Shown here piece by piece: positions 1 to 64,000 of a DNA stretch of 64,000 nt. The position numbers and the translations under genes are program-made. A model generated the notes under the pieces. The model was not told where the DNA came from. It saw only the letters and a list, made by a program, of their open reading frames with translations, and made no database searches. Position 1 is the first letter of the stretch, and the number at the start of each line of letters is the position of its first letter. The stretch is taken from positions 20,284 through 84,283 of IMG/VR virus record IMGVR_UViG_3300046373_000039; one strand, written 5' to 3'. Source of the stretch: a virus.

Positions 1-1
1 C

Positions 2-304
2 GAATTCGACTTCCTTTTGCGTGCCAAAGTACCACGTAGCTCAAAGCTGTATTTGTGCTATGAAGATGGTCGTGACATTCAACAACAGAATATTTGCCGA
101 TACTATCCATCTGAACACGGCGGTAAATTGGTTAAGTTGATGCCAGCTTTGATTGATGGTGGTGAGTGGCGTAGACTTGGTATGGACACAGCATACTCAG
201 TAGAAACTTGTAATAACATTACAGATTTTGATTGGAAAAAACTCAATTATGAGTATTATATTAACGAAGCTTTAAAGCTCGTAGAAGGTGTGGGGTTAAA
301 ATGA
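2..304 (+). CDS. C-terminal end of a replication protein, possibly family B DNA polymerase (cut by window edge)
   Basis: The frame is open to the left edge of the window, so only the last 100 codons are present and the TTG at 17 need not be the true start. The end of the protein contains the string NYEYYINEALKLVEG, which resembles the thumb segment near the C-terminus of family B DNA polymerases (D-x-x-YYIE-type). This is a weak resemblance and the catalytic motifs lie outside the window. Its stop codon overlaps the ATG of the next gene by four bases, and that gene is an HNH endonuclease. The neighbouring SSB and exonuclease genes fit a replication role. Confidence 0.4.
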   Translation, partial: EFDFLLRAKVPRSSKLYLCYEDGRDIQQQNICRYYPSEHGGKLVKLMPALIDGGEWRRLGMDTAYSVETCNNITDFDWKKLNYEYYINEALKLVEGVGLK

Positions 305-882
305 CGGGCATTAGGGACTATAAGGAGGCTTCACTATATTTTGAATATGATGAAAATTCACCTTCAGGACTAAAGTGGAAAGAAAATTCAGGATGGACAG
401 GTAAATATTTTAAAAGATTTCAAGGTACATATGCTGGTTCAAAATGTAAAAATCAAAAAAGGGTTTTCACAGCATGGGTAATGAGAGTAAATTCTAAAAA
501 TTATTTAGCTCATAGAATAATCTGGTGCCTATTTAATGGCAATATAGACGAAAGTTTAAATATTGATCATATAGATGGTAATCCATTAAATAATAAGATT
601 GACAATTTGAGGCTAATCACTCAGACTATTAATAACAGAAATCATGCAAAACAGGTGAATAATAAAACTGGAAAAACTGGCGTGAGTAGATTGACTACGA
701 GAGGCGTTGAGTATTATTCTGCAACATGGTCGGAACCGTTAAAAGGAGCTAGATCTAAAAGGTTCAGTATCAAAAAGTATGGAGAGGCTAAAGCTTTTGA
801 GCTAGCCAGCGAATATAGGGATATGAAAATGGCTGAATTTGATCAGTTAGGATTAACCTACTCTGATAGACATGGATTATGA
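301..882 (+). CDS. HNH homing endonuclease with AP2-type DNA-binding domain
   Basis: A 193-residue free-standing homing endonuclease. Residues about 68-112 form the HNH_3-type nuclease core: HRIIW at 71, then IDHIDGN around 88-94 and NKIDNLRL at 98-105. Residues about 124-183 resemble an AP2/ERF DNA-binding domain, the usual partner of this nuclease type in phages. It would cut a specific phage or host site and spread by repair copying. It overlaps the preceding gene by four bases (ATGA) and is followed by a promoter, so it looks inserted at an operon boundary. Codon use is more AT-rich than in nearby replication genes. Confidence 0.85.
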   Translation: MTGIRDYKEASLYFEYDENSPSGLKWKENSGWTGKYFKRFQGTYAGSKCKNQKRVFTAWVMRVNSKNYLAHRIIWCLFNGNIDESLNIDHIDGNPLNNKIDNLRLITQTINNRNHAKQVNNKTGKTGVSRLTTRGVEYYSATWSEPLKGARSKRFSIKKYGEAKAFELASEYRDMKMAEFDQLGLTYSDRHGL

Positions 883-903
883 AAGAAATCTCAAAATAAA
901 ACC

Positions 904-932
904 TTTACACAACACTCTTATTATGCGATAAT
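904..932 (+). promoter_or_regulatory. Sigma-70 type promoter
   Basis: TTTACA at 904-909, a 17-base spacer and GATAAT at 927-932. It lies in the gap after the HNH gene and reads into the gene at 975 and the SSB operon. Both boxes are near consensus for host RNA polymerase. Confidence 0.7.
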
Positions 933-974
933 ATACGTGTAAATTAAATATCAAGCTGAATGAAGGAGAGGGAA

Positions 975-1163
975 ATGAAGACTGAACAAGAATATAGCGA
1001 CATGGCAGACCTGCACTACGCACATCAGTTTGGTCAAGATTATGTTCGTCAAGGTTATAATAAAAATATTATTACAGAATTTGATAAAACCTTTAAGGGC
1101 GGGCATATTTACAAACAAGAGTTTGATCGTGGCGTAAAATACGAAGAAACAAAATTTAACTAA
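975..1163 (+). CDS. Hypothetical protein, 62 aa
   Basis: First gene of the operon behind the promoter at 904-932. An upstream in-frame ATG at 960 overlaps the Shine-Dalgarno AAGGAGAGG (963-971). The ATG at 975 has that site just upstream and is the better start. The protein is small, polar and rich in Tyr, Lys and Asp, with no recognised domain. Function unknown. Confidence 0.7.
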   Translation: MKTEQEYSDMADLHYAHQFGQDYVRQGYNKNIITEFDKTFKGGHIYKQEFDRGVKYEETKFN

Positions 1164-1180
1164 ACCCGAGGAGAAATAAA

Positions 1181-1354
1181 ATGAACACACTAATCCAATA
1201 CGTAGTAGCAGATGAACAAAACGTGTACGCTAGTGCATCAACTCGTAAAGATGCCCGTACATATCTCAAAACTGTAAAGCAAGAACTTGGTAAAACCACA
1301 GCTAAGATTTATCAGCAAGAGTTTCTACTTTTGTCTGAAAAGCAGGTTCGATAA
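1181..1354 (+). CDS. Hypothetical protein, 57 aa
   Basis: Short gene with a strong site (GAGGAG about ten bases before the ATG), beginning MNTLIQYVV and ending SEKQVR. It sits 17 bases after the previous stop and one base before the next start, so it is part of the same operon. A short beta strand followed by a basic helix is plausible. Function unknown. Confidence 0.65.
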   Translation: MNTLIQYVVADEQNVYASASTRKDARTYLKTVKQELGKTTAKIYQQEFLLLSEKQVR

Positions 1355-1355
1355 G

Positions 1356-1583
1356 ATGGGCACCATCCGCATTACTGAAACATCCCGTACAAGCGAACTA
1401 TCCTCAACAGTTGAATATGAATTCAGTGACTTCCAAGATTATATTTCTTGGCGTAATCTGCAAAGTAAACAACTGAAAGATTCTCTGATGGATATCTTTG
1501 GTGGACTTGGAGATATTCCAGGGGAAGAGTCTCAGGCAGAGATTGTAGATATTTCTGTTGGGAAGAAACCTACGAAACATTAA
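1356..1583 (+). CDS. Hypothetical protein, 75 aa
   Basis: Starts at ATG 1356, directly after the previous stop. A longer reading from 1287 would overlap the upstream gene and is less likely. The protein begins MGTIRITETSR and is acidic and hydrophilic in the middle. No domain was recognised. Translation is probably coupled to the upstream gene, because the ribosome site (AGCAGG) is weak. Confidence 0.6.
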   Translation: MGTIRITETSRTSELSSTVEYEFSDFQDYISWRNLQSKQLKDSLMDIFGGLGDIPGEESQAEIVDISVGKKPTKH

Positions 1584-1597
1584 TTGAGGAGAAATAA

Positions 1598-1891
1598 ATG
1601 CTAGAAGAAGTAATGCAATACATTGAGTTAATTCCAGAGTTCAAACCAGTTGTACGTAAAGTGCTTGATGGTCTGAAAGCTTATGAAGAAGAGTGTAACG
1701 AGATTACAGACTTTGTAATTGACCGTACAGTTGCTAACAAAGTTAAAATGTACAAAGCTTTCCAAGCTGCTGGTATTAGTGATGATCATTCGTTGGTTCT
1801 GACAGTGAACACTTATCAGCAGTTTGAGAAAACTGCAAAAGAATTTGGTAAGAATATTTCGGCTAACAAAGCGGATAAGATTGCTAAATAA
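1598..1891 (+). CDS. Hypothetical protein, 97 aa
   Basis: Clear GAGGAG ribosome site ahead of the ATG. The sequence looks almost entirely helical (MLEEVMQYIELIPEFKPV...), with a basic C-terminus (NKADKIAK). It lies between the first small genes and the SSB gene, so a replication accessory role is possible but not shown. No known domain. Confidence 0.7.
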   Translation: MLEEVMQYIELIPEFKPVVRKVLDGLKAYEEECNEITDFVIDRTVANKVKMYKAFQAAGISDDHSLVLTVNTYQQFEKTAKEFGKNISANKADKIAK

Positions 1892-1957
1892 ACGAGTCTT
1901 AAAATACTCAACGTAATAGTGAACTAAATTAATACACACCAAAATAGAGAGAAATAA

Positions 1958-2650
1958 ATGACTACTTCTGTAATTGTAAAACAACTTCCTAAGTCTGGTA
2001 CTCTGGAAACCTTTAACGTGTACATCTTGAACACGCCTGTGTTCTATGCGAAAGTGCATGACGTGAAGTTTAAATATCAAAGCACTACTGATAAAGAATA
2101 CAGCCTCACTCCTTTTGTAGACGAGGAGACAAAAGACAGGCTGCTAGACGAAGTTATGTTGAACAAAACTTTTGCCCAAGTTGGTAAGGATAAAACATCA
2201 AAGGCGCCGCGGCGCATCAAGTATCCTCTGTCTTCACAAGTTGAAGAGGGCAAGACAAACTATGATGTAGTTGATGGTTTGTTTGGCTTCACTGTAGCAA
2301 AACCTGAGTTCAGCAAGGCCGGTAACAAGATGTCAGTCAATGTTATTGACAAAGATGGTCAAGCGTTCACAGCCGATATCGGCAATGGGTCTGTATGTAC
2401 TCTGAAACTTTTTGGTTACAAAAACGTTGAAGGTCAACTGACGGTTACGTTGGACACTGTACAGGTCATTGAACATGTACCTTATGAAAGCAAAGGCGGT
2501 GACGGTAGCGTTGAAGATGAGGTTCTGGGTAACTACAAGGTTAAGAAGGCTGAGCCTAAAACAAATGAAGAGGAAGCTCCAGCACCAAAGACTAAAGCGG
2601 CACTAGAGCCTGTAGCGATTGACGAAGAGGAAGACCCACTTCCATTCTGA
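1958..2650 (+). CDS. ssb: Single-stranded DNA-binding protein
   Basis: A 230-residue protein with the layout of a phage SSB. Residues 1 to about 180 are beta-rich (many alternating V/I/T segments, consistent with an OB fold). A low-complexity linker (about 190-215) follows, and then a strongly acidic tail ending EEEDPLPF, the kind of tip through which SSB proteins recruit polymerase, helicase and nuclease partners. It would coat ssDNA at the phage replication fork. The position between the possible polymerase fragment and the FEN-type exonuclease fits. The body does not obviously match bacterial SSB; a T7 gp2.5-like relationship is possible. The call rests mainly on size, context and the acidic tail. 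Confidence 0.7.
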   Translation: MTTSVIVKQLPKSGTLETFNVYILNTPVFYAKVHDVKFKYQSTTDKEYSLTPFVDEETKDRLLDEVMLNKTFAQVGKDKTSKAPRRIKYPLSSQVEEGKTNYDVVDGLFGFTVAKPEFSKAGNKMSVNVIDKDGQAFTADIGNGSVCTLKLFGYKNVEGQLTVTLDTVQVIEHVPYESKGGDGSVEDEVLGNYKVKKAEPKTNEEEAPAPKTKAALEPVAIDEEEDPLPF

Positions 2651-2697
2651 TCTAAAACAAGGTACATGGATTGTGCCACTTATTTAAGGAGAGATTT

Positions 2698-2859
2698 ATG
2701 CAACTATCTGAAAGTGAGTTACTTAGTCTATTTGTGAAACGATATACTGAAATGAAAGGTAAGCAACGAAATGATCGACGAGATTACAAACCAGTTGAAG
2801 AAGCGCTGGATGCATTTGTAACCAAGTTTAAAGAAATCAATTCAACTCGATACATTTAA
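2698..2859 (+). CDS. Hypothetical protein, 53 aa
   Basis: Begins at ATG 2698 with AAGGAGAG just upstream. An upstream in-frame start at 2671 lacks such a site. Helical, charged (MQLSESELLSLFVKRY...), with no known domain. Part of the SSB operon. Confidence 0.6.
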   Translation: MQLSESELLSLFVKRYTEMKGKQRNDRRDYKPVEEALDAFVTKFKEINSTRYI

Positions 2860-2869
2860 GGGGACAAGC

Positions 2870-3001
2870 ATGACTGAAGCAACCTTGAACACAGAATCAC
2901 AAACACTGAAGAATTTATATGATGCACTTGATAAAGCAATTGCAAGTGAACAAGCGGATTTGATTAATGTGCTGAGTTCAGCAATTCAACGACTACGATA
3001 A
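2870..3001 (+). CDS. Hypothetical protein, 43 aa
   Basis: Very short gene preceded by AGGGGA and following the previous stop by ten bases. It begins MTEATLNTE and ends SAIQRLR and is predicted fully helical. Its stop (TAA) overlaps the ribosome site of the next gene, so the two are probably translated together. Function unknown. Confidence 0.55.
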   Translation: MTEATLNTESQTLKNLYDALDKAIASEQADLINVLSSAIQRLR

Positions 3002-3012
3002 GGAGAAATACA

Positions 3013-3288
3013 TTGGAAACTATGATGCACATTGGTGCAAAGCTTGATAAAGAAACAGCAGATAATGCTTCAAATGCAATTGAGCAAATCTTGAAGGCAG
3101 CCTTTGAGTATCGCAGTAGCGATAAAGTTTTGCTGAAGAGTTTGGATGTGCTTAAAGCTGCTGTTACTGTACAAGGTGTTAATATTAGTGGCTGTACATT
3201 TGATAATGATCAGAGCAAAAAGGTTATTATTGAAGTCCTCTCTGATTACACAATACCTAATAGCAGTGCTGTAGAATACAAACTTTAA
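3013..3288 (+). CDS. Hypothetical protein, 91 aa
   Basis: Likely TTG start at 3013, because AAGGAG at 3000-3005 is well spaced for it. An in-frame ATG at 3022 is an alternative that removes three residues. The N-terminal half is helical and the second half mixed (TVQGVNISGCTFDND). No domain recognised. Lies in the SSB operon. Confidence 0.65.
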   Translation: METMMHIGAKLDKETADNASNAIEQILKAAFEYRSSDKVLLKSLDVLKAAVTVQGVNISGCTFDNDQSKKVIIEVLSDYTIPNSSAVEYKL

Positions 3289-3298
3289 GGAGAAACAA

Positions 3299-3556
3299 AT
3301 GATTACCGAACGAGAACTATACGACCGTCTTGTAGACCTAGAAACTCAAAAGCTTACTCTTACTGCTGACATCAATGCTTTGAAAGCTGACAGTAAGTAT
3401 AGTGAATATGATAATCCAAAAGGCTTGGCAAAAGAAGATATTAAGAATATTCATGGTGCCAGCAAGCTTCGTGCAAAGGCTGACTACGAAGAGAAGAAAG
3501 AAGCTGCTCAAGCTGTGTTCAAGAAGTATGAAGAACTTGAGCAATATAATGACTGA
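3299..3556 (+). CDS. Hypothetical coiled-coil protein, 85 aa
   Basis: Good AAGGAG site before the ATG. Two highly charged helical stretches (residues about 4-30 and 55-85) suggest a coiled coil or helical hairpin. Last gene before a strong terminator, so it closes the SSB operon. No family recognised. Confidence 0.65.
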   Translation: MITERELYDRLVDLETQKLTLTADINALKADSKYSEYDNPKGLAKEDIKNIHGASKLRAKADYEEKKEAAQAVFKKYEELEQYND

Positions 3557-3568
3557 TAAGTAATATTG

Positions 3569-3595
3569 AGGGGAGCTTTTTGCTCCCCTTTGTTT
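3569..3595 (+). terminator. Rho-independent terminator
   Basis: Perfect 8-base-pair stem AGGGGAGC / GCTCCCCT with a five-T loop, followed by a T-rich run (TTTGTTT). Ends the SSB operon before the exonuclease gene. Confidence 0.85.
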
Positions 3596-3610
3596 AAGTG
3601 GGAGAAATAA

Positions 3611-4678
3611 GTGAGTGATAAATACGAACTAGTCTTACTGGATGCTGACACTCCGGTCTTTAAAGCTGCAAAGTCTGTGCAACAAGATTACATTATCGTA
3701 AGCCGTAAATCTGATGGCGCAACTAAACGGTATAAGAACAAAACTGAATTCTGGGGACACCACAAAAAGAAAGAGGGTGGTGAGCTTGCAAAGAACAATC
3801 TTATTCGTATTGAGAGAGGACTTGAGCCAAATAAACCAGAAGATTATGAAGTAGAAGAGTGTGCTGAATTGGTACCTGAAATTGAGGATCATGTAGCAGC
3901 AGGAGTAGAACAGTTTGACCGATTTGTAGGTAAAATTAAGGGATTAAACCTTGCTCAAGACTACAGGCTAGGCATTGGTGGGAATGGTAACTTTCGCTAC
4001 GAAATGTCTCAACAATTGCCCTATAAAGGGGCTAGGAAGGACAAGCCTTTATTGTTCCTTGAAATTAAAGAAGCCATTATTAAAAAGTATCGAAACAAAG
4101 TTGTAGTGGTTGATGATGAAGAAGTAGATGATTGGTGTTCAATCAAGGGTTATGAGAACTACAAACATTTTCTTAAAACAGGTAAGTGGAAATATGTTCT
4201 TGGGTTCTTGGATAAAGACATCAAACAAGTTATTTCTCCTCAGTTCAACTTTGATGATCAGTTTCCAGAAGTGATTATTCCAACCCCGTTTGATGCTGCT
4301 AAATGTTTTGCAAGCCAATGCCTAAGCGGGGATCTGTCCACGGACAATATTCTTGGACTTCCTAACTTTACAAAAGAGATTCAAGAGAAATATAAGTTAG
4401 GTGGAACTCGTGGAATTGGTAAGGCTACTGCTCTGAAGTACCTTGAATCGGCAACAACTATCAAAGAGTTGTTTGAACGAGTTGTTGAGGCTTATAAGAG
4501 CTATTACGGAACACAGAAGCAAGAGCTTGTCAGTCACACAGGACAGTGCTTGATGTGGGATTGGTTGGACTTTTTGCAAGACAATGCTCAGCTTCTCTAC
4601 TTGCGAAGAGAGGAAAGCGAGATGTATCATATTTGTACTACATTAGATAAATTAGGGATTGATTATGGAGTTGATTGA
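3611..4678 (+). CDS. 5'-3' exonuclease, FEN/T7 gp6-like
   Basis: A 355-residue metal-dependent 5' nuclease of the FEN superfamily, likely to remove RNA primers and trim 5' ends during replication and recombination. Metal-binding positions can be followed: D11 and D13 near the N-terminus (LLDAD), an acidic cluster D168-D174 (DDEEVDD) and D201/D203 (LDKD). A third cluster around 240-251 (GDLSTDNILGLP) leads into a helix-three-turn-helix, RGIGKATALKYL (267-278), which grips duplex DNA. Start is GTG 3611 with GGAGAAATAA ahead of it. The 3' end overlaps an HNH endonuclease gene by 14 bases. Confidence 0.85.
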   Translation: MSDKYELVLLDADTPVFKAAKSVQQDYIIVSRKSDGATKRYKNKTEFWGHHKKKEGGELAKNNLIRIERGLEPNKPEDYEVEECAELVPEIEDHVAAGVEQFDRFVGKIKGLNLAQDYRLGIGGNGNFRYEMSQQLPYKGARKDKPLLFLEIKEAIIKKYRNKVVVVDDEEVDDWCSIKGYENYKHFLKTGKWKYVLGFLDKDIKQVISPQFNFDDQFPEVIIPTPFDAAKCFASQCLSGDLSTDNILGLPNFTKEIQEKYKLGGTRGIGKATALKYLESATTIKELFERVVEAYKSYYGTQKQELVSHTGQCLMWDWLDFLQDNAQLLYLRREESEMYHICTTLDKLGIDYGVD

Positions 4679-5399
4679 CAGAAAAACGGCATTAGATTTA
4701 GGGTTAACCACTTATTTCACCGGTAAGGCTTGTTTGAAAGGACACATTACAGTGAGACGTGTGGGTTGTGGTAGTTGCATTGAGTGTCGTAGAATCAGAA
4801 CTAAGAGGTGGCGAGAAGAGGGTAAACAGACAGAATTTGTTCCCGCAGGCAAGCCTTTACCATCCCAAGAGTTTTTAAGGGAATGTTTTGATTATATTTT
4901 TGAGACAGGTCAATTAATTTGGAGGACTAGACCGAGGCATCATTTTGCAACTCAACGAGGTTGTAGTACAGCCAATTCTAGGTTTGCTAATAAAGTTGCT
5001 GGACACTATCACAGCAGGAATGGATACCTTGAAATTAGATTTGATAAAAATCTATATAAGGGACATAGGATTATCTATAAACTTTTGACTGGAGAAGATC
5101 CTGAAGGCATGCTTGACCACATTGATGGTGATGTATCTAACAATAGAATAGAAAATCTTAGGGCTTGCACTGCACAAGAAAATGCCAGAAACTCAAATAA
5201 GAGGTCGCAGAAAGGTAAAGCAACGAGTGTATACAAAGGTGTTAATAAACATAGAAATCTTTGGAAAGTTACATTGACCATAAATGATAACGAGGTGAAG
5301 ATAGTCAGAACTTTTAAAACTGAGATTGAAGCTGCGCTATGTTACGACGAGCTGGCTAAAGAGCATTATGGAGAATTTGCACAGTTGAATTTCCCATGA
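4665..5399 (+). CDS. HNH homing endonuclease with AP2-type domain
   Basis: A 244-residue free-standing endonuclease. The N-terminus has a possible zinc-binding knot (CLKGH, then CGSCIECRR). The HNH_3 core follows: GHRIIYKLL, DHIDGD and NNRIENLRAC. The C-terminal third resembles AP2 (YKGVNKHRNLWKVTL). The ATG at 4665 lies inside the end of the exonuclease gene (a TTG at 4659 is possible), and the stop overlaps the next start by four bases. It is therefore neatly wedged between the exonuclease and the gene at 5396, as expected of a mobile endonuclease. Confidence 0.85.
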   Translation: MELIDRKTALDLGLTTYFTGKACLKGHITVRRVGCGSCIECRRIRTKRWREEGKQTEFVPAGKPLPSQEFLRECFDYIFETGQLIWRTRPRHHFATQRGCSTANSRFANKVAGHYHSRNGYLEIRFDKNLYKGHRIIYKLLTGEDPEGMLDHIDGDVSNNRIENLRACTAQENARNSNKRSQKGKATSVYKGVNKHRNLWKVTLTINDNEVKIVRTFKTEIEAALCYDELAKEHYGEFAQLNFP

Positions 5400-6004
5400 C
5401 ACTTCCAACCCAAGCTGACATTGACAAACGTAAAGCTAATCTTGAGAAATTCCTAAAAGAAATTGATCCCATGACAGGGAAGTCACATGAGAAGAGTATG
5501 GTCAGTGTTGTACGTTCATCTATTCGTAAAGCGTGGATGCGTTCACCTACAAAGCTAGCTTACTTGTATATGAAGACAGAGCCTGACATGGACCCTAACA
5601 CTCGCACGAAGTGGAAAGTTATGTGCGAGTGTTGTGGGAACTACTTCAAGATCAATGAGGTTGAGTGTGACCATATTGAAGGACACAACACATTCACCAA
5701 AGTATCAGATTTTCAAACTTACTTTGACAGTATCTTGATGGTTGGATTTGATGGCTTGCAAATTTTGTGTTCTGAGAACTGCCACCCCACAAAGACTTTG
5801 GCAGAAAAACTTGACATATCTTTCGAATCTGCTAAAATTGAACGTGAAGTAATTAAAATCTGTAAACTGAAAGCATCAGAAATTGATTCTTGGCTAAAAG
5901 AGCGTAGTGTTGTAGTAGCTAAGAATCCAAAAAGCAGACGTGATGCTGTTCGTAAAGTGCTAGAAGAGGAGATGAAAAATGAGTCAAGTTTATGTAGTAA
6001 CTAA
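5396..6004 (+). CDS. Zinc-containing HNH nuclease-like protein
   Basis: A 202-residue protein whose middle has the pattern of a zinc-stabilised HNH nuclease: CECCGNYF, then ECDHIEGHNTF, then LCSENCHPTKT. The DHI histidine would be the catalytic base, and the paired cysteines would hold a zinc. Unlike the AP2-type homing enzymes it lacks a C-terminal DNA-binding domain; the flanks are helical and basic. Standing downstream of the exonuclease (the HNH gene between them looks like an insertion), it may be a resident phage nuclease acting on host DNA or replication intermediates. That role is inference. Confidence 0.65.
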   Translation: MTLPTQADIDKRKANLEKFLKEIDPMTGKSHEKSMVSVVRSSIRKAWMRSPTKLAYLYMKTEPDMDPNTRTKWKVMCECCGNYFKINEVECDHIEGHNTFTKVSDFQTYFDSILMVGFDGLQILCSENCHPTKTLAEKLDISFESAKIEREVIKICKLKASEIDSWLKERSVVVAKNPKSRRDAVRKVLEEEMKNESSLCSN

Positions 6005-6149
6005 CCCAGAGCTTGGTTGGGATTGTGTCGTAGCTGTATTCAAGTGTGACGATGTTTCTAAAGAAAGTATTAAAAAGGTCTTTTCAGAAGATATCTATGT
6101 AATCCATTGTCCTCAAGAAGTTCATAAAGATACAGGAGAATTCCAATGA
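5979..6149 (+). CDS. Hypothetical protein, 56 aa
   Basis: Starts at ATG 5979 inside the 3' end of the nuclease-like gene (26-base overlap) with GAGGAG upstream. Begins MSQVYVVTNPELGWD and ends DTGEFQ; a beta-alpha-beta mini-domain is likely. This kind of short domain with VYVVTN...GWD...V is common among uncharacterised phage proteins. Function unknown. Confidence 0.65.
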   Translation: MSQVYVVTNPELGWDCVVAVFKCDDVSKESIKKVFSEDIYVIHCPQEVHKDTGEFQ

Positions 6150-6319
6150 GCAAGCTAAGTAAAGAGACTATGTACACAGAACTGAGTATTCAAATTGGTT
6201 CATTGACTGCAAAGGTTGATAAGATTTTGGAACTACTTCTTGAAGATCAGAAACTTTACACTATCAACCAGACAGTAAATATTCTTGATGATGAGAAGTT
6301 TCGTGAGGAGTTCAAATAA
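6146..6319 (+). CDS. Hypothetical protein, 57 aa
   Basis: Overlaps the previous gene by four bases (ATGA), with AGGAG upstream. Predicted helical, leucine- and lysine-rich (MSKLSKETMY...LTAKVDKILELL), possibly a short coiled coil. Function unknown. Confidence 0.6.
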   Translation: MSKLSKETMYTELSIQIGSLTAKVDKILELLLEDQKLYTINQTVNILDDEKFREEFK

Positions 6320-6432
6320 TGATGCTTAAAGATCGATTCACTCTTTCGACCTATATTGAGATGTCAGTTCAATACTATACATTCTTCTATGTGTGGGCTT
6401 GCCAATTCCAACCTACAATTCTTGGGTTTTAG
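6319..6432 (+). CDS. Possible small protein, 37 aa
   Basis: A short frame that begins on the stop of the previous gene (TAATG overlap) and ends three bases before the start chosen for the next one. It encodes an aromatic-rich peptide (IEMSVQYYTFFYVWACQFQ) that could be membrane-associated. The tight fit supports a gene, but length and a weak ribosome site leave doubt. Confidence 0.4.
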   Translation: MMLKDRFTLSTYIEMSVQYYTFFYVWACQFQPTILGF

Positions 6433-6434
6433 CT

Positions 6435-6653
6435 ATGGGAGACGTCAGGGAGTTATTTCCTAAGAAGGTTGATAAGGTTACTGTTGAAGTAGATCCTCTT
6501 ACATACTGGAAATTGCGTAATGAAGTGATTTCTGATGAATTTATTAAATACAATGCCTACGAGAAACAAGAGATTCTTGATACGGTGCTTCAGATGAACT
6601 TGGAGCTTTACGGATTAGTTATTAAATTGAAGGAGAGATTAAATGAAAACTGA
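6435..6653 (+). CDS. Hypothetical protein, 72 aa
   Basis: ATG 6435 chosen because the longer reading from GTG 6393 overlaps the small frame upstream. The sequence begins MGDVRELFPKKVDKVTVEVD and ends LKERLNEN, a strand followed by helices. Next gene starts within its last codons. Function unknown. Confidence 0.55.
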   Translation: MGDVRELFPKKVDKVTVEVDPLTYWKLRNEVISDEFIKYNAYEKQEILDTVLQMNLELYGLVIKLKERLNEN

Positions 6654-6783
6654 AATTTTAAATAATGGTGAACCTTTTCCTCTTAATTTTAATAAGATTG
6701 ATGAAATTATTATTTGTCATGGTGCTGTTCAATGTTTTCGAAGTGGAAGCTGTTATGCCACATATTCATTGAGTATGTTTTAA
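6643..6783 (+). CDS. Hypothetical protein, 46 aa
   Basis: AAGGAGAGATTAA directly before the ATG. Contains three cysteines (IIICHGAVQCFRSGSC). It overlaps the end of the previous gene by 11 bases. It lies just upstream of an HNH insertion, so it may once have been longer or had a different neighbour. Function unknown. Confidence 0.5.
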   Translation: MKTEILNNGEPFPLNFNKIDEIIICHGAVQCFRSGSCYATYSLSMF

Positions 6784-6830
6784 GAAGACAGTACACAAAC
6801 AATTTCTATTAAAGATGAGGAGTGATTGGT

Positions 6831-6875
6831 TTGAAACATTTGATCATTGTTGGTAAAGATGACAGCAACAACTGA
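6831..6875 (+). pseudogene. Possible truncated leader frame (14 codons) upstream of HNH gene
   Basis: A GAGGAG site at 6817-6822 is correctly spaced for TTG 6831, which opens a frame of only 14 codons (MKHLIIVGKDDSNN). The HNH start lies inside it. It may be the remains of a gene cut short when the endonuclease inserted, or only a leader that helps translate the HNH gene. No function can be assigned. Confidence 0.3.
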
Positions 6876-7329
6876 ACGAGTATGTAAAAATTGTGAAGTT
6901 ATTTTTACTAGGGTAGTCAGAGCCGCACAGTTGTTTTGTTCGGCTGATTGTAGGAAGAAATATTGGAACAAACAGTGTTCAGACTCCAGCCACAAATGGC
7001 ACAAAAACAATCCAGAAAGAGTGATGTTACGATCAGCTAAACATAGAGCTAAGAAACAAGGGGTGGCTTTTGATTTGGTCTTAGGGGATATCGTAATACC
7101 GGAATATTGTCCTGTGCTAGGCATCAAACTAGAATGTAATGCAGGTAATGGAGGAGCTAAACAGAACTCACCATCTCTGGATAGAATAGTCCCCGCTCTA
7201 GGTTATGTGAAAGGTAATATTCAGGTTATGAGTCATTTAGCAAATGTAATGAAACACGATGCAAACCCTGAGCAACTTCTTAATTTCGCTGCTTGGGTTA
7301 TTGAAACTTACCGAGGAGAAACAAATTGA
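6859..7329 (+). CDS. HNH endonuclease with N-terminal zinc finger
   Basis: A 156-residue protein. A four-cysteine zinc finger near the N-terminus (C9, C12, C27, C31) is followed by a small HNH-type nuclease region ending in SLDRIVPALGYVKGNIQVMS and the short NVMKHDAN segment. This architecture is common in phage homing endonucleases. The ATG at 6859 is preferred over TTGs at 6847/6850. The 3' end overlaps the TTG of the metallophosphoesterase gene by four bases, so it too is inserted tightly between phage genes. Confidence 0.75.
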   Translation: MTATTERVCKNCEVIFTRVVRAAQLFCSADCRKKYWNKQCSDSSHKWHKNNPERVMLRSAKHRAKKQGVAFDLVLGDIVIPEYCPVLGIKLECNAGNGGAKQNSPSLDRIVPALGYVKGNIQVMSHLANVMKHDANPEQLLNFAAWVIETYRGETN

Positions 7330-8102
7330 GTTCACGTATTTTAGTAATTCCAGACGCACAAGTAAAAGACGGCGTAGACATCGAACACCTGAAGTGGTGT
7401 GGAGAATATCTTGTAGAAAAGAAGCCGGACACAGTTGTTTGTTTAGGCGATTTCTGGGATTTTGAGAGCCTTTCTTTCTACGACAAAGGGACTCTTTCTT
7501 TTGAAGGTCGCCGCCTTAAGAAAGATATTGATGTTGGTAAAGAAGCAATGGAATTGATGCTTAAGCCGCTTAAAGATCTACAAGAGCGTCAACGGGCGAA
7601 TAAAAAGAAGGTTTATGAACCACGGCTTGTTTTCACTCTTGGTAATCACTGTGAACGATTGATGCGAGTTCCTAAAAGCTCTCCTGAGTTTGCTGGTTTT
7701 ATTGGCTATGAATTGCTAGACTTAGAACGTCATGGTTGGGAAGTTTATGACTTCCTCCTTCCAGTCGAAATTGAAGGTATTTACTTTGTTCACTTCTTGG
7801 CTAACCCAATGACTGGTAAGCCTTATGGTGGTACAGCAACGAGCATGCTGAAGAACGTTGGTAAGAGCTTTGTTCAAGGTCATAAACAAACTTTAGATAT
7901 TGCTGTACGACCTACGATTGATGGTAAGATGCAGATTGGCATCATTGCCGGTGCGTTCTATCAACACGAAGAAGCCTACAAGGGTTATACCGGAAATAAT
8001 CACTGGAGGGGTATGGTTATGCTAAATAATGCTAAGGATGGTTATGCTGATCCATGTTTTATTTCGATTGACTACCTTAAAAAGAAATACGGGAATAAAT
8101 AA
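7326..8102 (+). CDS. Calcineurin-like metallophosphoesterase
   Basis: A 258-residue protein with the metallophosphoesterase metal-site motifs in order: IPDAQ near residue 8 (equivalent of DxH, with Q in place of H), VVCLGDFWD (GDxxD) around 38-46, and TLGNHCER (GNHE-type) near 104-111. A QGHK segment around 180 may be the later histidine motif. Members hydrolyse phosphomonoesters or phosphodiesters, including nucleic acid ends. The TTG start at 7326 has GAGGAG upstream. Placement between replication genes suggests DNA end processing, which is inference. Confidence 0.75.
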   Translation: MSSRILVIPDAQVKDGVDIEHLKWCGEYLVEKKPDTVVCLGDFWDFESLSFYDKGTLSFEGRRLKKDIDVGKEAMELMLKPLKDLQERQRANKKKVYEPRLVFTLGNHCERLMRVPKSSPEFAGFIGYELLDLERHGWEVYDFLLPVEIEGIYFVHFLANPMTGKPYGGTATSMLKNVGKSFVQGHKQTLDIAVRPTIDGKMQIGIIAGAFYQHEEAYKGYTGNNHWRGMVMLNNAKDGYADPCFISIDYLKKKYGNK

Positions 8103-8103
8103 A

Positions 8104-8367
8104 ATGGAAAACTATGTACTATATCACCCAAAAGACGCAGTTACCTTTACGCTAGCTCAGTCTGAAGACTACCTGCGACTACAGCATGAACTTGAAACCA
8201 AAGGATGTGAATACGAAGTCAAAGAGTGGGGCCGTACATTCGACCAAGTAAACTGTGAATATGTGCCAACAATCCGTGTATACGAAGATGAGCGGTTTGT
8301 AGACTATACTGCGAATTACTTCAACACTTTTGATAAGATTAAAGCTGGACATTTCAAGGAGATTTAA
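8104..8367 (+). CDS. Hypothetical protein, 87 aa
   Basis: ATG at 8104 directly follows the metallophosphoesterase stop; in-frame upstream starts would overlap that gene deeply. Alternating short strands and helices (MENYVLYHPKD...). Function unknown. Confidence 0.6.
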   Translation: MENYVLYHPKDAVTFTLAQSEDYLRLQHELETKGCEYEVKEWGRTFDQVNCEYVPTIRVYEDERFVDYTANYFNTFDKIKAGHFKEI

Positions 8368-8368
8368 A

Positions 8369-8539
8369 ATAGAAAATTTCCGTTTGATAAACACTGTCAA
8401 CGGTTTAAGTGATGAGGTTGACAGACTGACTAAAGAACTGTACACTCTTAGACAGCAACAAGAGAATATGCTCGACCAAATACAGAAATTGAAGAATATT
8501 GCTAAACAGAATGAGGAGAGGGTTGATGGAAGAAGCTAA
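8369..8539 (+). CDS. Coiled-coil protein, 56 aa, apparently with an ATA start
   Basis: The frame encodes a strong heptad-type helix (DEVDRLTKELYTLRQQQENM...IQKLKNIAKQ), consistent with a coiled coil. A full AAGGAG site at 8356-8361 stands seven bases ahead of ATA 8369, with no ATG, GTG or TTG at that spacing. Alternatives are TTG 8330, which overlaps the previous gene and lacks a ribosome site, and TTG 8384. Overlaps the next gene by 14 bases. Function unknown. Confidence 0.5.
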   Translation: MENFRLINTVNGLSDEVDRLTKELYTLRQQQENMLDQIQKLKNIAKQNEERVDGRS

Positions 8540-8954
8540 GAAGTTTCGTGTAAGAGATGATATTTTGGTAAGTTATTATCTAGAGCCTGTTTCAAATGAT
8601 GATACTCATGTAGTTTGGTGGATTGAGGATGATGGTACAAGAGAGTCAACCAAGTATCGAGCAGACGCCATTGAGAAGCATTTTGCAGATGGTACATTCA
8701 AGTTTGTTGATGTAAAACCACAGGATATTCAAGGAACTCACACTTCAGCCCTAGACAAACAAGTAAGTGGTAATCACTATAAAGATTGCGGTATTCAACC
8801 AATTGAATATATTCACGCAAATGGTTTGAACTACTTCGAAGGTAATGCTGTAAAGTACATCACACGTCATCGTAAAAAGAATGGTAAGGCTGATATTGAG
8901 AAGGCCATTCATTATCTTGAACTTTTACTTGAGATGGAGTATAAAGAACAATGA
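8526..8954 (+). CDS. DUF3310 protein (SaV-like nucleotide kinase family)
   Basis: A 142-residue protein starting at ATG 8526 behind GAGGAG. The C-terminal 70 residues carry the DUF3310 signature: DKQVSGNHYKDCGIQPIEY, then NAVKYITRHRKKNG and ADIEKAIHYLE. In phages this domain is often annotated as a nucleotide kinase-like protein; its reaction is not well established. The N-terminal part (about 70 residues) is specific to this protein. It overlaps the DUF1937 gene by four bases, and both sit upstream of thyX, suggesting nucleotide metabolism. Confidence 0.75.
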   Translation: MEEAKKFRVRDDILVSYYLEPVSNDDTHVVWWIEDDGTRESTKYRADAIEKHFADGTFKFVDVKPQDIQGTHTSALDKQVSGNHYKDCGIQPIEYIHANGLNYFEGNAVKYITRHRKKNGKADIEKAIHYLELLLEMEYKEQ

Positions 8955-9274
8955 TCTATTTAGCCTCCCCATACAGCTACAAAGCTGATGCAGAACTTAT
9001 GCATCTTCGATATGAACAAGCTCTTGCCAAGACAGCAGAGCTTACGCTACAAGGTTTGGCAGTATTTAGCCCAATCGTGTCTAGCCACCAACTGTCCCTA
9101 GCTCATGAAATGCCCACAACTTGGGACTTCTGGAAAACTGTAGATTATAAATTTCTAGATGCCTCTAGTGAATTATATGTTCTTATGCTAGACTGCTGGG
9201 ATAAGAGTGCAGGAGTTACAGCAGAAATTCAATATGCAAAAGAGATTGGGTTGCCAATTACTTATATTGTTTAA
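8951..9274 (+). CDS. DUF1937 family protein (nucleoside deoxyribosyltransferase-like fold)
   Basis: A 107-residue protein. It begins MIYLASPYSYK, the hallmark start of the DUF1937/2-deoxyribosyltransferase-like fold, and continues with VFSPIVSSH and VLMLDCWDKSAGVTAEIQYA, where the aspartate and glutamate match the usual active-site positions. Such proteins are thought to act on nucleosides or nucleotides. ATGA overlap with the DUF3310 gene indicates coupled translation. Confidence 0.75.
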   Translation: MIYLASPYSYKADAELMHLRYEQALAKTAELTLQGLAVFSPIVSSHQLSLAHEMPTTWDFWKTVDYKFLDASSELYVLMLDCWDKSAGVTAEIQYAKEIGLPITYIV

Positions 9275-9285
9275 GGAGAAAAGAA

Positions 9286-9417
9286 TTGAAGTTTGACAAA
9301 AATGATCTATACTTGATCAAGGATTACCTAGAGGGGTTGCTTGAAGAATATGTTCTAGATGATCCAGATACAATGAAACGTGCTATTGAAGTTATTGATA
9401 AACTGATTAAGGCTTGA
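9286..9417 (+). CDS. Hypothetical protein, 43 aa
   Basis: TTG start with AAGGAG eight bases upstream. Encodes an acidic two-helix peptide (DYLEGLLEEYVLDD...IEVIDKLIKA). Two bases separate it from the next ATG. Function unknown. Confidence 0.55.
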   Translation: MKFDKNDLYLIKDYLEGLLEEYVLDDPDTMKRAIEVIDKLIKA

Positions 9418-9419
9418 AT

Positions 9420-9575
9420 ATGACTAAGCCCACAATGAACTGGAAGATTGACGTAAGAACAAAAGAATATTATAATGAATTAGTTGCTACAGGGTTAGCT
9501 TGGGAACTTTATAAAGATCTTCCACTGACTTGGGAAGAGTGTTTGGAAGAATTGGAGGAGAGTGAGGATGACTAA
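9420..9575 (+). CDS. Hypothetical protein, 51 aa
   Basis: ATG two bases after the previous stop. The C-terminus is very acidic (EECLEELEESEDD), and its coding DNA supplies the GAGGAG ribosome site of thyX, whose start lies inside it. Function unknown. Confidence 0.55.
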   Translation: MTKPTMNWKIDVRTKEYYNELVATGLAWELYKDLPLTWEECLEELEESEDD

Positions 9576-10437
9576 ACCAAGTGCCAAAGTAGTTGCAGAC
9601 AGTTCTTTTTCAAACAGTCGTCTGATAACCCTAGAGATTGAGCTTCACCGTTTCGTACTTCCTGAGTTTAATACTCATCGAAGTATTAGTCGTAATTTCC
9701 AAAGTTCTCGTGCTGTCCCAGTTAAACAAATGATTGAACAAGTTCGTAGCAATCCTGCAATGCCTGTACATTGGGGGTTGAATGAAGCTGGGATGGTTGC
9801 GAGCCAAGAGCTAGGTTATGGAGTGAAACAAGCTGTAGAGTTTCTGTGGGGCAAAGCAGCAATAGAAGCCGTAGATACTGCTGAAAGAATGGAAGCTCTT
9901 GGATCACATAAACAAGTTGTCAATCGAATTCTTGAGCCATTCATGTGGACTAAGGGAGTGGCTACAGCAACTTATAAAGACTGGCAAGCATTCTTAAAGC
10001 TTAGGTTACATAAAGATGCACAACCCGAAATTAAAGCTTTAGCTGTACAGATTGACAAAGTTATTAAAGAGAGTAGTATTGCAGAGCTTGGAGACAGAGA
10101 TTGGCACATGCCTTACTTTGGAGATGGTTATTGGCTAGAGGGTTGCGGTATCCCTCTTAAAGATGCCTTGATGATTTCTTCTAGTTGCTGTGGTCAGGTC
10201 AGCTACCGTAAACTAGATGAAAGTTTAGACAAAGCTAAGAAGATTTATGGTATGCTTAATCTACCAGAGAATGGGAACTATAAAGAAGATCCTCCACACT
10301 TTAGCCCTACAGAACACCAAGCTCGTGCGAGGAATGGAGATTTTGAGATGAGTGGTAATTTTCATTCAGAAGATTCTTGGCTGCAATACCGTAAGATTTT
10401 AGAAAGTGGTTATGAATACCAGATTGAGGAGAAATAA
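9568..10437 (+). CDS. thyX: Flavin-dependent thymidylate synthase ThyX
   Basis: A 289-residue enzyme that makes dTMP from dUMP using FAD, NADPH and methylene-tetrahydrofolate. The ThyX signature is at residues 36-48 (THRSISRNFQSSR); it corresponds to RHRxxSxNxxSxR with T in place of the first R. Further conserved segments are FLWGKAA, a late HKQVVNRILEPF that lies over the active site, and LKLRLHKDAQPEI. It is longer than typical bacterial ThyX, like other phage versions. ATG 9568 has GAGGAG upstream. With dCMP deaminase (56971) and ribonucleotide reductase nearby it completes dTTP supply. Confidence 0.85.
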   Translation: MTKPSAKVVADSSFSNSRLITLEIELHRFVLPEFNTHRSISRNFQSSRAVPVKQMIEQVRSNPAMPVHWGLNEAGMVASQELGYGVKQAVEFLWGKAAIEAVDTAERMEALGSHKQVVNRILEPFMWTKGVATATYKDWQAFLKLRLHKDAQPEIKALAVQIDKVIKESSIAELGDRDWHMPYFGDGYWLEGCGIPLKDALMISSSCCGQVSYRKLDESLDKAKKIYGMLNLPENGNYKEDPPHFSPTEHQARARNGDFEMSGNFHSEDSWLQYRKILESGYEYQIEEK

Positions 10438-10438
10438 A

Positions 10439-10630
10439 ATGATTATTGAACGTGATGACTACAACGTATCATCTTGGATTGCAGACTTGATCAACATCCT
10501 AAAGAAACGTGGCTTCCTCATGAAGAAAGAGGATGCTTGGCTAGTTGTACAAGAAAACATTGTAGAGTTTATTGAGTTGTATGAGGGTGGCAGTTCACCA
10601 CAAGAAGCTTTTGAGGAGTACACAGAGTGA
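10439..10630 (+). CDS. Hypothetical protein, 63 aa
   Basis: ATG 10439 follows the thyX stop by one base, with GAGGAG upstream. Helical, acidic C-terminus (SSPQEAFEEYTE). Overlaps the next gene by four bases. Function unknown. Confidence 0.65.
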   Translation: MIIERDDYNVSSWIADLINILKKRGFLMKKEDAWLVVQENIVEFIELYEGGSSPQEAFEEYTE

Positions 10631-10995
10631 TTGGATACAGCCTAAGTTTGTCAGACATGCTTCTTGTGCAAGGCTTTAAAGAAGCCTTTGGTAATAACGA
10701 TCAAGAACTAATTAAACAATATCTTTACGATAACGGCTTAGACTCCTCACTAGGACTGGATGAGGTAGTTTGTGAACATCGTAATCTTCGTGGACAAGTT
10801 GTTAATTGTCTTCGATGGGAAGCCCACGAGAGGAATGATAGTGGTTGGATGTCTAGTGAGGGTTGTTCGTGGGAGAACAAGGTAGAACACTCAAGCTTGG
10901 ACATGCGTATTCAACTAAAGACAATGGGTAAGATGCTTAATACAGGTGATTTTTGTGAGTATGCTCAGAAGCATGGGATTCAGTCAGATAATTAA
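10627..10995 (+). CDS. Hypothetical protein, 122 aa
   Basis: GTG start overlapping the previous stop (GTGA). The sequence contains CEHRNLRGQVVNC and a second Trp/Ser-rich part (GWMSSEGCSWENK). Three cysteines and two histidines are present but not in a recognised zinc pattern. Lies between thyX and nrdB, so a nucleotide-related role is possible. Function unknown. Confidence 0.65.
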   Translation: MIGYSLSLSDMLLVQGFKEAFGNNDQELIKQYLYDNGLDSSLGLDEVVCEHRNLRGQVVNCLRWEAHERNDSGWMSSEGCSWENKVEHSSLDMRIQLKTMGKMLNTGDFCEYAQKHGIQSDN

Positions 10996-11004
10996 TAAGG
11001 AGAT

Positions 11005-11991
11005 ATGATGCTAACGCGAATTCAAACGCCTAAGACAGAGTTTACAGTTGACTATCCAGAGGCTTGCGAATTTACTGACCAACAAGCTGCGGTCTTCTGG
11101 CCGCACTTTGAAGTAAAAGTGCATAAGGATAAGCAAGACATTCTGGTAAACATGACACCAGCAGAACGACATGGTACAATCACAACACTCAAACTGTTTA
11201 CTAAGTACGAACAGATTATCGGAGATGAGTTCTGGCTTGGTTTTGTCTTTAACAAATTTCCACGTGCTGCTGATATTCAACCTATGGCTGCTATGTTTGG
11301 TGCAATGGAATTGGCAGTACATGGTAAATTCTACAGTACATTGAACGAAGAGCTCGGTCTTGCTACAGATTCATTCTATAATGAGTATCTTGAGGATGAA
11401 GACCTTAAAGCTCGTGTAGAATTTTTGGAAGAAAGTATTGGTAATAAAGATGACTTGCGGGCTCTAGGTTCTTTTACCTTCGGGGAGGGGGCTATTCTCT
11501 ACTCTAGTTTTGCTTTCCTAAAGCACTTTCAGAGTCAAGGTAAGAATAAGCTTCTGAACGTTGTGAGTGGTATTAATTTCTCTGCCCGCGATGAGAATCT
11601 TCACTCTGAAGCAGCAGCTTGGTTATTCCGTACACTACTTAAAGAAAAGAAAGATGCAGGTTTGATTGACAATGTATTTGAAGAAGAATTGAAGAAAGAT
11701 ATTTACCTTGCTGCTGAAACAGTAATGGAACATGAGAAAGCAATTATTGGTAAGATCTTTGAGAAGGGTCGTATTGAGGGGATTACAGATAAGCAACTTG
11801 AACACTTTGCTCAGAGCCGTATCAACCTATGTCTCCGTAATCTAGGTTATGAGAATCTGTACAAAGTTGAGTACAACCCAGTTGCGGATTGGTTTTACAA
11901 AGGTATTAATGGTTACAGTTCTATTGACTTTTTTAACAGCCAAGGCAACCAATACCAACGAGATTGGGATTCTGAAGGATTTAAATTTTAA
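11005..11991 (+). CDS. nrdB: Ribonucleotide reductase class I, beta (small) subunit
   Basis: A 328-residue diiron subunit that generates the radical used by NrdA to reduce ribonucleotides. Metal ligand motifs are visible: E102 and H106 (MELAVH), a candidate radical tyrosine Y110 (HGKFY), E161 (GEGAILY), and E197/H200 (ARDENLH). The first acid probably lies in IIGDEFW (71-77). The first E-to-H spacing is one residue longer than in the E. coli enzyme, so these assignments are provisional. It is followed by nrdA after ten bases, one operon, although the usual order in bacteria is nrdA then nrdB. Confidence 0.9.
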   Translation: MMLTRIQTPKTEFTVDYPEACEFTDQQAAVFWPHFEVKVHKDKQDILVNMTPAERHGTITTLKLFTKYEQIIGDEFWLGFVFNKFPRAADIQPMAAMFGAMELAVHGKFYSTLNEELGLATDSFYNEYLEDEDLKARVEFLEESIGNKDDLRALGSFTFGEGAILYSSFAFLKHFQSQGKNKLLNVVSGINFSARDENLHSEAAAWLFRTLLKEKKDAGLIDNVFEEELKKDIYLAAETVMEHEKAIIGKIFEKGRIEGITDKQLEHFAQSRINLCLRNLGYENLYKVEYNPVADWFYKGINGYSSIDFFNSQGNQYQRDWDSEGFKF

Positions 11992-12001
11992 GGGGAATTA
12001 A

Positions 12002-13696
12002 GTGACAAATAGTTATCGTGCATTAAGTGATGAACGTAAGAAGTTGCAAGAAGACGGTTTGATGCCTGCACATTGGTCTACAGGCTCTTGGCAGTTGTTT
12101 AAGAACAAATATCTGTATCAAGCTGCAAACCCAAAGGAACAGTATCAACGTATCGCTGCAACTCTTGCTGTACATACACCTGATCCAGCTTTGTGGAAAG
12201 AGAAGTTCTTTGATATTATGTGGAAAGGCTGGCTAAGTCCTTCGACTCCGATCCTAGCTAATACTGGGACTAATCGTGGTTTGCCCGTTAGTTGCGCTGG
12301 TAGTTATATCCCAGACAGTATCGATGGTATCTATAAAGCAAAGCATGAAACTGCAATGCTAACTAAGATGGGTTTCGGTACTGCTGGTTATCTAGGTGAT
12401 ATCCGTCCACGGGGTTCTGTTATCAGTGTAGGAGGCAAAAGTACGGGGGTTTTACAGGTCATTGAGGGCTTCCAAGATGATATGGAGTACGTAGCTCAAG
12501 GTACAGCAAGACGTGGTTCTTGGGCTGGTTATCTCCCAATGGATCACGGAGATTTTGATGAAGTTTGTACCTATCTTGAGCAACATCCAGACGGTAATAA
12601 CATTGGTTGGAATATCTCAGATGAGTTTATTCAAAAGCTTGAAGATAAAGACCCTGAAGCTATTCGTCGATATGGTAAAGCCCTAAAGACTAAGATGGTC
12701 AGTGGTAAAGGATACTTCTTCTTTCCAGGAAAAGCGGAACGTAAACGCCCTCAGTGGTATGTAGATCAGAACCTTGATGTGAAGGCTGCACAGCTCTGTA
12801 ATGAAATCATGCTTCACTCAAGCAAAGACTACACTTATACTTGTGTTCTAGCTTCAATGAATGATGAATTGTTTGATGAATGGCAAGGAACGGATGCAGT
12901 CTTCACAGCTATTGTCTTTCTTGATGCCGTATGTCAGGAATTCATTGAAAGAGCTAAGAATATTCCGGGGCTTGAGAAAGCTGTTGCATTCACAAAGAAC
13001 AGTCGTGCTCTAGGCTTGGGTCAATGCGGCCTACATTCTTACATGCAAAAGAAGATGGTTGCATTTGAAAGCTTTGAAGCTCATATGGTTAACAACAAGA
13101 TTGCTAAGTACGTCCAAGAGGAAGCAATTAAAGCTTCTGAATGGTTGGCAAGTGTTTGGGGTGAACCAAAGTGGATGAAGGGTTACGGTCGTGCCAATAC
13201 TCACTTGATTGCAATTGCACCAACAAAATCTACTGCGTTGATTATGGGTGGTGTTAGTGAGGGTATTAGTCCTGATACTGCTATGGTTTACACACAAAAA
13301 AGTGCTGGTGGTGAAGTTGACCGAGTTAACCCATATCTTCTGAAATTGATGAAAGAAAAAGGAGTGTTTAGTAAGAAAAATGTAGAAGATATTCGTGATA
13401 AGATGGGCAGTGTGCAGCATGTTGATTGGCTGACTGATGAAGAAAAGCTTGTATTCCGTACAGCCTTTGAAATCAATCAACACACAATCTTGCGGTTAGC
13501 TGCTGCTCGTGGTAAGTTCATGGATCAATGGCAATCGTTGAATTTGTTCTTCGCTGCTGGTGAAGATGAGTCCTACATCAATGACGTACACAAGGCTGCA
13601 TTCCTAGACCCTAACATTCTTGGTTTGTATTATGTGTATAGCATGGCAGGGGTACAAGCTTCAAGTGATAAAGATGAATGTTTAGCTTGCCAGTAA
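12002..13696 (+). CDS. nrdA: Ribonucleotide reductase class I, alpha (large) subunit
   Basis: A 564-residue catalytic subunit. The active-site cysteine pair is C98 (VSCAG) and C281 (TCVLASMN). The thiyl-radical cysteine is C266 with E268 (QLCNEIM). The radical-transfer tyrosines are Y543-Y544, and the C-terminal relay ends ECLACQ (C560, C563). The position equivalent to E. coli N437 is Q264. It is about 200 residues shorter than E. coli NrdA and begins at the helical domain, so it lacks an N-terminal ATP-cone and probably escapes dATP inhibition. GTG start 12002 with AGGGGA upstream. Confidence 0.9.
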   Translation: MTNSYRALSDERKKLQEDGLMPAHWSTGSWQLFKNKYLYQAANPKEQYQRIAATLAVHTPDPALWKEKFFDIMWKGWLSPSTPILANTGTNRGLPVSCAGSYIPDSIDGIYKAKHETAMLTKMGFGTAGYLGDIRPRGSVISVGGKSTGVLQVIEGFQDDMEYVAQGTARRGSWAGYLPMDHGDFDEVCTYLEQHPDGNNIGWNISDEFIQKLEDKDPEAIRRYGKALKTKMVSGKGYFFFPGKAERKRPQWYVDQNLDVKAAQLCNEIMLHSSKDYTYTCVLASMNDELFDEWQGTDAVFTAIVFLDAVCQEFIERAKNIPGLEKAVAFTKNSRALGLGQCGLHSYMQKKMVAFESFEAHMVNNKIAKYVQEEAIKASEWLASVWGEPKWMKGYGRANTHLIAIAPTKSTALIMGGVSEGISPDTAMVYTQKSAGGEVDRVNPYLLKLMKEKGVFSKKNVEDIRDKMGSVQHVDWLTDEEKLVFRTAFEINQHTILRLAAARGKFMDQWQSLNLFFAAGEDESYINDVHKAAFLDPNILGLYYVYSMAGVQASSDKDECLACQ

Positions 13697-13704
13697 AGAA
13701 AAGC

Positions 13705-13732
13705 TTGACAATATAATCTGATGTGCTATATT
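13705..13732 (+). promoter_or_regulatory. Strong sigma-70 promoter abutting a terminator
   Basis: TTGACA (13705-13710), 16-base spacer, TATATT (13727-13732) with an extended TGC just before the -10. The next base begins the terminator hairpin, so the start point falls inside the hairpin's left arm. Confidence 0.75.
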
Positions 13733-13768
13733 GGCCTTATGCTCTTCGGGGTGTAGGGCCTTTTCTTT
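13733..13768 (+). terminator. Rho-independent terminator with TTCG tetraloop
   Basis: Twelve-pair stem (13733-13744 with 13749-13760, several G-T pairs) closed by a TTCG loop and followed by TTTTCTTT. It would stop transcripts arriving from nrdA. Transcripts starting at the abutting promoter would lack part of the left arm and read through. Confidence 0.75.
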
Positions 13769-13781
13769 ATGGAGAATTAAA

Positions 13782-14423
13782 ATGTATCGCCAACGTTACC
13801 AGTACTGGAGTCACAGCCGTCTCTCCAAATACATCCGTACTAAATTTGGACTAGACAATCCCACAGCATTAACTTGGGAAGGTTGGGATGAACACCACAA
13901 AGAATCCTCTGACAAATCCCCAATAATCAATTGGATCACTGACAAAGGATTTGACAAACTACAAAATATTGTAATGTTCGTCCCAGACCTTTGGTTCAAT
14001 ATTCGCACAGCAACAATTTGGAAATTCTTCAATAATTTATGGCTATTCCATAAATGCCTTTGGAACTACCGTTCATGGGATTATTCAGGGATGGTAAATT
14101 TCATGGTTACGTCTGCTAAGGACATGTCAGAGGTTCAAGAGAAATATGGTCATCACGTTGGGCACTTGAAAACAGCTAAAGAACTAAAAGTGTTTGCTCA
14201 TGTTCTTGAACGTGTACGCGATGACAGTTACACTGAGGATAAGCTTACCTATACTAATCGTTCTAAAGGGTTCGGTATGGGTGTGTTCACTAACAAACCT
14301 AACACACTCCCGAGCTATAGGACTCCTCAACAATTCTACAAATTAACTGGACAACAGCGTAAGGATGATCTATCATTGGTTTGTAAGTTAATGGAGCGCA
14401 AGCTTCTGTCTTGGTGGAATTGA
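13782..14423 (+). CDS. Hypothetical protein, 213 aa
   Basis: First gene behind the promoter at 13705. ATG 13782 with GGAGAAT upstream. The protein is rich in Trp, His, Lys and aromatic residues (LTWEGWDEHHKES, WFNIRTATIWKFFNNLW) and has no clear membrane segment. It ends LLSWWN. It is a soluble protein of ordinary size but matches no family I recognise. Confidence 0.7.
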   Translation: MYRQRYQYWSHSRLSKYIRTKFGLDNPTALTWEGWDEHHKESSDKSPIINWITDKGFDKLQNIVMFVPDLWFNIRTATIWKFFNNLWLFHKCLWNYRSWDYSGMVNFMVTSAKDMSEVQEKYGHHVGHLKTAKELKVFAHVLERVRDDSYTEDKLTYTNRSKGFGMGVFTNKPNTLPSYRTPQQFYKLTGQQRKDDLSLVCKLMERKLLSWWN

Positions 14424-14433
14424 GGAGAATAAC

Positions 14434-14643
14434 ATGAAAGGTCCATTGATCGACATTGCAGCCACGCTCTTCTTCTTAGCCACAGTAATGCTAGGTGGTT
14501 ATTTGTACTTGGACTGGAAGAAGTCTCAGATTGAAGGTGGTGTGAGTGTAATTGAACAGAAGCAACAAGTGATTAATAAGAGTCTGAAGGATTTGGAAAA
14601 GTCTTTCGAGAGTAGTGTTAAGACGACTAATTTGGAGGAATGA
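14434..14643 (+). CDS. Small membrane protein, 69 aa
   Basis: Residues about 7-27 (IAATLFFLATVMLGGYLYL) form one transmembrane helix; the rest is a charged helix with coiled-coil character. Probably anchored in the inner membrane with its tail in the cytoplasm or periplasm. Lies in a four-gene operon with the next two genes. Function unknown. Confidence 0.65.
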   Translation: MKGPLIDIAATLFFLATVMLGGYLYLDWKKSQIEGGVSVIEQKQQVINKSLKDLEKSFESSVKTTNLEE

Positions 14644-14780
14644 TGAAAGACCATGAATTCAGAGAACAAGTGAATGAACTTAAAGAGTTAGTACTGAAGT
14701 TCAAAGATACTCAACAGTTACGTAGTCGTTTAACTACATTCTTATCTGACTTTAAGAAGAAAGTGGAGGAAACAAAATGA
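14643..14780 (+). CDS. Hypothetical protein, 45 aa
   Basis: Overlaps the previous stop by one base with GGAGGA upstream (ATG 14640 in frame is an alternative). Entirely helical and charged (NELKELVLKFKDTQQLRSRL). Overlaps the next gene by four bases. Function unknown. Confidence 0.6.
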   Translation: MKDHEFREQVNELKELVLKFKDTQQLRSRLTTFLSDFKKKVEETK

Positions 14781-15151
14781 GTGTCGAGAGGATCAAAGAA
14801 GCTATTGAAGTCTACAAGAAAATGACTGCTGGCAATATCATGGAAGACGGTCGTCATCGTGCAGAATATTATGGTGTACAACTTCGTATTGCTCAAGCAG
14901 CTTATGACTTTAATGGCTATATTGTTACAGGAACACGACACTCTTGCCCTATTATGCAACTACAGATGATTGCTATTGGCAATGATGTGCTTGATGGGTG
15001 GTGTCATCCTAATGATATGGTTCAAGGCTTCACTGATCAATATGGAACATTCTATAGCCGAAAAGATGCCTATGTAATTGCTAAAGCTGCCGGTCAACTA
15101 AATGATAGGCATGAATGGGGTGAAACACTTTACTCTGAAAGTTATATTTGA
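14777..15151 (+). CDS. Conserved phage protein of unknown function, 124 aa
   Basis: Soluble protein, helical at the N-terminus. The C-terminal half has HPNDMVQGFTDQYGTF, then SRKDAYVIAKAAGQL, then LYSESYI. I recall that combination from many phage proteins of unknown role, where it ends in a similar LYSE tail. Last gene of the rightward arm, just before the convergent terminator. The histidine and aspartate in the conserved block might be catalytic, but this is speculation. Confidence 0.65.
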   Translation: MSVERIKEAIEVYKKMTAGNIMEDGRHRAEYYGVQLRIAQAAYDFNGYIVTGTRHSCPIMQLQMIAIGNDVLDGWCHPNDMVQGFTDQYGTFYSRKDAYVIAKAAGQLNDRHEWGETLYSESYI

Positions 15152-15159
15152 CAAAATTT

Positions 15160-15198
15160 AGGCAAAATAAAGCCCCGCTATCCTTTCGGACGCGGGGC
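15160..15198 (-). terminator. Rho-independent terminator for the leftward late operon
   Basis: Stem GCCCCGC (15172-15178) / GCGGGGC (15192-15198). Read leftward it is followed by TTTATTTT; read rightward the tail is AAAGTTC. It therefore mainly ends the leftward late transcript at the convergent junction. Confidence 0.75.
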
Positions 15199-15270
15199 AA
15201 AGTTCTGAGATAAGGTTAATGGCGTAACCTCAAATGTCTGCTAGGGCAGTACTTATTTTTATTCTTTCTC

Positions 15271-15624
15271 TCAAGGCACCGTAGTGTTGATTACTGCGTT
15301 TGAGTTATTGTTGTTAATTATCTTAGGTGATAACTTATTCTGTTGCTCAAGCTTATCCATACGCTTTTCAAGAATGTACATTTTATTACTTGTACTCACC
15401 TGATAACTATCTTGAATCTCAGCTAATGTATTAATCCTACCTTCGATATAGGTTACATTCTTTGATGTAACTTTCTGACTCTCTTGCCTAAACTCTTCTA
15501 GTTTTAAACTAAAAGCATTCCTTTCATCCCCAGTTTTATTATTATTGAAAATTATAGTTATCATCAATATCAGTAGAACCAAGGTCATTAGATGAACAAA
15601 TCTTTCTACAATCACCCAGACCAT
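15271..15624 (-). CDS. Membrane-anchored coiled-coil protein, 117 aa
   Basis: Starts at ATG 15624 behind AAGGGG (a TTG two codons earlier is possible). Residues about 10-28 (LMTLVLLILMITIIF) form a transmembrane helix, followed by about 80 residues of charged coiled coil. Last gene of the late operon, behind the lysis genes. The layout is spanin- or antiholin-like, but a complete Rz/Rz1 pair is already present, so its role in lysis control is only a guess. Confidence 0.6.
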   Translation of the reverse strand: MVWVIVERFVHLMTLVLLILMITIIFNNNKTGDERNAFSLKLEEFRQESQKVTSKNVTYIEGRINTLAEIQDSYQVSTSNKMYILEKRMDKLEQQNKLSPKIINNNNSNAVINTTVP

Positions 15625-15635
15625 GTACAATCCCC

Positions 15636-15953
15636 TTATCGACCACTTTTAGCCTTATCAAAGTAAAACTGGAATTGTCTTAAAATGTCTTGTTGGTTAC
15701 TATCAATCCTTTGAGCCAAACTTGAAAAGCCCGCATCCATCCTTGAATTGGTCCTCACTTCAAAATCCCGCATGTCGGACTTGCCTACCTTATCCATTTG
15801 AAGTAAGACAATCTTATCATTAGCATCTTTAACTTCTTTAGAGATATTGTTATAACTAAAGAACATAATAGTTACAAATAAGGACAGGAGACCAAGGGTT
15901 GCCCTTTCCCATAAGTTATTAATTCTTGAGTTAGCATCACTTGGGCTTGACAT
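15636..15953 (-). CDS. Membrane-anchored coiled-coil protein, 105 aa
   Basis: ATG 15953 has AGGAGG upstream; a longer reading from 16019 overlaps the spanin gene and is less likely. A soluble N-terminus of about 20 residues precedes a transmembrane helix (ATLGLLSLFVTIMFFSY) and then a long coiled coil. Its arrangement is similar to that of the next gene downstream. It overlaps the o-spanin gene by 17 bases. Role unknown, possibly lysis regulation. Confidence 0.6.
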   Translation of the reverse strand: MSSPSDANSRINNLWERATLGLLSLFVTIMFFSYNNISKEVKDANDKIVLLQMDKVGKSDMRDFEVRTNSRMDAGFSSLAQRIDSNQQDILRQFQFYFDKAKSGR

Positions 15954-16224
15954 TATAAAGAGCCTCCTGCGCTTTTTTGTTCTGTTTAATCTTATCCATT
16001 TGCTTTTGCCACATAGCAATACAGCCAGTGTTCTTGCTGTAGGCTACAGCCAAATCCATTACACTTTCACCTGACGGGCTTGCTTTGCAAGGATACACTA
16101 GGAGGCTGTCCGGTGGTCCCACATATACTGTCTTCGGGGCTTGCAATGCAGTAGGCTGAGTCGAGCAAGAGACGCAAATCAAGAGAAAGCAACTCAGAAC
16201 CGTAAATTGTAGTAGTTTTCGCAT
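15937..16224 (-). CDS. Outer-membrane lipoprotein spanin (Rz1-like)
   Basis: A 95-residue protein with a signal peptide (MRKLLQFTVLSCFLLI) and a lipobox-like CVSC, so it should be lipidated and sent to the outer membrane. The mature part is proline-rich at first (TQPTALQAPKTV) and then helical. It starts inside the upstream i-spanin gene in another frame (158-base overlap), the classic Rz/Rz1 layout. It would link with the inner-membrane spanin to fuse the two membranes in the last step of lysis. Confidence 0.8.
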   Translation of the reverse strand: MRKLLQFTVLSCFLLICVSCSTQPTALQAPKTVYVGPPDSLLVYPCKASPSGESVMDLAVAYSKNTGCIAMWQKQMDKIKQNKKAQEALYNVKPK

Positions 16225-16552
16225 TTTTATTTGTCTCTGTATCGGAAGGTGCTATTGCAACTCCTGTCTTGAGTTTATTTATTTTAACAACTAGGTTATC
16301 AATCTTATCTCTAACCTCTTGTTTCTCGGCTAAGGATTCAACTACTGAGGTATCATCAATCTTACAAGAAGAATCCTTGAGTTCGGCGTCCTTTTGATAC
16401 CCTACAATCGCATCATTAGCATCTTTAAGCTGAGCTACTGCCACAGCTCTGTCGCCGTACAATGAGTAAGAAAGATAGCCAAAGCCTGCTGTTGAAGCTA
16501 ACAGAGCTAGGATGATATAGGGAGTAGCGCCGGAAAATAAGTTACTGAACAT
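16067..16552 (-). CDS. Inner-membrane spanin (Rz-like)
   Basis: A 161-residue protein with an N-terminal transmembrane helix (YIILALLASTAGFGYLSYSLY, in pieces) and a periplasmic coiled coil (about 50-100). Its 3' end contains the start of the lipoprotein spanin gene in another frame. Preceded by AAGGGA and overlapping the holin gene by 11 bases. Together with the lipoprotein it forms the spanin complex across the periplasm. Confidence 0.8.
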   Translation of the reverse strand: MFSNLFSGATPYIILALLASTAGFGYLSYSLYGDRAVAVAQLKDANDAIVGYQKDAELKDSSCKIDDTSVVESLAEKQEVRDKIDNLVVKINKLKTGVAIAPSDTETNKNAKTTTIYGSELLSLDLRLLLDSAYCIASPEDSICGTTGQPPSVSLQSKPVR

Positions 16553-16883
16553 TTCCCTTATCCTCTTCTGGCTGCCACAACTTATGTTGTTTAATCATCC
16601 TGAAGACAGCCGCTGATACGTTGAGTACGAACATACATATGCCATACGCAGCTACAGACATTGTAGGTTCAAGTAGAGAGAAGAATGGAAGAATGATTTC
16701 AACCAAGGACAATAGAGCAGACGCTACGGTGGTCCAAAAGGAGTAAGTCTTGAGAACTTTCTTCCAGTTGGGAACTAAGGCTAGTTTAGTGGGAGTAGAC
16801 GACAGAGTGGAAGTGATTGTGGCTTCAACGGCTGTATCTTTTGTGATAGGTGTTACAGGATCTTCAACTTTTACATCTGTCAT
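16542..16883 (-). CDS. Holin, two transmembrane segments
   Basis: A 113-residue membrane protein. The polar N-terminal 45 residues are rich in Thr/Ser. Two hydrophobic helices follow (about 50-72, FWTTVASALLSLVEIILPFF, and 77-98, YGICMFVLNVSAAVF). The tail is charged (MIKQHKLWQPEEDKG). Size, topology and position between endolysin and spanins identify a holin that opens the inner membrane at the time of lysis. Confidence 0.75.
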   Translation of the reverse strand: MTDVKVEDPVTPITKDTAVEATITSTLSSTPTKLALVPNWKKVLKTYSFWTTVASALLSLVEIILPFFSLLEPTMSVAAYGICMFVLNVSAAVFRMIKQHKLWQPEEDKGNVQ

Positions 16884-16895
16884 TGTTATATCTGC

Positions 16896-17324
16896 CTAGG
16901 AGAGAAACAAATCTCTCTCTGCAATGCGTCTACGAGTTAGTCCAGCCAGAACTTTACCGCCAGCACGATTCCATCTTTCAAACTCTTTAGCTGCACCTGA
17001 ATAATCCAGAGAGTTCAGTTTTCGCAGTAGAGTCGAGGATTTGAGATTACCTAAGCCAAGGTTGAAGCTAAAGCTAACTAAAGCATCAAATTGATTTTGA
17101 TTTACTGGGACAGTAACTAGATCACTTGCCCCTTTCTCAAACCTTGAAAGGTCACTTTTCAACAAAGATTCAGCTTGAGCTTCAGTGATGGTTTGTCCCA
17201 TTGAAACATGTGAACCAGTGGAACCATATCCAATTGTAGTTACGCCAACAGAGTCTTTATAAGCTTTAAGAGATAATCCCTCAAAACTCTTAATAAGACT
17301 AATACCTTTTTGACTAATATTCAT
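16896..17324 (-). CDS. Endolysin, T4-type lysozyme (GH24)
   Basis: A 142-residue muramidase that cleaves the glycan strands of the cell wall. The catalytic triad has the T4 spacing: E15 (SFEGL), D24 and T30 (TTIGYG). LVSFSFNLG and the C-terminal GLTRRRIAERDLF are family hallmarks. No signal peptide is seen, so release depends on the holin. A remnant of what looks like a different endolysin lies just upstream (17338-17409). Confidence 0.9.
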   Translation of the reverse strand: MNISQKGISLIKSFEGLSLKAYKDSVGVTTIGYGSTGSHVSMGQTITEAQAESLLKSDLSRFEKGASDLVTVPVNQNQFDALVSFSFNLGLGNLKSSTLLRKLNSLDYSGAAKEFERWNRAGGKVLAGLTRRRIAERDLFLS

Positions 17325-17337
17325 ATAAACCTCTTTA

Positions 17338-17409
17338 CTAAAAAGAAGCGACAGCCTTTACAGCTGCCTCCTCTACACCCAAGAGCTTTACAGCTTCTGA
17401 ATAGTTCAT
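17338..17409 (-). pseudogene. Remnant of an N-acetylmuramidase-type endolysin start
   Basis: A 23-codon frame, ATG 17409 to TAG 17338, encoding MNYSEAVKLLGVEEAAVKAV plus ASF. This resembles the first residues of DUF3380 N-acetylmuramidase endolysins, where LGVxxAAxKAVAxVES opens the catalytic domain. It stops exactly where the VES and catalytic glutamate would follow. It lies between the tailspike and lysozyme genes, where an earlier endolysin gene may have been replaced. It could instead be a tiny functional peptide. Confidence 0.4.
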
Positions 17410-17419
17410 TTTATACCTA

Positions 17420-19678
17420 TTATGCTACATAAACAGCGTCAGTTATATTATTAACTGTGTTTGCTGTTGTGGAAGCATCTGGTGCAATAATAGAAAGTCC
17501 ACTAGTCAAAATATTTCCCGACACCATACATTTAGCCGTAGCTGTCCCAATAGTTTGTATTGAAGCACCACTACCTGCCAAGAGGTTGGTGGAATTCCCA
17601 GTAAATCTAACACCAGTAGCATTGTTGACTTGAATTGATGGGCTTGCAAAAGCTGTTGTATTCCAAATGTCATTATTAGAAATTTTAGAGTTTGACAGAC
17701 TACCAACCCCGCCAAGATATATCGAGAAGCCAGTTACCTTTAAGGTATTGTCAAATATCTTGACCCTTTTCCAAGCAAGGTTGTTGTTCCCAACAATTCC
17801 AGAAGTTGATGAGATTGAGTTATCGCTAATCTCCAAACCATCCATAGCGACCGCATTACCGCTACCGAGGCTAATCCCATTATCCATACTTACAATATTA
17901 TTACCGATAATCCTACAACGAGCAACTTGCCAATCAATTCCTATACTACCGCCGCTAATACTGTTCCCAATAATCAGAGAAGGTTGCGTGCCAGTGTTAA
18001 GTTGGCTTCTAATACCAATAGCATTTACAGATTGCATATTGATAATATTACTAGAAATAATGAACTGACCATCATGTGAAAATCCTGTAACAGAGCCCAC
18101 AGAGACAGCTACTGTAAAAGAGCCTTGTAGGTTATTTCCAGAAACAATTATTTTATCTGTATGGCTGTTTAAGAATACCCCAAGTTGTTGTATACCAGTT
18201 ACATTATTATCACAGACATTAATAGACACCCCGGCTAATACAGCACCAGGTGCTGGAAGTAGCGGATTACCGTTCAAGTCAACGTTTGAAGACTCAACCT
18301 TACAGAAGTGTAGAACGTTGTCTCCGGTATTACCCAGAATTGAACCACCCCTGCACCCTTGCGAAAAGTCAATGCAAAAACCACCTCCAAGGTTTTGGAA
18401 ATTGTTATTAATAGCTCTCGGTCTATAACAGTTTGTTGCGACCATTCCATGAACTACTGTGCTTCTAACATCACAACCTTCCATCCATAAGTTGTACGAT
18501 GTTTTGGAGCCAGTTGGATCTAGTGCGTATTGTCTACCCCCCAAGAATCCTATAAGTTGCCCAGTCAAGATACAATCTTTTAGACCGACGTTATCTACGG
18601 AACCATCTGAGGAAGCATCAACGATTATTGCTGAATACCCATTTACAAATGAAATTCCTGAAACCGTGATATTCTTACCGTTAATAACTCTGAAAAATGC
18701 TTGCGGTGTTCCTGTGCCACCCCATGTCAAGATTGAGCTTGCACCTTCGCCTGTTACATTCTGTCCTGTCACTAGCGTTGCTGCTGACGTTCTGTTCGGC
18801 TCTCTTCCACCTGGGTAAGATACTGTAGGTCCAATAGGAGCTACCTTGAAGTTACCAGAGGGAACGTGAAAAGGTAGACCAGTGTTTACAGCAGCCAAAT
18901 AACCCGCCGTATCGTCTGTACCAGTTGTGCCGTTGTAATCGCCTTTACACCCAAATTGTCTTAAGGTTGGAGGAGATTGTTGGCACAGAACCAAGAACCC
19001 GCCATCAGTCATCGCAATGACTGTACCACCATTTGCAGTTCCGGTTGTTTTTATGGTGTAAGATCCCCCACCACCATCACCAGCCAAATAGTAACCTAAG
19101 ATAAATACGTTTTTAGATGGACTATTTTTAGACAGTGCAATAGCTTCTGCAACATTTTGCACAACTTGAAATGACTTTGCTATAATTGGAGTCCCTGTAA
19201 CAGCCAAATCATTTCTTAGGGCATCCGTATATGCTGCTGATTGAGAACTTGCGACATCTAATTCTGACTGCGATGCAAAGAACCCAACATCTTCAAATGC
19301 AGCAGTGCCTAAACCTGTGATGGTAGTCTCTACAGCGTCTAGTCTTGAATCAATCTGAGATACGTTATCAACCACTACCATGGTTGTACCGTTGAATTGA
19401 TAAGTGACACCAGTAGCTCTTAGGGTAACTACAAACCACTTAGGTACAGGGGAAGAGTACCAAGTGTTTTTGACAGCAAAATAAAGTCTGTTGTCTGTTG
19501 TCAGAAAATAAGCTGTTCCATTTACAACAGCAGGGAGAGAACTTACGATACCGTCGATATTTCTATCAAACATAAAAGAGAATTTCAAAAGATTCTCATC
19601 CATGCCTGTATTCCAACCACTCTCTCCATATTCCCAGCCGTATTTTCCTTCTAGGAAAGGTGAAGTTTGTTGTGACAT
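17420..19678 (-). CDS. Tailspike protein 1 (beta-helix, probable depolymerase)
   Basis: A 752-residue fibrous protein. Residues 1 to about 95 are a virion-anchoring domain shared almost word for word with the next gene (SPFLEGKYGW, GMDENLLKFSFMFDRN, PAVVNGTAYF). After a short helical neck comes a long stretch of NxxxN-type repeats (for example NNNFQNLGGGFCIDFSQG, GNNIVSMDNGI), the signature of a right-handed parallel beta-helix as in pectate-lyase-like spikes. It would bind, and may cut, a surface polysaccharide. No catalytic residues can be assigned by eye. AAAGGAA ribosome site. Confidence 0.8.
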   Translation of the reverse strand: MSQQTSPFLEGKYGWEYGESGWNTGMDENLLKFSFMFDRNIDGIVSSLPAVVNGTAYFLTTDNRLYFAVKNTWYSSPVPKWFVVTLRATGVTYQFNGTTMVVVDNVSQIDSRLDAVETTITGLGTAAFEDVGFFASQSELDVASSQSAAYTDALRNDLAVTGTPIIAKSFQVVQNVAEAIALSKNSPSKNVFILGYYLAGDGGGGSYTIKTTGTANGGTVIAMTDGGFLVLCQQSPPTLRQFGCKGDYNGTTGTDDTAGYLAAVNTGLPFHVPSGNFKVAPIGPTVSYPGGREPNRTSAATLVTGQNVTGEGASSILTWGGTGTPQAFFRVINGKNITVSGISFVNGYSAIIVDASSDGSVDNVGLKDCILTGQLIGFLGGRQYALDPTGSKTSYNLWMEGCDVRSTVVHGMVATNCYRPRAINNNFQNLGGGFCIDFSQGCRGGSILGNTGDNVLHFCKVESSNVDLNGNPLLPAPGAVLAGVSINVCDNNVTGIQQLGVFLNSHTDKIIVSGNNLQGSFTVAVSVGSVTGFSHDGQFIISSNIINMQSVNAIGIRSQLNTGTQPSLIIGNSISGGSIGIDWQVARCRIIGNNIVSMDNGISLGSGNAVAMDGLEISDNSISSTSGIVGNNNLAWKRVKIFDNTLKVTGFSIYLGGVGSLSNSKISNNDIWNTTAFASPSIQVNNATGVRFTGNSTNLLAGSGASIQTIGTATAKCMVSGNILTSGLSIIAPDASTTANTVNNITDAVYVA

Positions 19679-19749
19679 TTTATTGATTCCTTTATACGGA
19701 CTAGCAAGATGTTATTACTACAATTTTAGAATATATTGTCACTATTCAA

Positions 19750-22029
19750 CTATGCACTATATGATGCATTGATAATATTATTCGTATTAATAGTTCCCGC
19801 ATTCGGGGTTCCTAAAACAATAGGCCTATTGGATATATTGTTTGTGACTATGCAATTTGTAGTTGATGTTGATGTGGTTAAGAAGTTAAGACTTGAGGTG
19901 TTGGCATTCGATATATTTCCTACTACAGTGCAAGCAACTGGAGCCGGAAGTACTACGGCATCAAGTATTGGAGCTGTTGCATCTAGCCGATTATTATTAA
20001 ATGTAAGCCTTGTAATACTCGTAGGGGATGAACAGTAGAAAGCAGAAGAACTATAAGTAATTTGACTATTAACTACAGATATATTTTTAACTGCTGACGT
20101 CCCGGCAAAATTTATACCAACACCTGCTGAAATAATATTTACCCCGGAAATAGATAAACTGGCCGTACCGCCTGTTGTATCCAACACCACGCCATTTGTC
20201 GCAGCCTTTATGAATCCACCAGATATTGATACACCGTTACGTGCTACCCAAATACCATGTACCACATTCATAATACTATTATCAGAAAATATGTGAGGAG
20301 ATGCACCATTTGTCATGGTGTCATAAATACCACCATTGGATGTACCTGCAATACCCGTCAGAATATTATCCGATATAATAACAGAACCTGCTGCTGAACT
20401 CGCGTAAGCCTGACCTATAAGAATACCATTGAACACAAATTTGGAGAGTACGTTACCTGTTACGGTAATGTTATCAGCTGCGGTATTTAGAAGTATACCA
20501 TTCTGAGAAATAGTATCAACAACATTACCAATTACACTAACTTTATAAGAAGAGAACAATGCCTCATTAGATCCTGAAACATCTGAAGACTCTACTTTAC
20601 AGAAATACTGACAGTTGGTTGCTGTGTTGGATGAAATGACACAACCTCTTGTACCCTGAGACATGTCAATACACATTCCCTGAGTTACATCTTTAAAGTT
20701 ATTACCAATTGCTTCTGCATTATATGTATTTGTAAATACGATAGAGTGGCTGCCACCTGGAGCCTTAAAGTTGCAATTTATAACTCTAATGTTTTCTGAA
20801 TATTTGGAGCTTGGGTCAATTGCAAGCTGCCTACCACCAATAATATCAATCAGGTTATTTACAGTCGTGCAGTTCTCAACAACAACATTCTTAACTGATC
20901 CATCTGTGAGCGGATCGACTATAAGAAGTGCAAAGGCATCTCTAGCAAACAAGTCCTTTATGCACACATCTGTGGCGTTTTGTATCTTAAAGAAACATTG
21001 TGGTAGTGTGCCAACAGGGCTTTTGCTTGTACCCCATTTTAGTTGAGATAACACACCATCTCCACGCACTGTTTGTCCGGTTGAAAGAACACAAGCTGAG
21101 GTACGATTACCCTCATTGACATATGGAGAAGGGAAAACAATAGTTGTTGTTAGAGGAGAAAATATCCACGTCCCAGAAGGTATGTAAACATTTTTACCTG
21201 TAGCTACAGCAGCAAGGATAGCTGAGGTATCTATAGACTCATTGGCAGTATTACCATTACCTACACCACCAAACATATACGGAGTAACTTCGGCTTCTGT
21301 GTTTACCCTGTTAAATCTTCCAACCCCTGTTACCGCTGTTGGTTTGAACCATATACCGTTATCGTCTACATTAGTTGCTGTGGGCTTCCATGTTAAAAAT
21401 CCATTACCTTTACCAGTACCAGAAGTATGCTCTAGAAGGTAATAAACTGTTCTAGTGGTGGTAGGTGCAGTCAAGGATCTTAACTCTGCAACTGTAGCAA
21501 CAACTTTAATAGAGTTGCCAACAATAAAAGCTCCCGAATCCGTAGAAAGCGATGCCAAGACCGCCCGCAGCGTATCTGTATAAGTATTAGCTTGTGAAGA
21601 TACAACATCTAATTGAGCAGGGCTGGCAAAATCAGATATATTTTTAGTCGCAGCACTGCCAAGAGTAGAGAGGGTTAACTCAATTGCATTTAATCTTGTA
21701 GATACTTGAGCAGGAGTATTAATAGTGGAAGCAGCTACCCCATTAAAAATATAGTTTTGACCTGTACTCCTAATGGTGAAAATAGCCCATTTGGGAGTTG
21801 GTGAAGAGTAGTATGTGTTGTTTACAGCAAAATACAGTCTATTATCCGTTGTGTTGAAGTAGGCTGTGCCATTTACAACAGCTGGTAACGTACTCACTAT
21901 AGAGTCAACATTTCTATCGAACATGAAAGAAAACTTTAATAAATTTTCGTCCATTCCATCATTCCAACCACTTTCACCATAGGACCAACCATACTTACCC
22001 TCTAAGAATGGGGAGGTTTGTTGAGCCAT
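19750..22029 (-). CDS. Tailspike protein 2 (beta-helix), paralogue of tailspike 1
   Basis: A 759-residue tailspike with the same N-terminal anchor as its neighbour and a similar beta-helix entry (YNAEAIGNNFKDVTQGMCIDMSQG matches NNNFQNLGGGFCIDFSQG in pieces), but a diverged body. The C-terminal quarter is low-complexity Asn/Thr/Ser. The pair probably arose by duplication and then diverged to recognise different surface sugars. The start overlaps the fibre gene's stop region, with GAGGTAA as ribosome site. Confidence 0.8.
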   Translation of the reverse strand: MAQQTSPFLEGKYGWSYGESGWNDGMDENLLKFSFMFDRNVDSIVSTLPAVVNGTAYFNTTDNRLYFAVNNTYYSSPTPKWAIFTIRSTGQNYIFNGVAASTINTPAQVSTRLNAIELTLSTLGSAATKNISDFASPAQLDVVSSQANTYTDTLRAVLASLSTDSGAFIVGNSIKVVATVAELRSLTAPTTTRTVYYLLEHTSGTGKGNGFLTWKPTATNVDDNGIWFKPTAVTGVGRFNRVNTEAEVTPYMFGGVGNGNTANESIDTSAILAAVATGKNVYIPSGTWIFSPLTTTIVFPSPYVNEGNRTSACVLSTGQTVRGDGVLSQLKWGTSKSPVGTLPQCFFKIQNATDVCIKDLFARDAFALLIVDPLTDGSVKNVVVENCTTVNNLIDIIGGRQLAIDPSSKYSENIRVINCNFKAPGGSHSIVFTNTYNAEAIGNNFKDVTQGMCIDMSQGTRGCVISSNTATNCQYFCKVESSDVSGSNEALFSSYKVSVIGNVVDTISQNGILLNTAADNITVTGNVLSKFVFNGILIGQAYASSAAGSVIISDNILTGIAGTSNGGIYDTMTNGASPHIFSDNSIMNVVHGIWVARNGVSISGGFIKAATNGVVLDTTGGTASLSISGVNIISAGVGINFAGTSAVKNISVVNSQITYSSSAFYCSSPTSITRLTFNNNRLDATAPILDAVVLPAPVACTVVGNISNANTSSLNFLTTSTSTTNCIVTNNISNRPIVLGTPNAGTINTNNIINASYSA

Positions 22030-22031
22030 TA

Positions 22032-22907
22032 TTAGTTACCTCGTGCGTACCAATAAGCTAGAGCGTTAACACCACTTGCATTTCTGTTATCAAGACGCAT
22101 ACTACTATTATTTAATAGTGTTACGCCAATGGTAACTGCACTTGTGGCAGCAGCTGTAGAAATAAGAGTAGTTTGGATGTTAAAGACATTATTAGGAAAA
22201 GGCATGGGAAAAGTTACGACCAAACTTCCGCCTGGAACAATGTTAGCAGTTGTCCCCCACATTTCTATTAGTCCACCGGGACTTATTTGATAGCCATTGA
22301 CAGCCAGCAGTTGATTAGAACCTTGATAAGCTTGTGCCATTCTCAGCGGGCTAATCAGTACAGTATTACTTGTAAACGCCTGAGCCTGAGCAGTAGAAGC
22401 GACTGTAGTCTTTCCATCAACCTCAGTTTTGGTATAGGTTTGTGCTTGGGAGTATACAGACAGGTTTGTACGAGCGGTTGCAGTATTAGTTAAATCAGAA
22501 AGGTTAGCTGATTTTTGTAAATATCTCGCATCACTTTGGGTTTGTGTGTAAAAGTCTGCAACGTTTGCAAAAGCAATTTCCCAATAAGTATCAGTCGTAT
22601 CTGTAACAGGGTTCTGGTTGATGCTTACTTGTTTTGCACGATAAATAGTACCGTCAGAGCCCATGCAAATTGACTTAGTACCTGTACTGGACCACTGGTA
22701 TTCTGTGGTGTTGTCCCATACAGCAATACCGTGCTGATTGATGTGGGCAATAGCTTGGTCTTGTTTCCAGTCAATGTAATTAAAGTACTGCCTTGGTGGA
22801 ATCTCAACCTGCCAGCCTGTAGCAACTTTAGAGTCAGAGGGAGCCAAGACATCACCAGCAGATGCCCAAATTTTGTTAATGTCTAGCGGCTTGGTGATTT
22901 CAGCCAT
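22032..22907 (-). CDS. Tail fibre protein with gp53-like receptor-binding tip
   Basis: A 291-residue protein. It starts MAEITKPLDINKIWASAGD, typical of short tail fibres attached to the baseplate. A middle segment has fibre-type repeats (FYTQTQSDARYLQKS, LSDLTNTATARTNLSV). It ends with GYQISPGGLIEMWGTT to ALAYWYARGN, the gp53-like C-terminal domain that forms a trimeric receptor-binding tip. Located between baseplate and tailspike genes. Confidence 0.8.
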   Translation of the reverse strand: MAEITKPLDINKIWASAGDVLAPSDSKVATGWQVEIPPRQYFNYIDWKQDQAIAHINQHGIAVWDNTTEYQWSSTGTKSICMGSDGTIYRAKQVSINQNPVTDTTDTYWEIAFANVADFYTQTQSDARYLQKSANLSDLTNTATARTNLSVYSQAQTYTKTEVDGKTTVASTAQAQAFTSNTVLISPLRMAQAYQGSNQLLAVNGYQISPGGLIEMWGTTANIVPGGSLVVTFPMPFPNNVFNIQTTLISTAAATSAVTIGVTLLNNSSMRLDNRNASGVNALAYWYARGN

Positions 22908-22925
22908 GTCTATATTTTCCTTTAC

Positions 22926-23726
22926 TTAAATTTGATAGAGTGAGGCAAAGTACCCACCACTCACTGTTGCATAATCGCTGTCACCATAATGGAGGCCGTA
23001 ACCGAGACCATACCCATATGTGCCTGTGAATTCTCCAAAACCTTTAGCTCCGGGTACTCCATCAAAACCAAAGAAGTTGTCTCCATCATACTCACCAAAG
23101 TTTATCCTGACACCAACTGTCTTTGGAATAAGTCTTGATGGATAACCCGGTTCATTACTGATGTAGAAGAGGAGCGCTCTTTCAAAGTCAGTTAAGGTTC
23201 TAGATAACAATACAGTAATAGAGGCGTCTCCCTCTTCCGTTAATACTGTTGTATCAGTCCCGAAAACAAGGTTGAGTACAGCTAGAAATTCTTCTGGTGT
23301 CGATGACGTGGTGTTTTTAAAGATCTTAGCTTTAATGAAGAGTCTGTAGGTAGCGTCATCTAGTTCGATATTACCACCAAGGGGTTTACCAAAATCGTAA
23401 AACATCCCACCTACAGATGGGTTGCCAACTTCACCAAAACTTGATGCTTTGATAGCTCCCTGAAACCCAAAGAAATCATAGAAGTCAGCATTGAGTAAAA
23501 TACGTTCTTGACCAACAATCCTACCAATCACATCGAGTTGAGCACCAGTAGCAGTATCAAGGCTTCTAAGCTGCATCAAATCTTTGAATACTTTTTGTAT
23601 TTCTACTTGAGCGTTGATAAGGAGTTGAAGATATTTATCAAAAACTTCCTTTCCTACGAACTGCTCCGTCACTCGTTCACGAGCTTCAGAAAGATAATCG
23701 ATTTCTTCAAAAGGCGTGATAGCCAT
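22926..23726 (-). CDS. Baseplate wedge protein, gpI/DUF2612-like
   Basis: A 266-residue protein following gpJ, the usual place of gpI-type proteins. Typical string: DTATGAQLDVIGRIVGQERIL (in pieces), then DDATYRLFIKAKIFKNT and a small C-terminal domain rich in Gly/Tyr/Phe. DUF2612 proteins occupy this position in several contractile-tail phages and connect baseplate wedge to fibres. The Gly/Phe-rich end may bind the fibre. Confidence 0.75.
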   Translation of the reverse strand: MAITPFEEIDYLSEARERVTEQFVGKEVFDKYLQLLINAQVEIQKVFKDLMQLRSLDTATGAQLDVIGRIVGQERILLNADFYDFFGFQGAIKASSFGEVGNPSVGGMFYDFGKPLGGNIELDDATYRLFIKAKIFKNTTSSTPEEFLAVLNLVFGTDTTVLTEEGDASITVLLSRTLTDFERALLFYISNEPGYPSRLIPKTVGVRINFGEYDGDNFFGFDGVPGAKGFGEFTGTYGYGLGYGLHYGDSDYATVSGGYFASLYQI

Positions 23727-23736
23727 ATATCACTCC

Positions 23737-25179
23737 TTATGTATTGATAATAATGTTGTCTGAAGACAGTGAAGCAATCATATCGAAAGCTACCGGAATA
23801 CTGTCAGTACCTGTTGGGCTGGCGGATATACCAATAAACAAGCTATCAATCTCATGACCTTTTACAGTATTGATTGGAGTGAACAACCTACTCCAAATTA
23901 CATCATCACCAATACCAAGATTACTATCAAAATAACTAATCAAGGCAGACTTAATATCATCAACACCAGTTCCTGGAAATTCACTGTCTGTAGTAAGATT
24001 GATCGTAATATAAACAGGTAGTGGATCAGGCCGTTCAAAACCAATATTATGAGAAAAACCTTGGGTATCGAAGATAACTACAACTGTATCACCGTAGCTT
24101 CTGATACCCATTGGTTTATTTTCCCAGATGGTATTTGCAATATCAATACTAACACCACCAAGAACAATGGGCATAAAGCTGTGTGCAGGAACACCAAAAG
24201 CATCTACAACATCTGTATCATTCTCGTAGATTCTTACTTCCTCAACACCTTCAAGATTAATCAATGCCGAGTACAAAGCTTCAAGAATATTAGAGGCCCG
24301 TTCAAACTTAGTCTCTCTAAACCTTAAGCGAAGCTCCTCATCTGTTTCGAGATTTCTACCAGGACTTGCAGCTTGGGGGTTTGTAACACTGTCCCAACCA
24401 AGCTGGGGAGTAAGAATAACATTCAATGTATTAGCTTCGGCGTTAACTTCGCCCACTACACTACTCTGAACTTCACCAAGCTTTTGTACTTTAGTAATTC
24501 CAATATTAGGGGTAACAGTGAAAGTTACAACAGAGAATTCATCAACACGACTAATTTTAAGAGACGTACCCTCAATGCTGCTAACAAGGCTTGGGTGGCT
24601 TGCAATAATTACAGCATTCAACCCAGCAACAATCTCAGCAGCTGTAGCAGAGGCATCACTTGTGAAATTGATCGTGTTAGCGGTAGTGATGGATGTATAA
24701 GTTATGCTATAAACTGTGGTGTTAGAAACCGTTATGGGAGTGACCGTAACACCGACCGCTTGAGAAGGAGAAAGAGCTACAGGAGACAGAATTGTCCACT
24801 GACTACTATCAATTGAGCTACCTACAGTGAGCCCTGATGACACCAGAGTACCATTATCCCCTGAGATGATCACTTGTGCTGTTGAATAGGTCTGCTCTTG
24901 TCTAGCGATACCACCAAGAGCTACAAGGTTATCCAGAGCAATACCCGTTGCAGAATTGGGGTCAAATGCTTGGTAATCAGCTTGTGCTACTTCCCATAAG
25001 TCTGCTAAGCTTGGGCTCACAAGCGCTACAAGCCTACCCAATGCTGAGCTATTGGATGTGTCGACCTGATCACCGGGTTCAACTAAATCTTGAAATAAAG
25101 AGGTAGCTTCAGCGCGTAGGTCTGAGAGTATCTCTGTCATTCTTTTAATTGTAAAGCCTTGGTCAGAAATACCCGCCAT
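23737..25179 (-). CDS. Baseplate J-like protein (wedge)
   Basis: A 480-residue wedge protein of the gpJ family that forms the baseplate ring. Recognisable: the N-terminal QGFTIKRMTEILSDLRAEA, NSSALGRLVALVS, SATGIALDNLVALGGIARQ, and later AASPGRNLETDEELRLRF and EGVEEVRIYEN. Between about 145 and 245 is an inserted beta-rich module (NTTVYSITY, FTSDASATAAEIVAGLN) that also occurs in the tail sheath of this phage. Confidence 0.85.
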   Translation of the reverse strand: MAGISDQGFTIKRMTEILSDLRAEATSLFQDLVEPGDQVDTSNSSALGRLVALVSPSLADLWEVAQADYQAFDPNSATGIALDNLVALGGIARQEQTYSTAQVIISGDNGTLVSSGLTVGSSIDSSQWTILSPVALSPSQAVGVTVTPITVSNTTVYSITYTSITTANTINFTSDASATAAEIVAGLNAVIIASHPSLVSSIEGTSLKISRVDEFSVVTFTVTPNIGITKVQKLGEVQSSVVGEVNAEANTLNVILTPQLGWDSVTNPQAASPGRNLETDEELRLRFRETKFERASNILEALYSALINLEGVEEVRIYENDTDVVDAFGVPAHSFMPIVLGGVSIDIANTIWENKPMGIRSYGDTVVVIFDTQGFSHNIGFERPDPLPVYITINLTTDSEFPGTGVDDIKSALISYFDSNLGIGDDVIWSRLFTPINTVKGHEIDSLFIGISASPTGTDSIPVAFDMIASLSSDNIIINT

Positions 25180-25188
25180 TTTATTTCC

Positions 25189-25560
25189 TTAATTTATAGG
25201 GTTTAAAGTGAGGGGTGCTGAGATTGTCCCATCCACAACTTTAATTTTAAAAATCAGATCGTAGTGTCTATTAACAAAAGTAGACTCCCAAGACACAATT
25301 TCTTTAACGCCTTGGTCAGATAAAACTTTCTGTTGAAGTATTAAATCAACTGATGCCTTGGATACTTGTTTTTTAGCAAGTATTCTTTGTTCCCAAGGTA
25401 TGCCATATGTAGTGTCCAAAAACCATTCACCCATCCACGTTCTGAGAAGGATCAAAAGTCTTTGACCTGTAACTTCCACTGGTGTTTGAGTTGTGTCTTG
25501 TTTGAGCAGTGACCCATTCCGCCAGATGATATCTCGGTCTGAACCTAGTCTGAAATCCAT
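25189..25560 (-). CDS. Baseplate wedge protein, gp25/gpW-like
   Basis: A 123-residue gp25-like protein. ATG 25560 is chosen because AAGG lies nine bases upstream; a longer reading starts within the spike gene. Family features: RLGSDRDIIW, LLILLRTWMGEWFLDTTYG and ILQQKVLSDQGVKEI. In contractile systems this protein sits at the sheath-baseplate joint and triggers contraction. Overlap with the upstream gene's stop shows tight coupling. Confidence 0.8.
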   Translation of the reverse strand: MDFRLGSDRDIIWRNGSLLKQDTTQTPVEVTGQRLLILLRTWMGEWFLDTTYGIPWEQRILAKKQVSKASVDLILQQKVLSDQGVKEIVSWESTFVNRHYDLIFKIKVVDGTISAPLTLNPIN

Positions 25561-25570
25561 AACGTATACC

Positions 25571-26344
25571 TTAATTGCTTGGGGGGGCTGTAGAGGGTGC
25601 ATGACGGTGTGTGTTGAATACTACACCGTTGAAGGTAGCCTGACCCCCGACCAAAGTATAATTACCAGTCTGACTGTAATCCCCTTGATGAATTATCGAA
25701 CCAATCCATGTGGTTGATCCAATGTCTATTGTAGCTGTAGGGGCATTCCAACTAATACTAGAGGCTGCGTTGATAGTTATATCTGAACCTTCAATCACAA
25801 TGGGCATATTACTTGTGGTGATACCAATACTCCCATCCACTTTAATTCTAACTTCAGCCTCGACACCACCAAGATTTCCAAATAAAACTGTATCCTTAGT
25901 GTCATGAGGCAGTATATGTTTCGCTGGGTTATTCACAGCAACTCCGGGAGGTTGGATACCCGGAAGAAAGATAGCGTCACTCTTATCCATCTTAGCAAAA
26001 TTACTTGGCATTGATGGTCTACCATTACCAGCCTTCCACCCATCCATGTTTCGCATAGAGAAGATAGCCATACCAGTATCACCAATCTCAATTGGGAATG
26101 TAAAGCCTGCTTTCTTGGAAACTTGGAAAGAGACTGGTATACCCGCCAGTATTGGATACTCTTTAACTGTACCATCTTGAAACTTTTGGTTAATGGTAGG
26201 TTGGATATCAACCATTTGACCATTCAACCCATCTCTGACAGCGACAACAATACAGGGGATATTTGTAAAAACATTATCCATCTGACTGCTGAAGGCACTA
26301 ACCATTGAGGACTGGATTGCTGCCACTGCTTCCGAACTCATCAA
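25571..26344 (-). CDS. Baseplate central spike protein, Gp138/gpV-like
   Basis: A 257-residue spike. The N-terminal half is an OB-fold type domain (IPCIVVAVRDGLNGQMVDIQP, in pieces, IGDTGMAIFSMRN) like Gp138_N/gpV. The C-terminal half is a beta-repeat shaft (IVIEGSDITINAASSISWN). It ends NTHRHAPSTAPP, where the HxH may hold a metal ion at the tip, as in known phage membrane-piercing spikes. It would puncture the outer membrane. Confidence 0.8.
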   Translation of the reverse strand: MMSSEAVAAIQSSMVSAFSSQMDNVFTNIPCIVVAVRDGLNGQMVDIQPTINQKFQDGTVKEYPILAGIPVSFQVSKKAGFTFPIEIGDTGMAIFSMRNMDGWKAGNGRPSMPSNFAKMDKSDAIFLPGIQPPGVAVNNPAKHILPHDTKDTVLFGNLGGVEAEVRIKVDGSIGITTSNMPIVIEGSDITINAASSISWNAPTATIDIGSTTWIGSIIHQGDYSQTGNYTLVGGQATFNGVVFNTHRHAPSTAPPSN

Positions 26345-27237
26345 GTACCTCCAGATTTAATAACTTTTTCAAGTGACGTTGCACGAATCTCGGTGTACCA
26401 GCTTGCGCTTCTCCACCCCCCTGTGTGCCTAAGAGACTCAACTTTGAACCACCCCGTAATTAAAGTATCTTCTAGCCTGATAATATCTCCAGCTCTTATA
26501 TCGGGATTTAGCAAGATTTTCATTTGAACACCAGGCTTCTTAACTTTATCTTTCTTAGACCTTTGTCTATCACCAGAGACGCGGTAAGGGGTTTCAATCA
26601 AACCGGTATACTTAGAAAGTACATATGCTTGTTGAAAATTCTCAGTGTTGCCTCTGTCATTATCATGGATGTACACAACACCATCATCAAGCTGCCAGTT
26701 ACAAGCATACTTTTCACACAGCTCGTTAAGCATCTCTTTCGGAGTACCACTAAGAGGATACCCATAGAGGAGGGGACTGTTTAGGTTAGTTCCGTTGAAC
26801 ACTCCACGATCAGCACCAATCGCTTTAACAAGCCTATTGGCAGCATCTTTAGGGGATTGACCTTCAGGTACAAATTCAGATAAAACTTGATGGTTTAACT
26901 CAACGTAACCTGTGCCTAGAGTGATTTGCGTAATACGATCCGTACCAGATTTACGAGTTGTTACATGAGTAACTTGCCCAGAAAATAATCTTTGTGGTCC
27001 ACCCGTATCTAAATAACCAGCCTCAAATACTGCCGCTGGGTAATCAGTGTCGAGAAGTTTAATGTGCTCATCACTAAGATTATAAATTTCAATCGCTGCA
27101 CTATTTGTCTTTTTCTTATTATCTGAAGATTTAGATATATCAAATGTAACTTGAAGATCTATAATTTCTAGTGCTTCCCCAGATTCGTAATCTCCCACTA
27201 TCAAGCGGTACTGCCTGTTGCGTTGTAGTAGGTCCAT
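26341..27237 (-). CDS. Baseplate hub protein
   Basis: A 298-residue protein between plug and spike genes, the position of the gp27/gpD-type hub that joins tail tube and central spike. It begins MDLLQRNRQYRLIVGDYESG and contains NSAAIEIYNLSDEH and MLNELCEKYACNWQLDDGVVY, which I recall from hub proteins of Pam3/KPP10-like phages. Stop and start overlap with the spike gene by four bases. Confidence 0.75.
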   Translation of the reverse strand: MDLLQRNRQYRLIVGDYESGEALEIIDLQVTFDISKSSDNKKKTNSAAIEIYNLSDEHIKLLDTDYPAAVFEAGYLDTGGPQRLFSGQVTHVTTRKSGTDRITQITLGTGYVELNHQVLSEFVPEGQSPKDAANRLVKAIGADRGVFNGTNLNSPLLYGYPLSGTPKEMLNELCEKYACNWQLDDGVVYIHDNDRGNTENFQQAYVLSKYTGLIETPYRVSGDRQRSKKDKVKKPGVQMKILLNPDIRAGDIIRLEDTLITGWFKVESLRHTGGWRSASWYTEIRATSLEKVIKSGGT

Positions 27238-27240
27238 ATA

Positions 27241-27573
27241 TTACTCTTCTGAAAATATATAAAAACAGTTATAGTATTGATCAATCGAATCAGGGTAAAC
27301 CTTATAAGGCTCACTGATAATATCTGCTTTCTCCTCCATCCAAATAAATCCAGTAAGGGGGAAGAAGGCATAATCTAATAAGATTGGGTAATTCGGGACT
27401 AAAGCTTCTCCTAGCACAATAGGGTTACTATCAGCATCGTACAAATTTATAAAGTATAAAGCAGATCGCTCATTATAAATAAACTCAAGAATATAAGAGT
27501 TACCTTGAAAAGCTATTGTATAAGTGTAGTAAGGATCTGGAAATAAAGGCATTGTTACATACTTATCAGCCAT
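27241..27573 (-). CDS. Baseplate plug protein (DUF6983-like)
   Basis: A 110-residue beta-rich protein beginning MADKYVTMPLFPDPYYTY, with FIYNERSALYFINLYD and a final acidic tail. This matches the small plug protein of simple contractile baseplates that closes the tube exit around the hub. Overlaps the upstream gene by eight bases. Confidence 0.7.
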   Translation of the reverse strand: MADKYVTMPLFPDPYYTYTIAFQGNSYILEFIYNERSALYFINLYDADSNPIVLGEALVPNYPILLDYAFFPLTGFIWMEEKADIISEPYKVYPDSIDQYYNCFYIFSEE

Positions 27574-28363
27574 TTTCTCTAGCCTTCCTTAGTGGGTCTG
27601 TGTCTTTAGGAGCATTATCTCCTGCATTAGCCCCATCAACATCTTGAGGTGTGCTATCTTGTTTACCTTTTGATGCTTTAGTGGAAACTTTCTTTTTTAA
27701 AGAGTTTTGTACATCTTTAGGGATTACAGTTTTCTTCAAGAAAGCAAAAGTAACTTGTTCAAATGTAATATCACAATATAAACCATATCCCGTATTTGCA
27801 TCTTCCTTAAAAGTAATTTTAGTCATCACCAGATTATTAATTACTTTACGAAGGAGGGTGTTGTCATATTCGAACAAACGGACCAATTGAATACTTGGGT
27901 CAAACTGTCCCGACTTTTCATTGAAGATAACCCCAGCAGTAAGATCAATAAGCGCTTGTCTGATCTGTTCAATTAAATCAGTACGCCTACTGTCTATCAC
28001 AACCTCTGGTGTACTATCAGACAGAAATTGTCCAATACTGTCTGGGATAAACTTCTTAAGAACACTTAGGTCTGTTGAGTTCACACTAACAGCAGTAGGG
28101 GCTTCGTTGCTGTTATAAGGAGCATTGCCCTCCAAATCTTGGATTAGGTATGTTCCTGTAGAAATATCCACTCCTGTGATTACAGCGCTGATTGTGAAGA
28201 CAGGATTATTACGGATAAAGTGATCCGTAATGTTTCCGCCTTGATCTACAGGATGCTTTGTAACACTGCCAGAATAATTCTGAGTATATGTTTGCACAGC
28301 GTCACAGTATATAAAGCCGCCATCTTCGTCCGAGGAGTCACCCCAACCAATTGCCAAACTCAT
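27566..28363 (-). CDS. Dit-like baseplate protein
   Basis: A 265-residue protein directly after the tape measure gene. Its N-terminal half has short beta segments (AVQTYTQNYSGSVTKHPVD, ISAVITGVDIST) like the Dit-type ring protein of long-tailed phages, which starts tube assembly. The C-terminal 45 residues are low-complexity and charged (KKVSTKASKGKQDSTPQD). Assignment relies on position and pattern. Confidence 0.65.
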   Translation of the reverse strand: MSLAIGWGDSSDEDGGFIYCDAVQTYTQNYSGSVTKHPVDQGGNITDHFIRNNPVFTISAVITGVDISTGTYLIQDLEGNAPYNSNEAPTAVSVNSTDLSVLKKFIPDSIGQFLSDSTPEVVIDSRRTDLIEQIRQALIDLTAGVIFNEKSGQFDPSIQLVRLFEYDNTLLRKVINNLVMTKITFKEDANTGYGLYCDITFEQVTFAFLKKTVIPKDVQNSLKKKVSTKASKGKQDSTPQDVDGANAGDNAPKDTDPLRKARENG

Positions 28364-28373
28364 AGGTGACTCC

Positions 28374-30236
28374 TTATTGTTTCACTGGGAATTGAACATT
28401 TACTTGATCAAATGATTGTACAAACATGTTTGCAACAGCTTCACCAATAGCTTGTGCTTGTGCATTGGCATCCATACCTTGTAGGGTTGACCCGTCCACA
28501 TTAACTTCAATATTGATTTCGTTACTGTTGTTATTAACAATACCCATAGCCTTATCTTCAGCAGCAGCTTTAGCCATTTCAGCTTGTTGGTCATCATAAC
28601 CAGCGGCGTCATGGTAGTACAAAGAGTTTGGGTCTTCGTAGACAGCCCTACCTCGTTCACGAGCTTTATTTAAGTTAACACCAGTATTATTGATGATATC
28701 GCCAAAGATAGCAGCAGGAGAAGCATACTCCATCCCAAATAAACTTGCTTTCTCTGTAGCACTATTGTTTGTTGGCTCTGTAGGAAGAGCCCCACTTTTC
28801 CACTTTTGAAATTCAGCTATTGCATTCATAATAGAAGCAATTTCTTTGGCGGTTGACTCTAGAGTGGGTAAGAAGTCAAATTTAATAGAAGATATGTCTG
28901 TAAATATTTGTTGAATATTTTTCCAATCTTCTTGTAGTTGTTTTGTTTTATCAATACCCAACCAGTCAGAAACTACACTATCTTTACCCTCTAGCGCCCT
29001 AATAAAAGACTGCGGGAAAAGGAGCAAATCATCGGCCCATTTGGTGGCTTCATTGAAGCCCTCAGCAAGAGTCCTTACTAGGCCATTGCTTTCACTTAAG
29101 CCCGCTGAAAGTGTGCGAAATATACGGGCAAAACCTTCTTCTACACCTGAGTTTGAAGCTATCACTGCAAGATCAGTTACAGTATTTTGGTACTTAGCTT
29201 GTTCCGCTTGCGAGGCAGCGGAGGCAGCTCCAATTCCCGGAGCTGCTTTTTGTGATGCAATGTTAGCTGCTACATTAAGGATATCACCACGAACTAGACC
29301 TTTCTTCATTGCAGCTTCAAGAGCAATTATTGCTTCAGAACCCGTCAGCTTTCCGCCTGTCTGTTGCTGGTACGCCTGCGCGAAAATATCTTTAGCTCCT
29401 GGCAAGCTATTACCAAGCTGTTTCGTCAATTCTTCGGCTTGAAGTTTATCCTTACCTGCGACTTGACTGAGTGCGTTGAACACTAACTTCTGTCTTTCGG
29501 CACTTAGTTTTTGCACCCTACCATATTCAGAAAACCCTTTAAAAATATTCCGAGCTTGAGCATTGGTTCCACCAGCACCAATAATATTTGCAGTTAGATT
29601 ATTAAAATCCCCCGATGCTTGGAGATAATTGAAGCCTACGCGATTTGCTTGGTTTCGCAGCCACTCAAAGTTCTGCTTACCTTCTTCAACAGTACCACCG
29701 TTTGCTGTAGACACAGCCTGAGTTTGTAATTGAGCTGCAACAACCTCTTGGTTTCTTTTATTTAGGGCGCCAAGCCCATAGCCCCCTAATCCTAGCGCAA
29801 GTGCTGGGCCAAATAGATTAGGCATTCCGCGAAGACCGCCTACACCTCCTGCGACGGCACCAGCGGCAAGTCCCTGTCTTCCCGAACCAACACCCGTCCT
29901 GACATTTGGTCTGATAGTGGCAGCTTCACCAGCAACACGGGTTGCTTGAATCGTGGCCGCAGTCATTACTCTGTTAAGATGTTGCTGATTCACATCAAAA
30001 CGACTAATCTCAAACACTAGCCTAGAGGAAGCTATATCTAACGCATTACCTAAGGCTATATTCAACCGGCGTTGGTCTACATCAAATCTTCCAAGTGATA
30101 AAGTTATTGGTGTGTTTGCAAACTTACCTAACTTCTTTAGTCGATTCTCAACATGATCAAGGGCCTTGTCAACTTTCTTAACGGAAGATTTATCAAGCTC
30201 AATCCCCATGCTGGCAAAGTACTTACTAATCTGCAA
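28374..30236 (-). CDS. Tail tape measure protein
   Basis: A 620-residue, largely helical protein that sets tail length. Between about 165 and 330 lies the tape measure N-terminal domain: TQAVSTANGGTVEEGKQ, LSQVAGKDKLQAEELTKQLG (in pieces), SLPGAKDIFAQAYQQQTG. A Gly/Ala-rich hydrophobic stretch near 120-160 may be membrane-active. The usual rule of about 1.5 angstroms per residue suggests a tail near 90 nm. It follows the tail chaperones. Confidence 0.85.
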   Translation of the reverse strand: MQISKYFASMGIELDKSSVKKVDKALDHVENRLKKLGKFANTPITLSLGRFDVDQRRLNIALGNALDIASSRLVFEISRFDVNQQHLNRVMTAATIQATRVAGEAATIRPNVRTGVGSGRQGLAAGAVAGGVGGLRGMPNLFGPALALGLGGYGLGALNKRNQEVVAAQLQTQAVSTANGGTVEEGKQNFEWLRNQANRVGFNYLQASGDFNNLTANIIGAGGTNAQARNIFKGFSEYGRVQKLSAERQKLVFNALSQVAGKDKLQAEELTKQLGNSLPGAKDIFAQAYQQQTGGKLTGSEAIIALEAAMKKGLVRGDILNVAANIASQKAAPGIGAASAASQAEQAKYQNTVTDLAVIASNSGVEEGFARIFRTLSAGLSESNGLVRTLAEGFNEATKWADDLLLFPQSFIRALEGKDSVVSDWLGIDKTKQLQEDWKNIQQIFTDISSIKFDFLPTLESTAKEIASIMNAIAEFQKWKSGALPTEPTNNSATEKASLFGMEYASPAAIFGDIINNTGVNLNKARERGRAVYEDPNSLYYHDAAGYDDQQAEMAKAAAEDKAMGIVNNNSNEINIEVNVDGSTLQGMDANAQAQAIGEAVANMFVQSFDQVNVQFPVKQ

Positions 30237-30250
30237 TGTTCATTACTCCG

Positions 30251-30445
30251 TCATTTGGGTTTATTCTTTTCAGCCTTTGCTTTATTTATGGCTTGTTGAT
30301 TTAAAGAATCATACACATCAAGAATCTCCAGCTGTTTTAGCATCTGTCTTGTAGAGTATTTCCACTCCATTTCAGCAGCTAACCCAAGACCACCTTTCTC
30401 ATGCATCGCAATCCTATAAATGCTCCAAGGCTGAGAGAACGTCAA
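30251..30445 (-). CDS. Tail assembly chaperone, frameshift extension (gpT-like)
   Basis: This frame (64 codons from TTG 30445) stays open upstream to about 30559, overlapping the 3' end of the preceding chaperone in the -1 phase. It contains GGLGLAAEMEWKYSTRQML and a basic end (KAKAEKNKPK). It has no good ribosome site, so it is probably made only as an extension of the upstream protein by -1 frameshifting, giving a fusion of about 190 residues. Confidence 0.6.
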   Translation of the reverse strand: MTFSQPWSIYRIAMHEKGGLGLAAEMEWKYSTRQMLKQLEILDVYDSLNQQAINKAKAEKNKPK

Positions 30446-30482
30446 ATCAATTTCTTTTTCTAAAGTCGTTGGTGGTGCTTTT

Positions 30483-30530
30483 CCCGATACAGATGTATCA
30501 ATTACTCTTCTGTATCGGGTGCCTGAAAAA
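30483..30530 (-). promoter_or_regulatory. Probable -1 frameshift signal (T-run plus stem-loop)
   Basis: On the coding strand a run CTTTTTC (30531-30525) is followed after five bases by a perfect 11-pair stem (30519-30509 with 30493-30483) whose 15-base loop contains the zero-frame stop. Spacing and geometry fit a stimulator of programmed -1 frameshifting. Confidence 0.55.
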
Positions 30531-30822
30531 GTTCTTCGAAGTTGAAATTCAGCACCTCTTTATACAGTTTGTTGAGGTGGGCATACTTACGAGAAAAGAA
30601 TACATCAAAGCTTTTCTCAGTAATTTGCATGTTGTCTTTAGAGACATAGTTACAGATGATTTGTTTCATCTGGCTAAGGTCTGCCTTACCTTCATCAATT
30701 GCTGCTTGATGCTTTTCAATAAACATCAAGCCTTTAGTTGCTGGCATAGCACTAACCAAATAGTCTACATCATCAACTGTAATAGTTGTTTGTTCCAATA
30801 CTTGAAATTGTGGAGCTGCCAT
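30502..30822 (-). CDS. Tail assembly chaperone (gpG-like)
   Basis: A 106-residue mostly helical protein between tube and tape measure genes, the position of gpG-type chaperones that coat the tape measure during tail assembly. It begins MAAPQFQVLEQTTITVDD and ends FQAPDTEE. A stem-loop overlapping its stop and an open -1 frame beyond suggest that some ribosomes continue into the gpT-like extension. Confidence 0.7.
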   Translation of the reverse strand: MAAPQFQVLEQTTITVDDVDYLVSAMPATKGLMFIEKHQAAIDEGKADLSQMKQIICNYVSKDNMQITEKSFDVFFSRKYAHLNKLYKEVLNFNFEELFQAPDTEE

Positions 30823-30843
30823 TTATTTTATCTCAGAATTAAA

Positions 30844-31341
30844 CTAAAAAATATTATCTATGAAATTGCCAGCCTCACTCAGTGCCCTGTCTAATAGGTC
30901 AGTTGCTGGTTTAGCATTTCCCCCGACAGTGTATGTGTCAGTAGTTTGTGCAAAGAATTCCCAATTCCGGTATTCAAACTGACCTGAGAATGTTGCTGTT
31001 GGATACCCTGTAATAAAAGCTTCATTGGAAGAAAATACACTTCGCCCAGATCTATCTTTTAACATCAAAGAAATTCTAGCAGTACCCTCATCTAAATCTA
31101 ATTCATGAATATATGAAAGTACATCATTTCCTTGAGAGCTTTGAAGCAGAGATATTGTGAGTGTCGCTGAAGTATCTACATTCCTTACACGAGTATTCTT
31201 GCCCCTAATACCCCTAACTACAGCAAATCCTTTAACTGTTCTTGAGATAGTAACACTTTGCCAGCCAGTTAATTGATAACCACCAATAGTAAGAACCACA
31301 TCTTTAGGGTTATAAGTTTGGACCGTAAAACCATTAGTCAT
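30844..31341 (-). CDS. Tube-like structural protein 3 (DUF3277-like)
   Basis: A 165-residue beta-rich protein beginning with YNPKDVVLTIGGYQLTGW and containing TSATLTISLLQSSQGNDVLSY (in pieces), the pattern of KPP10-type tube proteins. It resembles the two genes upstream of it. Only one of the three is likely to be the main tube protein; the others probably form tube-baseplate adaptors. Start overlaps the previous stop by one base. Confidence 0.7.
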   Translation of the reverse strand: MTNGFTVQTYNPKDVVLTIGGYQLTGWQSVTISRTVKGFAVVRGIRGKNTRVRNVDTSATLTISLLQSSQGNDVLSYIHELDLDEGTARISLMLKDRSGRSVFSSNEAFITGYPTATFSGQFEYRNWEFFAQTTDTYTVGGNAKPATDLLDRALSEAGNFIDNIF

Positions 31342-31838
31342 CAGAGTACACCCTCAATAATAGAAGCAGCACCTGATGCAAGGTTGATAAGTTCTTGTAG
31401 AATACCACTAGCGTCTTGGTTACTACCAATATTTATAACAGCTTGGGAGGATTTCAGTATCCAAGTACGAGTGTCAAAGTTTGTACTTTGAATCATATTA
31501 GGCACACCCTCAATCCAAGTGCTGGTAGAGAAGAAAAGGTCAGTCCCTGATAAATCCTTAATAAACAGAGGAAATTTACCAACCTGAGATAACTCATCTA
31601 GTTGCCAAAGCTTAGTTAGAATATCATTAGACGTGGAGCCACGATGGAAAGTTAGTGAAATCGTGTAGGTTTGACTATTAGTATATATCCTAGCAACTTG
31701 CCCATCTGTTGTTTCTGTGGAACCGTAGGCTACTTTATCTTTGCTTATGCTGATAAAAGTTCCATCAGCGAATCCATCTAAAGGTATACCGAAAGCAAGA
31801 CAATTGACAGCTTCTGGAGAGTAATTTGCTAATGTCAT
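31341..31838 (-). CDS. Tube-like structural protein 2 (DUF3277-like)
   Basis: A 165-residue paralogue of its neighbours: ANYSPEAVNCLAFGIPLDGF at the start, ADGTFISISKDK, and TYTISLTFHRGSTSNDIL in the middle, parallel to ADGTFVSMNR and VDVTLHQYSPSNTVL in the upstream gene. Likely a tube or tube-initiator component. Preceded by a hairpin that separates it from the more strongly expressed upstream gene. Confidence 0.7.
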   Translation of the reverse strand: MTLANYSPEAVNCLAFGIPLDGFADGTFISISKDKVAYGSTETTDGQVARIYTNSQTYTISLTFHRGSTSNDILTKLWQLDELSQVGKFPLFIKDLSGTDLFFSTSTWIEGVPNMIQSTNFDTRTWILKSSQAVINIGSNQDASGILQELINLASGAASIIEGVL

Positions 31839-31856
31839 TATTATTCCTTAAGTACA

Positions 31857-31874
31857 AGGGGCCTTTCAGCCCCT
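31857..31874 (-). terminator. Hairpin between tube-like genes (possible weak terminator)
   Basis: AGGGGC / GCCCCT stem with a six-base loop, followed in the leftward direction by TGTACTT. The same layout occurs after the capsid gene (36782). It may trim transcript levels after highly expressed structural genes, or protect RNA 3' ends. Confidence 0.5.
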
Positions 31875-31882
31875 ATTAGGCA

Positions 31883-32416
31883 TTAAGGATTCAACCGCCA
31901 GCGACTCTCAACCGTACCACCAGCAGCCTCAACAGCAGCCACTTCAGCAGGAGCCAGAGGGATATTACCACCAATAAACAAGTCGCTACCAAACAGATAG
32001 ATCTGCCAATCACGGGTAGAAGTTTCTGAACTAAACTCTACAGCAGGTGGTGCAGCGATGATAGCGCTGTTAGAAGAAACAACAGTCTGACCACTCAAAT
32101 CTTTGATGGTTACAGAAAAAACCCATGTATTATCTGTGGTTTGAGCATCAGCAATTTGAAGTTGTTGCAAAACAGTGTTTGATGGTGAATATTGATGCAA
32201 AGTAACATCAACAGTCATACCAGTTACTTTACGCTTAACTCGACCGAATGAATTAGAAGTGCCAACACCCTGATAGGGGGTAGAACTTGGAACCAAGCGG
32301 TTCATTGAAACGAAAGTACCGTCTGCAAAACCGCTTACAGTGTGTACAAAGTCACCTTTCGAAATAACAATTGTAAAATCGTCAGGGGAGTAGTTACCAA
32401 TATAATTTGAAGCCAT
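31883..32416 (-). CDS. Tail tube protein (DUF3277-like), probably the main tube subunit
   Basis: A 177-residue beta-rich protein beginning GNYSPDDFTIVISKGDF. It is the first of three related genes and stands nearest the sheath gene. A hairpin follows it, as after the major capsid gene, which fits high expression. It would form the inner tube through which DNA passes. The identity as main tube protein is inferred from order and the hairpin. Confidence 0.7.
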   Translation of the reverse strand: MASNYIGNYSPDDFTIVISKGDFVHTVSGFADGTFVSMNRLVPSSTPYQGVGTSNSFGRVKRKVTGMTVDVTLHQYSPSNTVLQQLQIADAQTTDNTWVFSVTIKDLSGQTVVSSNSAIIAAPPAVEFSSETSTRDWQIYLFGSDLFIGGNIPLAPAEVAAVEAAGGTVESRWRLNP

Positions 32417-32418
32417 TG

Positions 32419-33297
32419 TTAATTTTCCTGTGTTGCCCAGCTAAAACCGGGTGTATTATTCTTGAGACGGTTATAAATCATCTTCTTAGTAAACTCAGTA
32501 TTTCTAGCCGCTTCTAAGATAGAGCCGTAGACAACACCGTTTATTTCTACAGGTTTAGACCTGTGATGGGCAAATCCAGTCCTTCCGAACATATGATTTT
32601 CTTCACCTTTTTGACCCTTAGGTCTCCCACATTGCTCTATAAAACCATCCCTAATTCTTTTATATAAAGCACTTTTCTTTTGACCTAAATAATTAGCGGC
32701 TCTAGTCAATGTATCAAACCAAAATCCTGCAACATATGTTGGTATTTCAATGGAATCTTTACGCGGTTTAAAGGTACGTTGTGTATGTCCTAAGTTACCG
32801 TCTCTACGCCACTTGTGAAGTTGCGTTATATTTACAGATAACGCAATGGAAGCATCTTCTAGATGAGGAAACCAGAAGCCAGATACATAGTGCGGGTCAT
32901 ATTCTTTTCTTCGACCAATCACTATTCCCTTATTCCAAGCCACGTTCTCCGAATGGTATTTGTTAAGCCCTTCTGAAATTTTAACTTTCATCTCATTCGA
33001 CAAAAGTATTGCTCCAGTTTTAGGGTTTCCCAAAATCAGGTTGTAACCCTCTTCTATAGAGTTGTATGCAACAATAGCCTTCTCTTCTAGATCAAGGATA
33101 TAAGACTCTTCTCCTACACACAATATAACATACTCAAAATTCTCCGAACGGTATTTTTGGATAGAGTTTCTAAGTTTCGTGCAAGTTGAGTACGGACTGC
33201 AATGCTCTTTAAATCTTGTGTCTGGTCTACACGTCATACCAATATAAACTTTCTGATTTATTTTATTAGTAATCTTGTATAAGTAAAATTTACGCAT
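32419..33297 (-). CDS. GIY-YIG homing endonuclease
   Basis: A 292-residue free-standing endonuclease inserted between sheath and tube genes. The N-terminus carries the GIY-YIG module in the variant form FYLYKITNK...VYIGMT (residues 4-22). The later parts contain NUMOD-like helices used for DNA recognition (EDASIALSVNITQLHKW, TRAANYLGQKKSALYKRI, GSILEAARNTEFTKKM). ATG 33297 has a strong GGAGGT site that lies inside an inverted repeat, suggesting that translation is held down. Confidence 0.85.
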   Translation of the reverse strand: MRKFYLYKITNKINQKVYIGMTCRPDTRFKEHCSPYSTCTKLRNSIQKYRSENFEYVILCVGEESYILDLEEKAIVAYNSIEEGYNLILGNPKTGAILLSNEMKVKISEGLNKYHSENVAWNKGIVIGRRKEYDPHYVSGFWFPHLEDASIALSVNITQLHKWRRDGNLGHTQRTFKPRKDSIEIPTYVAGFWFDTLTRAANYLGQKKSALYKRIRDGFIEQCGRPKGQKGEENHMFGRTGFAHHRSKPVEINGVVYGSILEAARNTEFTKKMIYNRLKNNTPGFSWATQEN

Positions 33298-33347
33298 TAA
33301 AACCTCCCAGTAAATAAATATTGATTTTACCACATGAGAGGTTTTAA
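33297..33347 (-). promoter_or_regulatory. Stem-loop that can hide the ribosome site of the GIY-YIG gene
   Basis: TTAAAACCTC (33297-33306) and GAGGTTTTAA (33338-33347) are perfect inverted repeats 31 bases apart. In the leftward transcript the second arm holds GAGGTTTTAATG, that is the Shine-Dalgarno and start codon, so pairing would block translation. Confidence 0.6.
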
Positions 33348-33358
33348 CACAAGGCATT

Positions 33359-34651
33359 TTATACACTAAGGTAGAACTGAATGTCCACAGATCTAATCGC
33401 ACCAGCAAGACGTGCTCTAATGACAAATACACCAGCAGCACGTTGAGCACGTAGTGTTGGGCTGATTGACAGCACAGGAGGAGTTTGCACAGTCCAGCCA
33501 GAATCAATCATGCCATTGTTTTCAGCCAGAGATAGCACAGAACGAATTTCGTTCTCTACAATCAAAAGGCCTGGATCAGTCATAGGAATTTTAAGGCTGT
33601 TAATGATACGGAAATAAATACCTTCCTGAAGTCTGGCTTTTAGCCAATCTTTAGAAATCTGAATATCAATAGGTTTTCCGTCAAACATGTTACCGTCTTG
33701 GAATACATCAACACCACCTTTACGGCGGAAAAAGTTCCATGATTTAGCACGCAAGTTAACAATCTGGCTAGGGCTCAAGATACTTCGAGTAACACCGGCA
33801 GCACGCTTAAAGTCCCAATCGTTTGAGCCAGGAGTTACAGCCAATTGACTACCGGACCATGCCGCTTCTGGAAACTCGGTTGCAGCAGTTGCAGACCAAG
33901 CACCGAAAGTCCGACCAGCGGACTTAGCATTAAGTTTGTAACCAATGTCTGTAACACCGGCAGTCGGCGCTACTACATCAGCAGAGGAAAGACCATAGAT
34001 CTTATCCATGGCTTGAATAGTATCAGACAAAGCCTCTTGTTCAGCTACAACCTGTGTTTCAGCGAGAAGCTCATACCATACGTCATTTTCAGCATCAACT
34101 GCCAACAGCGCATCCGGCCAAGTTTCAGTTGGGGTAGCATTGGTTAGTGTCACATTAGACGAACTTGTCAGACTCCAAGCACTACCAGGCGTAGTTGGAG
34201 CTACTGTGAAAGTCCCATCCAAGTTATCGGTAAAACTAATACCTGTAGGAGAACCAACAGCAGTATCGAGACCTGCAACAATTTCAATAGCAGTTGCAGA
34301 AGCATCAGAAGTAAAGGTGTAGGTAGTCCCATTAATGCTAATGGAATATACTGTTGAGTTAGCAACAGTTACTGTACCAGTAACGCTATTTACTTGACGA
34401 CGACCAATAACTAAAGAAGGAATTGGAGCACCGATTACAGAGTCTTGACCGAACGCTTTACTAGCCATTTTATAGACATTGCTAGTAGTGGGAAAATCAG
34501 CGCCTACTTCATTGATAGTCAAGTACGTACGAGCACGTTCAGCAAAATTAGTGAAGGTGGCAAGAATGAGGGGAATTGCAAAAGAAGCCGTAGCGATTGC
34601 AGTAGTCTGATCGGTAATAACTACCCTAACTACATCATCTAAATCACTCAT
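33359..34651 (-). CDS. Tail sheath protein (DUF3383-like)
   Basis: A 430-residue sheath subunit. The DUF3383-type parts are the N-terminal DVVRVVITDQTTAIA and LILATFTNFAERARTY, and the C-terminal half with FFRRKGGVDVFQDGN, KDWLKARLQEGIYFRI and VENEIRSVLSLAENNG. Between about 85 and 170 an extra beta-rich module (STVYSISINGTTYTFTSDAS, in pieces, AIEIVAGLD) is inserted, a relative of a segment in the baseplate J protein. Contraction of this protein drives the tube into the cell. Confidence 0.85.
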   Translation of the reverse strand: MSDLDDVVRVVITDQTTAIATASFAIPLILATFTNFAERARTYLTINEVGADFPTTSNVYKMASKAFGQDSVIGAPIPSLVIGRRQVNSVTGTVTVANSTVYSISINGTTYTFTSDASATAIEIVAGLDTAVGSPTGISFTDNLDGTFTVAPTTPGSAWSLTSSSNVTLTNATPTETWPDALLAVDAENDVWYELLAETQVVAEQEALSDTIQAMDKIYGLSSADVVAPTAGVTDIGYKLNAKSAGRTFGAWSATAATEFPEAAWSGSQLAVTPGSNDWDFKRAAGVTRSILSPSQIVNLRAKSWNFFRRKGGVDVFQDGNMFDGKPIDIQISKDWLKARLQEGIYFRIINSLKIPMTDPGLLIVENEIRSVLSLAENNGMIDSGWTVQTPPVLSISPTLRAQRAAGVFVIRARLAGAIRSVDIQFYLSV

Positions 34652-34684
34652 ATTTTATTATGATCCTTAATTATGTAGCGATTG

Positions 34685-35227
34685 CTACGGGTAAATAATA
34701 CTTTCTGGAATTTTTATAATTACTGGAATCTCTGAAGTTTCGTCAGCAATGACTACACCATCAACAGAGTCAATAAGTTGGTTTGTAACAACAATATAGC
34801 TAAAAGTCACGTCCATGTTATGGTATTCAACCCACTTTGTATCTGGTTTTTGAGGTGCCCTACGAATCTGACTCTTCCTCATAAAACCTAATCTGTTTCT
34901 GTTCAATTCCAACCGTGTAAGGGGATTGTTATTGACATTGTTGTTAAAGCTTTGTGACATCTCACCACTCAAGTTACCGATAAAACTAAACTGACACATT
35001 ATTTCATATGCAACTTGAAATGTTAGTGTTTCATCAGTATTAACTAAAGTTGATGTGCTATGATGTCCTTGTTGCTCATCATTCAAAACATTGATCACAA
35101 CATAACTAACAGAGGGTTCTGGTCCATTCTCATGACTGAAAATAACCATCGGATTAGTAAACTCTGACAAAGCTGCAATAGCACTTGTGCGGATGGCTTG
35201 TTTCAAGTCTGTAAATATAGCCATCAA
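34685..35227 (-). CDS. Neck / tail terminator protein (LIC_12616-like)
   Basis: A 180-residue protein just before the sheath gene. The string LTFQVAYEIMCQFSFIG, FNNNVNNNPLTRLELNRNRL and YHNMDVTFSYIV matches neck proteins that cap the tail tube in contractile phages. It overlaps the previous gene by four bases. Confidence 0.7.
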   Translation of the reverse strand: MMAIFTDLKQAIRTSAIAALSEFTNPMVIFSHENGPEPSVSYVVINVLNDEQQGHHSTSTLVNTDETLTFQVAYEIMCQFSFIGNLSGEMSQSFNNNVNNNPLTRLELNRNRLGFMRKSQIRRAPQKPDTKWVEYHNMDVTFSYIVVTNQLIDSVDGVVIADETSEIPVIIKIPESIIYP

Positions 35228-35706
35228 TTACTTCCTTTATTATCTACTTTAAACTCAATAGAGTTGTACAGCGTATCAGAATCTCTCAGAGGATCATTAA
35301 ATCCTTTTTCAGCAACAGTAAACGGAGAGTTAGGCGGTGTATCCCAGTCAGCAACAGCTTTCTTAAGATCAGCCTTGGCCTGTACACCAATCCTTGTATA
35401 CTCTTGTTTAAAGGTAGACTTTCCTTCGGCAATTCTCTGCATACTATCTACAAAGAGTTTGTCATAAGACCCTTTCTTTATAGGTGCCATAAACCCAACA
35501 CGAATAGCTGGGCGGGTGGGGATATTCTTAGCTGGTAATCCTTCTTCTTGCCACTGCCACACTTGTGCTACAGCTAAGTTATCATTATCAGAACCATAAT
35601 TTACAGGCTCTACAATTCCAACCTGAACCTCTTGACCAGAAGCTTTGAGAAGATCCTTTTTCATCTTATCCCATACAGAAGTATCTACTTTTAATGTAAA
35701 CGCCAT
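35224..35706 (-). CDS. Tail completion / head-tail joining protein (HK97 gp10- or Mu gpG-like)
   Basis: A 160-residue protein with a basic helical N-terminus (WDKMKKDLLKASGQEVQVGI), a middle NIPTRPAIRVGFM and a later LKKAVADWDTPPNSPFTVAEKG, ending near DTLYNSIEF. That order (IPTRPFIR... then PNSPxTxxxKG...L..S) is characteristic of gp10/gpG-type tail completion proteins. Sits between the connector and terminator genes. Confidence 0.7.
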   Translation of the reverse strand: MAFTLKVDTSVWDKMKKDLLKASGQEVQVGIVEPVNYGSDNDNLAVAQVWQWQEEGLPAKNIPTRPAIRVGFMAPIKKGSYDKLFVDSMQRIAEGKSTFKQEYTRIGVQAKADLKKAVADWDTPPNSPFTVAEKGFNDPLRDSDTLYNSIEFKVDNKGSN

Positions 35707-35715
35707 AGATACTCC

Positions 35716-36090
35716 TTAGTTTGGTGTCAATTCCACGCGGGCACATTTGGCCTCATAGTGATCCCGGACGCCCATTGAAAACTTTTGAGTTTTCATAACT
35801 TCGTACCAATCACCATCCCAAAGAAACCTATCTGCACCATACCCTTCAGTACCTTCCTTCTTAGATCTAACTAAATCAGCTGTAAACAACCACATCCAAC
35901 TTTTAGTTCTATCAGCTTCTGGTAGAAGGTACACTTGGTAATCCGAAAAAGGGTGAACGTTAGCTTGTATTGTTACAGCTACTTCATCTCCCTCTACCCA
36001 ACGACCTTTTACATATGATCCTTCAGAATGACGTACAATGCTTACATGTGTTTTTCTAACTAAAGAAAAATCTGCTATTGTCATAACCAC
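35716..36090 (-). CDS. Head closure (stopper) protein, probable
   Basis: A 124-residue beta-rich protein, GRWVEGDEVAVTIQANVHPFS and FLWDGDWYEVMKTQKFSMG. Its size, position between adaptor and tail completion genes and beta pattern fit the head closure protein that retains DNA. It overlaps the upstream gene by ten bases. Confidence 0.6.
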   Translation of the reverse strand: MVMTIADFSLVRKTHVSIVRHSEGSYVKGRWVEGDEVAVTIQANVHPFSDYQVYLLPEADRTKSWMWLFTADLVRSKKEGTEGYGADRFLWDGDWYEVMKTQKFSMGVRDHYEAKCARVELTPN

Positions 36091-36557
36091 TGACCTCTTT
36101 CATAGAAAGAGTTTATGTAGAAATCATATCCTTCATTATTCCACAGATAATGATTATAAGGGCATCCTGCAATTCTTGGTAAACAAAGTCTTACGTTGTC
36201 TCTGTTTATATTATTCTTCCACATATCTGATCTAGAAATACCACCAGCATATGGCATACCTACATAGAGAGAACTTTCACCTTTATCAATCAGATCATCT
36301 AAAGCTGCTGAGTAAAGTTTAGCAAAATCACTCCAAACTTCGTAGTGACCCGCCTTCTCTCTTGTAGGGGATTTAGCAATTTGAAACTTAATGACTTTAG
36401 CAGCTGCGATAGCTGCTAGCATCTCATCACCTTCATACTTATCTAGGTAATATTGATAAGTACTGTCGTCCAAGATTTCAAAGTCAGAAAATACATCGCC
36501 AACTAGTAACCTTACACGATCTATTAGATTTGTTGTTGGATCCCCCGTGAAAGGCAT
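36081..36557 (-). CDS. Head-tail adaptor protein, probable
   Basis: A 158-residue protein whose N-terminal 100 residues are helical (LIDRVRLLVGDV, DDSTYQYYLDKYEGDEMLAAIAAAKVI in pieces), like the helical-bundle adaptors that sit under the portal. The C-terminus is rich in Tyr/Asn/Trp. Second gene after the capsid gene, as expected for an adaptor. Confidence 0.65.
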   Translation of the reverse strand: MPFTGDPTTNLIDRVRLLVGDVFSDFEILDDSTYQYYLDKYEGDEMLAAIAAAKVIKFQIAKSPTREKAGHYEVWSDFAKLYSAALDDLIDKGESSLYVGMPYAGGISRSDMWKNNINRDNVRLCLPRIAGCPYNHYLWNNEGYDFYINSFYERGQWL

Positions 36558-36568
36558 AGTTGGTTTCC

Positions 36569-36754
36569 TTAAACTTTAAGTGCAGCGATTAGTTCATTAA
36601 CTTTTGCAACAGTCGTTGGCAAGTCTGCGCCACCAGCAAGTGGAGCTACGTTGGCAGGTTTAGTTGCCTGACCTGTACCAATGTCCACAAGCAGTTTACG
36701 CAAAGCAAACCAAAAACCACCACGCTGATAGTCGGGTTTTAATTCCAGAGCCAT
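36569..36754 (-). CDS. Small structural protein, 61 aa
   Basis: Directly follows the capsid gene hairpin. Begins MALELKPDYQRGGFWFALRK and ends VNELIAALKV; helical with a Pro/Gly-rich middle. Probably a minor head component by position. Function unknown. Confidence 0.55.
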   Translation of the reverse strand: MALELKPDYQRGGFWFALRKLLVDIGTGQATKPANVAPLAGGADLPTTVAKVNELIAALKV

Positions 36755-36781
36755 TTTTTATTCCTTCTTTAATAAAGTACA

Positions 36782-36799
36782 GAGGGGATTTCTCCCCTC
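36782..36799 (-). terminator. Hairpin after the capsid gene (possible weak terminator)
   Basis: GAGGGGA / TCCCCTC with a four-base loop, followed leftward by TGTACTTTATT. Similar to the hairpin at 31857. Likely lowers read-through downstream of the most strongly needed structural gene. Confidence 0.55.
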
Positions 36800-36817
36800 A
36801 TAAAGTTAACCTAACTC

Positions 36818-37921
36818 TTATGGAGTATAAGGTTGAACTGGTACAGTACCTGTTGGCAGGTAAGCAACTACGATTTCTTGTGGACGAGATACGAAGTTCA
36901 AGAGGTTACTTTCAGTCTCGATTTCGATAATTTCGTCTTTAGGGTCACGGAATTCCCAAGCATAAGAAGCCTGTGCAACAGTGTTTACAGTGCTAAACTT
37001 ATTAGGGGTAGCGTAGTAAGTTGTGAACAGGTCTTGTACACCCAGTGGCAGGAAGTAAGCTTGGCCTTCTGGGATGAAGGTAGTACCGGCTTGTGGACGA
37101 ACTTCGTAGAAGGTTACACCTTGGTATTCGAAGCTACGATACAGAACACCTTGGTCACCAGGAACCAGACCACCAACTTGACGGTTCAACAGCAGGTTGG
37201 AAGTACCACCAGCAAGTTGAGCTTTCAGAATATCAGTGATATAAGGATTGTTGATCAGTGCTTGGAAATAAGTAGGTGAGCACAGAGCAATGAAACGGTT
37301 AACAACTTCGCCAGATTGCAGATTGTCTTGCAGAGCAGCGACAACGTTGTTAATCATAGCATCAGGAGTGGTGGATGCAACAAGATCAGTTACGATCTGA
37401 GTACGAGAAACACCGAACTGCTGATAGAAGTTCTGGGTCACTGTGCCACGAGGTGCATACACACCACCAGTGGTGATCAGGTTGAAACGGGACACTTCAC
37501 GAACCCATGCGTGAGCCTTACGGGCTTTAGCAAGTTTACGTTGGCGTACTGCTTCGATAGTTTCCAGATCATTGCCTTGGTACACTTGAGCCCATGCAGC
37601 AATACCTTCAACATCTTGTGGAGTGATTGCATAAGAAGCTGGGAAGTGTGGAACATCAATACGAAGGTATTGTTTGTTATCTGGGGTCAGAGTTTGTGAC
37701 TTTTCACCCCAGTTGTAGTCTTGTAGAGCACCACTAAGTACTTCAGTGTATACTGGAACCAGAGCATGTTTCTGGGTCAGGAATACATCTTCGAACAGGC
37801 CAAGTTGGTCCATAAGAAAGAAGCGGTTAGGGATTACGTTAATTGGTTGTGTGATTTCGATACGAAGGTTGGCGTTAGCCGGATCGAAAGCAAGAGCTTT
37901 GCTCAGGAATTGCTCAGACAT
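36818..37921 (-). CDS. Major capsid protein (lambda gpE-like)
   Basis: A 367-residue HK97-fold shell protein of the gpE family. Typical strings: an N-terminal IPNRFFLMDQLGLFEDVFL, a middle HAWVREVSRFNLITTGGVY, and a C-terminal half with GVTFYEVRP and GQAYFLPLG. It follows the decoration gene and precedes the connector genes. The flanking hairpin fits high expression. Confidence 0.85.
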   Translation of the reverse strand: MSEQFLSKALAFDPANANLRIEITQPINVIPNRFFLMDQLGLFEDVFLTQKHALVPVYTEVLSGALQDYNWGEKSQTLTPDNKQYLRIDVPHFPASYAITPQDVEGIAAWAQVYQGNDLETIEAVRQRKLAKARKAHAWVREVSRFNLITTGGVYAPRGTVTQNFYQQFGVSRTQIVTDLVASTTPDAMINNVVAALQDNLQSGEVVNRFIALCSPTYFQALINNPYITDILKAQLAGGTSNLLLNRQVGGLVPGDQGVLYRSFEYQGVTFYEVRPQAGTTFIPEGQAYFLPLGVQDLFTTYYATPNKFSTVNTVAQASYAWEFRDPKDEIIEIETESNLLNFVSRPQEIVVAYLPTGTVPVQPYTP

Positions 37922-37943
37922 TATATTTTTCCTTAGATAATTA

Positions 37944-38345
37944 TTAAACAGCTACCAAAACATCAATACCTTGAGCATTGAGTTGAGTAGTTACGATAGC
38001 CATCTGAGCAGTACTAATACCGTTCACAGATTTGAGTAGGAAATCGCTCACTTGAGCGGGACCACGCCACATAACCAAGCCCAATGCGTTAGCAGTAAGG
38101 GTAAAGGTAGGACGCACGTCATAGTGGTCGCCAAGTACGATAGCCAATACAGAACCGGCTGGAACAGCCGCGCCTGCAACATATTTAGCGAAGGTAGCAC
38201 TCAGGGCAGTACCAACAACCAAAGTACCCAGAGGATAGGTGCCAGCAGGAAGAGTTACTTCTTCACGGCAGTAGCCATCAGCAGGGGAGAATTCACGTAC
38301 AACCAGATCACCAAGGGTGCGGATGTTAAAATCAGTAAGAGGCAT
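37944..38345 (-). CDS. Head decoration protein (lambda gpD-like)
   Basis: A 133-residue beta-rich protein upstream of the capsid gene. It has the pattern of gpD-like decoration proteins: LGDLVVREFSPADGYCREEV, LPAGTYPLGTLV, and a later VPAGSVLAIVL. Trimers would cap the three-fold sites of the shell. It overlaps the scaffold gene by one base. Confidence 0.75.
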   Translation of the reverse strand: MPLTDFNIRTLGDLVVREFSPADGYCREEVTLPAGTYPLGTLVVGTALSATFAKYVAGAAVPAGSVLAIVLGDHYDVRPTFTLTANALGLVMWRGPAQVSDFLLKSVNGISTAQMAIVTTQLNAQGIDVLVAV

Positions 38346-38785
38346 TATTTACCTTCCTTATTATTGAACTTTTCTTGATAGGATTTAGTCAGAGCGGCTA
38401 CGCCGTCTTCTTCGACTTGAGTATTAGTCTCGCCTGAAACGCCTTTTTCTTTGAACATATCAGATTCTTCAACAGCTTTTTTGTCTTTAGCCATTGCTTT
38501 AACGATAGTTTCAAAAGCTTCAGCGCCTAGTGCCTCGGTTGATTTGTAGAGAACTTCTACCTGATCTTCGGCAATACCTGCTTCTTTTAGGACGGCTTTA
38601 CGGCCTTTTTCTACAGATTCTTTTTCTTTGGCTTCAAAGCCTTTAACAACTTCCAGAAGACCATCAAGTTCAGCTTGTTTGGCTACTAGTTTTTCTTCTT
38701 GTTCTTTAACAGCTTTAGCAACAGCTTCTTCAACTGCTTTGCTAATCTGTTCTTCGTGAACTGCTTTAGTTACGAACTCAGACAT
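38345..38785 (-). CDS. Possible nested scaffold product (internal start)
   Basis: In-frame ATG 38785 with AAAGG eight bases upstream would give a 146-residue protein beginning MSEFVTKAVHEEQ, which contains only the coiled-coil scaffold. Nested scaffold genes made this way occur in other phages (lambda Nu3 within C). Not certain, since the site is moderate. Confidence 0.4.
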   Translation of the reverse strand: MSEFVTKAVHEEQISKAVEEAVAKAVKEQEEKLVAKQAELDGLLEVVKGFEAKEKESVEKGRKAVLKEAGIAEDQVEVLYKSTEALGAEAFETIVKAMAKDKKAVEESDMFKEKGVSGETNTQVEEDGVAALTKSYQEKFNNKEGK

Positions 38786-39325
38786 TTGTTTACCTTTATT
38801 TTTGGTCTTTTCCACAGAGGGAGAGGTTGTATCGGGTGATACAGTTACGCCCTCTTTCGAGGACAATGCTTGTTCGAACTTCTTCTGTGTTTCAAGAAGT
38901 AGGAGCAATTCTTCAGGTTTAAGGTTAGCGATAGCTTTATGTACCTCGGCTTCACTCTTATCCATAACCAAGGACTTCATTAGAGTTACGGCTTCAACGC
39001 GCTCATCAAGCCACTCTTGATACCAATCTTTATACTCTTCAGGATCTTCTTCAGACTCAACATCCATACCCATAATACGGGCAAGAACAATTGCATCGTC
39101 ATACCACATACAAAAGAAAGTGGTTAGGAAGTCAACAATGTTCATTTCAACTTGAACCATTGTAGCTTTTTCTACTTGATCTTCTGTAATACTTTTGGTG
39201 GCTTTGGTCAGCAAAGTAGTTACGCCGTTAGCTGGACCGCCTTGATGTTTACCAACCAAGGCTACGTGACTACCTGTCCCTTCAAAATTAAAGTTAGATA
39301 GCCGCTTACGTGCTTGTTCTGTCAT
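38345..39325 (-). CDS. Protease-tail / scaffold protein
   Basis: A 326-residue protein after the XkdF-like protease gene. The first 150 residues are helical and acidic. From about residue 181 the chain is an almost continuous charged helix (AVEEAVAKAVKEQEEKLVAK), typical of phage scaffolding proteins that guide shell assembly and are then digested. A methionine at 181 with its own ribosome site suggests a shorter second product. The gene overlaps the protease by one base. Confidence 0.7.
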   Translation of the reverse strand: MTEQARKRLSNFNFEGTGSHVALVGKHQGGPANGVTTLLTKATKSITEDQVEKATMVQVEMNIVDFLTTFFCMWYDDAIVLARIMGMDVESEEDPEEYKDWYQEWLDERVEAVTLMKSLVMDKSEAEVHKAIANLKPEELLLLLETQKKFEQALSSKEGVTVSPDTTSPSVEKTKNKGKQMSEFVTKAVHEEQISKAVEEAVAKAVKEQEEKLVAKQAELDGLLEVVKGFEAKEKESVEKGRKAVLKEAGIAEDQVEVLYKSTEALGAEAFETIVKAMAKDKKAVEESDMFKEKGVSGETNTQVEEDGVAALTKSYQEKFNNKEGK

Positions 39326-39783
39326 TATAGTTCTTCCACAGAAGCGCGGCAGCCAATACTAACTCCGCAAATATCGCCTGATTTAACTTGTTTCCAAAGC
39401 TTGTCTGATTCATCGTTTCCTTCTGGAAAGTGAAACCATTGGAGCCAAGTACCTTTCTTAATCATTCGTCCATCATCCAACATAAAGTCAGAGGGTGAAA
39501 TAAATGATTGTTCAATCTTAGCTGTTTCAATCTGAACTTGATGGAAGAGATTAGCCTTATTACAATGCGTGTTGAAATTAATACAAGCCTTTTCAACTTC
39601 TTCAGCAGAATAGATGTCTCCGTGAAGATCAACTGTTTCAGGTTCAAGTACTACAAACAAAGCTCGACGTTCTTCAACATCAATGGATTTAGTTACTTCC
39701 ATTTCAATATCTTTATCAGCCTTAGATCCACCAAAGAATTTCTCTAGGATTTCATAAAGCTTTTCGGATTTCGATTCACTCAT
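39325..39783 (-). CDS. Prohead protease, XkdF-like
   Basis: A 152-residue protein with the XkdF/S78-type serine protease pattern: ALFVVLEPETVDLHGDIYSA, a core histidine in HCNKANLFHQV, and the final SGDICGVSIGC, where the serine of GVSIG is the likely nucleophile. It would mature the prohead and degrade the scaffold encoded next. Overlaps the portal gene by four bases. Confidence 0.75.
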   Translation of the reverse strand: MSESKSEKLYEILEKFFGGSKADKDIEMEVTKSIDVEERRALFVVLEPETVDLHGDIYSAEEVEKACINFNTHCNKANLFHQVQIETAKIEQSFISPSDFMLDDGRMIKKGTWLQWFHFPEGNDESDKLWKQVKSGDICGVSIGCRASVEEL

Positions 39784-41372
39784 TGAAACTCCTTAGCATC
39801 TTCTTTCATAAATTTAAATTGTTTACCATTAACTTCAACTACAACGAAATCTTCATCTAGAGATTTGTGTAGTGATTTATTCTCAGTATTTGCTGTTGAG
39901 CTATCACCAGAAGATCCTGAAGCACTGCCAGTTCCACTATTAAGACCTTCTGCCATTCCTGCGCCACTATTAGATGTGCTTTCTGGTAGATAGTCTTTTA
40001 AAGGCTCTTCATCAATAGCATGAGGCTTAGCACCAACAGATTGGCGGGTGATGTTCAGAACTTCACGGTCCAGCTCAATAGCACCCGTAGCAGCATACCG
40101 CTGGATAGCTTTAGACAGAATATCAAGATCAGTTTCCTGAACCTCTTCATATTCCCAATAAGGAAGGTCGCCCTCCAAACTCCAGCCATTCTGTTTGAAT
40201 AGCAGGTCTCTTAGTTCCTTGAGGGTCTCTTGCATTCCCATAAGCTTGTCTTCAACAGCCATAATAACCAAGCCACGCTTAGTATCTGACAGGCTGAAGG
40301 AGCCTACTGAGCTTTGTCCCATTTGAAGGATGTCTGCCCAAAGGGATTGAAGAATAATACTGTTATAGCGTCCAATAATGCTGTTGGTGTCAAAGCGATT
40401 TGATCCGCTAGAAGTAACAAGGTCAAACTCAAAAATCAAATTGCCTTTATCATCGCGGTCACTTGGAACAACAACCGACGCTTGTTCGTTAGCTTGAATG
40501 TTTCTGCCAATTTGCATGTAAGCAGCAGCAGCAGCTTTCTTATCGTCACTAGCACCTTCCGAAAGATACTCAGAAGGAATCTTAAAACGAGGGATACCAT
40601 TCAAATCACGAGATAGACTTACTGCTTCATGTTCTTCTATCTTAGTCCGATACTTCCATGCGTAATAACACTTAAGAAGTGGGCTTGTCCCGAAGGGATT
40701 ACCACGGCTTGAGTCGCAGGTGAAGTTTAAAAGCTTACCTTTACGAATGAAAACCTCGTCCATACTTGAAGCTTTGCCACCATTAAAACCACCATAGAAA
40801 TCTAAGATTCCTTTAGGGTCTTGATAAAACCCTAAGAACTCTCTTCCATCTTCTGAGAATTTAGCACGAGAAATTGTATCTTGTGATCTAATAGGAAGCT
40901 TACGAATACCAACCAAACCATCATCGTACTTACTCCCGTTAGATTTTAATCTCTTACGTAGTACAATTTCATGAGGAGCAAAGCCATATGTATAGAAGCT
41001 GACAGCCTCTTTCATAAATGCGTACCAAGAATGTTCCATATCTTCTTGGATTTGCTTAAGGTATAAAGCTTTCTTTTTAATATCTTCAGAGGAGTCTTGT
41101 GGAATATGGACCCCCCACTTAACTCGACTCATCATCATTTGAAACAAATCTAACCCAGATGCGATTGTGGCATCACGACTCATTGTTTTAAATGTTCTTG
41201 CAGCTTGAGGGTACTGTAGTTCTCTACGAGACTCTTCAAGTACTTGACCATTAATTTGCTTAAGGCCAATTGCACCTGTCTCACTGTAAGGGATACGAGG
41301 AACACTTTCAGATCCTTGAGTGAGGTCTAGGCTTTCAGCAGCTTTCTTAACTCGTGCCATAGGCATCACCAA
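39780..41372 (-). CDS. Portal protein
   Basis: A 530-residue portal of the DUF935 (Mu gp29)-like group. Helical strings such as LFQMMMSRVKWGVHIPQ, FYTYGFAPHEIVLRKRL, NFTCDSSRGNPFGTSPL and GRYNSIILQSLWADILQMG are consistent with that fold. It lies between the terminase and protease genes. A Ser/Gly-rich linker (about 465-495) precedes the end. Twelve copies would form the DNA entry ring. Confidence 0.8.
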   Translation of the reverse strand: MVMPMARVKKAAESLDLTQGSESVPRIPYSETGAIGLKQINGQVLEESRRELQYPQAARTFKTMSRDATIASGLDLFQMMMSRVKWGVHIPQDSSEDIKKKALYLKQIQEDMEHSWYAFMKEAVSFYTYGFAPHEIVLRKRLKSNGSKYDDGLVGIRKLPIRSQDTISRAKFSEDGREFLGFYQDPKGILDFYGGFNGGKASSMDEVFIRKGKLLNFTCDSSRGNPFGTSPLLKCYYAWKYRTKIEEHEAVSLSRDLNGIPRFKIPSEYLSEGASDDKKAAAAAYMQIGRNIQANEQASVVVPSDRDDKGNLIFEFDLVTSSGSNRFDTNSIIGRYNSIILQSLWADILQMGQSSVGSFSLSDTKRGLVIMAVEDKLMGMQETLKELRDLLFKQNGWSLEGDLPYWEYEEVQETDLDILSKAIQRYAATGAIELDREVLNITRQSVGAKPHAIDEEPLKDYLPESTSNSGAGMAEGLNSGTGSASGSSGDSSTANTENKSLHKSLDEDFVVVEVNGKQFKFMKEDAKEFQ

Positions 41373-41403
41373 TAGGCATCCGTTTATGCCTCCTTATATT
41401 TGT

Positions 41404-42825
41404 TTAAAGTCTGAATTCGTTTGACTTAGTATTGATCGGGACAGCAAAAGAGGGAATATCACGGCGTTCTGCTAATGTGATGAAAGCATCACTTGTAGCA
41501 TCTACCTGATCGTCCTTGTTAGCCCTATCACCATTAAAAGCTTCCATTTCAGAAAAGTAAGTATCGTTCCAAGAACCAAATGCGTAGCGTACTAGACCAG
41601 CCTCGGCAGCTGAGGCCACCGGCATAAATCTTGTTATCTTAGACTTATTAGAAGATTTAAGTTTTGCACTAAAACCTTCTTCAATAAGAGCTTTTACCAT
41701 CATCAACCCGGCTGACTTCCCGGCTTGCCCTGGTTCTTGTGGCAGCACTATTTGAGTCTCTTCTGGATCAGACTTTGCGGTCTCAATAATCTTTTGGATC
41801 ACTTCACCATAACGACCACGAAACCTTATAACATCTTCTATGATGTACAAACCGCTTCTGGTCTTAGCCATCAAAACTCCAGCAGTCCAATCAGGGTTTG
41901 GTAAAACCTCGCTCGGAAGCGATCCGGCCAGATCCCACGCCCTTACCCTTTTAACAATATCCATGTCATATGGGTTGATGGGCTCACCTAGCCAATCTAG
42001 TTTAAAGTATCCAGAAGCCTCTTCTCTAATATCCCAATTACCGTAAAGATCGCGCTCTTGTTTTACGCGTTTAAGACCTTGTAGGTTTGCTAAATATCCT
42101 GGGTTGGATTTAATAAGCGGCGGATTGTCATAGATTGTTGCGGATATGAACTGCAAGGATAATGGGAGAACATGACTACCATAAGTATCAAGAAGTTCTT
42201 GTTTAGTATCAGCCCATATCATTTCGTTATTTTGGCGAATAAACCAACGAATCTTACCATCTTTCTTAGGGTCAGCTCGACCAGCATTCTCTTCACCCTT
42301 GGGGATTAACCACCAATCGATCCAACGGCGAATGAAGCTGTCTGGGGATGGGTTGCAAGTTAGGAAGAGGTTAGGTATCATCTTAGCTTTAGACCTAAGA
42401 CGAGAAAGAATAACCAGAACATGGTCTTCTAGAAGTTGGGTAGCCTCATCTACCATACAAGCTGAGACTTGCCTACCACGCCATTTTTCAGCGTCTTCAT
42501 TGGTTTCACAATGACCCATAGCCACTACTGCGCCGGATGGGAATGTGAACGTCATGGCTTTTTTATTTGGTTTGACATTTTCATCAAAAGCTTTATATAA
42601 ACCGTAAGCTTCGTCAAAAATACCACCAGTAGCCATAACACTTGTTTGCTGTTTACGAACAACATAGCCCCGGTAATGGGGGTCATCTATCCATCGTAAG
42701 TGCCTAAGCAATCCACAATAGGTCTTGCCCCCTCCCATAGCTCCACCATATACAATGATGTTTGCATCACTTGAGAGAAACCAACTTTGCTTTAAACTTG
42801 CAGGCTCAAAATTATAATCTGACAT
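41404..42825 (-). CDS. terL: Terminase large subunit
   Basis: A 473-residue packaging motor. Walker A is GGAMGGGKT (27-35), Walker B CMVDEA (123-128), and the coupling motif TCNPS (156-160). The C-terminal nuclease domain begins with the metal-binding D298 (RAWDLAGS) and ends with KDDQVDATSDAF. It cuts concatemeric DNA and pumps it through the portal encoded next. It lies near the start of the packaging/head gene run. Confidence 0.9.
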   Translation of the reverse strand: MSDYNFEPASLKQSWFLSSDANIIVYGGAMGGGKTYCGLLRHLRWIDDPHYRGYVVRKQQTSVMATGGIFDEAYGLYKAFDENVKPNKKAMTFTFPSGAVVAMGHCETNEDAEKWRGRQVSACMVDEATQLLEDHVLVILSRLRSKAKMIPNLFLTCNPSPDSFIRRWIDWWLIPKGEENAGRADPKKDGKIRWFIRQNNEMIWADTKQELLDTYGSHVLPLSLQFISATIYDNPPLIKSNPGYLANLQGLKRVKQERDLYGNWDIREEASGYFKLDWLGEPINPYDMDIVKRVRAWDLAGSLPSEVLPNPDWTAGVLMAKTRSGLYIIEDVIRFRGRYGEVIQKIIETAKSDPEETQIVLPQEPGQAGKSAGLMMVKALIEEGFSAKLKSSNKSKITRFMPVASAAEAGLVRYAFGSWNDTYFSEMEAFNGDRANKDDQVDATSDAFITLAERRDIPSFAVPINTKSNEFRL

Positions 42826-42849
42826 TTAAACTCCATTGCGTCAGAAGTT

Positions 42850-43206
42850 TTATTCTGTCTCCTGAACTTTCTTAAACGTTTCCAAATACTCTCGAATCAT
42901 CTGTTGACAATCCCGACCTGTCACACCACGTTCTTTAACTATTGGTCGCAGTTCTTGAATAGTCAATGTTTCAAGATATTCTTTACCATACTGAATCTCA
43001 ATAGGCCAAACACGCATGCCGTTAGCCATATCGTCTTCAAGGAATTCTTCAGTTTCTACAAGCATCATCACTTTATTTGGGAAAGTATTTTTATTAGGAT
43101 AATTAGCATCCAACTTTCCGCCCATATTAGCAAATCGTACAACTTGATTTAGAAACAGCATACCACCACGGTCAGTTGCCTTAAGCTCGATATTATACTT
43201 ATTCAT
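42850..43206 (-). CDS. Small protein with SAP/HeH-like segment, 118 aa
   Basis: A beta-rich N-terminal part (MNKYNIELKATDRGGMLFL) is followed by LTIQELRPIVKERGVTGRD and MIREYLETF, which resembles the SAP/HeH helix-extended loop-helix that binds DNA. It is the first gene behind the late promoter and the last before the large terminase. A DNA-binding packaging accessory is plausible; a small-terminase role is possible but another candidate exists at 48654. Confidence 0.5.
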   Translation of the reverse strand: MNKYNIELKATDRGGMLFLNQVVRFANMGGKLDANYPNKNTFPNKVMMLVETEEFLEDDMANGMRVWPIEIQYGKEYLETLTIQELRPIVKERGVTGRDCQQMIREYLETFKKVQETE

Positions 43207-43242
43207 ATATCTCTCCGTTTGTCTTCAATTCATAAAAGAGAT

Positions 43243-43270
43243 ATTACACGATAGGTATGCTGTTTGTCAA
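43243..43270 (-). promoter_or_regulatory. Sigma-70 type promoter for the terminase-head operon
   Basis: Leftward TTGACA (43270-43265), 16-base spacer, TGTAAT (43248-43243; TAATAT at spacing 18 also fits). Drives the gene at 42850 and the terminase onward. Confidence 0.7.
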
Positions 43271-43314
43271 GTGCTTGTCTGATTTATTTTAACTATTTTC
43301 AAATTAACTTATTG

Positions 43315-43340
43315 AAACCATCTGTATTTCAAGATGGTTT
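43315..43340. terminator. Hairpin between fibre and terminase operons (weak, either direction)
   Basis: Nine-pair stem AAACCATCT / AGATGGTTT with an eight-base loop. The T-run is short on both strands, so it may only slow transcription or mark the RNA end of the fibre operon. Confidence 0.45.
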
Positions 43341-43346
43341 TGTAAA

Positions 43347-44765
43347 CTAACTTCTAGATGTAACCTGAACGGTAATAGAAGCACCAACAAGATTAACTGT
43401 TGCGCCAAGTAATACTTCTATACTTAGAAGAGTTACAAGATTACGCTGAGCAGCCTGTACAACACACCCTGTAGTAGATACTGATACAACCCTGACAGAT
43501 TGATTAAAAGTACCACCAATTATTTGAGGCTGTACATCAGGTGGTGTTGCGTAAGTATTCGCAAAGGTGATTGTAACATTACCACTTGCATCACTTGTAC
43601 CCAGGAATGTTTCAACTTTACGATAACCCGCCAAGACGGCACTTGTGAGATAGCCACTGTCGTTTGTAAAAGCGCTTACATTAGTTGGTACTGTAGGAAT
43701 CGTAGGGAATGTTGCTAATGTACCATCACCACGTACGTACTGAGTCGTTGTACCTGTAGGTGTATTATATTTGCCAGCCAAGGCAGATGTAAGAGAACTT
43801 GATGTGGCATACCCCGTCAATGTCGTTGACAAAGATGAGGCAGTTACATACCCTGATAGAGAGGATGCTGTGGCCTTGCTGTCTAGACTAGCTTGAAGTC
43901 CGGTCACATCTGAAATTGAATGTGTGTGGACTGTAGATGCTGCCCCGACATCAGTGTTGGTAAGAATTACCGCACCAGTCTTAGTATTAACCGAAGTAAC
44001 CGGATAATTAACAGATGGTATATTCGGCTTGTTCTTAATAAAATCTAAAGCGGATGTATTACTCTGGTTCCAATCACTCTGGATCTGTGCAGCAGGAATT
44101 ATAGGAGCTCCTGTCAAAACACTGTACGGAATACTAGAACCAACACCCACCTTATTATCTAGAGTGGTTTGTAAGCCAGTTACATCTGAGATAATATGTG
44201 TATGTGCTGATGGAACAAAGCTTGTCGGCTTACCTGTCAAGCTTGTATATGTACCATCAAATAACGAAGGCTTTCCAGATAAGTCGGCATAGTTTCCACT
44301 AAATAGAACAGGTTTACCTGTTAGGTCAGAGTATGCTCCAGAAAACAGTGTAGGCTTGTTTAGAAGCTGAGAAACACCACCAGTTGAGTTCCAATCTGTA
44401 TTGACTTGAGGGGTCTGAGAAGGAATCTGAGAAAGTGTTATATAGCCTACGTCATTTGTAAGCTGAGAAACGTTCTCAGGAATCTCAATACCGAGCATCC
44501 CTCTAATCATTTGTTCAGAATTAGAGGCAATAATTTGTTGTGCTAGTGGGCTGAAGGTAAAAGGTTTGAAATTGGAAGATGAATCTGTACCTATCAGTAC
44601 AGATGGTAACTTCATATCAGGGACAACAAATCCACTACCCGTCATTTGATCAGAACTATTTTTATAGAATAGTTCATTAACAGGCATTTCAGACAGAAGA
44701 TTATCTAACCTTGGATCAGTTGTACCACTGGATGATTTTAATGGTCTTTGTGGTCCAATAGACAT
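43347..44765 (-). CDS. Fibre-like structural protein with repeated beta motifs
   Basis: A 472-residue protein. The N-terminal 100 residues are unique (FKPFTFSPLAQQII). They are followed by three YSDLTGKPxLF-type repeats and two copies of HTHxISDVTGLQ, sequences common in phage fibre shafts. The C-terminus (GYRKVETFLGTSDASGNVTI, then FNQSVRVVSVST) is a beta-sandwich-like head. It probably forms a head or tail fibre. Part of the operon that starts at 45043. Confidence 0.7.
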   Translation of the reverse strand: MSIGPQRPLKSSSGTTDPRLDNLLSEMPVNELFYKNSSDQMTGSGFVVPDMKLPSVLIGTDSSSNFKPFTFSPLAQQIIASNSEQMIRGMLGIEIPENVSQLTNDVGYITLSQIPSQTPQVNTDWNSTGGVSQLLNKPTLFSGAYSDLTGKPVLFSGNYADLSGKPSLFDGTYTSLTGKPTSFVPSAHTHIISDVTGLQTTLDNKVGVGSSIPYSVLTGAPIIPAAQIQSDWNQSNTSALDFIKNKPNIPSVNYPVTSVNTKTGAVILTNTDVGAASTVHTHSISDVTGLQASLDSKATASSLSGYVTASSLSTTLTGYATSSSLTSALAGKYNTPTGTTTQYVRGDGTLATFPTIPTVPTNVSAFTNDSGYLTSAVLAGYRKVETFLGTSDASGNVTITFANTYATPPDVQPQIIGGTFNQSVRVVSVSTTGCVVQAAQRNLVTLLSIEVLLGATVNLVGASITVQVTSRS

Positions 44766-45043
44766 TATTCGTCACCATCATTTATCATAATGACGACACG
44801 GCCAGCTGATGTACAACGAATCCAAACGCCAGTTAAGCTTCCGTCTAGATAAACTGTTGCATTAGAAGCAACTGAATAACCATCTGTGGTTGTGACTGGA
44901 GTGGTTGCTCTAACTTGAATAAGAAATGGTGCTGTAATTTTGTTTTGGATAATAAGGGGTTGACCTGATGTGATGCCTGTAGCGGAATAGACTTCTGTCC
45001 ATACACCAGCCGCCAATTGTAAATCGGGTAAAGTATTAGCCAC
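44765..45043 (-). CDS. Small virion protein, 92 aa
   Basis: Beta-rich, with no charged helices (LAAGVWTEVYSATGI, FLIQVRATTPVTTTDG, RVVIMINDGDE). It looks like a single small beta-barrel virion component, perhaps associated with the fibre gene with which it overlaps by one base. Function unknown. Confidence 0.55.
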   Translation of the reverse strand: MANTLPDLQLAAGVWTEVYSATGITSGQPLIIQNKITAPFLIQVRATTPVTTTDGYSVASNATVYLDGSLTGVWIRCTSAGRVVIMINDGDE

Positions 45044-45096
45044 TTTAACAATCCTATTTTATTTTTATTAGGGATTGTCTTGTTCTGAGGGATTAT

Positions 45097-45121
45097 AGCC
45101 TGTAGACAGACAACACAGGCT
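45097..45121. other. Hairpin in the gap between fibre operons
   Basis: AGCCTGT / ACAGGCT with an 11-base loop. A T-run follows only in the rightward direction. Leftward it is followed by ATAATCCC, which includes a TATAAT across the stem end but no fitting -35 box. Confidence 0.35.
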
Positions 45122-45148
45122 TTTAGTTAGGCAGCCTCGTCTGCTTTG

Positions 45149-45169
45149 AAAAAGAGTCGTCTAGACTCT
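45149..45169 (-). terminator. Rho-independent terminator after the large fibre gene
   Basis: AGAGTC / GACTCT with a five-base loop, followed leftward by TTTTC. A further 8-pair hairpin (45185-45192 with 45204-45211) precedes it. Together they end the fibre transcript; the rest of the 222-base gap shows no gene. Confidence 0.6.
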
Positions 45170-45266
45170 ATAAGTAATCTTTAGAGAATACCCTCTTTTG
45201 GAAGGTATTCTAAAACACTACTAAATCCTTTTGCCTATTTATACTATAAAATATAATTAAGGATAT

Positions 45267-47765
45267 TTACTTAATCTTCTTGATTAAGAGTGGTGCCCTG
45301 CCAATTGCTATTGTCAGCGTGGTAGCTGTAGAGATTGCCCCTACTTGAATAGCAAAGTTACCAGCAGTTGAAGATGTGATTATCTTACCGCGTATGAAAG
45401 CATTCTGCTCAACACTTGCAACAGAAGCTGTCCCTGCAATTGTTGCTGCTGTAGTATTAAGTGGGCCTAACACTGTAGAAGCTGTACCTGCAACGTTAGT
45501 TATTTGAACACCAGCATCAAATAGAAAAGTAGCCCCTGTTGCTGTACTCGCATATCCAAGTTTCAGACTTTGTGCAGTTGCTGTCGTAGTATAGGCACAA
45601 TTAAAACTTACTTCATAAACAGAATTGGCTTCAAGGTTTACAGTAAGATCTGATACAGAACTGTTGGTAGTTACGTTTCTGATGATAGAGGTTGTATTAT
45701 TAACAGAATAAGTTGGAAGGGGATCTTTCCAGTTTAAAGTTAAGAATCCACCTGGATCTAAAGCCTCAACAGTGACTTCATCAAGTGCAAACAAAGAAGC
45801 AACACGGGTTGCGTTGTTTACTATTGTTCTTGATGAGGAAACAAGTGTTACACCAGCACCACCTAAACCATGCTTAATGGTAACTTTAAAACCATTGGTA
45901 ATGCCAGCACCAAATGTCATCGTCCCAAGAGATGCTGAATTATAGACAAATGTCTTACCAGAGTCTTTATCTGTGAACGTGTAATTACCAGTAATAATTT
46001 GAGCAAATGCTACTTGTCCGCCAGCATGATATGTAACCATACGAGGATCAAGGAAGTTACGTTGGAAATTACTAATCCACGTAACGCTTGTTGTCATATT
46101 ATCAAACTGTTCAGTGATAAAAGTATTTAGCGTACCACTGTTCGTGCTATCTGGTTCAAATACATATTTAGTGCCAATGAACTGACCCGCTGTACTAGCA
46201 TTCTGCATTGCAAAACGATATTCTTTTGCAAAAGACAGGTCACAATACCCACCACCTTGAACAGTTGTGATAACAAGCTCACCAATACCATGACTGTTAG
46301 TCACAGTGTTAGCTGTTGCTGTATTAATATTAACCGTCGTTAGCATGGCAGGAACTACAGCTTGTGAGGCTGTTAGAGGTGTCCATGTCATTGAGGTGCT
46401 GGTGGTTGGTGCCAGTTGCCCTATAGATGTCGGAAATGCAGTGGCAGCAGATGTTCCAGTAAATGCGTTGTTTGTAAGTAATCGATAGTTAGCCAGTGTT
46501 GTCAAATCAGCCTTAAGGTTCAAAGCTGTTTGGGTAGCTGAACTTACTGGTTTGTTAGCATCACTCGTATTATTTACGTTACCTAGCCCAACCATGGCAG
46601 CAGAAATACCATTCACTGTTCCTGTAAAGGTTGGTGAGGCTAAAGGAGCCTTAAGGTCTAATGCACTTTGAGTTGCTGTTGAAATTGGTTTTGCTGTGTC
46701 TGCTGTGTTATTGACATTACCAAGACCGACCATACTAGCTGTAATCCCGCCTACAGTTCCTGTGAACGTAGGTGAAGCTAAGTTAGCTTTTAGATTCAAT
46801 GCCGTCTGAGTTGCTGTTGAGATAGGCTTATTCAGATCACTAATATTGTCAACATTTCCTAAACCAACAGTTGACTTAGTTAGTCCTGTAACCGTTCCAG
46901 TAAAAGCTGGTGAATCCAGTGGGGCTTTCAATGCCAAGGCAGCAGCTTGGGCTGTACTGATAGGTTTGTTTGCATCTGTGGTGTTATCCACATTAGACAA
47001 GCCAACCATTGTCTTATCTATGCCAGTAACGTTTCCGGTGAACGCCGGGGATTCTACATTAGCCTTCAGATTAAGTGCAGCTTGTTGTGCAGTACTTACT
47101 GGTTTACTTAAGTCAGAAGTGTTATCAACTGAACCAAGACCTACGAACGTCTTATTAAGGCCGGCGACCGTACCCGTAAACGTTGGGGAATTTAGTGGTG
47201 CTTTTAGAGATAATGCGTTAGTCTGTAGGGTACTTAGAGGTTTATCAATATCGGCAGTATTGTCGACATTATCTAGCCCAACTGTTGCTTTTGTAAGACC
47301 AGTGACAGTACCTGTGAAGCTAGGGGAGTTAAGAGGGGCTTTCAAGTCTAAAGAGGACTGAACAGCTGTAGAGATTGGTTTATTAATGTCTGAGGTATTA
47401 TCTACGTTAGATAATCCTACAGCAGCTTTGTTCAGACCAGATGGTTGTACAGCAGTGTTGGCCAACGCACCTTGAGCTGACGTAGCAGCACCAATATCCG
47501 AAGGAACAAGGACAACGTCTCCAATCTTAGCGTTCACAGATGTGACAGGGGAACCGGAACCGTTATCCCCCTTCTGAGCAAGGATGCTCCAAAAAGTGGT
47601 ATTAGTTGGAAGATTTCCTGTACTGTTTTGGAGAGCTACATAGCTCGATCCATTATAAAATACAGCATCGTCTTTTAGATAAGGTGTTGTATTAATATAC
47701 GCACCTTTCCAGTTTAAACCTTTATCACCTTTGAAATACTGACCAGCAAATTCTACTTCAATCAC
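45267..47765 (-). CDS. Long fibre protein with seven 46-residue repeats
   Basis: An 832-residue fibre. Residues about 1-70 resemble a small carbohydrate-binding or collar domain (GDKGLNWKGAYINTTPY, YNGSSYVALQNST). From about 105 to 425 lie seven tandem 46-residue repeats of the type VGLGNVDNTSDxNKPxSTA...SPTFTGTV, giving a long shaft. The C-terminal 400 residues form a Ser/Thr-rich head with VTYHAGGQVAFAQIITGNY (in pieces) and a final short tail RAPLLIKKIK. Likely host recognition. The stop of the upstream gene overlaps its start. Confidence 0.8.
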   Translation of the reverse strand: MIEVEFAGQYFKGDKGLNWKGAYINTTPYLKDDAVFYNGSSYVALQNSTGNLPTNTTFWSILAQKGDNGSGSPVTSVNAKIGDVVLVPSDIGAATSAQGALANTAVQPSGLNKAAVGLSNVDNTSDINKPISTAVQSSLDLKAPLNSPSFTGTVTGLTKATVGLDNVDNTADIDKPLSTLQTNALSLKAPLNSPTFTGTVAGLNKTFVGLGSVDNTSDLSKPVSTAQQAALNLKANVESPAFTGNVTGIDKTMVGLSNVDNTTDANKPISTAQAAALALKAPLDSPAFTGTVTGLTKSTVGLGNVDNISDLNKPISTATQTALNLKANLASPTFTGTVGGITASMVGLGNVNNTADTAKPISTATQSALDLKAPLASPTFTGTVNGISAAMVGLGNVNNTSDANKPVSSATQTALNLKADLTTLANYRLLTNNAFTGTSAATAFPTSIGQLAPTTSTSMTWTPLTASQAVVPAMLTTVNINTATANTVTNSHGIGELVITTVQGGGYCDLSFAKEYRFAMQNASTAGQFIGTKYVFEPDSTNSGTLNTFITEQFDNMTTSVTWISNFQRNFLDPRMVTYHAGGQVAFAQIITGNYTFTDKDSGKTFVYNSASLGTMTFGAGITNGFKVTIKHGLGGAGVTLVSSSRTIVNNATRVASLFALDEVTVEALDPGGFLTLNWKDPLPTYSVNNTTSIIRNVTTNSSVSDLTVNLEANSVYEVSFNCAYTTTATAQSLKLGYASTATGATFLFDAGVQITNVAGTASTVLGPLNTTAATIAGTASVASVEQNAFIRGKIITSSTAGNFAIQVGAISTATTLTIAIGRAPLLIKKIK

Positions 47766-48097
47766 ACAGACACCACTGGAGTTGGAAAGGTAATATCCTT
47801 GGTTACTGTTACATCAAGAGTTTGTGTACTAATAACGTAGGAATCAGAATTTCTTGTAAACTGAATATCTAATTGTAATGTACCAATAGGCCAAGACTGT
47901 GTATCAAGCATAAAAAGCTTAACTACTCTTGTGGTTACTGGATCAAGCCATGTAGGACTAAACTCAGCAACTAGCCTTGAGTATTGTGATGTCCTAATCT
48001 GTGACGTTATTGTCCAGCCTACAAAATAACCATCAGCAAATGTATCGGGGAGACTGACAAGTTGATCGAAAGTGTCCCCACGTTTTACAGTGAGCAT
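47762..48097 (-). CDS. Small virion protein with BppU/Ig-like pattern, 111 aa
   Basis: ATG 48097 has GGAG seven bases upstream, while ATG 48103 sits too close. The protein starts MLTVKRGDTFDQLVSLP and continues with GWTIT and IRTSQY, a pattern seen in the N-terminal domains of baseplate upper proteins and other Ig-like virion domains. Four-base overlap with the fibre gene suggests a fibre attachment role. Confidence 0.55.
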   Translation of the reverse strand: MLTVKRGDTFDQLVSLPDTFADGYFVGWTITSQIRTSQYSRLVAEFSPTWLDPVTTRVVKLFMLDTQSWPIGTLQLDIQFTRNSDSYVISTQTLDVTVTKDITFPTPVVSV

Positions 48098-48120
48098 TGT
48101 CATTCTCCTTTTATGTGGGG

Positions 48121-48194
48121 TGGGTCCAGTAAGATTTGAACTTACGACCAAAGAATTATGAGTTCTCTGTTCTAACCAGCTGAACTATAGACCC
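48121..48194 (-). tRNA. tRNA with CAU anticodon (Met, or Ile after modification)
   Basis: Complete cloverleaf on the minus strand: acceptor GGGTCTA / TGGACCC, D-stem GTTC/GAAC, anticodon loop CTCATAA, T-arm GTAAG-TTCAAAT-CTTAC, discriminator A. The CCA is not fully encoded (CCC follows). CAU could be elongator Met or lysidine-modified Ile; the sequence alone does not decide. Confidence 0.9.
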
Positions 48195-48199
48195 TTAGA

Positions 48200-48640
48200 A
48201 TAGGTGGGCATTTTCTGAGGTGAAATTAGTATGAGTGCCCTACTCAGATTCATGACGGGATTCACAACCCTACACGTCTATCCGTAGTGTCTTACAGCAG
48301 GCATCCGCCAGAATGCCGGGGTCTCAGGAACTAGCTGAGATACCAGACCTTGCGATCTAGTTAGTTTTCCTTGCTCTCACCCTACAGCAACAAACATGCA
48401 GAAATTGCTGGGGTACGTCTGCACACACAAGGAATTAATAAGGTCGGTAAACAACTCTAAACCACCCCCACATAAAGTGGCTTTAGCCTAGGGCTTAGCG
48501 TGAAGAGTTACCCATTCAAGTATTATCAGCAGCTCACCTAAACTCACGTCTAAGGCTTTCTGTACGTTAGCGGTGGCTCTTCACAAACCAAAGTTGTTTA
48601 CCTATTTCTCACAGACTAGTTTTTCAGGCCGATTGTGAGA
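48200..48640 (-). ncRNA. Large structured RNA candidate between tRNA-CAU and the gene at 48654
   Basis: About 440 bases without a credible gene, in which many perfect or near-perfect helices can be paired. The main ones are 48592-48602 with 48446-48456 (11 pairs), 48577-48584 with 48500-48507 (8), 48367-48373 with 48428-48434 (7), 48607-48613 with 48634-48640 (7) and 48300-48304 with 48313-48317. A GNRA loop (GCAA) closes 48345-48358 on the minus strand. Two loops pair with outside segments: 48397-48402 with 48418-48423, and 48329-48334 with 48357-48362. The strand is assumed to be minus, as for the tRNAs. Confidence 0.55.
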
Positions 48641-48653
48641 CGTTCTTTAAATC

Positions 48654-49049
48654 TTAATCATCGTCAGGCTCATTGAATACCAGAGACAAACGAGGACGAA
48701 CTTCTTTAGCAATCTGTTCAGGAGTCTGTTCACCAGCTTCCAGAGAATCCTTCACTTCAAACTTAAGCTTGTTGTAAGAGATTTCTTCAGCGTTAGCTGA
48801 TTTGGATACTGTGACAATACTATTGACAAGCCACTTACTTGAGCCAAGCTGTTCAGTATCAATCTGTTCACCGTTGATACTCTTCTTGATGTTCTCAAGA
48901 GCTTTATCTTTCATCTCAAGCAATTGTTCTTCTAGTATACGAAGCTTGCTTTTAGTGATGCGTTTACTATTCCCACCAGTGGTCTTACGGTTTGACTTAG
49001 GACCATCAAATCTTGTCGCTGGACTCGGGTTTTTATTCTTTGTAGTCAT
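48654..49049 (-). CDS. Possible small terminase subunit, 131 aa
   Basis: A basic, Asn/Ser-rich start (KNPSPATRFDGPKSNRKTTGG), then a helical core (LRILEEQLLEMKDKALENI) and an acidic end. The opening resembles small terminase-like proteins that begin with NPSPxTRFxxPxxN. It could recognise phage DNA for packaging. It is encoded 7 kb from the large subunit, with tRNAs and structured RNA in between. Assignment is tentative. Confidence 0.45.
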   Translation of the reverse strand: MTTKNKNPSPATRFDGPKSNRKTTGGNSKRITKSKLRILEEQLLEMKDKALENIKKSINGEQIDTEQLGSSKWLVNSIVTVSKSANAEEISYNKLKFEVKDSLEAGEQTPEQIAKEVRPRLSLVFNEPDDD

Positions 49050-49074
49050 AATCTATATTCCTATGAATAAGTGA

Positions 49075-49289
49075 TTTCTTAAAATTCCTGACAAGTCCAC
49101 TTGCAATAATAACTAATCAGTCACAGGAATTTTAAGAAAGAACACTCACTAAACGAAGGAGAAACGCCGTAAGTGTTCGAAAGATCTATTGGAGGAGAGG
49201 AGGACAATAGATCTTTAAGTGCTGTCTTAGGAGAGGAGATGACAGCGTGAATACCACAATCTTTTTAGACTTAATCTTAGTGATTGTGG
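49075..49289. ncRNA. Array of five hairpins with polypurine/polypyrimidine loops
   Basis: Five consecutive perfect inverted repeats with no gene: 49075-49090/49124-49139 (16 pairs), 49140-49146/49172-49178 (7), 49180-49191/49205-49216 (12, loop GAGGAGAGGAGGA), 49221-49226/49241-49246 (6, loop TTAGGAGAGGAGAT) and 49254-49261/49282-49289 (8). Loops read GGAG-rich on the plus strand and CCTC-rich on the minus strand. It lies between tRNA-Arg and the start of the gene at 48654, so leftward transcription would include it. Confidence 0.55.
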
Positions 49290-49296
49290 GTGAAAC

Positions 49297-49373
49297 TGGT
49301 ATTCCCGGCTGGGTATGATCCAGCAACGTTCTGTTTAGAAGACAGATATTCTATCCAATTGAATTACGGGAAT
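49297..49373 (-). tRNA. tRNA-Arg (UCU)
   Basis: Acceptor ATTCCCG / CGGGAAT, D-stem ATTC/GAAT, anticodon stem TCTGT/ACAGA with loop CTTCTAA (anticodon TCT), T-stem GCTGG/CCAGC, discriminator A and encoded CCA. The T-loop is ATCATAC, not the usual TTCRANY. Reads AGA, a codon common in AT-rich phage genes such as the endonucleases here. Confidence 0.9.
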
Positions 49374-49376
49374 ATT

Positions 49377-49451
49377 TGGAGCGGATAGGGAATTTCGAAA
49401 TCCCGACGAACAGCTTGGAAGGCTGACACTCTACCTCTGAGTTATACCCGC
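49377..49451 (-). tRNA. tRNA-Gly (UCC)
   Basis: Acceptor GCGGGTA / TATCCGC, D-stem ACTC/GAGT, anticodon loop CTTCCAA (anticodon TCC), T-loop TTCGAAA, discriminator T with encoded CCA. Three bases separate it from tRNA-Arg, so the two are cut from one transcript. Reads GGA/GGG codons. Confidence 0.9.
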
Positions 49452-49493
49452 TTTAATTCACTGCTCCCCGTCACACTAACAAGGAAGACTTTA

Positions 49494-49553
49494 AACTCTC
49501 GTCAGAGTTCTTCAAGCCCCTTAAAGGGAATTAGACAATCTTCGTCAAGATTG
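49494..49553. other. Two hairpins with identical four-base loops upstream of the tRNAs
   Basis: AACTCT-CGTC-AGAGTT (49494-49509) and CAATCTT-CGTC-AAGATTG (49536-49553). They lie between the leftward promoter at 49591 and tRNA-Gly. They may serve as processing or stability elements of the tRNA precursor. Confidence 0.4.
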
Positions 49554-49590
49554 AATGTGTTCTTTAATTGTTATCATCTAATCCAAATAC

Positions 49591-49619
49591 ATAATGACAC
49601 ATAAACTGTTAAATGTCAA
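49591..49619 (-). promoter_or_regulatory. Sigma-70 type promoter for the tRNA / RNA island
   Basis: Leftward TTGACA (49619-49614), 17-base spacer, CATTAT (49596-49591). TGACA/TGTCA repeats flank the spacer, which could be a small operator. Transcripts would cover the tRNAs, the hairpin array, the 48654 gene and the structured RNA. Confidence 0.6.
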
Positions 49620-49632
49620 GTGTTTATTTAAA

Positions 49633-49806
49633 TTATTCGTATTCAGGAAGTATTTCCCAGAACTGTGTGGGGTGTCCACTAATATTTTCCATCGCGTATT
49701 CCCATTTAAAGTTGGGTTCACAGTCTTCCAAATACTCAACCACTATGTCACATACACAATAATTTTCTAGATGTCCACATGTGGGACAAAATACAGCTTC
49801 GCCCAT
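49633..49806 (-). CDS. Small zinc-ribbon-like protein, 57 aa
   Basis: ATG 49806 with AAGGAG upstream. The N-terminus FCPTCGHLENYCVCD has the C-x2-C...C-x-C arrangement of a small zinc ribbon, followed by an acidic, aromatic tail (HPTQFWEILPEYE). Behind its own promoter at 49840. Function unknown. Confidence 0.65.
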   Translation of the reverse strand: MGEAVFCPTCGHLENYCVCDIVVEYLEDCEPNFKWEYAMENISGHPTQFWEILPEYE

Positions 49807-49839
49807 AAGTGGACTCCTTCTTTGATTTATAATATGAAG

Positions 49840-49867
49840 AGTATCACTATTGAATAGTAGATGTCAA
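49840..49867 (-). promoter_or_regulatory. Sigma-70 type promoter for the zinc-ribbon gene
   Basis: Leftward TTGACA (49867-49862), 16-base spacer, GATACT (49845-49840). It lies in the 80-base gap after the metalloprotease gene. Confidence 0.55.
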
Positions 49868-49886
49868 TAGGTCGATTAAATATATT

Positions 49887-50360
49887 TCATTTACTAATCA
49901 TCCTCTCATTTTTATAACATGAACCTATAATACAAGATATCTCCTTAACCACAATAGATTTATTTGTATGTTTGAATATAGAAGCTGTATAAGTATGGAA
50001 GGCACGAATCAGATAATTTTTATCAGCCTTGCCTGATTTCCTAGCGAACCTACTAGCTATGGCCTCTGCTTGTAAATTCCTGTAGATTGACCAATCTTCC
50101 ATGTTTCCTCCACTAAATCTAAGCTCATTACCTTGGTATCTCAACCATACAGGTAAGTTTACTTTGCAATGATGGACATGATGACCCACCTCATGCATGA
50201 AGATGGTAATGAAATCCTTACTAAAGAGATTTACATGTACAGACCTAGAATCCCAATCATAGCCACCATATCCAAGCTTCACATATGGGTTCCAAATAAG
50301 GTTATATTTCTTACAAACCTTAAGAGCGTAAGCGATATCTCTAATCCTCTTTACTATCAT
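49887..50360 (-). CDS. Zinc metalloprotease-like protein (HExxH)
   Basis: A 157-residue protein with the zinc-protease motif HEVGHH at 56-61 and a later QAEAIASRFARK, in which the glutamate is a likely third metal ligand (ImmA/SprT-like layout). The N-terminus is compact (VKRIRDIAYALKVCKKYN). AAGGAG eight bases before the ATG. It may cleave a host or phage protein; target unknown. It lies between structured RNA 2 and the zinc-ribbon gene. Confidence 0.7.
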   Translation of the reverse strand: MIVKRIRDIAYALKVCKKYNLIWNPYVKLGYGGYDWDSRSVHVNLFSKDFITIFMHEVGHHVHHCKVNLPVWLRYQGNELRFSGGNMEDWSIYRNLQAEAIASRFARKSGKADKNYLIRAFHTYTASIFKHTNKSIVVKEISCIIGSCYKNERMISK

Positions 50361-50404
50361 CTCTCTGTCTCCTTATCTCTATTCTTACTAAGTAGATATA
50401 GCTA

Positions 50405-50726
50405 TATAATATCCTAATGAGTTTTGAGCTAGGAGAAGTTACAACTAGCCTAGGGAACCCCATACAAAATTTAATTTGCATAAGAGGTAACCTTAGCATA
50501 ACTTCTCCCCTTTGTACATCCTAATTGAGATGTCACTAGGCTGGCTTGAGGCCAGATGAATTGCTTGTCTTACCTAGACAATCCTAAGATTGTAAGTCTA
50601 GCCACTTCCCCTCAACAAGCTCTAATTACTCGGGTTAGCCCTTCGTGGTTCTCTTCATAGGCTTTTAAGAACAGTACGGTGAGTGCTACATATCTCTCTG
50701 TTCCGATCTACATTCTTTAGTAGATG
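50405..50726 (-). ncRNA. Second structured RNA candidate
   Basis: A gene-free stretch with several perfect helices: 50432-50441 with 50499-50508 (10 pairs), 50574-50579 with 50596-50601 (6, enclosing CAATC/GATTG), 50669-50674 with 50698-50703 (6), 50706-50711 with 50720-50725 (6) and 50541-50545 with 50551-50555 (5). AGCCTAG (50447-50453), inside the first loop, can pair with 50536-50542 outside it, giving a pseudoknot. The minus strand is favoured because a promoter at 50732-50760 starts right at the first hairpin. Confidence 0.45.
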
Positions 50727-50731
50727 AATAA

Positions 50732-50760
50732 ATTCTACAGCATAAAATCTTATAAAGCAA
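50732..50760 (-). promoter_or_regulatory. Sigma-70 type promoter (leftward)
   Basis: TTGCTT (50760-50755), 17-base spacer, TAGAAT (50737-50732). Its start point would be next to the first hairpin of the second structured RNA. Divergent from the promoter at 50849. Confidence 0.5.
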
Positions 50761-50848
50761 TAGAGATTTAAATTTATTTTCTCTCTCTATACAACATTGT
50801 AACACGTATTTGGAGTTATGTAAAGATTTATTTATTTGATAAAATCTG

Positions 50849-50877
50849 TTGCTTTCCTAAAGACCTTGTGTTATTCT
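50849..50877 (+). promoter_or_regulatory. Sigma-70 type promoter (rightward) for the small-gene arm
   Basis: TTGCTT (50849-50854), 17-base spacer, TATTCT (50872-50877) with TGT before it (extended -10). Opens the rightward arm starting at 50909. The 90 bases between this and the leftward promoter are AT-rich with no other feature seen. Confidence 0.5.
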
Positions 50878-50908
50878 TTAACTATCAAATACAGAAGGAG
50901 ATAAATCA

Positions 50909-51088
50909 ATGATTTACGAAGGTGAGGATATAGTAAATCCAGAGTGGGGATCTTGTGGCAGAGTACACAACTGGAAAAATTACGCACCTGATGACCTTAA
51001 AGCCATTTGGCACACATTCTCAAAAGAACAATTGATTGTATTGGTTGAAACATTTGACACAATAGCTAGCAATGAGGTGTGGGAATGA
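50909..51088 (+). CDS. Hypothetical protein, 59 aa
   Basis: First gene of the rightward small-gene arm, with AAGGAG upstream. Begins MIYEGEDIVNPEWG and continues with helices (KEQLIVLVETFDTIA). Overlaps the next gene by four bases. Function unknown. Confidence 0.65.
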   Translation: MIYEGEDIVNPEWGSCGRVHNWKNYAPDDLKAIWHTFSKEQLIVLVETFDTIASNEVWE

Positions 51089-51273
51089 GCAGCAATCTCG
51101 ACGAGCTATCACAGATTCGTGGTATCAGCCGCAAATGTTATGGTTATGATCCAGAAAATAAACCAAATGACCACTGTTCTTGGCAAGAAAGTGGGTTTAC
51201 AATGGACTTGTCAGGCTGGTATGATACAGACGAACACATGCGTAAACGGATTAAGGGGATTATCAATGCTTAA
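51085..51273 (+). CDS. Hypothetical protein, 62 aa
   Basis: ATG 51085 overlaps the previous stop. Contains CYGYDPENKPNDHCSW and a basic C-terminus (MRKRIKGIINA). Overlaps the next gene by eight bases. Function unknown. Confidence 0.6.
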   Translation: MSSNLDELSQIRGISRKCYGYDPENKPNDHCSWQESGFTMDLSGWYDTDEHMRKRIKGIINA

Positions 51274-51433
51274 AATTGAACAGATCAAGGATTCAGGTAG
51301 GTGGTACATTAATCTGGACGGAGAGTGCATCAAGGGTGGCCTATACTCCAAAGACGAAGCTATTATCTATTTCAAAGCATATCAAAAGATTTGGGATGCT
51401 GGTTATCAGTTTGCGAAGGATGAGAACGAATGA
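51266..51433 (+). CDS. Hypothetical protein, 55 aa
   Basis: ATG 51266 with AAGGGG upstream. Begins MLKIEQIKDSGRWYINLDGE, a beta hairpin, then a helix. Overlaps the next gene by four bases. Function unknown. Confidence 0.6.
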   Translation: MLKIEQIKDSGRWYINLDGECIKGGLYSKDEAIIYFKAYQKIWDAGYQFAKDENE

Positions 51434-51630
51434 TCACTAAGACTGATGACAAGAAACACAGGTATCAAAGCTGTGAAACTGCTTTAACACTCAGCTGTGG
51501 AGGTTCTATGGATTTTACAACCTTTGATCTGACAGCTTGGGGGTCAACAGAAAAAGAGTCCGTAGATAATTTCAAGATGGCTTGGACAGTCTTAAAAGAT
51601 AAGATTGACAAATTGGTCGACGAACTATGA
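51430..51630 (+). CDS. Hypothetical protein, 66 aa
   Basis: Overlaps neighbours on both sides by four bases (ATGA). Contains LSCGGSMDFTTFDLTAWG, then a helical end (WTVLKDKIDKLVDEL). Function unknown. Confidence 0.6.
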   Translation: MITKTDDKKHRYQSCETALTLSCGGSMDFTTFDLTAWGSTEKESVDNFKMAWTVLKDKIDKLVDEL

Positions 51631-51791
51631 CCAAACTCAAGCTAATAGAAAAACCCTATGGCAAGAAACGCTTTGCAATATTCTACAAACGTGAGAAGCT
51701 AGCTGAGTTCTCCACAAGAGAATCTGCAAACGCATTTGCTGAAATTTACCTTGTACCACCTTACAATATGAATAGCTGCTGGAGGGTTTGA
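51627..51791 (+). CDS. Hypothetical protein, 54 aa
   Basis: Strongly basic start (MTKLKLIEKPYGKKRFAIF) and an aromatic end (YNMNSCWRV). Coding DNA at its end (GGAGGG) is the ribosome site of the next gene. Function unknown. Confidence 0.6.
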   Translation: MTKLKLIEKPYGKKRFAIFYKREKLAEFSTRESANAFAEIYLVPPYNMNSCWRV

Positions 51792-52099
51792 TGAGAGAAT
51801 TTATTGTTAAGACTAATTTCGGACACACCTATCGGTGGTCTCCTGAACGGATTGCTGAGGATTACGCAGATACAGCCATACAGTGGCAAGATAAAGATGA
51901 TATCATTGAGCCCCAGACTCATGAACAACTTAAACACAAGATCTTTGGTGATGAAGACCACCTTACTCAGTGGTTTAATGACTACATTCGGAGTGATGTT
52001 GAGTATGCTGTTTCTCAAGCTGAGTTGATTTCAGTAGATGAGGTTGAGTATCAGAGTTTCATTGATGGGTGCATTCGTGTACATGGTAGGCAAGTATGA
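51791..52099 (+). CDS. Hypothetical protein, 102 aa
   Basis: ATG 51791 with GGAGGG upstream (TTG at 51788 less likely). Acidic, with Trp-rich stretches (YADTAIQWQDKDD, DHLTQWFNDYI). Ends CIRVHGRQV. Function unknown. Confidence 0.65.
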   Translation: MREFIVKTNFGHTYRWSPERIAEDYADTAIQWQDKDDIIEPQTHEQLKHKIFGDEDHLTQWFNDYIRSDVEYAVSQAELISVDEVEYQSFIDGCIRVHGRQV

Positions 52100-52299
52100 A
52101 CAAAATCAAAGAATCTCAGATGGTTGATGGATACCTTACAGGTAGACAAACTAAAGTTTACGATATGCCTGAGTGGTTGTGCACAAAACCAATTGCATGG
52201 AAACATGGGTGGTTAAATGGTCGTGATGATGCTTTCCATTCACCAAGGGCTTATGCAAGTGTGCTACGTGCAAGGGCTGACATGATTTTAAACAACTAA
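52096..52299 (+). CDS. Hypothetical protein, 67 aa
   Basis: Overlaps the previous stop by four bases. Contains IAWKHGWLNGRDDAFHSPRA, a segment I have seen in uncharacterised small phage proteins but cannot assign. Function unknown. Confidence 0.6.
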   Translation: MNKIKESQMVDGYLTGRQTKVYDMPEWLCTKPIAWKHGWLNGRDDAFHSPRAYASVLRARADMILNN

Positions 52300-52314
52300 T
52301 TAAGGATAAATAAA

Positions 52315-52716
52315 TTGACAAGTAAACAAACCTATGAACAAGTGATTACAGATGCAGGTGCAACTATTATGTCACTGCACACTTTAGGTTCAAGTGTAGT
52401 AGAGACAGATTTAGAACTGTCTACAAACCTAATCACTATTGAGGACAATCTTATTTCTATCGTATCAGCTGCTCAAGCTAAACTTGACACTTTAGCTCAA
52501 GAGGAAGTGATAAATAGTTTTTTAGCTGAAATGAAAGTAGTCTTTGACAAATACACTGCAAAGATGGAGGTTGGATCTTCTGGCGTAGGATATGGTATGA
52601 CTTGGGGTGGTGGAAGTACATCAGCTGCTGGAATCAAGTTCACAGCTATTCTGAATGGAGTAGAAAGCACAAAAGAAATCAACAAGACAATTATCACTTC
52701 ACAAGATCTTGTTTGA
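52315..52716 (+). CDS. Hypothetical protein, 133 aa
   Basis: TTG start with AAGGA upstream. The N-terminal 85 residues are helical with few charges (SLHTLGSSVVETDLELSTN), and the C-terminal part has a glycine-rich stretch (GVGYGMTWGGGSTSAAG) and short strands. No membrane segment. It may be a small secreted-looking or fibrous protein, but no family is recognised. Confidence 0.55.
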   Translation: MTSKQTYEQVITDAGATIMSLHTLGSSVVETDLELSTNLITIEDNLISIVSAAQAKLDTLAQEEVINSFLAEMKVVFDKYTAKMEVGSSGVGYGMTWGGGSTSAAGIKFTAILNGVESTKEINKTIITSQDLV

Positions 52717-52751
52717 GTGGATGCAAACACTATAGTTACCGAGGAAAATAC

Positions 52752-53000
52752 ATGAAAGAAAACGAGATACGCTTCCTTGTGAATCTTGATCCAGATCGCC
52801 TCTCGGGAACGATTCAGGAACTACTTATGCGCCCAAATATCCTGAACATGCCCTATCACAAAGCACTGGAGTATTTGGTGAAACAGACACTGGAGGAAAA
52901 GAAAGCTTTGACAGAAGAGAATCGTGTGCTATCTTCAGTCTTGAAAGCAAACAAACTCTATACAAGAGAAAATGTCCTGCCAGATCATGAGGAGAAATAA
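52752..53000 (+). CDS. Hypothetical protein, 82 aa
   Basis: ATG 52752; upstream in-frame starts overlap the previous gene. Helical, with charged heptad-like regions (YHKALEYLVKQTLEEKKAL). Function unknown. Confidence 0.6.
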   Translation: MKENEIRFLVNLDPDRLSGTIQELLMRPNILNMPYHKALEYLVKQTLEEKKALTEENRVLSSVLKANKLYTRENVLPDHEEK

Positions 53001-53001
53001 G

Positions 53002-53280
53002 ATGAGCTATAAAGAAGTTTACGATGACTGGGAGTACTTATTTGATATAAGTCCCGCATATGATATGACTGGTGGTTATGGAGACCAACATGATTTAAAG
53101 CTTATGCTAAATAGCCCAACAAAGAAACAAGCTGAGACTTGTTTAAAGATACAAATTGAATATTGGTTTCAAGTAGGCCCGGAAGACATGCGAAATGACG
53201 GCTTTCAATATCTTGTTGAAACCTACCCTAGAATTACAGATATAATGGAAAAATACTATATTGATGAGCCAAAGTGGTAA
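53002..53280 (+). CDS. Hypothetical protein, 92 aa
   Basis: ATG 53002 behind GAGGAG. Acidic and aromatic (YDDWEYLFDISPAYDMTGGY), with a helical centre (KKQAETCLKIQIEYWFQVG) and end EKYYIDEPKW. Function unknown. Confidence 0.65.
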   Translation: MSYKEVYDDWEYLFDISPAYDMTGGYGDQHDLKLMLNSPTKKQAETCLKIQIEYWFQVGPEDMRNDGFQYLVETYPRITDIMEKYYIDEPKW

Positions 53281-53288
53281 GGATAAAA

Positions 53289-53624
53289 ATGACAGATTTC
53301 AAAGAACTTAAACGAGAAACACTAGACAGCCTAATCATTAACGATGAACGTACATCACTTGTCTTCAGAACGACCTCTGGATTTCTCTATTTCTACGAAG
53401 GTAACATCCAGTCCGTATCTGGGGTAATCGCTTTCGATGCAAAGTATGGGAACAGTGAAGGTTTACCTTTGAAGAGACTTAAATATAGGGATAACTGTCT
53501 TGAAGTGCCATTTGAAAAAGAATTCTTAGTGATTATTCATAATGGCTTGACTTATCAAGGGAAAGTGCTAGAATCTGTGTTGAAGAGTGCTGCTAGTTAT
53601 CAGCAGATCGTAGAAGACTTTTAA
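53289..53624 (+). CDS. Hypothetical protein, 111 aa
   Basis: ATG 53289 with AAGGAT upstream. A beta-rich middle (TSLVFRTTSGFLYFYEGNIQ) between helical ends. No known family. Function unknown. Confidence 0.65.
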   Translation: MTDFKELKRETLDSLIINDERTSLVFRTTSGFLYFYEGNIQSVSGVIAFDAKYGNSEGLPLKRLKYRDNCLEVPFEKEFLVIIHNGLTYQGKVLESVLKSAASYQQIVEDF

Positions 53625-53634
53625 GGAGATTATA

Positions 53635-53790
53635 ATGAGTAAACAATCAGCAAAAGACGACTCAGAACAGAAAGCATTTGAAGATTGGTTTTATCGAGTA
53701 TGTCCTTACGGTGATGCTGAATCGGTTCATGATCAATGGCTTGACAGCAGCGACTACGAAGACTTTTGTTTAGACTGGGAAGATCAATAA
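53635..53790 (+). CDS. Hypothetical acidic protein, 51 aa
   Basis: AAGGAG before the ATG. Very acidic (DYEDFCLDWEDQ at the end), which is typical of small anti-host proteins that mimic DNA or bind basic surfaces, though nothing proves this. Overlaps the next gene by one base. Confidence 0.6.
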   Translation: MSKQSAKDDSEQKAFEDWFYRVCPYGDAESVHDQWLDSSDYEDFCLDWEDQ

Positions 53791-54047
53791 TGGACATAAC
53801 ACGAGGAACCCTATCAAACGGAGTATACACATCAGAATCTGGTTTAGTGTACTATGTTGGTGATGGTAAAGAATATCTCTTGAATATCATTGAAATAGTT
53901 GCTACACTAGTGGAAGGTGATGTCTCTTTTGAGAAGGCTATTGCGATGATTGAGACAGAGATGAGATGTATTGAGAAGCTTAAGGAAAGGCAGGGTTGGC
54001 GGGATAGTGTAGAGGATAATGGTGAGGTTGTGTTTAAACTTGATTAA
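53790..54047 (+). CDS. Hypothetical protein, 85 aa
   Basis: ATG 53790 on the previous stop. A beta-hairpin start (SNGVYTSESGLVYYVGDG) and a helical rest (EKAIAMIETEMRCIEKLKE). Function unknown. Confidence 0.6.
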   Translation: MDITRGTLSNGVYTSESGLVYYVGDGKEYLLNIIEIVATLVEGDVSFEKAIAMIETEMRCIEKLKERQGWRDSVEDNGEVVFKLD

Positions 54048-54060
54048 ATAGGAGGGTTGT

Positions 54061-54225
54061 GTGGATATTGATGATGCATGGGAAGAGTTTCGTAGACGAT
54101 ATGAAGATTTGATTGTCAGCGTACGGGAGGAAAAGCTTCAAGTTGAGGTTAAAGAGTTGCAAATGGAAGTGACTAGGTTGAATGGTGTGATTGATGCGTA
54201 CAAAGAATTTATGAAGATCAACTAA
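54061..54225 (+). CDS. Hypothetical coiled-coil protein, 54 aa
   Basis: GTG start behind AGGAGGG. Almost continuous charged helix (REEKLQVEVKELQMEVTRL), likely a coiled coil. Function unknown. Confidence 0.6.
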   Translation: MDIDDAWEEFRRRYEDLIVSVREEKLQVEVKELQMEVTRLNGVIDAYKEFMKIN

Positions 54226-54236
54226 ATAGGAGAAAA

Positions 54237-54419
54237 ATGATGACAGCTTTTTTGATTACAATGTTTATTTTCCATGTGTTGAGTGTTGGTTGCTACCTTT
54301 CAGAGATTAGTACTAAAACATATCCGTGTACTAAAGAAAAGACTCTTGTCGGTGCGTGGTTTAGTTTATTGATTACTTTGATTTTCGCTGTATGGGTAGG
54401 TGTATTGTTGTTTAACTGA
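54237..54419 (+). CDS. Small membrane protein, 60 aa, two transmembrane segments
   Basis: Residues about 3-23 (TAFLITMFIFHVLSVGCYL) and 38-58 (LVGAWFSLLITLIFAVWVGV) are hydrophobic helices joined by a short basic loop. ATG 54237 behind AGGAG; ATG 54240 is also possible. A plausible inner-membrane protein affecting the host, role unknown. Confidence 0.6.
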   Translation: MMTAFLITMFIFHVLSVGCYLSEISTKTYPCTKEKTLVGAWFSLLITLIFAVWVGVLLFN

Positions 54420-54435
54420 TAGAAGGAAATACTAA

Positions 54436-55176
54436 ATGGCTAAGCGTAGCTTGGAACAAACTGTACAACAACGCTGGGAAAAGAAATCAGAAGTTGGCCG
54501 TGTTATTAAAAGTAAGTTTCAAGATGAGAGTTACCTTGCTGTTCCAGTTACTGCAAAGACAGATGTACAGAAGTTGTTCTTGAATGCGCTTAAAGAGTTT
54601 GATGTCGTTGTGTTCTCAGCTCCCGCAGGCGTAGGTAAGAGCTACCTGACCATGAGTGAGGCTGCTGATTGGTTGAAGAAAGGCGTTTATGACAAGATTA
54701 CATTAACTCGTGCCGTGATTCCTATGGGTCGTAGCCTTGGTATGCTTCCTTCTACACTTCAGCAGAAGTTTGAACCTTACCTGATGCCTCTCCTGGAAGT
54801 GCTGTGGAAGCGTTATGGTAAAAGCTACTATGAAAACTGTCTTGCAAATGGTTCAATCGAACTTTTGGCGCCAGAATACAGCCGTGGTCGTAGTGTTGAG
54901 GGCGTGATGATTATTGATGAAGGACAGAGCTTGCACCCAGATGAGCTTTACACATTACTTACTCGTATGGAAACTGGCTCGAAACTCATAGTCATCGGAG
55001 ACCCAAACCAAAGTGATATTCGCGGATTGAATGCAATTGATTGGCTAGAGGGGTTTGTTGAAAATAACCCTGAACTTACTAAGCATATTAAAGTTATCAA
55101 AGCAGACAGCAATGATATTGTTAGGTCGGGCCTTTGTAAAGCAATGGTTAAAGCTAAAGAAAAGGAGAAGAAATAA
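54436..55176 (+). CDS. phoH: PhoH-like ATPase
   Basis: A 246-residue P-loop ATPase. Walker A is PAGVGKS (63-69), Walker B IIDEGQ (159-164), sensor GDPNQSD (around 195-205). PhoH proteins are widespread in phages and are thought to act on RNA. Some are RNA helicases fused to toxin-like nuclease domains; this one has only the ATPase. It is the largest enzyme in this arm together with the next gene, with which it overlaps by one base. Confidence 0.85.
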   Translation: MAKRSLEQTVQQRWEKKSEVGRVIKSKFQDESYLAVPVTAKTDVQKLFLNALKEFDVVVFSAPAGVGKSYLTMSEAADWLKKGVYDKITLTRAVIPMGRSLGMLPSTLQQKFEPYLMPLLEVLWKRYGKSYYENCLANGSIELLAPEYSRGRSVEGVMIIDEGQSLHPDELYTLLTRMETGSKLIVIGDPNQSDIRGLNAIDWLEGFVENNPELTKHIKVIKADSNDIVRSGLCKAMVKAKEKEKK

Positions 55177-55949
55177 TGAGCGAAGACTTTATTCCGATGT
55201 TCTCACCTAAGAACATCTTTACAACAGAGGTGCGTGGGCAGCAACATACTTATTACCTTACTGGCCCTATTACAGAACCGGAAAATTACGTAAGTCTATG
55301 CAACACACTTCGCACCAGTGGTCCACAAGATGAGGTGATCATTCGTATCAATAGTCGAGGTGGTGCTGTATCATCTGAACGAATGATCATCAATGCGATC
55401 CAAGAATCTCAAGCTAACGTAGTTGGATTTATTGAATATGACTGCATGAGCGCTGCAACAGGGGTATTTTTGGCGTGTAAACAGCATGATTGGGCTGACC
55501 ATATCCAGTTTATGGCCCATTGTGCGTTTTGGGGCTCTATCGGTAAGAACCCTGATGTGAAATCCCAGACCGAGTTTGGTATTAAACAATTGGAGGAGGA
55601 AATCACTTCAACATACAAAGGTCTGTTAAATGATGATGAAATCCTCTTGTGTAATGATGGCAAAGAATTCTGGTTTGGTGCAAAAGAGCTTGAACGCCGC
55701 ATGGAGGGCTTCTATGAATATCGGAACTCGCAGCCGTGCAATTGTGGGGACGAAAGCTGTCCTCGAAATCAGAGCTTAGATCTAGAAGAACAGGAAGAAG
55801 ATTTCCCAGAGTTCAGCCTAGAAGAAATCATTGAGAAAGCTGTAGAGGCTGGCGTGAAGAAAGCTCTTGCTGCGCGGGATGCTAAAGAAAAGAAGCTGTC
55901 TAAACCAAAACCAGTCAAATCAGAAACTGGTGAAGTAATTGTAAAATAG
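55176..55949 (+). CDS. ClpP-like serine protease
   Basis: A 257-residue protein. The core (about 25-165) is a ClpP-type protease: oxyanion segment IRINSRGGAV (56-65), nucleophile S92 (CMSAATG) and H115 (QFMAHCAF). The C-terminal part has a possible zinc knot (CNCGDESC) and an acidic-to-basic tail absent from bacterial ClpP. It overlaps phoH, so both are expressed together. It is not beside the head genes, so degradation of host or regulatory proteins is more likely than prohead maturation. Confidence 0.75.
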   Translation: MSEDFIPMFSPKNIFTTEVRGQQHTYYLTGPITEPENYVSLCNTLRTSGPQDEVIIRINSRGGAVSSERMIINAIQESQANVVGFIEYDCMSAATGVFLACKQHDWADHIQFMAHCAFWGSIGKNPDVKSQTEFGIKQLEEEITSTYKGLLNDDEILLCNDGKEFWFGAKELERRMEGFYEYRNSQPCNCGDESCPRNQSLDLEEQEEDFPEFSLEEIIEKAVEAGVKKALAARDAKEKKLSKPKPVKSETGEVIVK

Positions 55950-55952
55950 TTG

Positions 55953-55981
55953 TTGACTCAAACAATCTGTCGGCTTACAAT
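55953..55981 (+). promoter_or_regulatory. Sigma-70 promoter with inverted repeat around the -10 box
   Basis: TTGACT (55953-55958), 17-base spacer, TACAAT (55976-55981). AATCTGTCG (55964-55972) and CGACAGATT (55984-55992) flank the -10 box symmetrically and could bind a repressor or form a hairpin in the initial DNA. Drives the genes from 56011. Confidence 0.7.
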
Positions 55982-56010
55982 AGCGACAGATTAACACAAA
56001 GGAGATTAAG

Positions 56011-56259
56011 GTGAAGATTCAAAATTTTGCAACTAGTGCAATAGGTGCTTGTCAAGATAATTTTATATGTGGTGAGGTGGCAGATTGTTTAGAAATTTAT
56101 TTAAAATCTCAAGATTTTGATACATTTTTTGGGATTGACCTTCCAATGTACTCCGTCGGTGTTTATGGAGTAAACTTTCACAGATACAATAAAGATCAAA
56201 ATGTCATTTGGGCTATTTCGAACGGTAAAGTTCTTGAACACACCAAGACCTTACTCTAA
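56011..56259 (+). CDS. Hypothetical protein, 82 aa
   Basis: GTG start behind AAGGAG, first gene of a new operon. Begins MKIQNFATSAIGACQDNFI; mixed alpha/beta (MYSVGVYGVNFHRYNKDQ). Function unknown. Confidence 0.65.
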   Translation: MKIQNFATSAIGACQDNFICGEVADCLEIYLKSQDFDTFFGIDLPMYSVGVYGVNFHRYNKDQNVIWAISNGKVLEHTKTLL

Positions 56260-56281
56260 TATAGAACCAAAGGAGAACAGA

Positions 56282-56419
56282 ATGACGCTAAACGATATGG
56301 TAAACGAACTCGGTGATGAGTTTGATGATTATTTGGCACTGAACGATCATGACTTTGAAGTAGATAGCTCGTGGAGGTATGAGCCTGACCTAGAATATGC
56401 TCAAGGAGAGTGGCAATGA
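56282..56419 (+). CDS. Hypothetical acidic protein, 45 aa
   Basis: AAGGAG before ATG 56282. Very acidic (MTLNDMVNELGDEFDDYLA). Overlaps the next start by four bases. Function unknown. Confidence 0.6.
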   Translation: MTLNDMVNELGDEFDDYLALNDHDFEVDSSWRYEPDLEYAQGEWQ

Positions 56420-56703
56420 GTTATCTAAATGCTTTAGAAGTTCTTAAAGAGCACTTGGTTATGCCAGAAGACTTGACAGAGTGCAAATGGTTTCATGATA
56501 CACAATCTAATTCTGTGAGCTGGACCAGTGAAGAAGATATTGATATGCTTTATGATGGTGCTGGCGAAACTTTTTCAGAGGCTTCACTTGAAGGTGTTGT
56601 TGAAATAGATGGATATGTTTTGTTTACTCTATCAGATTCTTGTGGTGGAAGCGGTCAAGTAATATTTTTAGCAAGTAATAAGGTGGAGTGCCCTTATGAG
56701 TGA
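56416..56703 (+). CDS. Hypothetical protein, 95 aa
   Basis: ATG 56416 behind AGGAGAG. Acidic N-terminal part, then strands with CGGSGQVIF. No known family. Overlaps the next gene by eight bases. Function unknown. Confidence 0.6.
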   Translation: MSYLNALEVLKEHLVMPEDLTECKWFHDTQSNSVSWTSEEDIDMLYDGAGETFSEASLEGVVEIDGYVLFTLSDSCGGSGQVIFLASNKVECPYE

Positions 56704-56974
56704 AAAGAAGCCGAAGGAAATTAAAGTTACAGTGGTTGATTATACCACTTTTACAAGTTATGACTTTCAGGAACCAGCAGTTTGGTGGATTCTTTCGGCA
56801 ACAGGGGATTACTACTACTTCCATTGCGCTAAACGAGAAGATGCACAATTGAAATGTGATGAAATGTTTGATAAGGGGTTTTACAAAGTTAAGACGAGCC
56901 GTATTATTAAAACTAAATCATCATTAGAGAGTGGTGGGTATAGCTGCACAGGTGTGGGGAGCCGTAAAAAGTGA
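56696..56974 (+). CDS. Hypothetical protein, 92 aa
   Basis: Begins MSEKKPKEIKVTVVDY, with beta segments (VWWILSATGDYYYFHCAK) and a basic C-terminus (GVGSRKK). Overlaps the deaminase start by four bases. Function unknown. Confidence 0.6.
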   Translation: MSEKKPKEIKVTVVDYTTFTSYDFQEPAVWWILSATGDYYYFHCAKREDAQLKCDEMFDKGFYKVKTSRIIKTKSSLESGGYSCTGVGSRKK

Positions 56975-57378
56975 AATATAAATACGCACTAGCCTTGATG
57001 GATATGACATGTAGGTTTGGAGAAACCTCAGAAGCTAAACGTCTTCAAGTTGGCGCAATGATCTATAAGAATGATTCTTGCATAAGCCTTGGGACGAACG
57101 GCCAGCCACCTAAGTGGCAGACAGAGGTTTGTGAGGATGAGTATGGGCAAACATTACCAACTGTACGTCATGCTGAAGCTGCTGCGCTAGAGAAACTTTA
57201 TCTCAGCACTGAAACATCAGAAGGTGCTGAGATGTTCATCAGTCACAGCCCTTGTTTGAATTGTAGTTTGAAAATAGTAGCTGCAAAAATTAAACGAGTG
57301 TGGTATCGTAACGAATATAGGACAGTTGAGGGTTCAGCATACCTCAAAAGTCAAGGTGTAAAAGTAATCAAAATTTAA
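56971..57378 (+). CDS. dCMP deaminase (cytidine deaminase superfamily)
   Basis: A 135-residue zinc enzyme. The signature is HAE at 67-69 (VRHAEAAAL) and PCxxC at 94-98 (HSPCLNCSL), giving the zinc ligands H67, C95 and C98 and the proton-shuttling E69. In phages it usually converts dCMP to dUMP, the substrate of ThyX (gene at 9568). A slightly different substrate such as dCTP cannot be excluded. GTG start overlapping the previous gene. Confidence 0.85.
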   Translation: MKYKYALALMDMTCRFGETSEAKRLQVGAMIYKNDSCISLGTNGQPPKWQTEVCEDEYGQTLPTVRHAEAAALEKLYLSTETSEGAEMFISHSPCLNCSLKIVAAKIKRVWYRNEYRTVEGSAYLKSQGVKVIKI

Positions 57379-57390
57379 AGGAGAACTTAA

Positions 57391-57660
57391 TTGAAAGATC
57401 AACAAGGTAATGAAATTAAAATTGGAGTTGCTTATCAGTATGTTTTTGGCATGCCTGGTCCTGATGTCACATGTCTAGTTGTTGAAAGTATTAATGAGGA
57501 CGGTACAGTTAATACTTATGATGTTTCATTCAAAATGAAAGTTGATAATGTAAAGACAGAGGGTCTTTGGAGACCACTCAAACACACATGGGATGCGTGG
57601 AGCACTTGGAAGAAAGAGGTTATTGAATATTGTGGTGCTCAGGCACTAGATTTGAACTAA
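57391..57660 (+). CDS. Hypothetical protein, 89 aa
   Basis: TTG start behind AAGGAG. Compact beta pattern (GVAYQYVFGMPGPDVTCLV) then a helical end with WRPLKHTWDAWSTWK. Function unknown. Confidence 0.6.
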   Translation: MKDQQGNEIKIGVAYQYVFGMPGPDVTCLVVESINEDGTVNTYDVSFKMKVDNVKTEGLWRPLKHTWDAWSTWKKEVIEYCGAQALDLN

Positions 57661-57672
57661 AGGAGAACCTAA

Positions 57673-58083
57673 ATGACAGCTACAGAGAACATCCTTCTAC
57701 CAGAAGAAATCATTGACACATATAAGCTTCAGTTCAAGTCTTTGACAGAATTTATGCGTGGGCTTAATTATGAATATGAAGGTCGTCTATTCGGTTCACC
57801 CCACTTTGTAAGCTACGATTACGAAAACAAAGCCCGTAAGAGTATTTCTGTGCACACTGCTTGCCTCTTGCACAATAATGCTTATAGTGATTGGCACGGT
57901 AAGGACTTCAAAGCACCATTTGACTTCAGCCACTACAAAATCCGTAAAGCTAAAGCTGCTAAGATTGTAAATATTGTGAACATCCAACTGAATAAGAAGA
58001 CTGGACACATTCGCACTACAAGCAATCTTGTAAACTTTGTAGACAAGGCTTATGAATATATGCTTTATTCTAAATATCTATGA
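57673..58083 (+). CDS. Hypothetical protein, 136 aa
   Basis: AAGGAG before the ATG. An N-terminal helix (EIIDTYKLQFKSLTEFMRGL) and a basic core rich in Lys (FSHYKIRKAKAAKIVNIVNI). The basic charge and Asn/Lys content suggest nucleic acid binding, but no domain is recognised. Function unknown. Confidence 0.65.
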   Translation: MTATENILLPEEIIDTYKLQFKSLTEFMRGLNYEYEGRLFGSPHFVSYDYENKARKSISVHTACLLHNNAYSDWHGKDFKAPFDFSHYKIRKAKAAKIVNIVNIQLNKKTGHIRTTSNLVNFVDKAYEYMLYSKYL

Positions 58084-58096
58084 GGGGGTACCTTAT

Positions 58097-58285
58097 ATGA
58101 ATCGTGACAGAGTTTATTTATTCCAAGATGGTAATTGGTGTTGGTGTGATGAGTATTCTTATGAGCGATATGCTGGACAGAAGTATCAAGAGATTGTCTT
58201 AGGTCAGGGTTGGAATGATAATGAGGTCAGTAGAATGCTTCAGAGTTATCATGAAGAGAATCTATCAACTTTTGAAGATGAATAG
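58097..58285 (+). CDS. Hypothetical protein, 62 aa
   Basis: ATG 58097 with GAGGGGG upstream. Aromatic and acidic (RVYLFQDGNWCWCDEYSY, ENLSTFEDE). Followed by a terminator. Function unknown. Confidence 0.6.
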   Translation: MNRDRVYLFQDGNWCWCDEYSYERYAGQKYQEIVLGQGWNDNEVSRMLQSYHEENLSTFEDE

Positions 58286-58294
58286 AAATTTATG

Positions 58295-58328
58295 GAGCAG
58301 CTAGTCCTTGTGATTGGCTGCTCTTTTT
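58295..58328 (+). terminator. Rho-independent terminator
   Basis: GAGCAGC (58295-58301) / GCTGCTC (58317-58323) followed by five T. Ends the operon from 56011. Confidence 0.8.
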
Positions 58329-58336
58329 GTTAATAT
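58308..58336 (+). promoter_or_regulatory. Possible promoter overlapping the terminator
   Basis: TTGTGA (58308-58313), 17-base spacer, TAATAT (58331-58336) with an extended TGT. The -35 falls in the terminator loop and the -10 just behind its T-run. Would serve the gene at 58366. Moderate match. Confidence 0.4.
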
Positions 58337-58365
58337 GGATTTATAAATTAATTAGGGGGTTTTAG

Positions 58366-58902
58366 ATGGATATGTTAGACAAGGCTATTTGTTTCTGTAG
58401 GGCTGCTCATTGTGCAGTGGGCCAGAAACGTAAGTATACGGGGGAGGATTATTATCACCACCCTGAAGATGTCGCTACGATTGTGGCTGGGGTTCTTGGT
58501 CCTAAAGCTACTCATGAGATTTTGTCAGCAGCTCTTATGCATGATGCCTGTGAAGATACGAGTATCACATTAGAATTTATTGAAAACAACTTGAGTAAAG
58601 AAGTGGCCATTCTTGTTGAAATGTTGACAGATATATCAAAACCAGAAGATGGTAATCGAACCCAACGAAAAGAAATTGATCGCAAGCATACAGCTTTAGC
58701 CAGCCCTGATGCTAAAACAATCAAGCTTGCAGACTTAATTTCAAACAGTAAATCAATCTGTGAACATGACAAAGACTTTGCAAAGGTTTATATCAAAGAA
58801 AAAGAGTTGCTACTTGAAGTGTTGAAAGAAGGTGATCAGACTCTTTGGGACCGAGCTAATGAAATTGTGCAGAAGGCTAAAATTGAATTGGGGATTAAAT
58901 AA
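58366..58902 (+). CDS. (p)ppGpp hydrolase-like HD protein (Mesh1/small alarmone hydrolase type)
   Basis: A 178-residue HD-domain hydrolase. Family motifs appear in order: KRKYTGEDYYHHPEDVA (H32 with HP), ALMHDACEDT (H59-D60, E63-D64), KEIDRKHTALASPDAKTIKLAD (in pieces; D123) and LISNSK. This is the layout of RelA/SpoT hydrolase domains and Mesh1-type enzymes, which remove the 3'-pyrophosphate from (p)ppGpp. There is no synthetase domain. It would lower the host stress alarmone or cleave a related nucleotide; the substrate is inferred from the family. Confidence 0.75.
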   Translation: MDMLDKAICFCRAAHCAVGQKRKYTGEDYYHHPEDVATIVAGVLGPKATHEILSAALMHDACEDTSITLEFIENNLSKEVAILVEMLTDISKPEDGNRTQRKEIDRKHTALASPDAKTIKLADLISNSKSICEHDKDFAKVYIKEKELLLEVLKEGDQTLWDRANEIVQKAKIELGIK

Positions 58903-59255
58903 TGGCTCTGTGCAGATGGTCTAGTATGAACTGGTCCTGTGACCTATATATTTATGAAGGTTGTGATGGATACTGGCATACACATGTTGCTGGTAATCGT
59001 ATCGTAGGGATTGTTCCAGAAGTAGATAACACAATATTTCATAAAGACGTTTACACTGAAGAATTGGGTAAGATTTGGGCACAGCAACACAAGGCTCAAA
59101 TGACTTTCCTAGAATCATGTGAACGTAAACCAATTGGTTTGAAATATGATGGACAGAGTTTTGTTGATGACAAGGAAAGCCTACTGAGTCGTTTACAGAC
59201 TCTTAGGGATCACGGTTATAATTTTCCAGAGATTACTGAGGAGGATCTTGAGTGA
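58902..59255 (+). CDS. Hypothetical protein, 117 aa
   Basis: Begins on the stop of the hydrolase gene. N-terminal part is beta- and Trp-rich (DLYIYEGCDGYWHTHVAG); C-terminal part helical and acidic. Because of the translational overlap it may act with the hydrolase. No family recognised. Confidence 0.65.
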   Translation: MALCRWSSMNWSCDLYIYEGCDGYWHTHVAGNRIVGIVPEVDNTIFHKDVYTEELGKIWAQQHKAQMTFLESCERKPIGLKYDGQSFVDDKESLLSRLQTLRDHGYNFPEITEEDLE

Positions 59256-59443
59256 CTAAAGACAAACTGACAAAAGAACTTGAATTCCTGAAACGTGATC
59301 TTGATAAGTGTGATCGTCGTTGTAAGCGTATATCTAAAGCTTGTGGTATTGAATCAAATGAGTTGATTGCATATGCTGCACAACAGACGGAGGAAGTGCT
59401 ACGATACATTGAATCACTAAAGCAACAGGAACCTAAAACATAG
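59252..59443 (+). CDS. Hypothetical coiled-coil protein, 63 aa
   Basis: GTG start (GTGA overlap). Charged helix (ELEFLKRDLDKCDRRCKRI), then a second helix. Function unknown. Confidence 0.6.
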   Translation: MTKDKLTKELEFLKRDLDKCDRRCKRISKACGIESNELIAYAAQQTEEVLRYIESLKQQEPKT

Positions 59444-59477
59444 TCTCGCTGAGGAAGCCCCTCAAGGACAAACCAAA

Positions 59478-59762
59478 ATGAATATTTCTTCTGTAAAGCT
59501 TATCCTGACAATATCCTTGACTGTTGTGATAACAGGCTGTACAATTGCCCCACCAAAGCAGAATGTTGTTATCACATCGCCAATGTATAACAGATGGCAT
59601 GATGCTGTGTTCAAAGAATGTCAATCTAAAGCTTGGGATGTTACACGAGAGCTTGTGATTGAGAAGTCTAAGGAAGGTTATAGCTTTACAGAAGAAGATG
59701 TTAATAATATTCATAGCTATTTGGTTAAGAAATGTTCTATGAATAGCGGGATAACGATTTAA
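59478..59762 (+). CDS. Lipoprotein, 94 aa
   Basis: N-terminal signal MNISSVKLILTISLTVV followed by a lipobox ITGC, so it should be lipidated and exported. The mature part is small and helical with two cysteines (KECQSK, KKCSMNSG). Small phage lipoproteins often block receptors or DNA entry of related phages; a superinfection exclusion role is possible but not shown. Confidence 0.7.
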   Translation: MNISSVKLILTISLTVVITGCTIAPPKQNVVITSPMYNRWHDAVFKECQSKAWDVTRELVIEKSKEGYSFTEEDVNNIHSYLVKKCSMNSGITI

Positions 59763-59773
59763 GGAGTTGTAAG

Positions 59774-59962
59774 ATGAAGTGGGTTAGAGTAGAAGATGTA
59801 GATTTTTGTGAGTGGATATATTCTGGAACAGAGTTCTTATCTCCTATAGCAAAGAGTCATAGTCTTCATTGCTGGGAGGAACAATTTGAACTGAACGATA
59901 CACTATACAAACTATCTGGCTCATTTAGTGCAGATGACTATATCGTGGAGGAGTGGAAATGA
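59774..59962 (+). CDS. Hypothetical protein, 62 aa
   Basis: AAGGAG before the ATG. Acidic, aromatic (MKWVRVEDVDFCEWIYSG, YIVEEWK). Overlaps the next gene by four bases. Function unknown. Confidence 0.6.
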   Translation: MKWVRVEDVDFCEWIYSGTEFLSPIAKSHSLHCWEEQFELNDTLYKLSGSFSADDYIVEEWK

Positions 59963-60309
59963 CACATCTAGTACCAATGAGTGAAGAACAACGAGAGCAG
60001 ATTAAACAGAAACGTATTGCTGACCAAGAGTACGCTAAGGCTAATCTGAAGACAGACTATGCAGACGAGAAGTTCTGGAAAGATAGGGGCAGCGAGCTTG
60101 GTATTCGTTTCCCCGGCTGGTGGATTAAGGGTAGTGAAGTTAAATACATTCGTAGAGCTTGTAAGAAGCTTGGTGTTGAAGTGTCAGACTACGTTGACAG
60201 CACTGGCTTTAAGAATCTGAATGAATTCTCTGCACACAACCCTAAATTAAACGCTGTTTGTATGGTCGGATTAGTGATCGAGTATTATCTAGGCCGAGAT
60301 AGCTTGTAG
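59959..60309 (+). CDS. Hypothetical protein, 116 aa
   Basis: ATG 59959 behind GGAGGA. Helical, basic in the middle (WWIKGSEVKYIRRACKKLG), with a hydrophobic end (VCMVGLVIEYYLG). A DNA-binding helical domain is possible, without firm motif. Function unknown. Confidence 0.6.
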   Translation: MTHLVPMSEEQREQIKQKRIADQEYAKANLKTDYADEKFWKDRGSELGIRFPGWWIKGSEVKYIRRACKKLGVEVSDYVDSTGFKNLNEFSAHNPKLNAVCMVGLVIEYYLGRDSL

Positions 60310-60323
60310 AAATCAAATGAAAT

Positions 60324-60352
60324 GGGTAAAGTTGTCGTAGTTTTACCCTATT
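60324..60352 (+). terminator. Weak terminator
   Basis: GGGTAAA (60324-60330) / TTTACCC (60342-60348) with an 11-base loop, then TATTCT. The T-run is poor. Lies between the operon end and the promoter at 60377. Confidence 0.45.
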
Positions 60353-60376
60353 CTAGACGAGTTAATGAAAACAAGC

Positions 60377-60405
60377 TTGACAGGTACAGGTTAGGATGAT
60401 ACAAT
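60377..60405 (+). promoter_or_regulatory. Strong sigma-70 promoter
   Basis: TTGACA (60377-60382), 17-base spacer, TACAAT (60400-60405) with an extended TGA. Drives the operon from 60449. Confidence 0.75.
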
Positions 60406-60448
60406 ATGTTTGTTATATGAATTTTACCGATTGTTTTAGGAGAGAAAT

Positions 60449-60625
60449 ATGTTATTTATAATCTATTTGATTGCAAGCTTGCTCGTTTGCTATACTCACG
60501 CACATGGTTGTCTTGTAAGAGGTATCAAATATCCTTGGAAAGAGGATATTATACTCTGCCTATTGTGGCCTGTGGTTGTCCCATTGGGTATTTTTGTAAT
60601 TATTGCTTCTGAAGGTAAGCCATAA
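60449..60625 (+). CDS. Small membrane protein, 58 aa
   Basis: Behind a strong promoter, with AGGAGAG upstream of the ATG. Two hydrophobic helices (MLFIIYLIASLLVCYT and IILCLLWPVVVPLGIFVII) separated by a basic loop (RGIKYPWKED). Likely an inner-membrane protein expressed early. Function unknown. Confidence 0.65.
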   Translation: MLFIIYLIASLLVCYTHAHGCLVRGIKYPWKEDIILCLLWPVVVPLGIFVIIASEGKP

Positions 60626-60831
60626 TGATCAAATCACACGAAGATCAGTTCCAGACATTCCTATCCATTGCACAGTCTTGGGGAATGAATGTTGAGCTAC
60701 ACCCTACACTAGATAAATATTTCCAAGACTTGAACACCCAAGGAGCTTGGATGATGTTCACCAATGCTTATTGGAAGGGTGTTATGGACGCTGACACTGA
60801 ACGACGAGAGAAGGGGATTTATTATGCTTAA
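60625..60831 (+). CDS. Hypothetical protein, 68 aa
   Basis: Overlaps the previous stop by one base. Begins MIKSHEDQFQTFLSIAQSWG; ends DADTERREKGIYYA. Helical. Overlaps the next gene by eight bases. Function unknown. Confidence 0.6.
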   Translation: MIKSHEDQFQTFLSIAQSWGMNVELHPTLDKYFQDLNTQGAWMMFTNAYWKGVMDADTERREKGIYYA

Positions 60832-61342
60832 GTGGGTTAAGAGTTTGTTTGGTAGTACTCGTGGTTATGAAGAAGGTTATACAGTACTTCCTGAAGTGCA
60901 TAACATTCCGCGGATGCCTAAAGTTAAACCACCAAAGGGAAGTGATATCTCTGAGCCTGTGATTTCTTTTCTAGAAACTGTACGTAAAAACCCTAAGAGA
61001 TTTAAGGTGGGGGTTGATTGCAGCAGTTACACAGTACGTTCTGTTGAAGAAAAACCAGATTACAAGGCATACAAGATTTGGGATAATAAATTAGAAAAAG
61101 GATGGTATGTAAGAGGTTCTAGGTGGATTGCATCTTCAGTATTTTTATTAGAACATATTAATCCTTTACTTTGTGTTTATGAGGATGCATTCTTTATCAC
61201 ACCAGACGAAAAAGAATATCTAATCAAAGAAATCTCAAGCATCATGAACTATCGAATTGATCGTAAAGCAAAACTAGACAAGATTCGTGCAGACAGACGT
61301 ATCCGAGATACACGTAATAAACTTAAGGAACTATACAAATGA
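60824..61342 (+). CDS. Hypothetical protein, 172 aa
   Basis: ATG 60824 with AAGGGG upstream. A Pro-rich early part (HNIPRMPKVKPPKGSD), a mixed core (RFKVGVDCSSYTVRSVEEK) and a strongly basic C-terminal helix (IDRKAKLDKIRADRRIRDT) that could bind nucleic acid. No recognised family. Function unknown. Confidence 0.65.
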   Translation: MLKWVKSLFGSTRGYEEGYTVLPEVHNIPRMPKVKPPKGSDISEPVISFLETVRKNPKRFKVGVDCSSYTVRSVEEKPDYKAYKIWDNKLEKGWYVRGSRWIASSVFLLEHINPLLCVYEDAFFITPDEKEYLIKEISSIMNYRIDRKAKLDKIRADRRIRDTRNKLKELYK

Positions 61343-61575
61343 GCAATCACATCAAAGTACGTACAATTAATGGGGTCGTATCATTCTACACAGCACAAGA
61401 TGGAGTTGTATTGAAATCAATCTCATCTATTCGCTTTGCAGATGTTGAGAATGCTGTCTTTAGTCTTGTTAAGAAAGATGGTGAGTATTACACATACCTT
61501 CCACAGCGAAATATGCAGCTTGTAAAGCTTGCTGAGGCTGTCGAGAAAGGTTATATTATGTTTAAGGTGAGTTGA
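61339..61575 (+). CDS. Hypothetical protein, 78 aa
   Basis: ATGA overlap with the previous gene. Small beta-rich protein (IKVRTINGVVSFYTAQDG). Function unknown. Confidence 0.6.
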   Translation: MSNHIKVRTINGVVSFYTAQDGVVLKSISSIRFADVENAVFSLVKKDGEYYTYLPQRNMQLVKLAEAVEKGYIMFKVS

Positions 61576-61576
61576 C

Positions 61577-61765
61577 ATGAAATACTACCAAGCTGTATAC
61601 CAAACAGATTCACACGGGTTCCATGTTGTCTATTCTAAGAATATTTGGACAAAAGAGGAAGATGCACGAGAATACTTGTATGAATTGAGTAGTATTCTTC
61701 ACGGAGAAAGTGGCTCATTTATGTATGAGTCTTGGGTGCGTGAACTGTATGTTAACACCCCTTAA
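61577..61765 (+). CDS. Hypothetical protein, 62 aa
   Basis: ATG one base after the previous stop. Begins MKYYQAVYQTDSHGFHVVYS; a helix EDAREYLYELSSIL follows. Overlaps the next gene by one base. Function unknown. Confidence 0.6.
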   Translation: MKYYQAVYQTDSHGFHVVYSKNIWTKEEDAREYLYELSSILHGESGSFMYESWVRELYVNTP

Positions 61766-61977
61766 TGTCAAAGCGTGACTTAAAACAACCAAGTGTTCCA
61801 CCCTACTATAGAAAGCTAGCGGCCTCACTTAACCCAGACCATCCAGATACACCCCTTCTAGCAAGTCAATATTTAAAATATGCTGATGATTATCAGAAAG
61901 AAGAGGAAAGATTGCTGTACAAGTGGAAGAAGGCTAGCTATAATCGGGGTGTTGGTAAAACCAAGAAATTTAAATAG
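61765..61977 (+). CDS. Hypothetical basic protein, 70 aa
   Basis: Lys/Tyr-rich with a strongly basic C-terminus (YKWKKASYNRGVGKTKKFK). It could bind nucleic acid. Function unknown. Confidence 0.6.
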   Translation: MSKRDLKQPSVPPYYRKLAASLNPDHPDTPLLASQYLKYADDYQKEEERLLYKWKKASYNRGVGKTKKFK

Positions 61978-61986
61978 GAGGAGGAA

Positions 61987-62268
61987 ATGAAACGTGAAAA
62001 CAAAGGATACTCAAATGTAGTAGGTAACGATATCTACAACCACTATGGCCTATTCTTCTGGCAAACGTGCTGGTTCTGTGATAAAGACTTTAGACGTGAA
62101 GCTGGATATAGGTTTCAAGTGCAGTATAATCGCCCTTGGGTGTATTCTTGCTCAGATTGTTCTTGCTCTAAATCACATTGTAATGAGAATGTGACAGTAC
62201 ATAAGCTGAATATGCGTAAAGGGTACGTTCCTGTACCACCACCTATGAGGACTTATCGTAATGACTGA
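61987..62268 (+). CDS. Small zinc-finger-like protein, 93 aa
   Basis: AGGAGG before the ATG. CWFC near residue 29 and a cysteine cluster around 55-66 (CSDCSCSKSHC) could form a zinc finger. The C-terminus is Pro-rich (VPVPPPMRTYRND). Possible nucleic acid or host-protein binder. Function unknown. Confidence 0.65.
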   Translation: MKRENKGYSNVVGNDIYNHYGLFFWQTCWFCDKDFRREAGYRFQVQYNRPWVYSCSDCSCSKSHCNENVTVHKLNMRKGYVPVPPPMRTYRND

Positions 62269-62440
62269 TCAAATCATTATAAAGAAAGGTAGGGTTAGGA
62301 TAAAACAAGGTTATGCCGGAATTTACATCGTTGAATGTAGACTAAGTTGGTGGCTACCATTTTGGTGGGATATGGGTCATACTACTTATTTAGATGTTGC
62401 TGAGAATCACATAAAGTGGATTGAAGAGAATATTCTGTGA
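62261..62440 (+). CDS. Hypothetical protein, 59 aa
   Basis: Starts within the end of the previous gene. Short strands and a Trp-rich stretch (CRLSWWLPFWWDMGH). Its last bases overlap the GTG of the next gene. Function unknown. Confidence 0.6.
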   Translation: MTDQIIIKKGRVRIKQGYAGIYIVECRLSWWLPFWWDMGHTTYLDVAENHIKWIEENIL

Positions 62441-62718
62441 CTGAACCTCTATGCACATGTGGTAAAAGACCTAAACATAAATGCTCTGAGGAGTCTAGAG
62501 TGGGTGGTAAGATGTGTTTGAGGGAGTTGGAAGAGGATCTAAGGGAAAGTTTGTTTAAGAAAATTGCATATGGAGTGTCAGATACTGAGATTTCTGATAA
62601 GGATAAAGATATTGTCAGTAAGACAACACTTATGCATATTCTAGAACAGAAAGAAGCTTATAGAGGAAAGAACAATGAATCAAACAATAGAAGAACGTAT
62701 GCAAAACGTAGAAGATGA
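62437..62718 (+). CDS. Hypothetical protein with N-terminal Cys cluster, 93 aa
   Basis: GTG start overlapping the previous stop. The first 28 residues hold four cysteines (LCTCGKRPKHKC, MCLRE), which could bind a metal. The rest is charged helix with a basic end (NRRTYAKRRR). Function unknown. Confidence 0.6.
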   Translation: MTEPLCTCGKRPKHKCSEESRVGGKMCLRELEEDLRESLFKKIAYGVSDTEISDKDKDIVSKTTLMHILEQKEAYRGKNNESNNRRTYAKRRR

Positions 62719-62839
62719 ACTTAAACAACTTCGTAAAGAGATGGAAGAGAGTATTGCACGGTATAATAGGCCTATAGTGCCACTCACCGACCTAGAAATA
62801 AAGTCACACTTTGCTGAGAGACGTAGAAATGAAAACTAA
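62675..62839 (+). CDS. Hypothetical coiled-coil protein, 54 aa
   Basis: Overlaps the previous gene by 44 bases in another frame, with AGAGGAAAG upstream. Charged helix (MQNVEDELKQLRKEMEESI). Function unknown. Confidence 0.55.
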   Translation: MNQTIEERMQNVEDELKQLRKEMEESIARYNRPIVPLTDLEIKSHFAERRRNEN

Positions 62840-63053
62840 TTGGATACCACGTAAACCACTAACACAAGATGAATTAAACATCTTAGTAGCCTCTGTACAT
62901 TTACGATCAACACCAGAGGATCCTTGTGCCAAATATCCACAAGTGTTAAAGATGCAGAGTATGTACAGGGCTAAGTTTGGGGAGGGTCAATTATATAAAG
63001 ATTATAAACTTGCACAAGAGAGACTAGGGAAGAATGAAAGTACGATCAGTTGA
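62829..63053 (+). CDS. Hypothetical protein, 74 aa
   Basis: ATG 62829 (ATGAAAACTAA overlap with the previous gene). Basic (MKTNWIPRKPLTQDELNIL). Overlaps the next gene by 20 bases. Function unknown. Confidence 0.6.
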   Translation: MKTNWIPRKPLTQDELNILVASVHLRSTPEDPCAKYPQVLKMQSMYRAKFGEGQLYKDYKLAQERLGKNESTIS

Positions 63054-63585
63054 AACAAGGCACGAAGGTCTTACAGTGTTTGACTCTGAGACAGGAGAGA
63101 TTCTATACCAAAAGAAACCTAAACCTGTGAAGCGTGGAACATTCGATAAGTATGTAGGTATTGATACCAAATATCCTGAAGACTGCATCACTAAAGATAG
63201 TTTGTTGGAAACCCTATCTGTAATGGATGGATATCTTAAAGAAAAGCCATACCTGACTTCACACAATATGCTAGATGCCTTGAATCAAAACTTACTTACT
63301 CCTATGGAGATTAAACTCCTAACCCACATCATCACAAACCTAACAGGTTGGAATATCTATATCGGCACAGTTAAAGATTTGTGTGCTTGTGGTATTCAAG
63401 AGAACAACTTATCAAGGTTGATTAAGGGATTAGAGCCTAATGGCTTGAGAGTGAAGAGTAGGAACAAGCCATTCAGAGGTGATATTGTTATTGAAGTGAG
63501 TCCTGTATACGGATGGAAAGGTGATATTAGGTATCGAGAAACAAGAGTTAATAGTTGGTATGGTAATGGAAAAGTGATAGACTAG
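63034..63585 (+). CDS. Winged-helix (RepL-like) DNA-binding protein
   Basis: A 183-residue protein. Residues about 85-160 fit a winged helix: TPMEIKLLTHIITNLTGW, then VKDLCACGIQENNLSRLIKG as a likely recognition helix, then strands (GDIVIEVSPVYGWKG) as the wing. This arrangement is similar to RepL-type replication initiators and to phage transcription regulators. It could control the arm or help start replication; the sequence does not decide. Followed by an inverted repeat and a promoter. Confidence 0.55.
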   Translation: MKVRSVETRHEGLTVFDSETGEILYQKKPKPVKRGTFDKYVGIDTKYPEDCITKDSLLETLSVMDGYLKEKPYLTSHNMLDALNQNLLTPMEIKLLTHIITNLTGWNIYIGTVKDLCACGIQENNLSRLIKGLEPNGLRVKSRNKPFRGDIVIEVSPVYGWKGDIRYRETRVNSWYGNGKVID

Positions 63586-63589
63586 GGTG

Positions 63590-63611
63590 AATTCCTCATT
63601 GGTGAGGAATT
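63590..63611 (+). repeat. Perfect inverted repeat
   Basis: AATTCCTCA (63590-63598) / TGAGGAATT (63603-63611), loop TTGG. No T-run on either side, so not a classical terminator. It could be an RNA 3' hairpin or an operator 20 bases before the next promoter. Confidence 0.5.
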
Positions 63612-63631
63612 GGTATAGCTGAAAGCCTTTA

Positions 63632-63660
63632 TTTACAAGAGGTGCTTGATCTACTATACT
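63632..63660 (+). promoter_or_regulatory. Sigma-70 type promoter
   Basis: TTTACA (63632-63637), 17-base spacer, TATACT (63655-63660). Reads into the gene at 63690. A related sequence at 63945 keeps the -35 half only. Confidence 0.65.
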
Positions 63661-63689
63661 TATTATAAACAAGATGTCAGGAGAGAAAT

Positions 63690-63863
63690 ATGAACATAGG
63701 AGAATTGAAAGAACTTATCAAGGATCTTCCAGATGAGATGGAAGTGTGTAGCTGCTGTGCAAGCCCTATTAATGATCCTAGTAGAGCTTGGGTGTCTGAA
63801 GAAGATTATTATGACGAAGAAACAGATAGTTTTGTAGATATTACCATTGTCAGAATTCATTAA
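63690..63863 (+). CDS. Hypothetical acidic protein, 57 aa
   Basis: AGGAGAG before the ATG. Begins MNIGELKELIKDLPDEMEV, contains CSCC and an acidic C-terminal half (SEEDYYDEETDSFVD). The opening (ELKELIKDLPDEMEV) is common in small phage proteins of unknown role. Single-gene unit between its promoter and the terminator below. Confidence 0.6.
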   Translation: MNIGELKELIKDLPDEMEVCSCCASPINDPSRAWVSEEDYYDEETDSFVDITIVRIH

Positions 63864-63872
63864 TTTCCCAAA

Positions 63873-63887
63873 CCCCCCCCCCCCCCC
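63873..63887 (+). repeat. Run of fifteen C
   Basis: A homopolymer of 15 C just after a stop codon, striking in AT-rich DNA. Length may vary between copies or may contain a sequencing error. Confidence 0.6.
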
Positions 63888-63893
63888 TCAGAA

Positions 63894-63930
63894 AGACACT
63901 TAGCTTGTATTAGTGAGTGTCTATTTTTAT
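63894..63930 (+). terminator. Rho-independent terminator
   Basis: AGACACT (63894-63900) / AGTGTCT (63916-63922) followed by ATTTTTAT. Ends the 63690 transcript. The remaining 70 bases to the window edge hold only a promoter-like repeat. Confidence 0.7.
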
Positions 63931-64000
63931 GTCTGGAAATATGTGAAAGCCTTTATTTGTAAGGGGTGTAGTCTGTGAACTTACTGGATATCTCGTAGTA

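Follow-up and report, generated by a model that had tools for sequence, protein, structure and literature searches.

The minus strand of the 64,000-nucleotide stretch of viral DNA analysed here (the window) almost certainly encodes a structured, non-coding RNA at 48195..48613, and sequence comparison indicates that this RNA is an assembly of swappable domains, tRNAs included, built round a conserved core (module A). The domains follow one another, from 5' to 3', in the order G, F, A, B+ and tRNA-Met. The 3' edge of the RNA is the 5' end of that tRNA-Met (CAU; 48119..48194, minus strand, recognised by both ARAGORN and Rfam); its 5' edge is approximate, an upstream hairpin CUCACA/UGUGAG (48608..48639, minus strand, pairing 48639-48634/48613-48608) acting as an optional leader that is re-formed in the related locus L109 (loci used for comparison carry L numbers) where a C-G pair is replaced by U-A, a compensatory change, and a single C-A mismatch occurs. 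The original prediction had placed a large pseudoknotted RNA at 48200-48640, in a region without a credible gene and beside a tRNA on the same strand. The intergenic region, 48195-48653, is indeed bounded by a 131-aa open reading frame and tRNA-Met, both on the minus strand, and holds no open reading frame of at least 40 aa on either strand. The 3' edge falls at 48195, slightly beyond 48200, and what had been taken for a single RNA is multi-domain, non-coding and on the tRNA strand as proposed, but made of swappable modules rather than being one fixed RNA. Its 3' tail, CACCUAUUCUAA (48195..48206, minus strand), touches tRNA-Met, and the motif (C)UAUUCU recurs by eye at the 3' ends of these RNAs; a closing helix between this tail and 48609-48603, which competes with neighbouring helices, is tentative.

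Judged from the window sequence alone, structure exceeds chance only weakly. The minimum free energy has a z-score of -2.18 on the minus strand, where 5 of 100 shuffles fold equally well, and of -1.58 on the plus strand; a plus-strand RNA was rejected, its fold being weaker and both the tetraloops and the tRNA orientation agreeing with the minus strand. The unusual density of helices first reported for the region does not survive comparison with dinucleotide shuffles, 3.5% of which contain a perfect 11-bp Watson-Crick helix and in which the number of helices of at least 8 bp is no different. As the signal in the single sequence is weak, homologues are needed to decide. These were collected by blastn against GenBank phages, through IMG/VR loci encoding relatives of the 131-aa protein, and then with a motif pattern. 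Apart from tRNAs, blastn returned one convincing match and no other RNA homologue among GenBank phages: the isolate Pseudomonas phage vB_PsaM_M1 (M1), in which the matching sequence sits directly upstream of a tRNA-Pro/Asn/Thr block. The protein relatives led to nine syntenic IMG/VR loci whose intergenic regions have short blocks in common. The module A pattern GGTATC..CCTAG..TCTGGCGG matched 37 viral contigs; inspection by eye accepted 26 as true, and the other 11, mostly inside coding sequence, were set aside as chance.

Module A (48298..48362, minus strand; covariance model R1) consists of helix P1 (48361-48354/48349-48342), capped by a GCAA loop, helix P2 (48340-48335/48327-48322) and helix P3 (48317-48313/48304-48300), which carries the near-invariant loop UCUGGCGG. 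The window RNA has the covarying P1-GGUAUC-P2-P3(UCUGGCGG) core, behind a gene of about 131 aa, by which module A RNAs are recognised, and R1 finds it once in its own genome with 57.6 bits (E 3e-16). Across an alignment of 33 matches, which is fitted to the model, 93% of the cells are paired as against at most 46% in slid versions; cells in which both partners have changed number 124, compared with 34.5 in shuffles, and covariation reaches 0.653 against 0.271 in the control. P1 covaries over 31 distinct sequences, with UUCG and GNRA tetraloops interchanging at its tip, while P3 is paired in every sequence that has letters there, with as many as four kinds of pair at one position. The overwhelming covariation among the homologues shows selection at the level of the RNA, though the fold of the window sequence is only marginally unusual. 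P1 is the GCAA-capped hairpin already noticed at the outset. Both of the loop-to-outside complementarities proposed with it exist as sequence (48397-48402/48418-48423 and 48329-48334/48357-48362), and their fates differ: the second, read as a pseudoknot 48362-48357/48334-48329, takes up the 5' strand of the covarying P1 and is non-complementary in the 'AAUCAG' class of homologues, so that it is regarded as spurious, whereas the first, in domain F, stands, and two pseudoknots within B+ had been missed.

With the R1 model, module A is found exactly once in the window's genome and in M1; of 18 further virus genomes or contigs, 17 also have exactly one copy, as do L109 and L158. Overall it is single-copy in 21 of the 23 related phages (genomes or contigs) tested, a biased frequency as these phages were collected partly via module A itself. 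L108 has B+ at a comparable locus but lacks module A, which was also not found in the late-leader regions of a Nankokuvirus and of phage 'ventosus'. In bacterial genomes, 38 pattern matches were judged to be chance, the best scoring 21.5 bits where nearly all true members reach at least 40. Across relatives the RNA lies behind the gene of about 131 aa and upstream of the large terminase, often abutting tRNAs that are contiguous with it on either side, depending on the phage. In the window, the 131-aa gene directly upstream (48654..49049, minus strand) is the syntenic anchor of the locus, its relatives preceding the RNA in most loci; the window's protein matches no family, and the likeness of one divergent relative to DUF5681 is no better than E 0.14. 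The gene possibly encodes a small terminase or DUF5681-like protein. A DNA-packaging RNA akin to phi29 pRNA would suit both this possible neighbour and the single copy per genome. The size and architecture of the RNA, however, differ more among close relatives than a fixed motor ring would allow, it has no match to any Rfam family (the pRNA model itself gives none in the window at E<=10) and B+ is found in unrelated RNAs, which together make a packaging role extremely improbable.

B+, the 3' domain (48206..48291, minus strand), adopts a predicted pseudoknot fold and is scored by model R2 at 72.8 bits over 82 nt (48291-48210). It comprises P1 ACAC/GUGU (48290-48287/48275-48272), PK1 ACGG/CCGU (48285-48282/48258-48255), P3 GUGAA/UUCAC (48265-48261/48224-48220), P4 UGAGU/ACUCA (48246-48242/48236-48232) and PK2, in which the P4 loop pairs with the 3' tail as GGGC/GCCC (48240-48237/48209-48206), all on the minus strand. 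P4 covaries beyond shuffled and slid controls. With anchored strands, P3 forms at least 4 bp in 95% of own strand pairs against 23% of swapped ones (p<=5e-5); the putative PK1 is invariant in 22 sequences, and PK2 is re-formed by eye as GAUCA/UGAUC in M1 and as UUGCCA/UGGCAA in L108. Outside the group of related phages, the B+ pattern is present in over 20 more contigs, in four of which it is part of a phage tmRNA (L085:6247-6664, L092:8670-9115, L100:2717-3157 and L103:4080-4487), placed after the tag frame and before the tRNA-like 3' portion. The Rfam tmRNA threshold is exceeded by L092 and L100 and narrowly missed by L085 and L103 (E about 1e-14); with ARAGORN, a tmRNA is called in L085 and L092. 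About 35 alignment columns are invariant, or almost so, between the window and these tmRNAs, which indicates that B+ is a domain common to the window RNA and phage tmRNAs, a sharing of this domain only and not tmRNA membership. The open-access literature searched contains no description of a pseudoknot being reused in tmRNA and in other phage RNAs. B+ further occurs in M1, upstream of tRNA-Pro/Asn/Thr, and in a lambdoid prophage of E. coli E3 (L151), between a gene at the Q position and tRNA-Arg, with holins next. A search of 369 gammaproteobacterial genomes returned no B+, a weak negative obtained under stricter filters and with no positive control. In two phage contigs (L090:1124-1161 and L106:11610-11647), abiF RNA (RF03085, 40 bits) stands directly 5' of B+, an arrangement that could possibly represent a decoy or antitoxin RNA against AbiF-type defence.

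Module A and B+, two of the four domains in the window, thus pass the covariation check to which the original prediction was put; the other two have fewer homologues. Domain F (48367..48434, minus strand) has an outer helix UUCCUUG/CAAGGAA (48434-48428/48373-48367), inner helices CAGCAA/UUGCUG (48410-48405/48390-48385) and ACCC/GGGU, stacked in the sequence as first described, and a pseudoknot UGCAGA/UCUGCA (48423-48418/48402-48397). Its one distant homologue, in L059, retains the pseudoknot as UACAGA/UCUGUA, with one compensatory change, and has an additional A-U pair on both sides of the outer helix. Domain G (48446..48602, minus strand) contains the 11-bp helix (48602-48592/48456-48446) enclosing the 8-bp helix (48584-48577/48507-48500), both present as predicted. 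Elsewhere it occurs only in L109, a close relative that keeps the 8-bp helix despite two wobble changes and the 11-bp helix despite a wobble and a mismatch, and offers no double compensation; G, seen in two sequences, is the weakest-supported domain. Module C, found in relatives, one copy per genome, and not in the window, was assessed by comparing own with swapped strands: both of its helices form preferentially between strands of the same sequence (z 11.3 and 7.5, p<=5e-5).

The borders of these domains are visible in comparisons between genomes. Depending on the genome, module A is preceded by nothing, by a domain at least about 60 nt long, or by an abutting tRNA-Thr, and is followed by a short hairpin, a long B+, module C or tRNA-Met. 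Between the window and L109, an identity of 91.5% is confined to the RNA plus tRNA-Met (575 columns), the adjacent proteins being 45.6% identical; with L002, L003 and L004, it is the upstream gene that is shared (82-85% DNA identity, ending near or before the stop codon) and the RNA that differs, and with L030, 95% identity runs from about 12 nt before the tRNA through the tail genes. Such sharp edges of identity at the RNA borders show that the RNA moves between phages as a unit. Structured islands retained only as an aid to cassette exchange, in a selfish or neutral recombination hot spot, would likewise have breakpoints falling at gene edges, as observed; compensatory pair changes and near-invariant loops require selection on RNA structure, however, and covariation counts against neutrality, which leaves this explanation very improbable. 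That close relatives swap modules very rapidly would also suit a decoy or antitoxin-like cassette directed against host RNA-based defences, in which the variable domains would track the host and B+ would be the scaffold. The abiF RNA next to B+ in L090 and L106, linked by name to an abortive-infection gene, and the phage tRNAs in the same arrays are in line with this proposal; yet modules A, C, F and G match no known family of defence RNAs and module A is conserved rather than fast-changing, so a decoy is considered unlikely.

In terms of classification, the searches indicate that the module A RNA is a separate family, distinct from GOLLD, ROOL, tmRNA, group I introns and other Rfam families. 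Rfam searches at several thresholds, over the window and more than 30 related loci, returned only tRNA, group I introns elsewhere, tmRNA, abiF and, in other phages, weak YrlA; as the earlier reading had anticipated, cmscan matched the RNA to no known family, in the window even at E<=10. Its statement that a group I core is lacking agrees with the absence of an RF00028 match in the window, the same search finding group I introns in relatives (L042:6875-7142, L059:4217-4449 and L108:1160-1423). No known self-cleaving ribozyme model in Rfam matches the window. GOLLD and ROOL covariance models give no match in the window at E<=10 and none in related loci. The 5' part of GOLLD is variable, and tRNAs may be included in this RNA (PMC12286853). 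Both, for which homo-oligomeric RNA cages are characteristic, resemble the window RNA in being large and pseudoknotted and in lying near phage tRNA islands; in comparison, module A RNAs are smaller (about 80-480 nt between flanking features), have a different core and exchange domains. With tmRNA (RF00023), the window RNA shares the B+-type pseudoknot domain, homologous to that behind the tag frame of the four phage tmRNAs; it has itself no tRNA-like ends with T arm and CCA-type terminus, ARAGORN and Rfam finding no tmRNA in the window, and ARAGORN reports no tag-peptide reading frame. Among weak matches, YrlA (Y RNA-like) sequences occur below the cut-off of 69 bits in phage tRNA regions (L003:835-897 and L103:3221-3282, 39 and 37 bits).

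Stable phage RNAs have been described in comparable settings. RNA-Seq of PAK_P3 revealed two abundant late small RNAs, sRNA1 and sRNA2, one of them between two tRNAs (PMC4933390), and the T4 band C and band D RNAs, cited in the same work, are likewise stable (PMC4933390), their likeness to the window RNA being by description only. The PAK_P3 RNAs occupy the syntenic place upstream of TerL; by eye their sequences are unrelated to the window RNA and they are not homologues, and models R2 and R3 (B+ and C) have no match in the syntenic PAK_P3 region. By analogy of position, they are an experimental precedent for stable RNAs at this locus. Terminases of PAK_P3/KPP10-like and 'ventosus'-like phages share about 45% identity with that of the window. 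The PAK_P3 sRNA2 region (L083:4302-4505) looks tRNA-like, with GCTGTGT/ACACAGC ends, a T arm GGAGGTTCGATTCC and a large insert; this may be why a match to T-loops was reported for sRNA2.

The RNA would be transcribed with the late transcript, as in compact relatives it begins 2-4 nt after the upstream stop codon, leaving no room for a promoter of its own. Excision would proceed by tRNA-type processing, RNase P setting the 3' end at 48195 in the window and the tRNA 3' end setting the RNA 5' end in other phages, and the product would remain, late in infection, as a stable RNA acting in trans; such processing to a stable RNA is probable. B+ would then serve as a portable pseudoknot that shields the 3' side of phage non-coding RNAs from exonucleases and/or docks on ribosomes, and the fast-exchanged 5' modules would meet a changing partner, whether a host factor, the ribosome or a defence component; no conserved partner protein was identified. 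Stabilising or ribosome-docking roles have been proposed for tmRNA pseudoknots and, by analogy, B+ may have either. This combination of stabiliser and variable payload is tentatively favoured, at somewhat less than an even chance.

A cis-acting leader, which would work by put- or Q-like antitermination, Rho exclusion or mRNA stabilisation and yield no free RNA, is also compatible with a place at the head of the late operon. The RNA heads the structural cluster, the same-strand genes on its 3' side encoding tail fibres, the terminase large subunit (41404-42825), portal, capsid and sheath; promoter and terminator signals between the 131-aa gene, the RNA and the tRNA do not exceed chance expectation; and the E. 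coli prophage B+, in a late leader behind the Q-position gene, adjoins sequence common to the lambda right-hand late region. Compared with HK022 put or the lambda late leader, the window RNA is larger and multi-domain. The genes downstream of the RNA vary among phages, processing at the abutting tRNAs would cut the RNA from the mRNA, and B+ also resides inside tmRNAs, which are no leaders and thus count against a purely leader-specific role; a cis-acting leader is possible, though rather improbable.

GOLLD, ROOL, T4 and PAK_P3 RNAs are large structured phage RNAs near tRNAs that went for years without a function. As the module A family is compact, with domain boundaries visible from natural swaps, occurs in the cultured Pseudomonas phage vB_PsaM_M1 and has in B+ a domain open to study within tmRNA, itself well understood, its function is testable domain by domain; the family also shows that phage RNAs otherwise unrelated can have RNA domains in common. 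More speculatively, and with a low probability, phages would possess a kit of RNA domains, B+ being the common stabilising or docking end of tmRNAs, late-leader RNAs and this new single-copy family, and the quickly exchanged payloads, tRNAs among them, adapting the RNAs to hosts, possibly as decoys against RNA-based defence; if true, such a kit would be for RNA what modular domains are for proteins.

Two further elements were noticed on the minus strand of the window. In the leader between tRNA-Arg and the 131-aa gene (49140-49246), hairpins at 49216-49180, 49246-49221 and 49178-49140 carry CU-rich loops UCCUCUCCU; in L002, L003, L004, L030 and L109 the loops are constant and the stems vary. 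These loops are complementary to Shine-Dalgarno sequences, and the plus strand would give GGAGAGGAG loops resembling a CsrA/RsmA sponge. Upstream of a 92-aa gene (phrog_4770), at about 45146-45085, a two-hairpin element presents the potentially kissing loops AAGCAGACGAGGCUGCC and AGCCUGUGUUGUCUGUCUACAGGCU; it is the same in L002, L003, L005 and L032, with variants in L047, L058 and L109.
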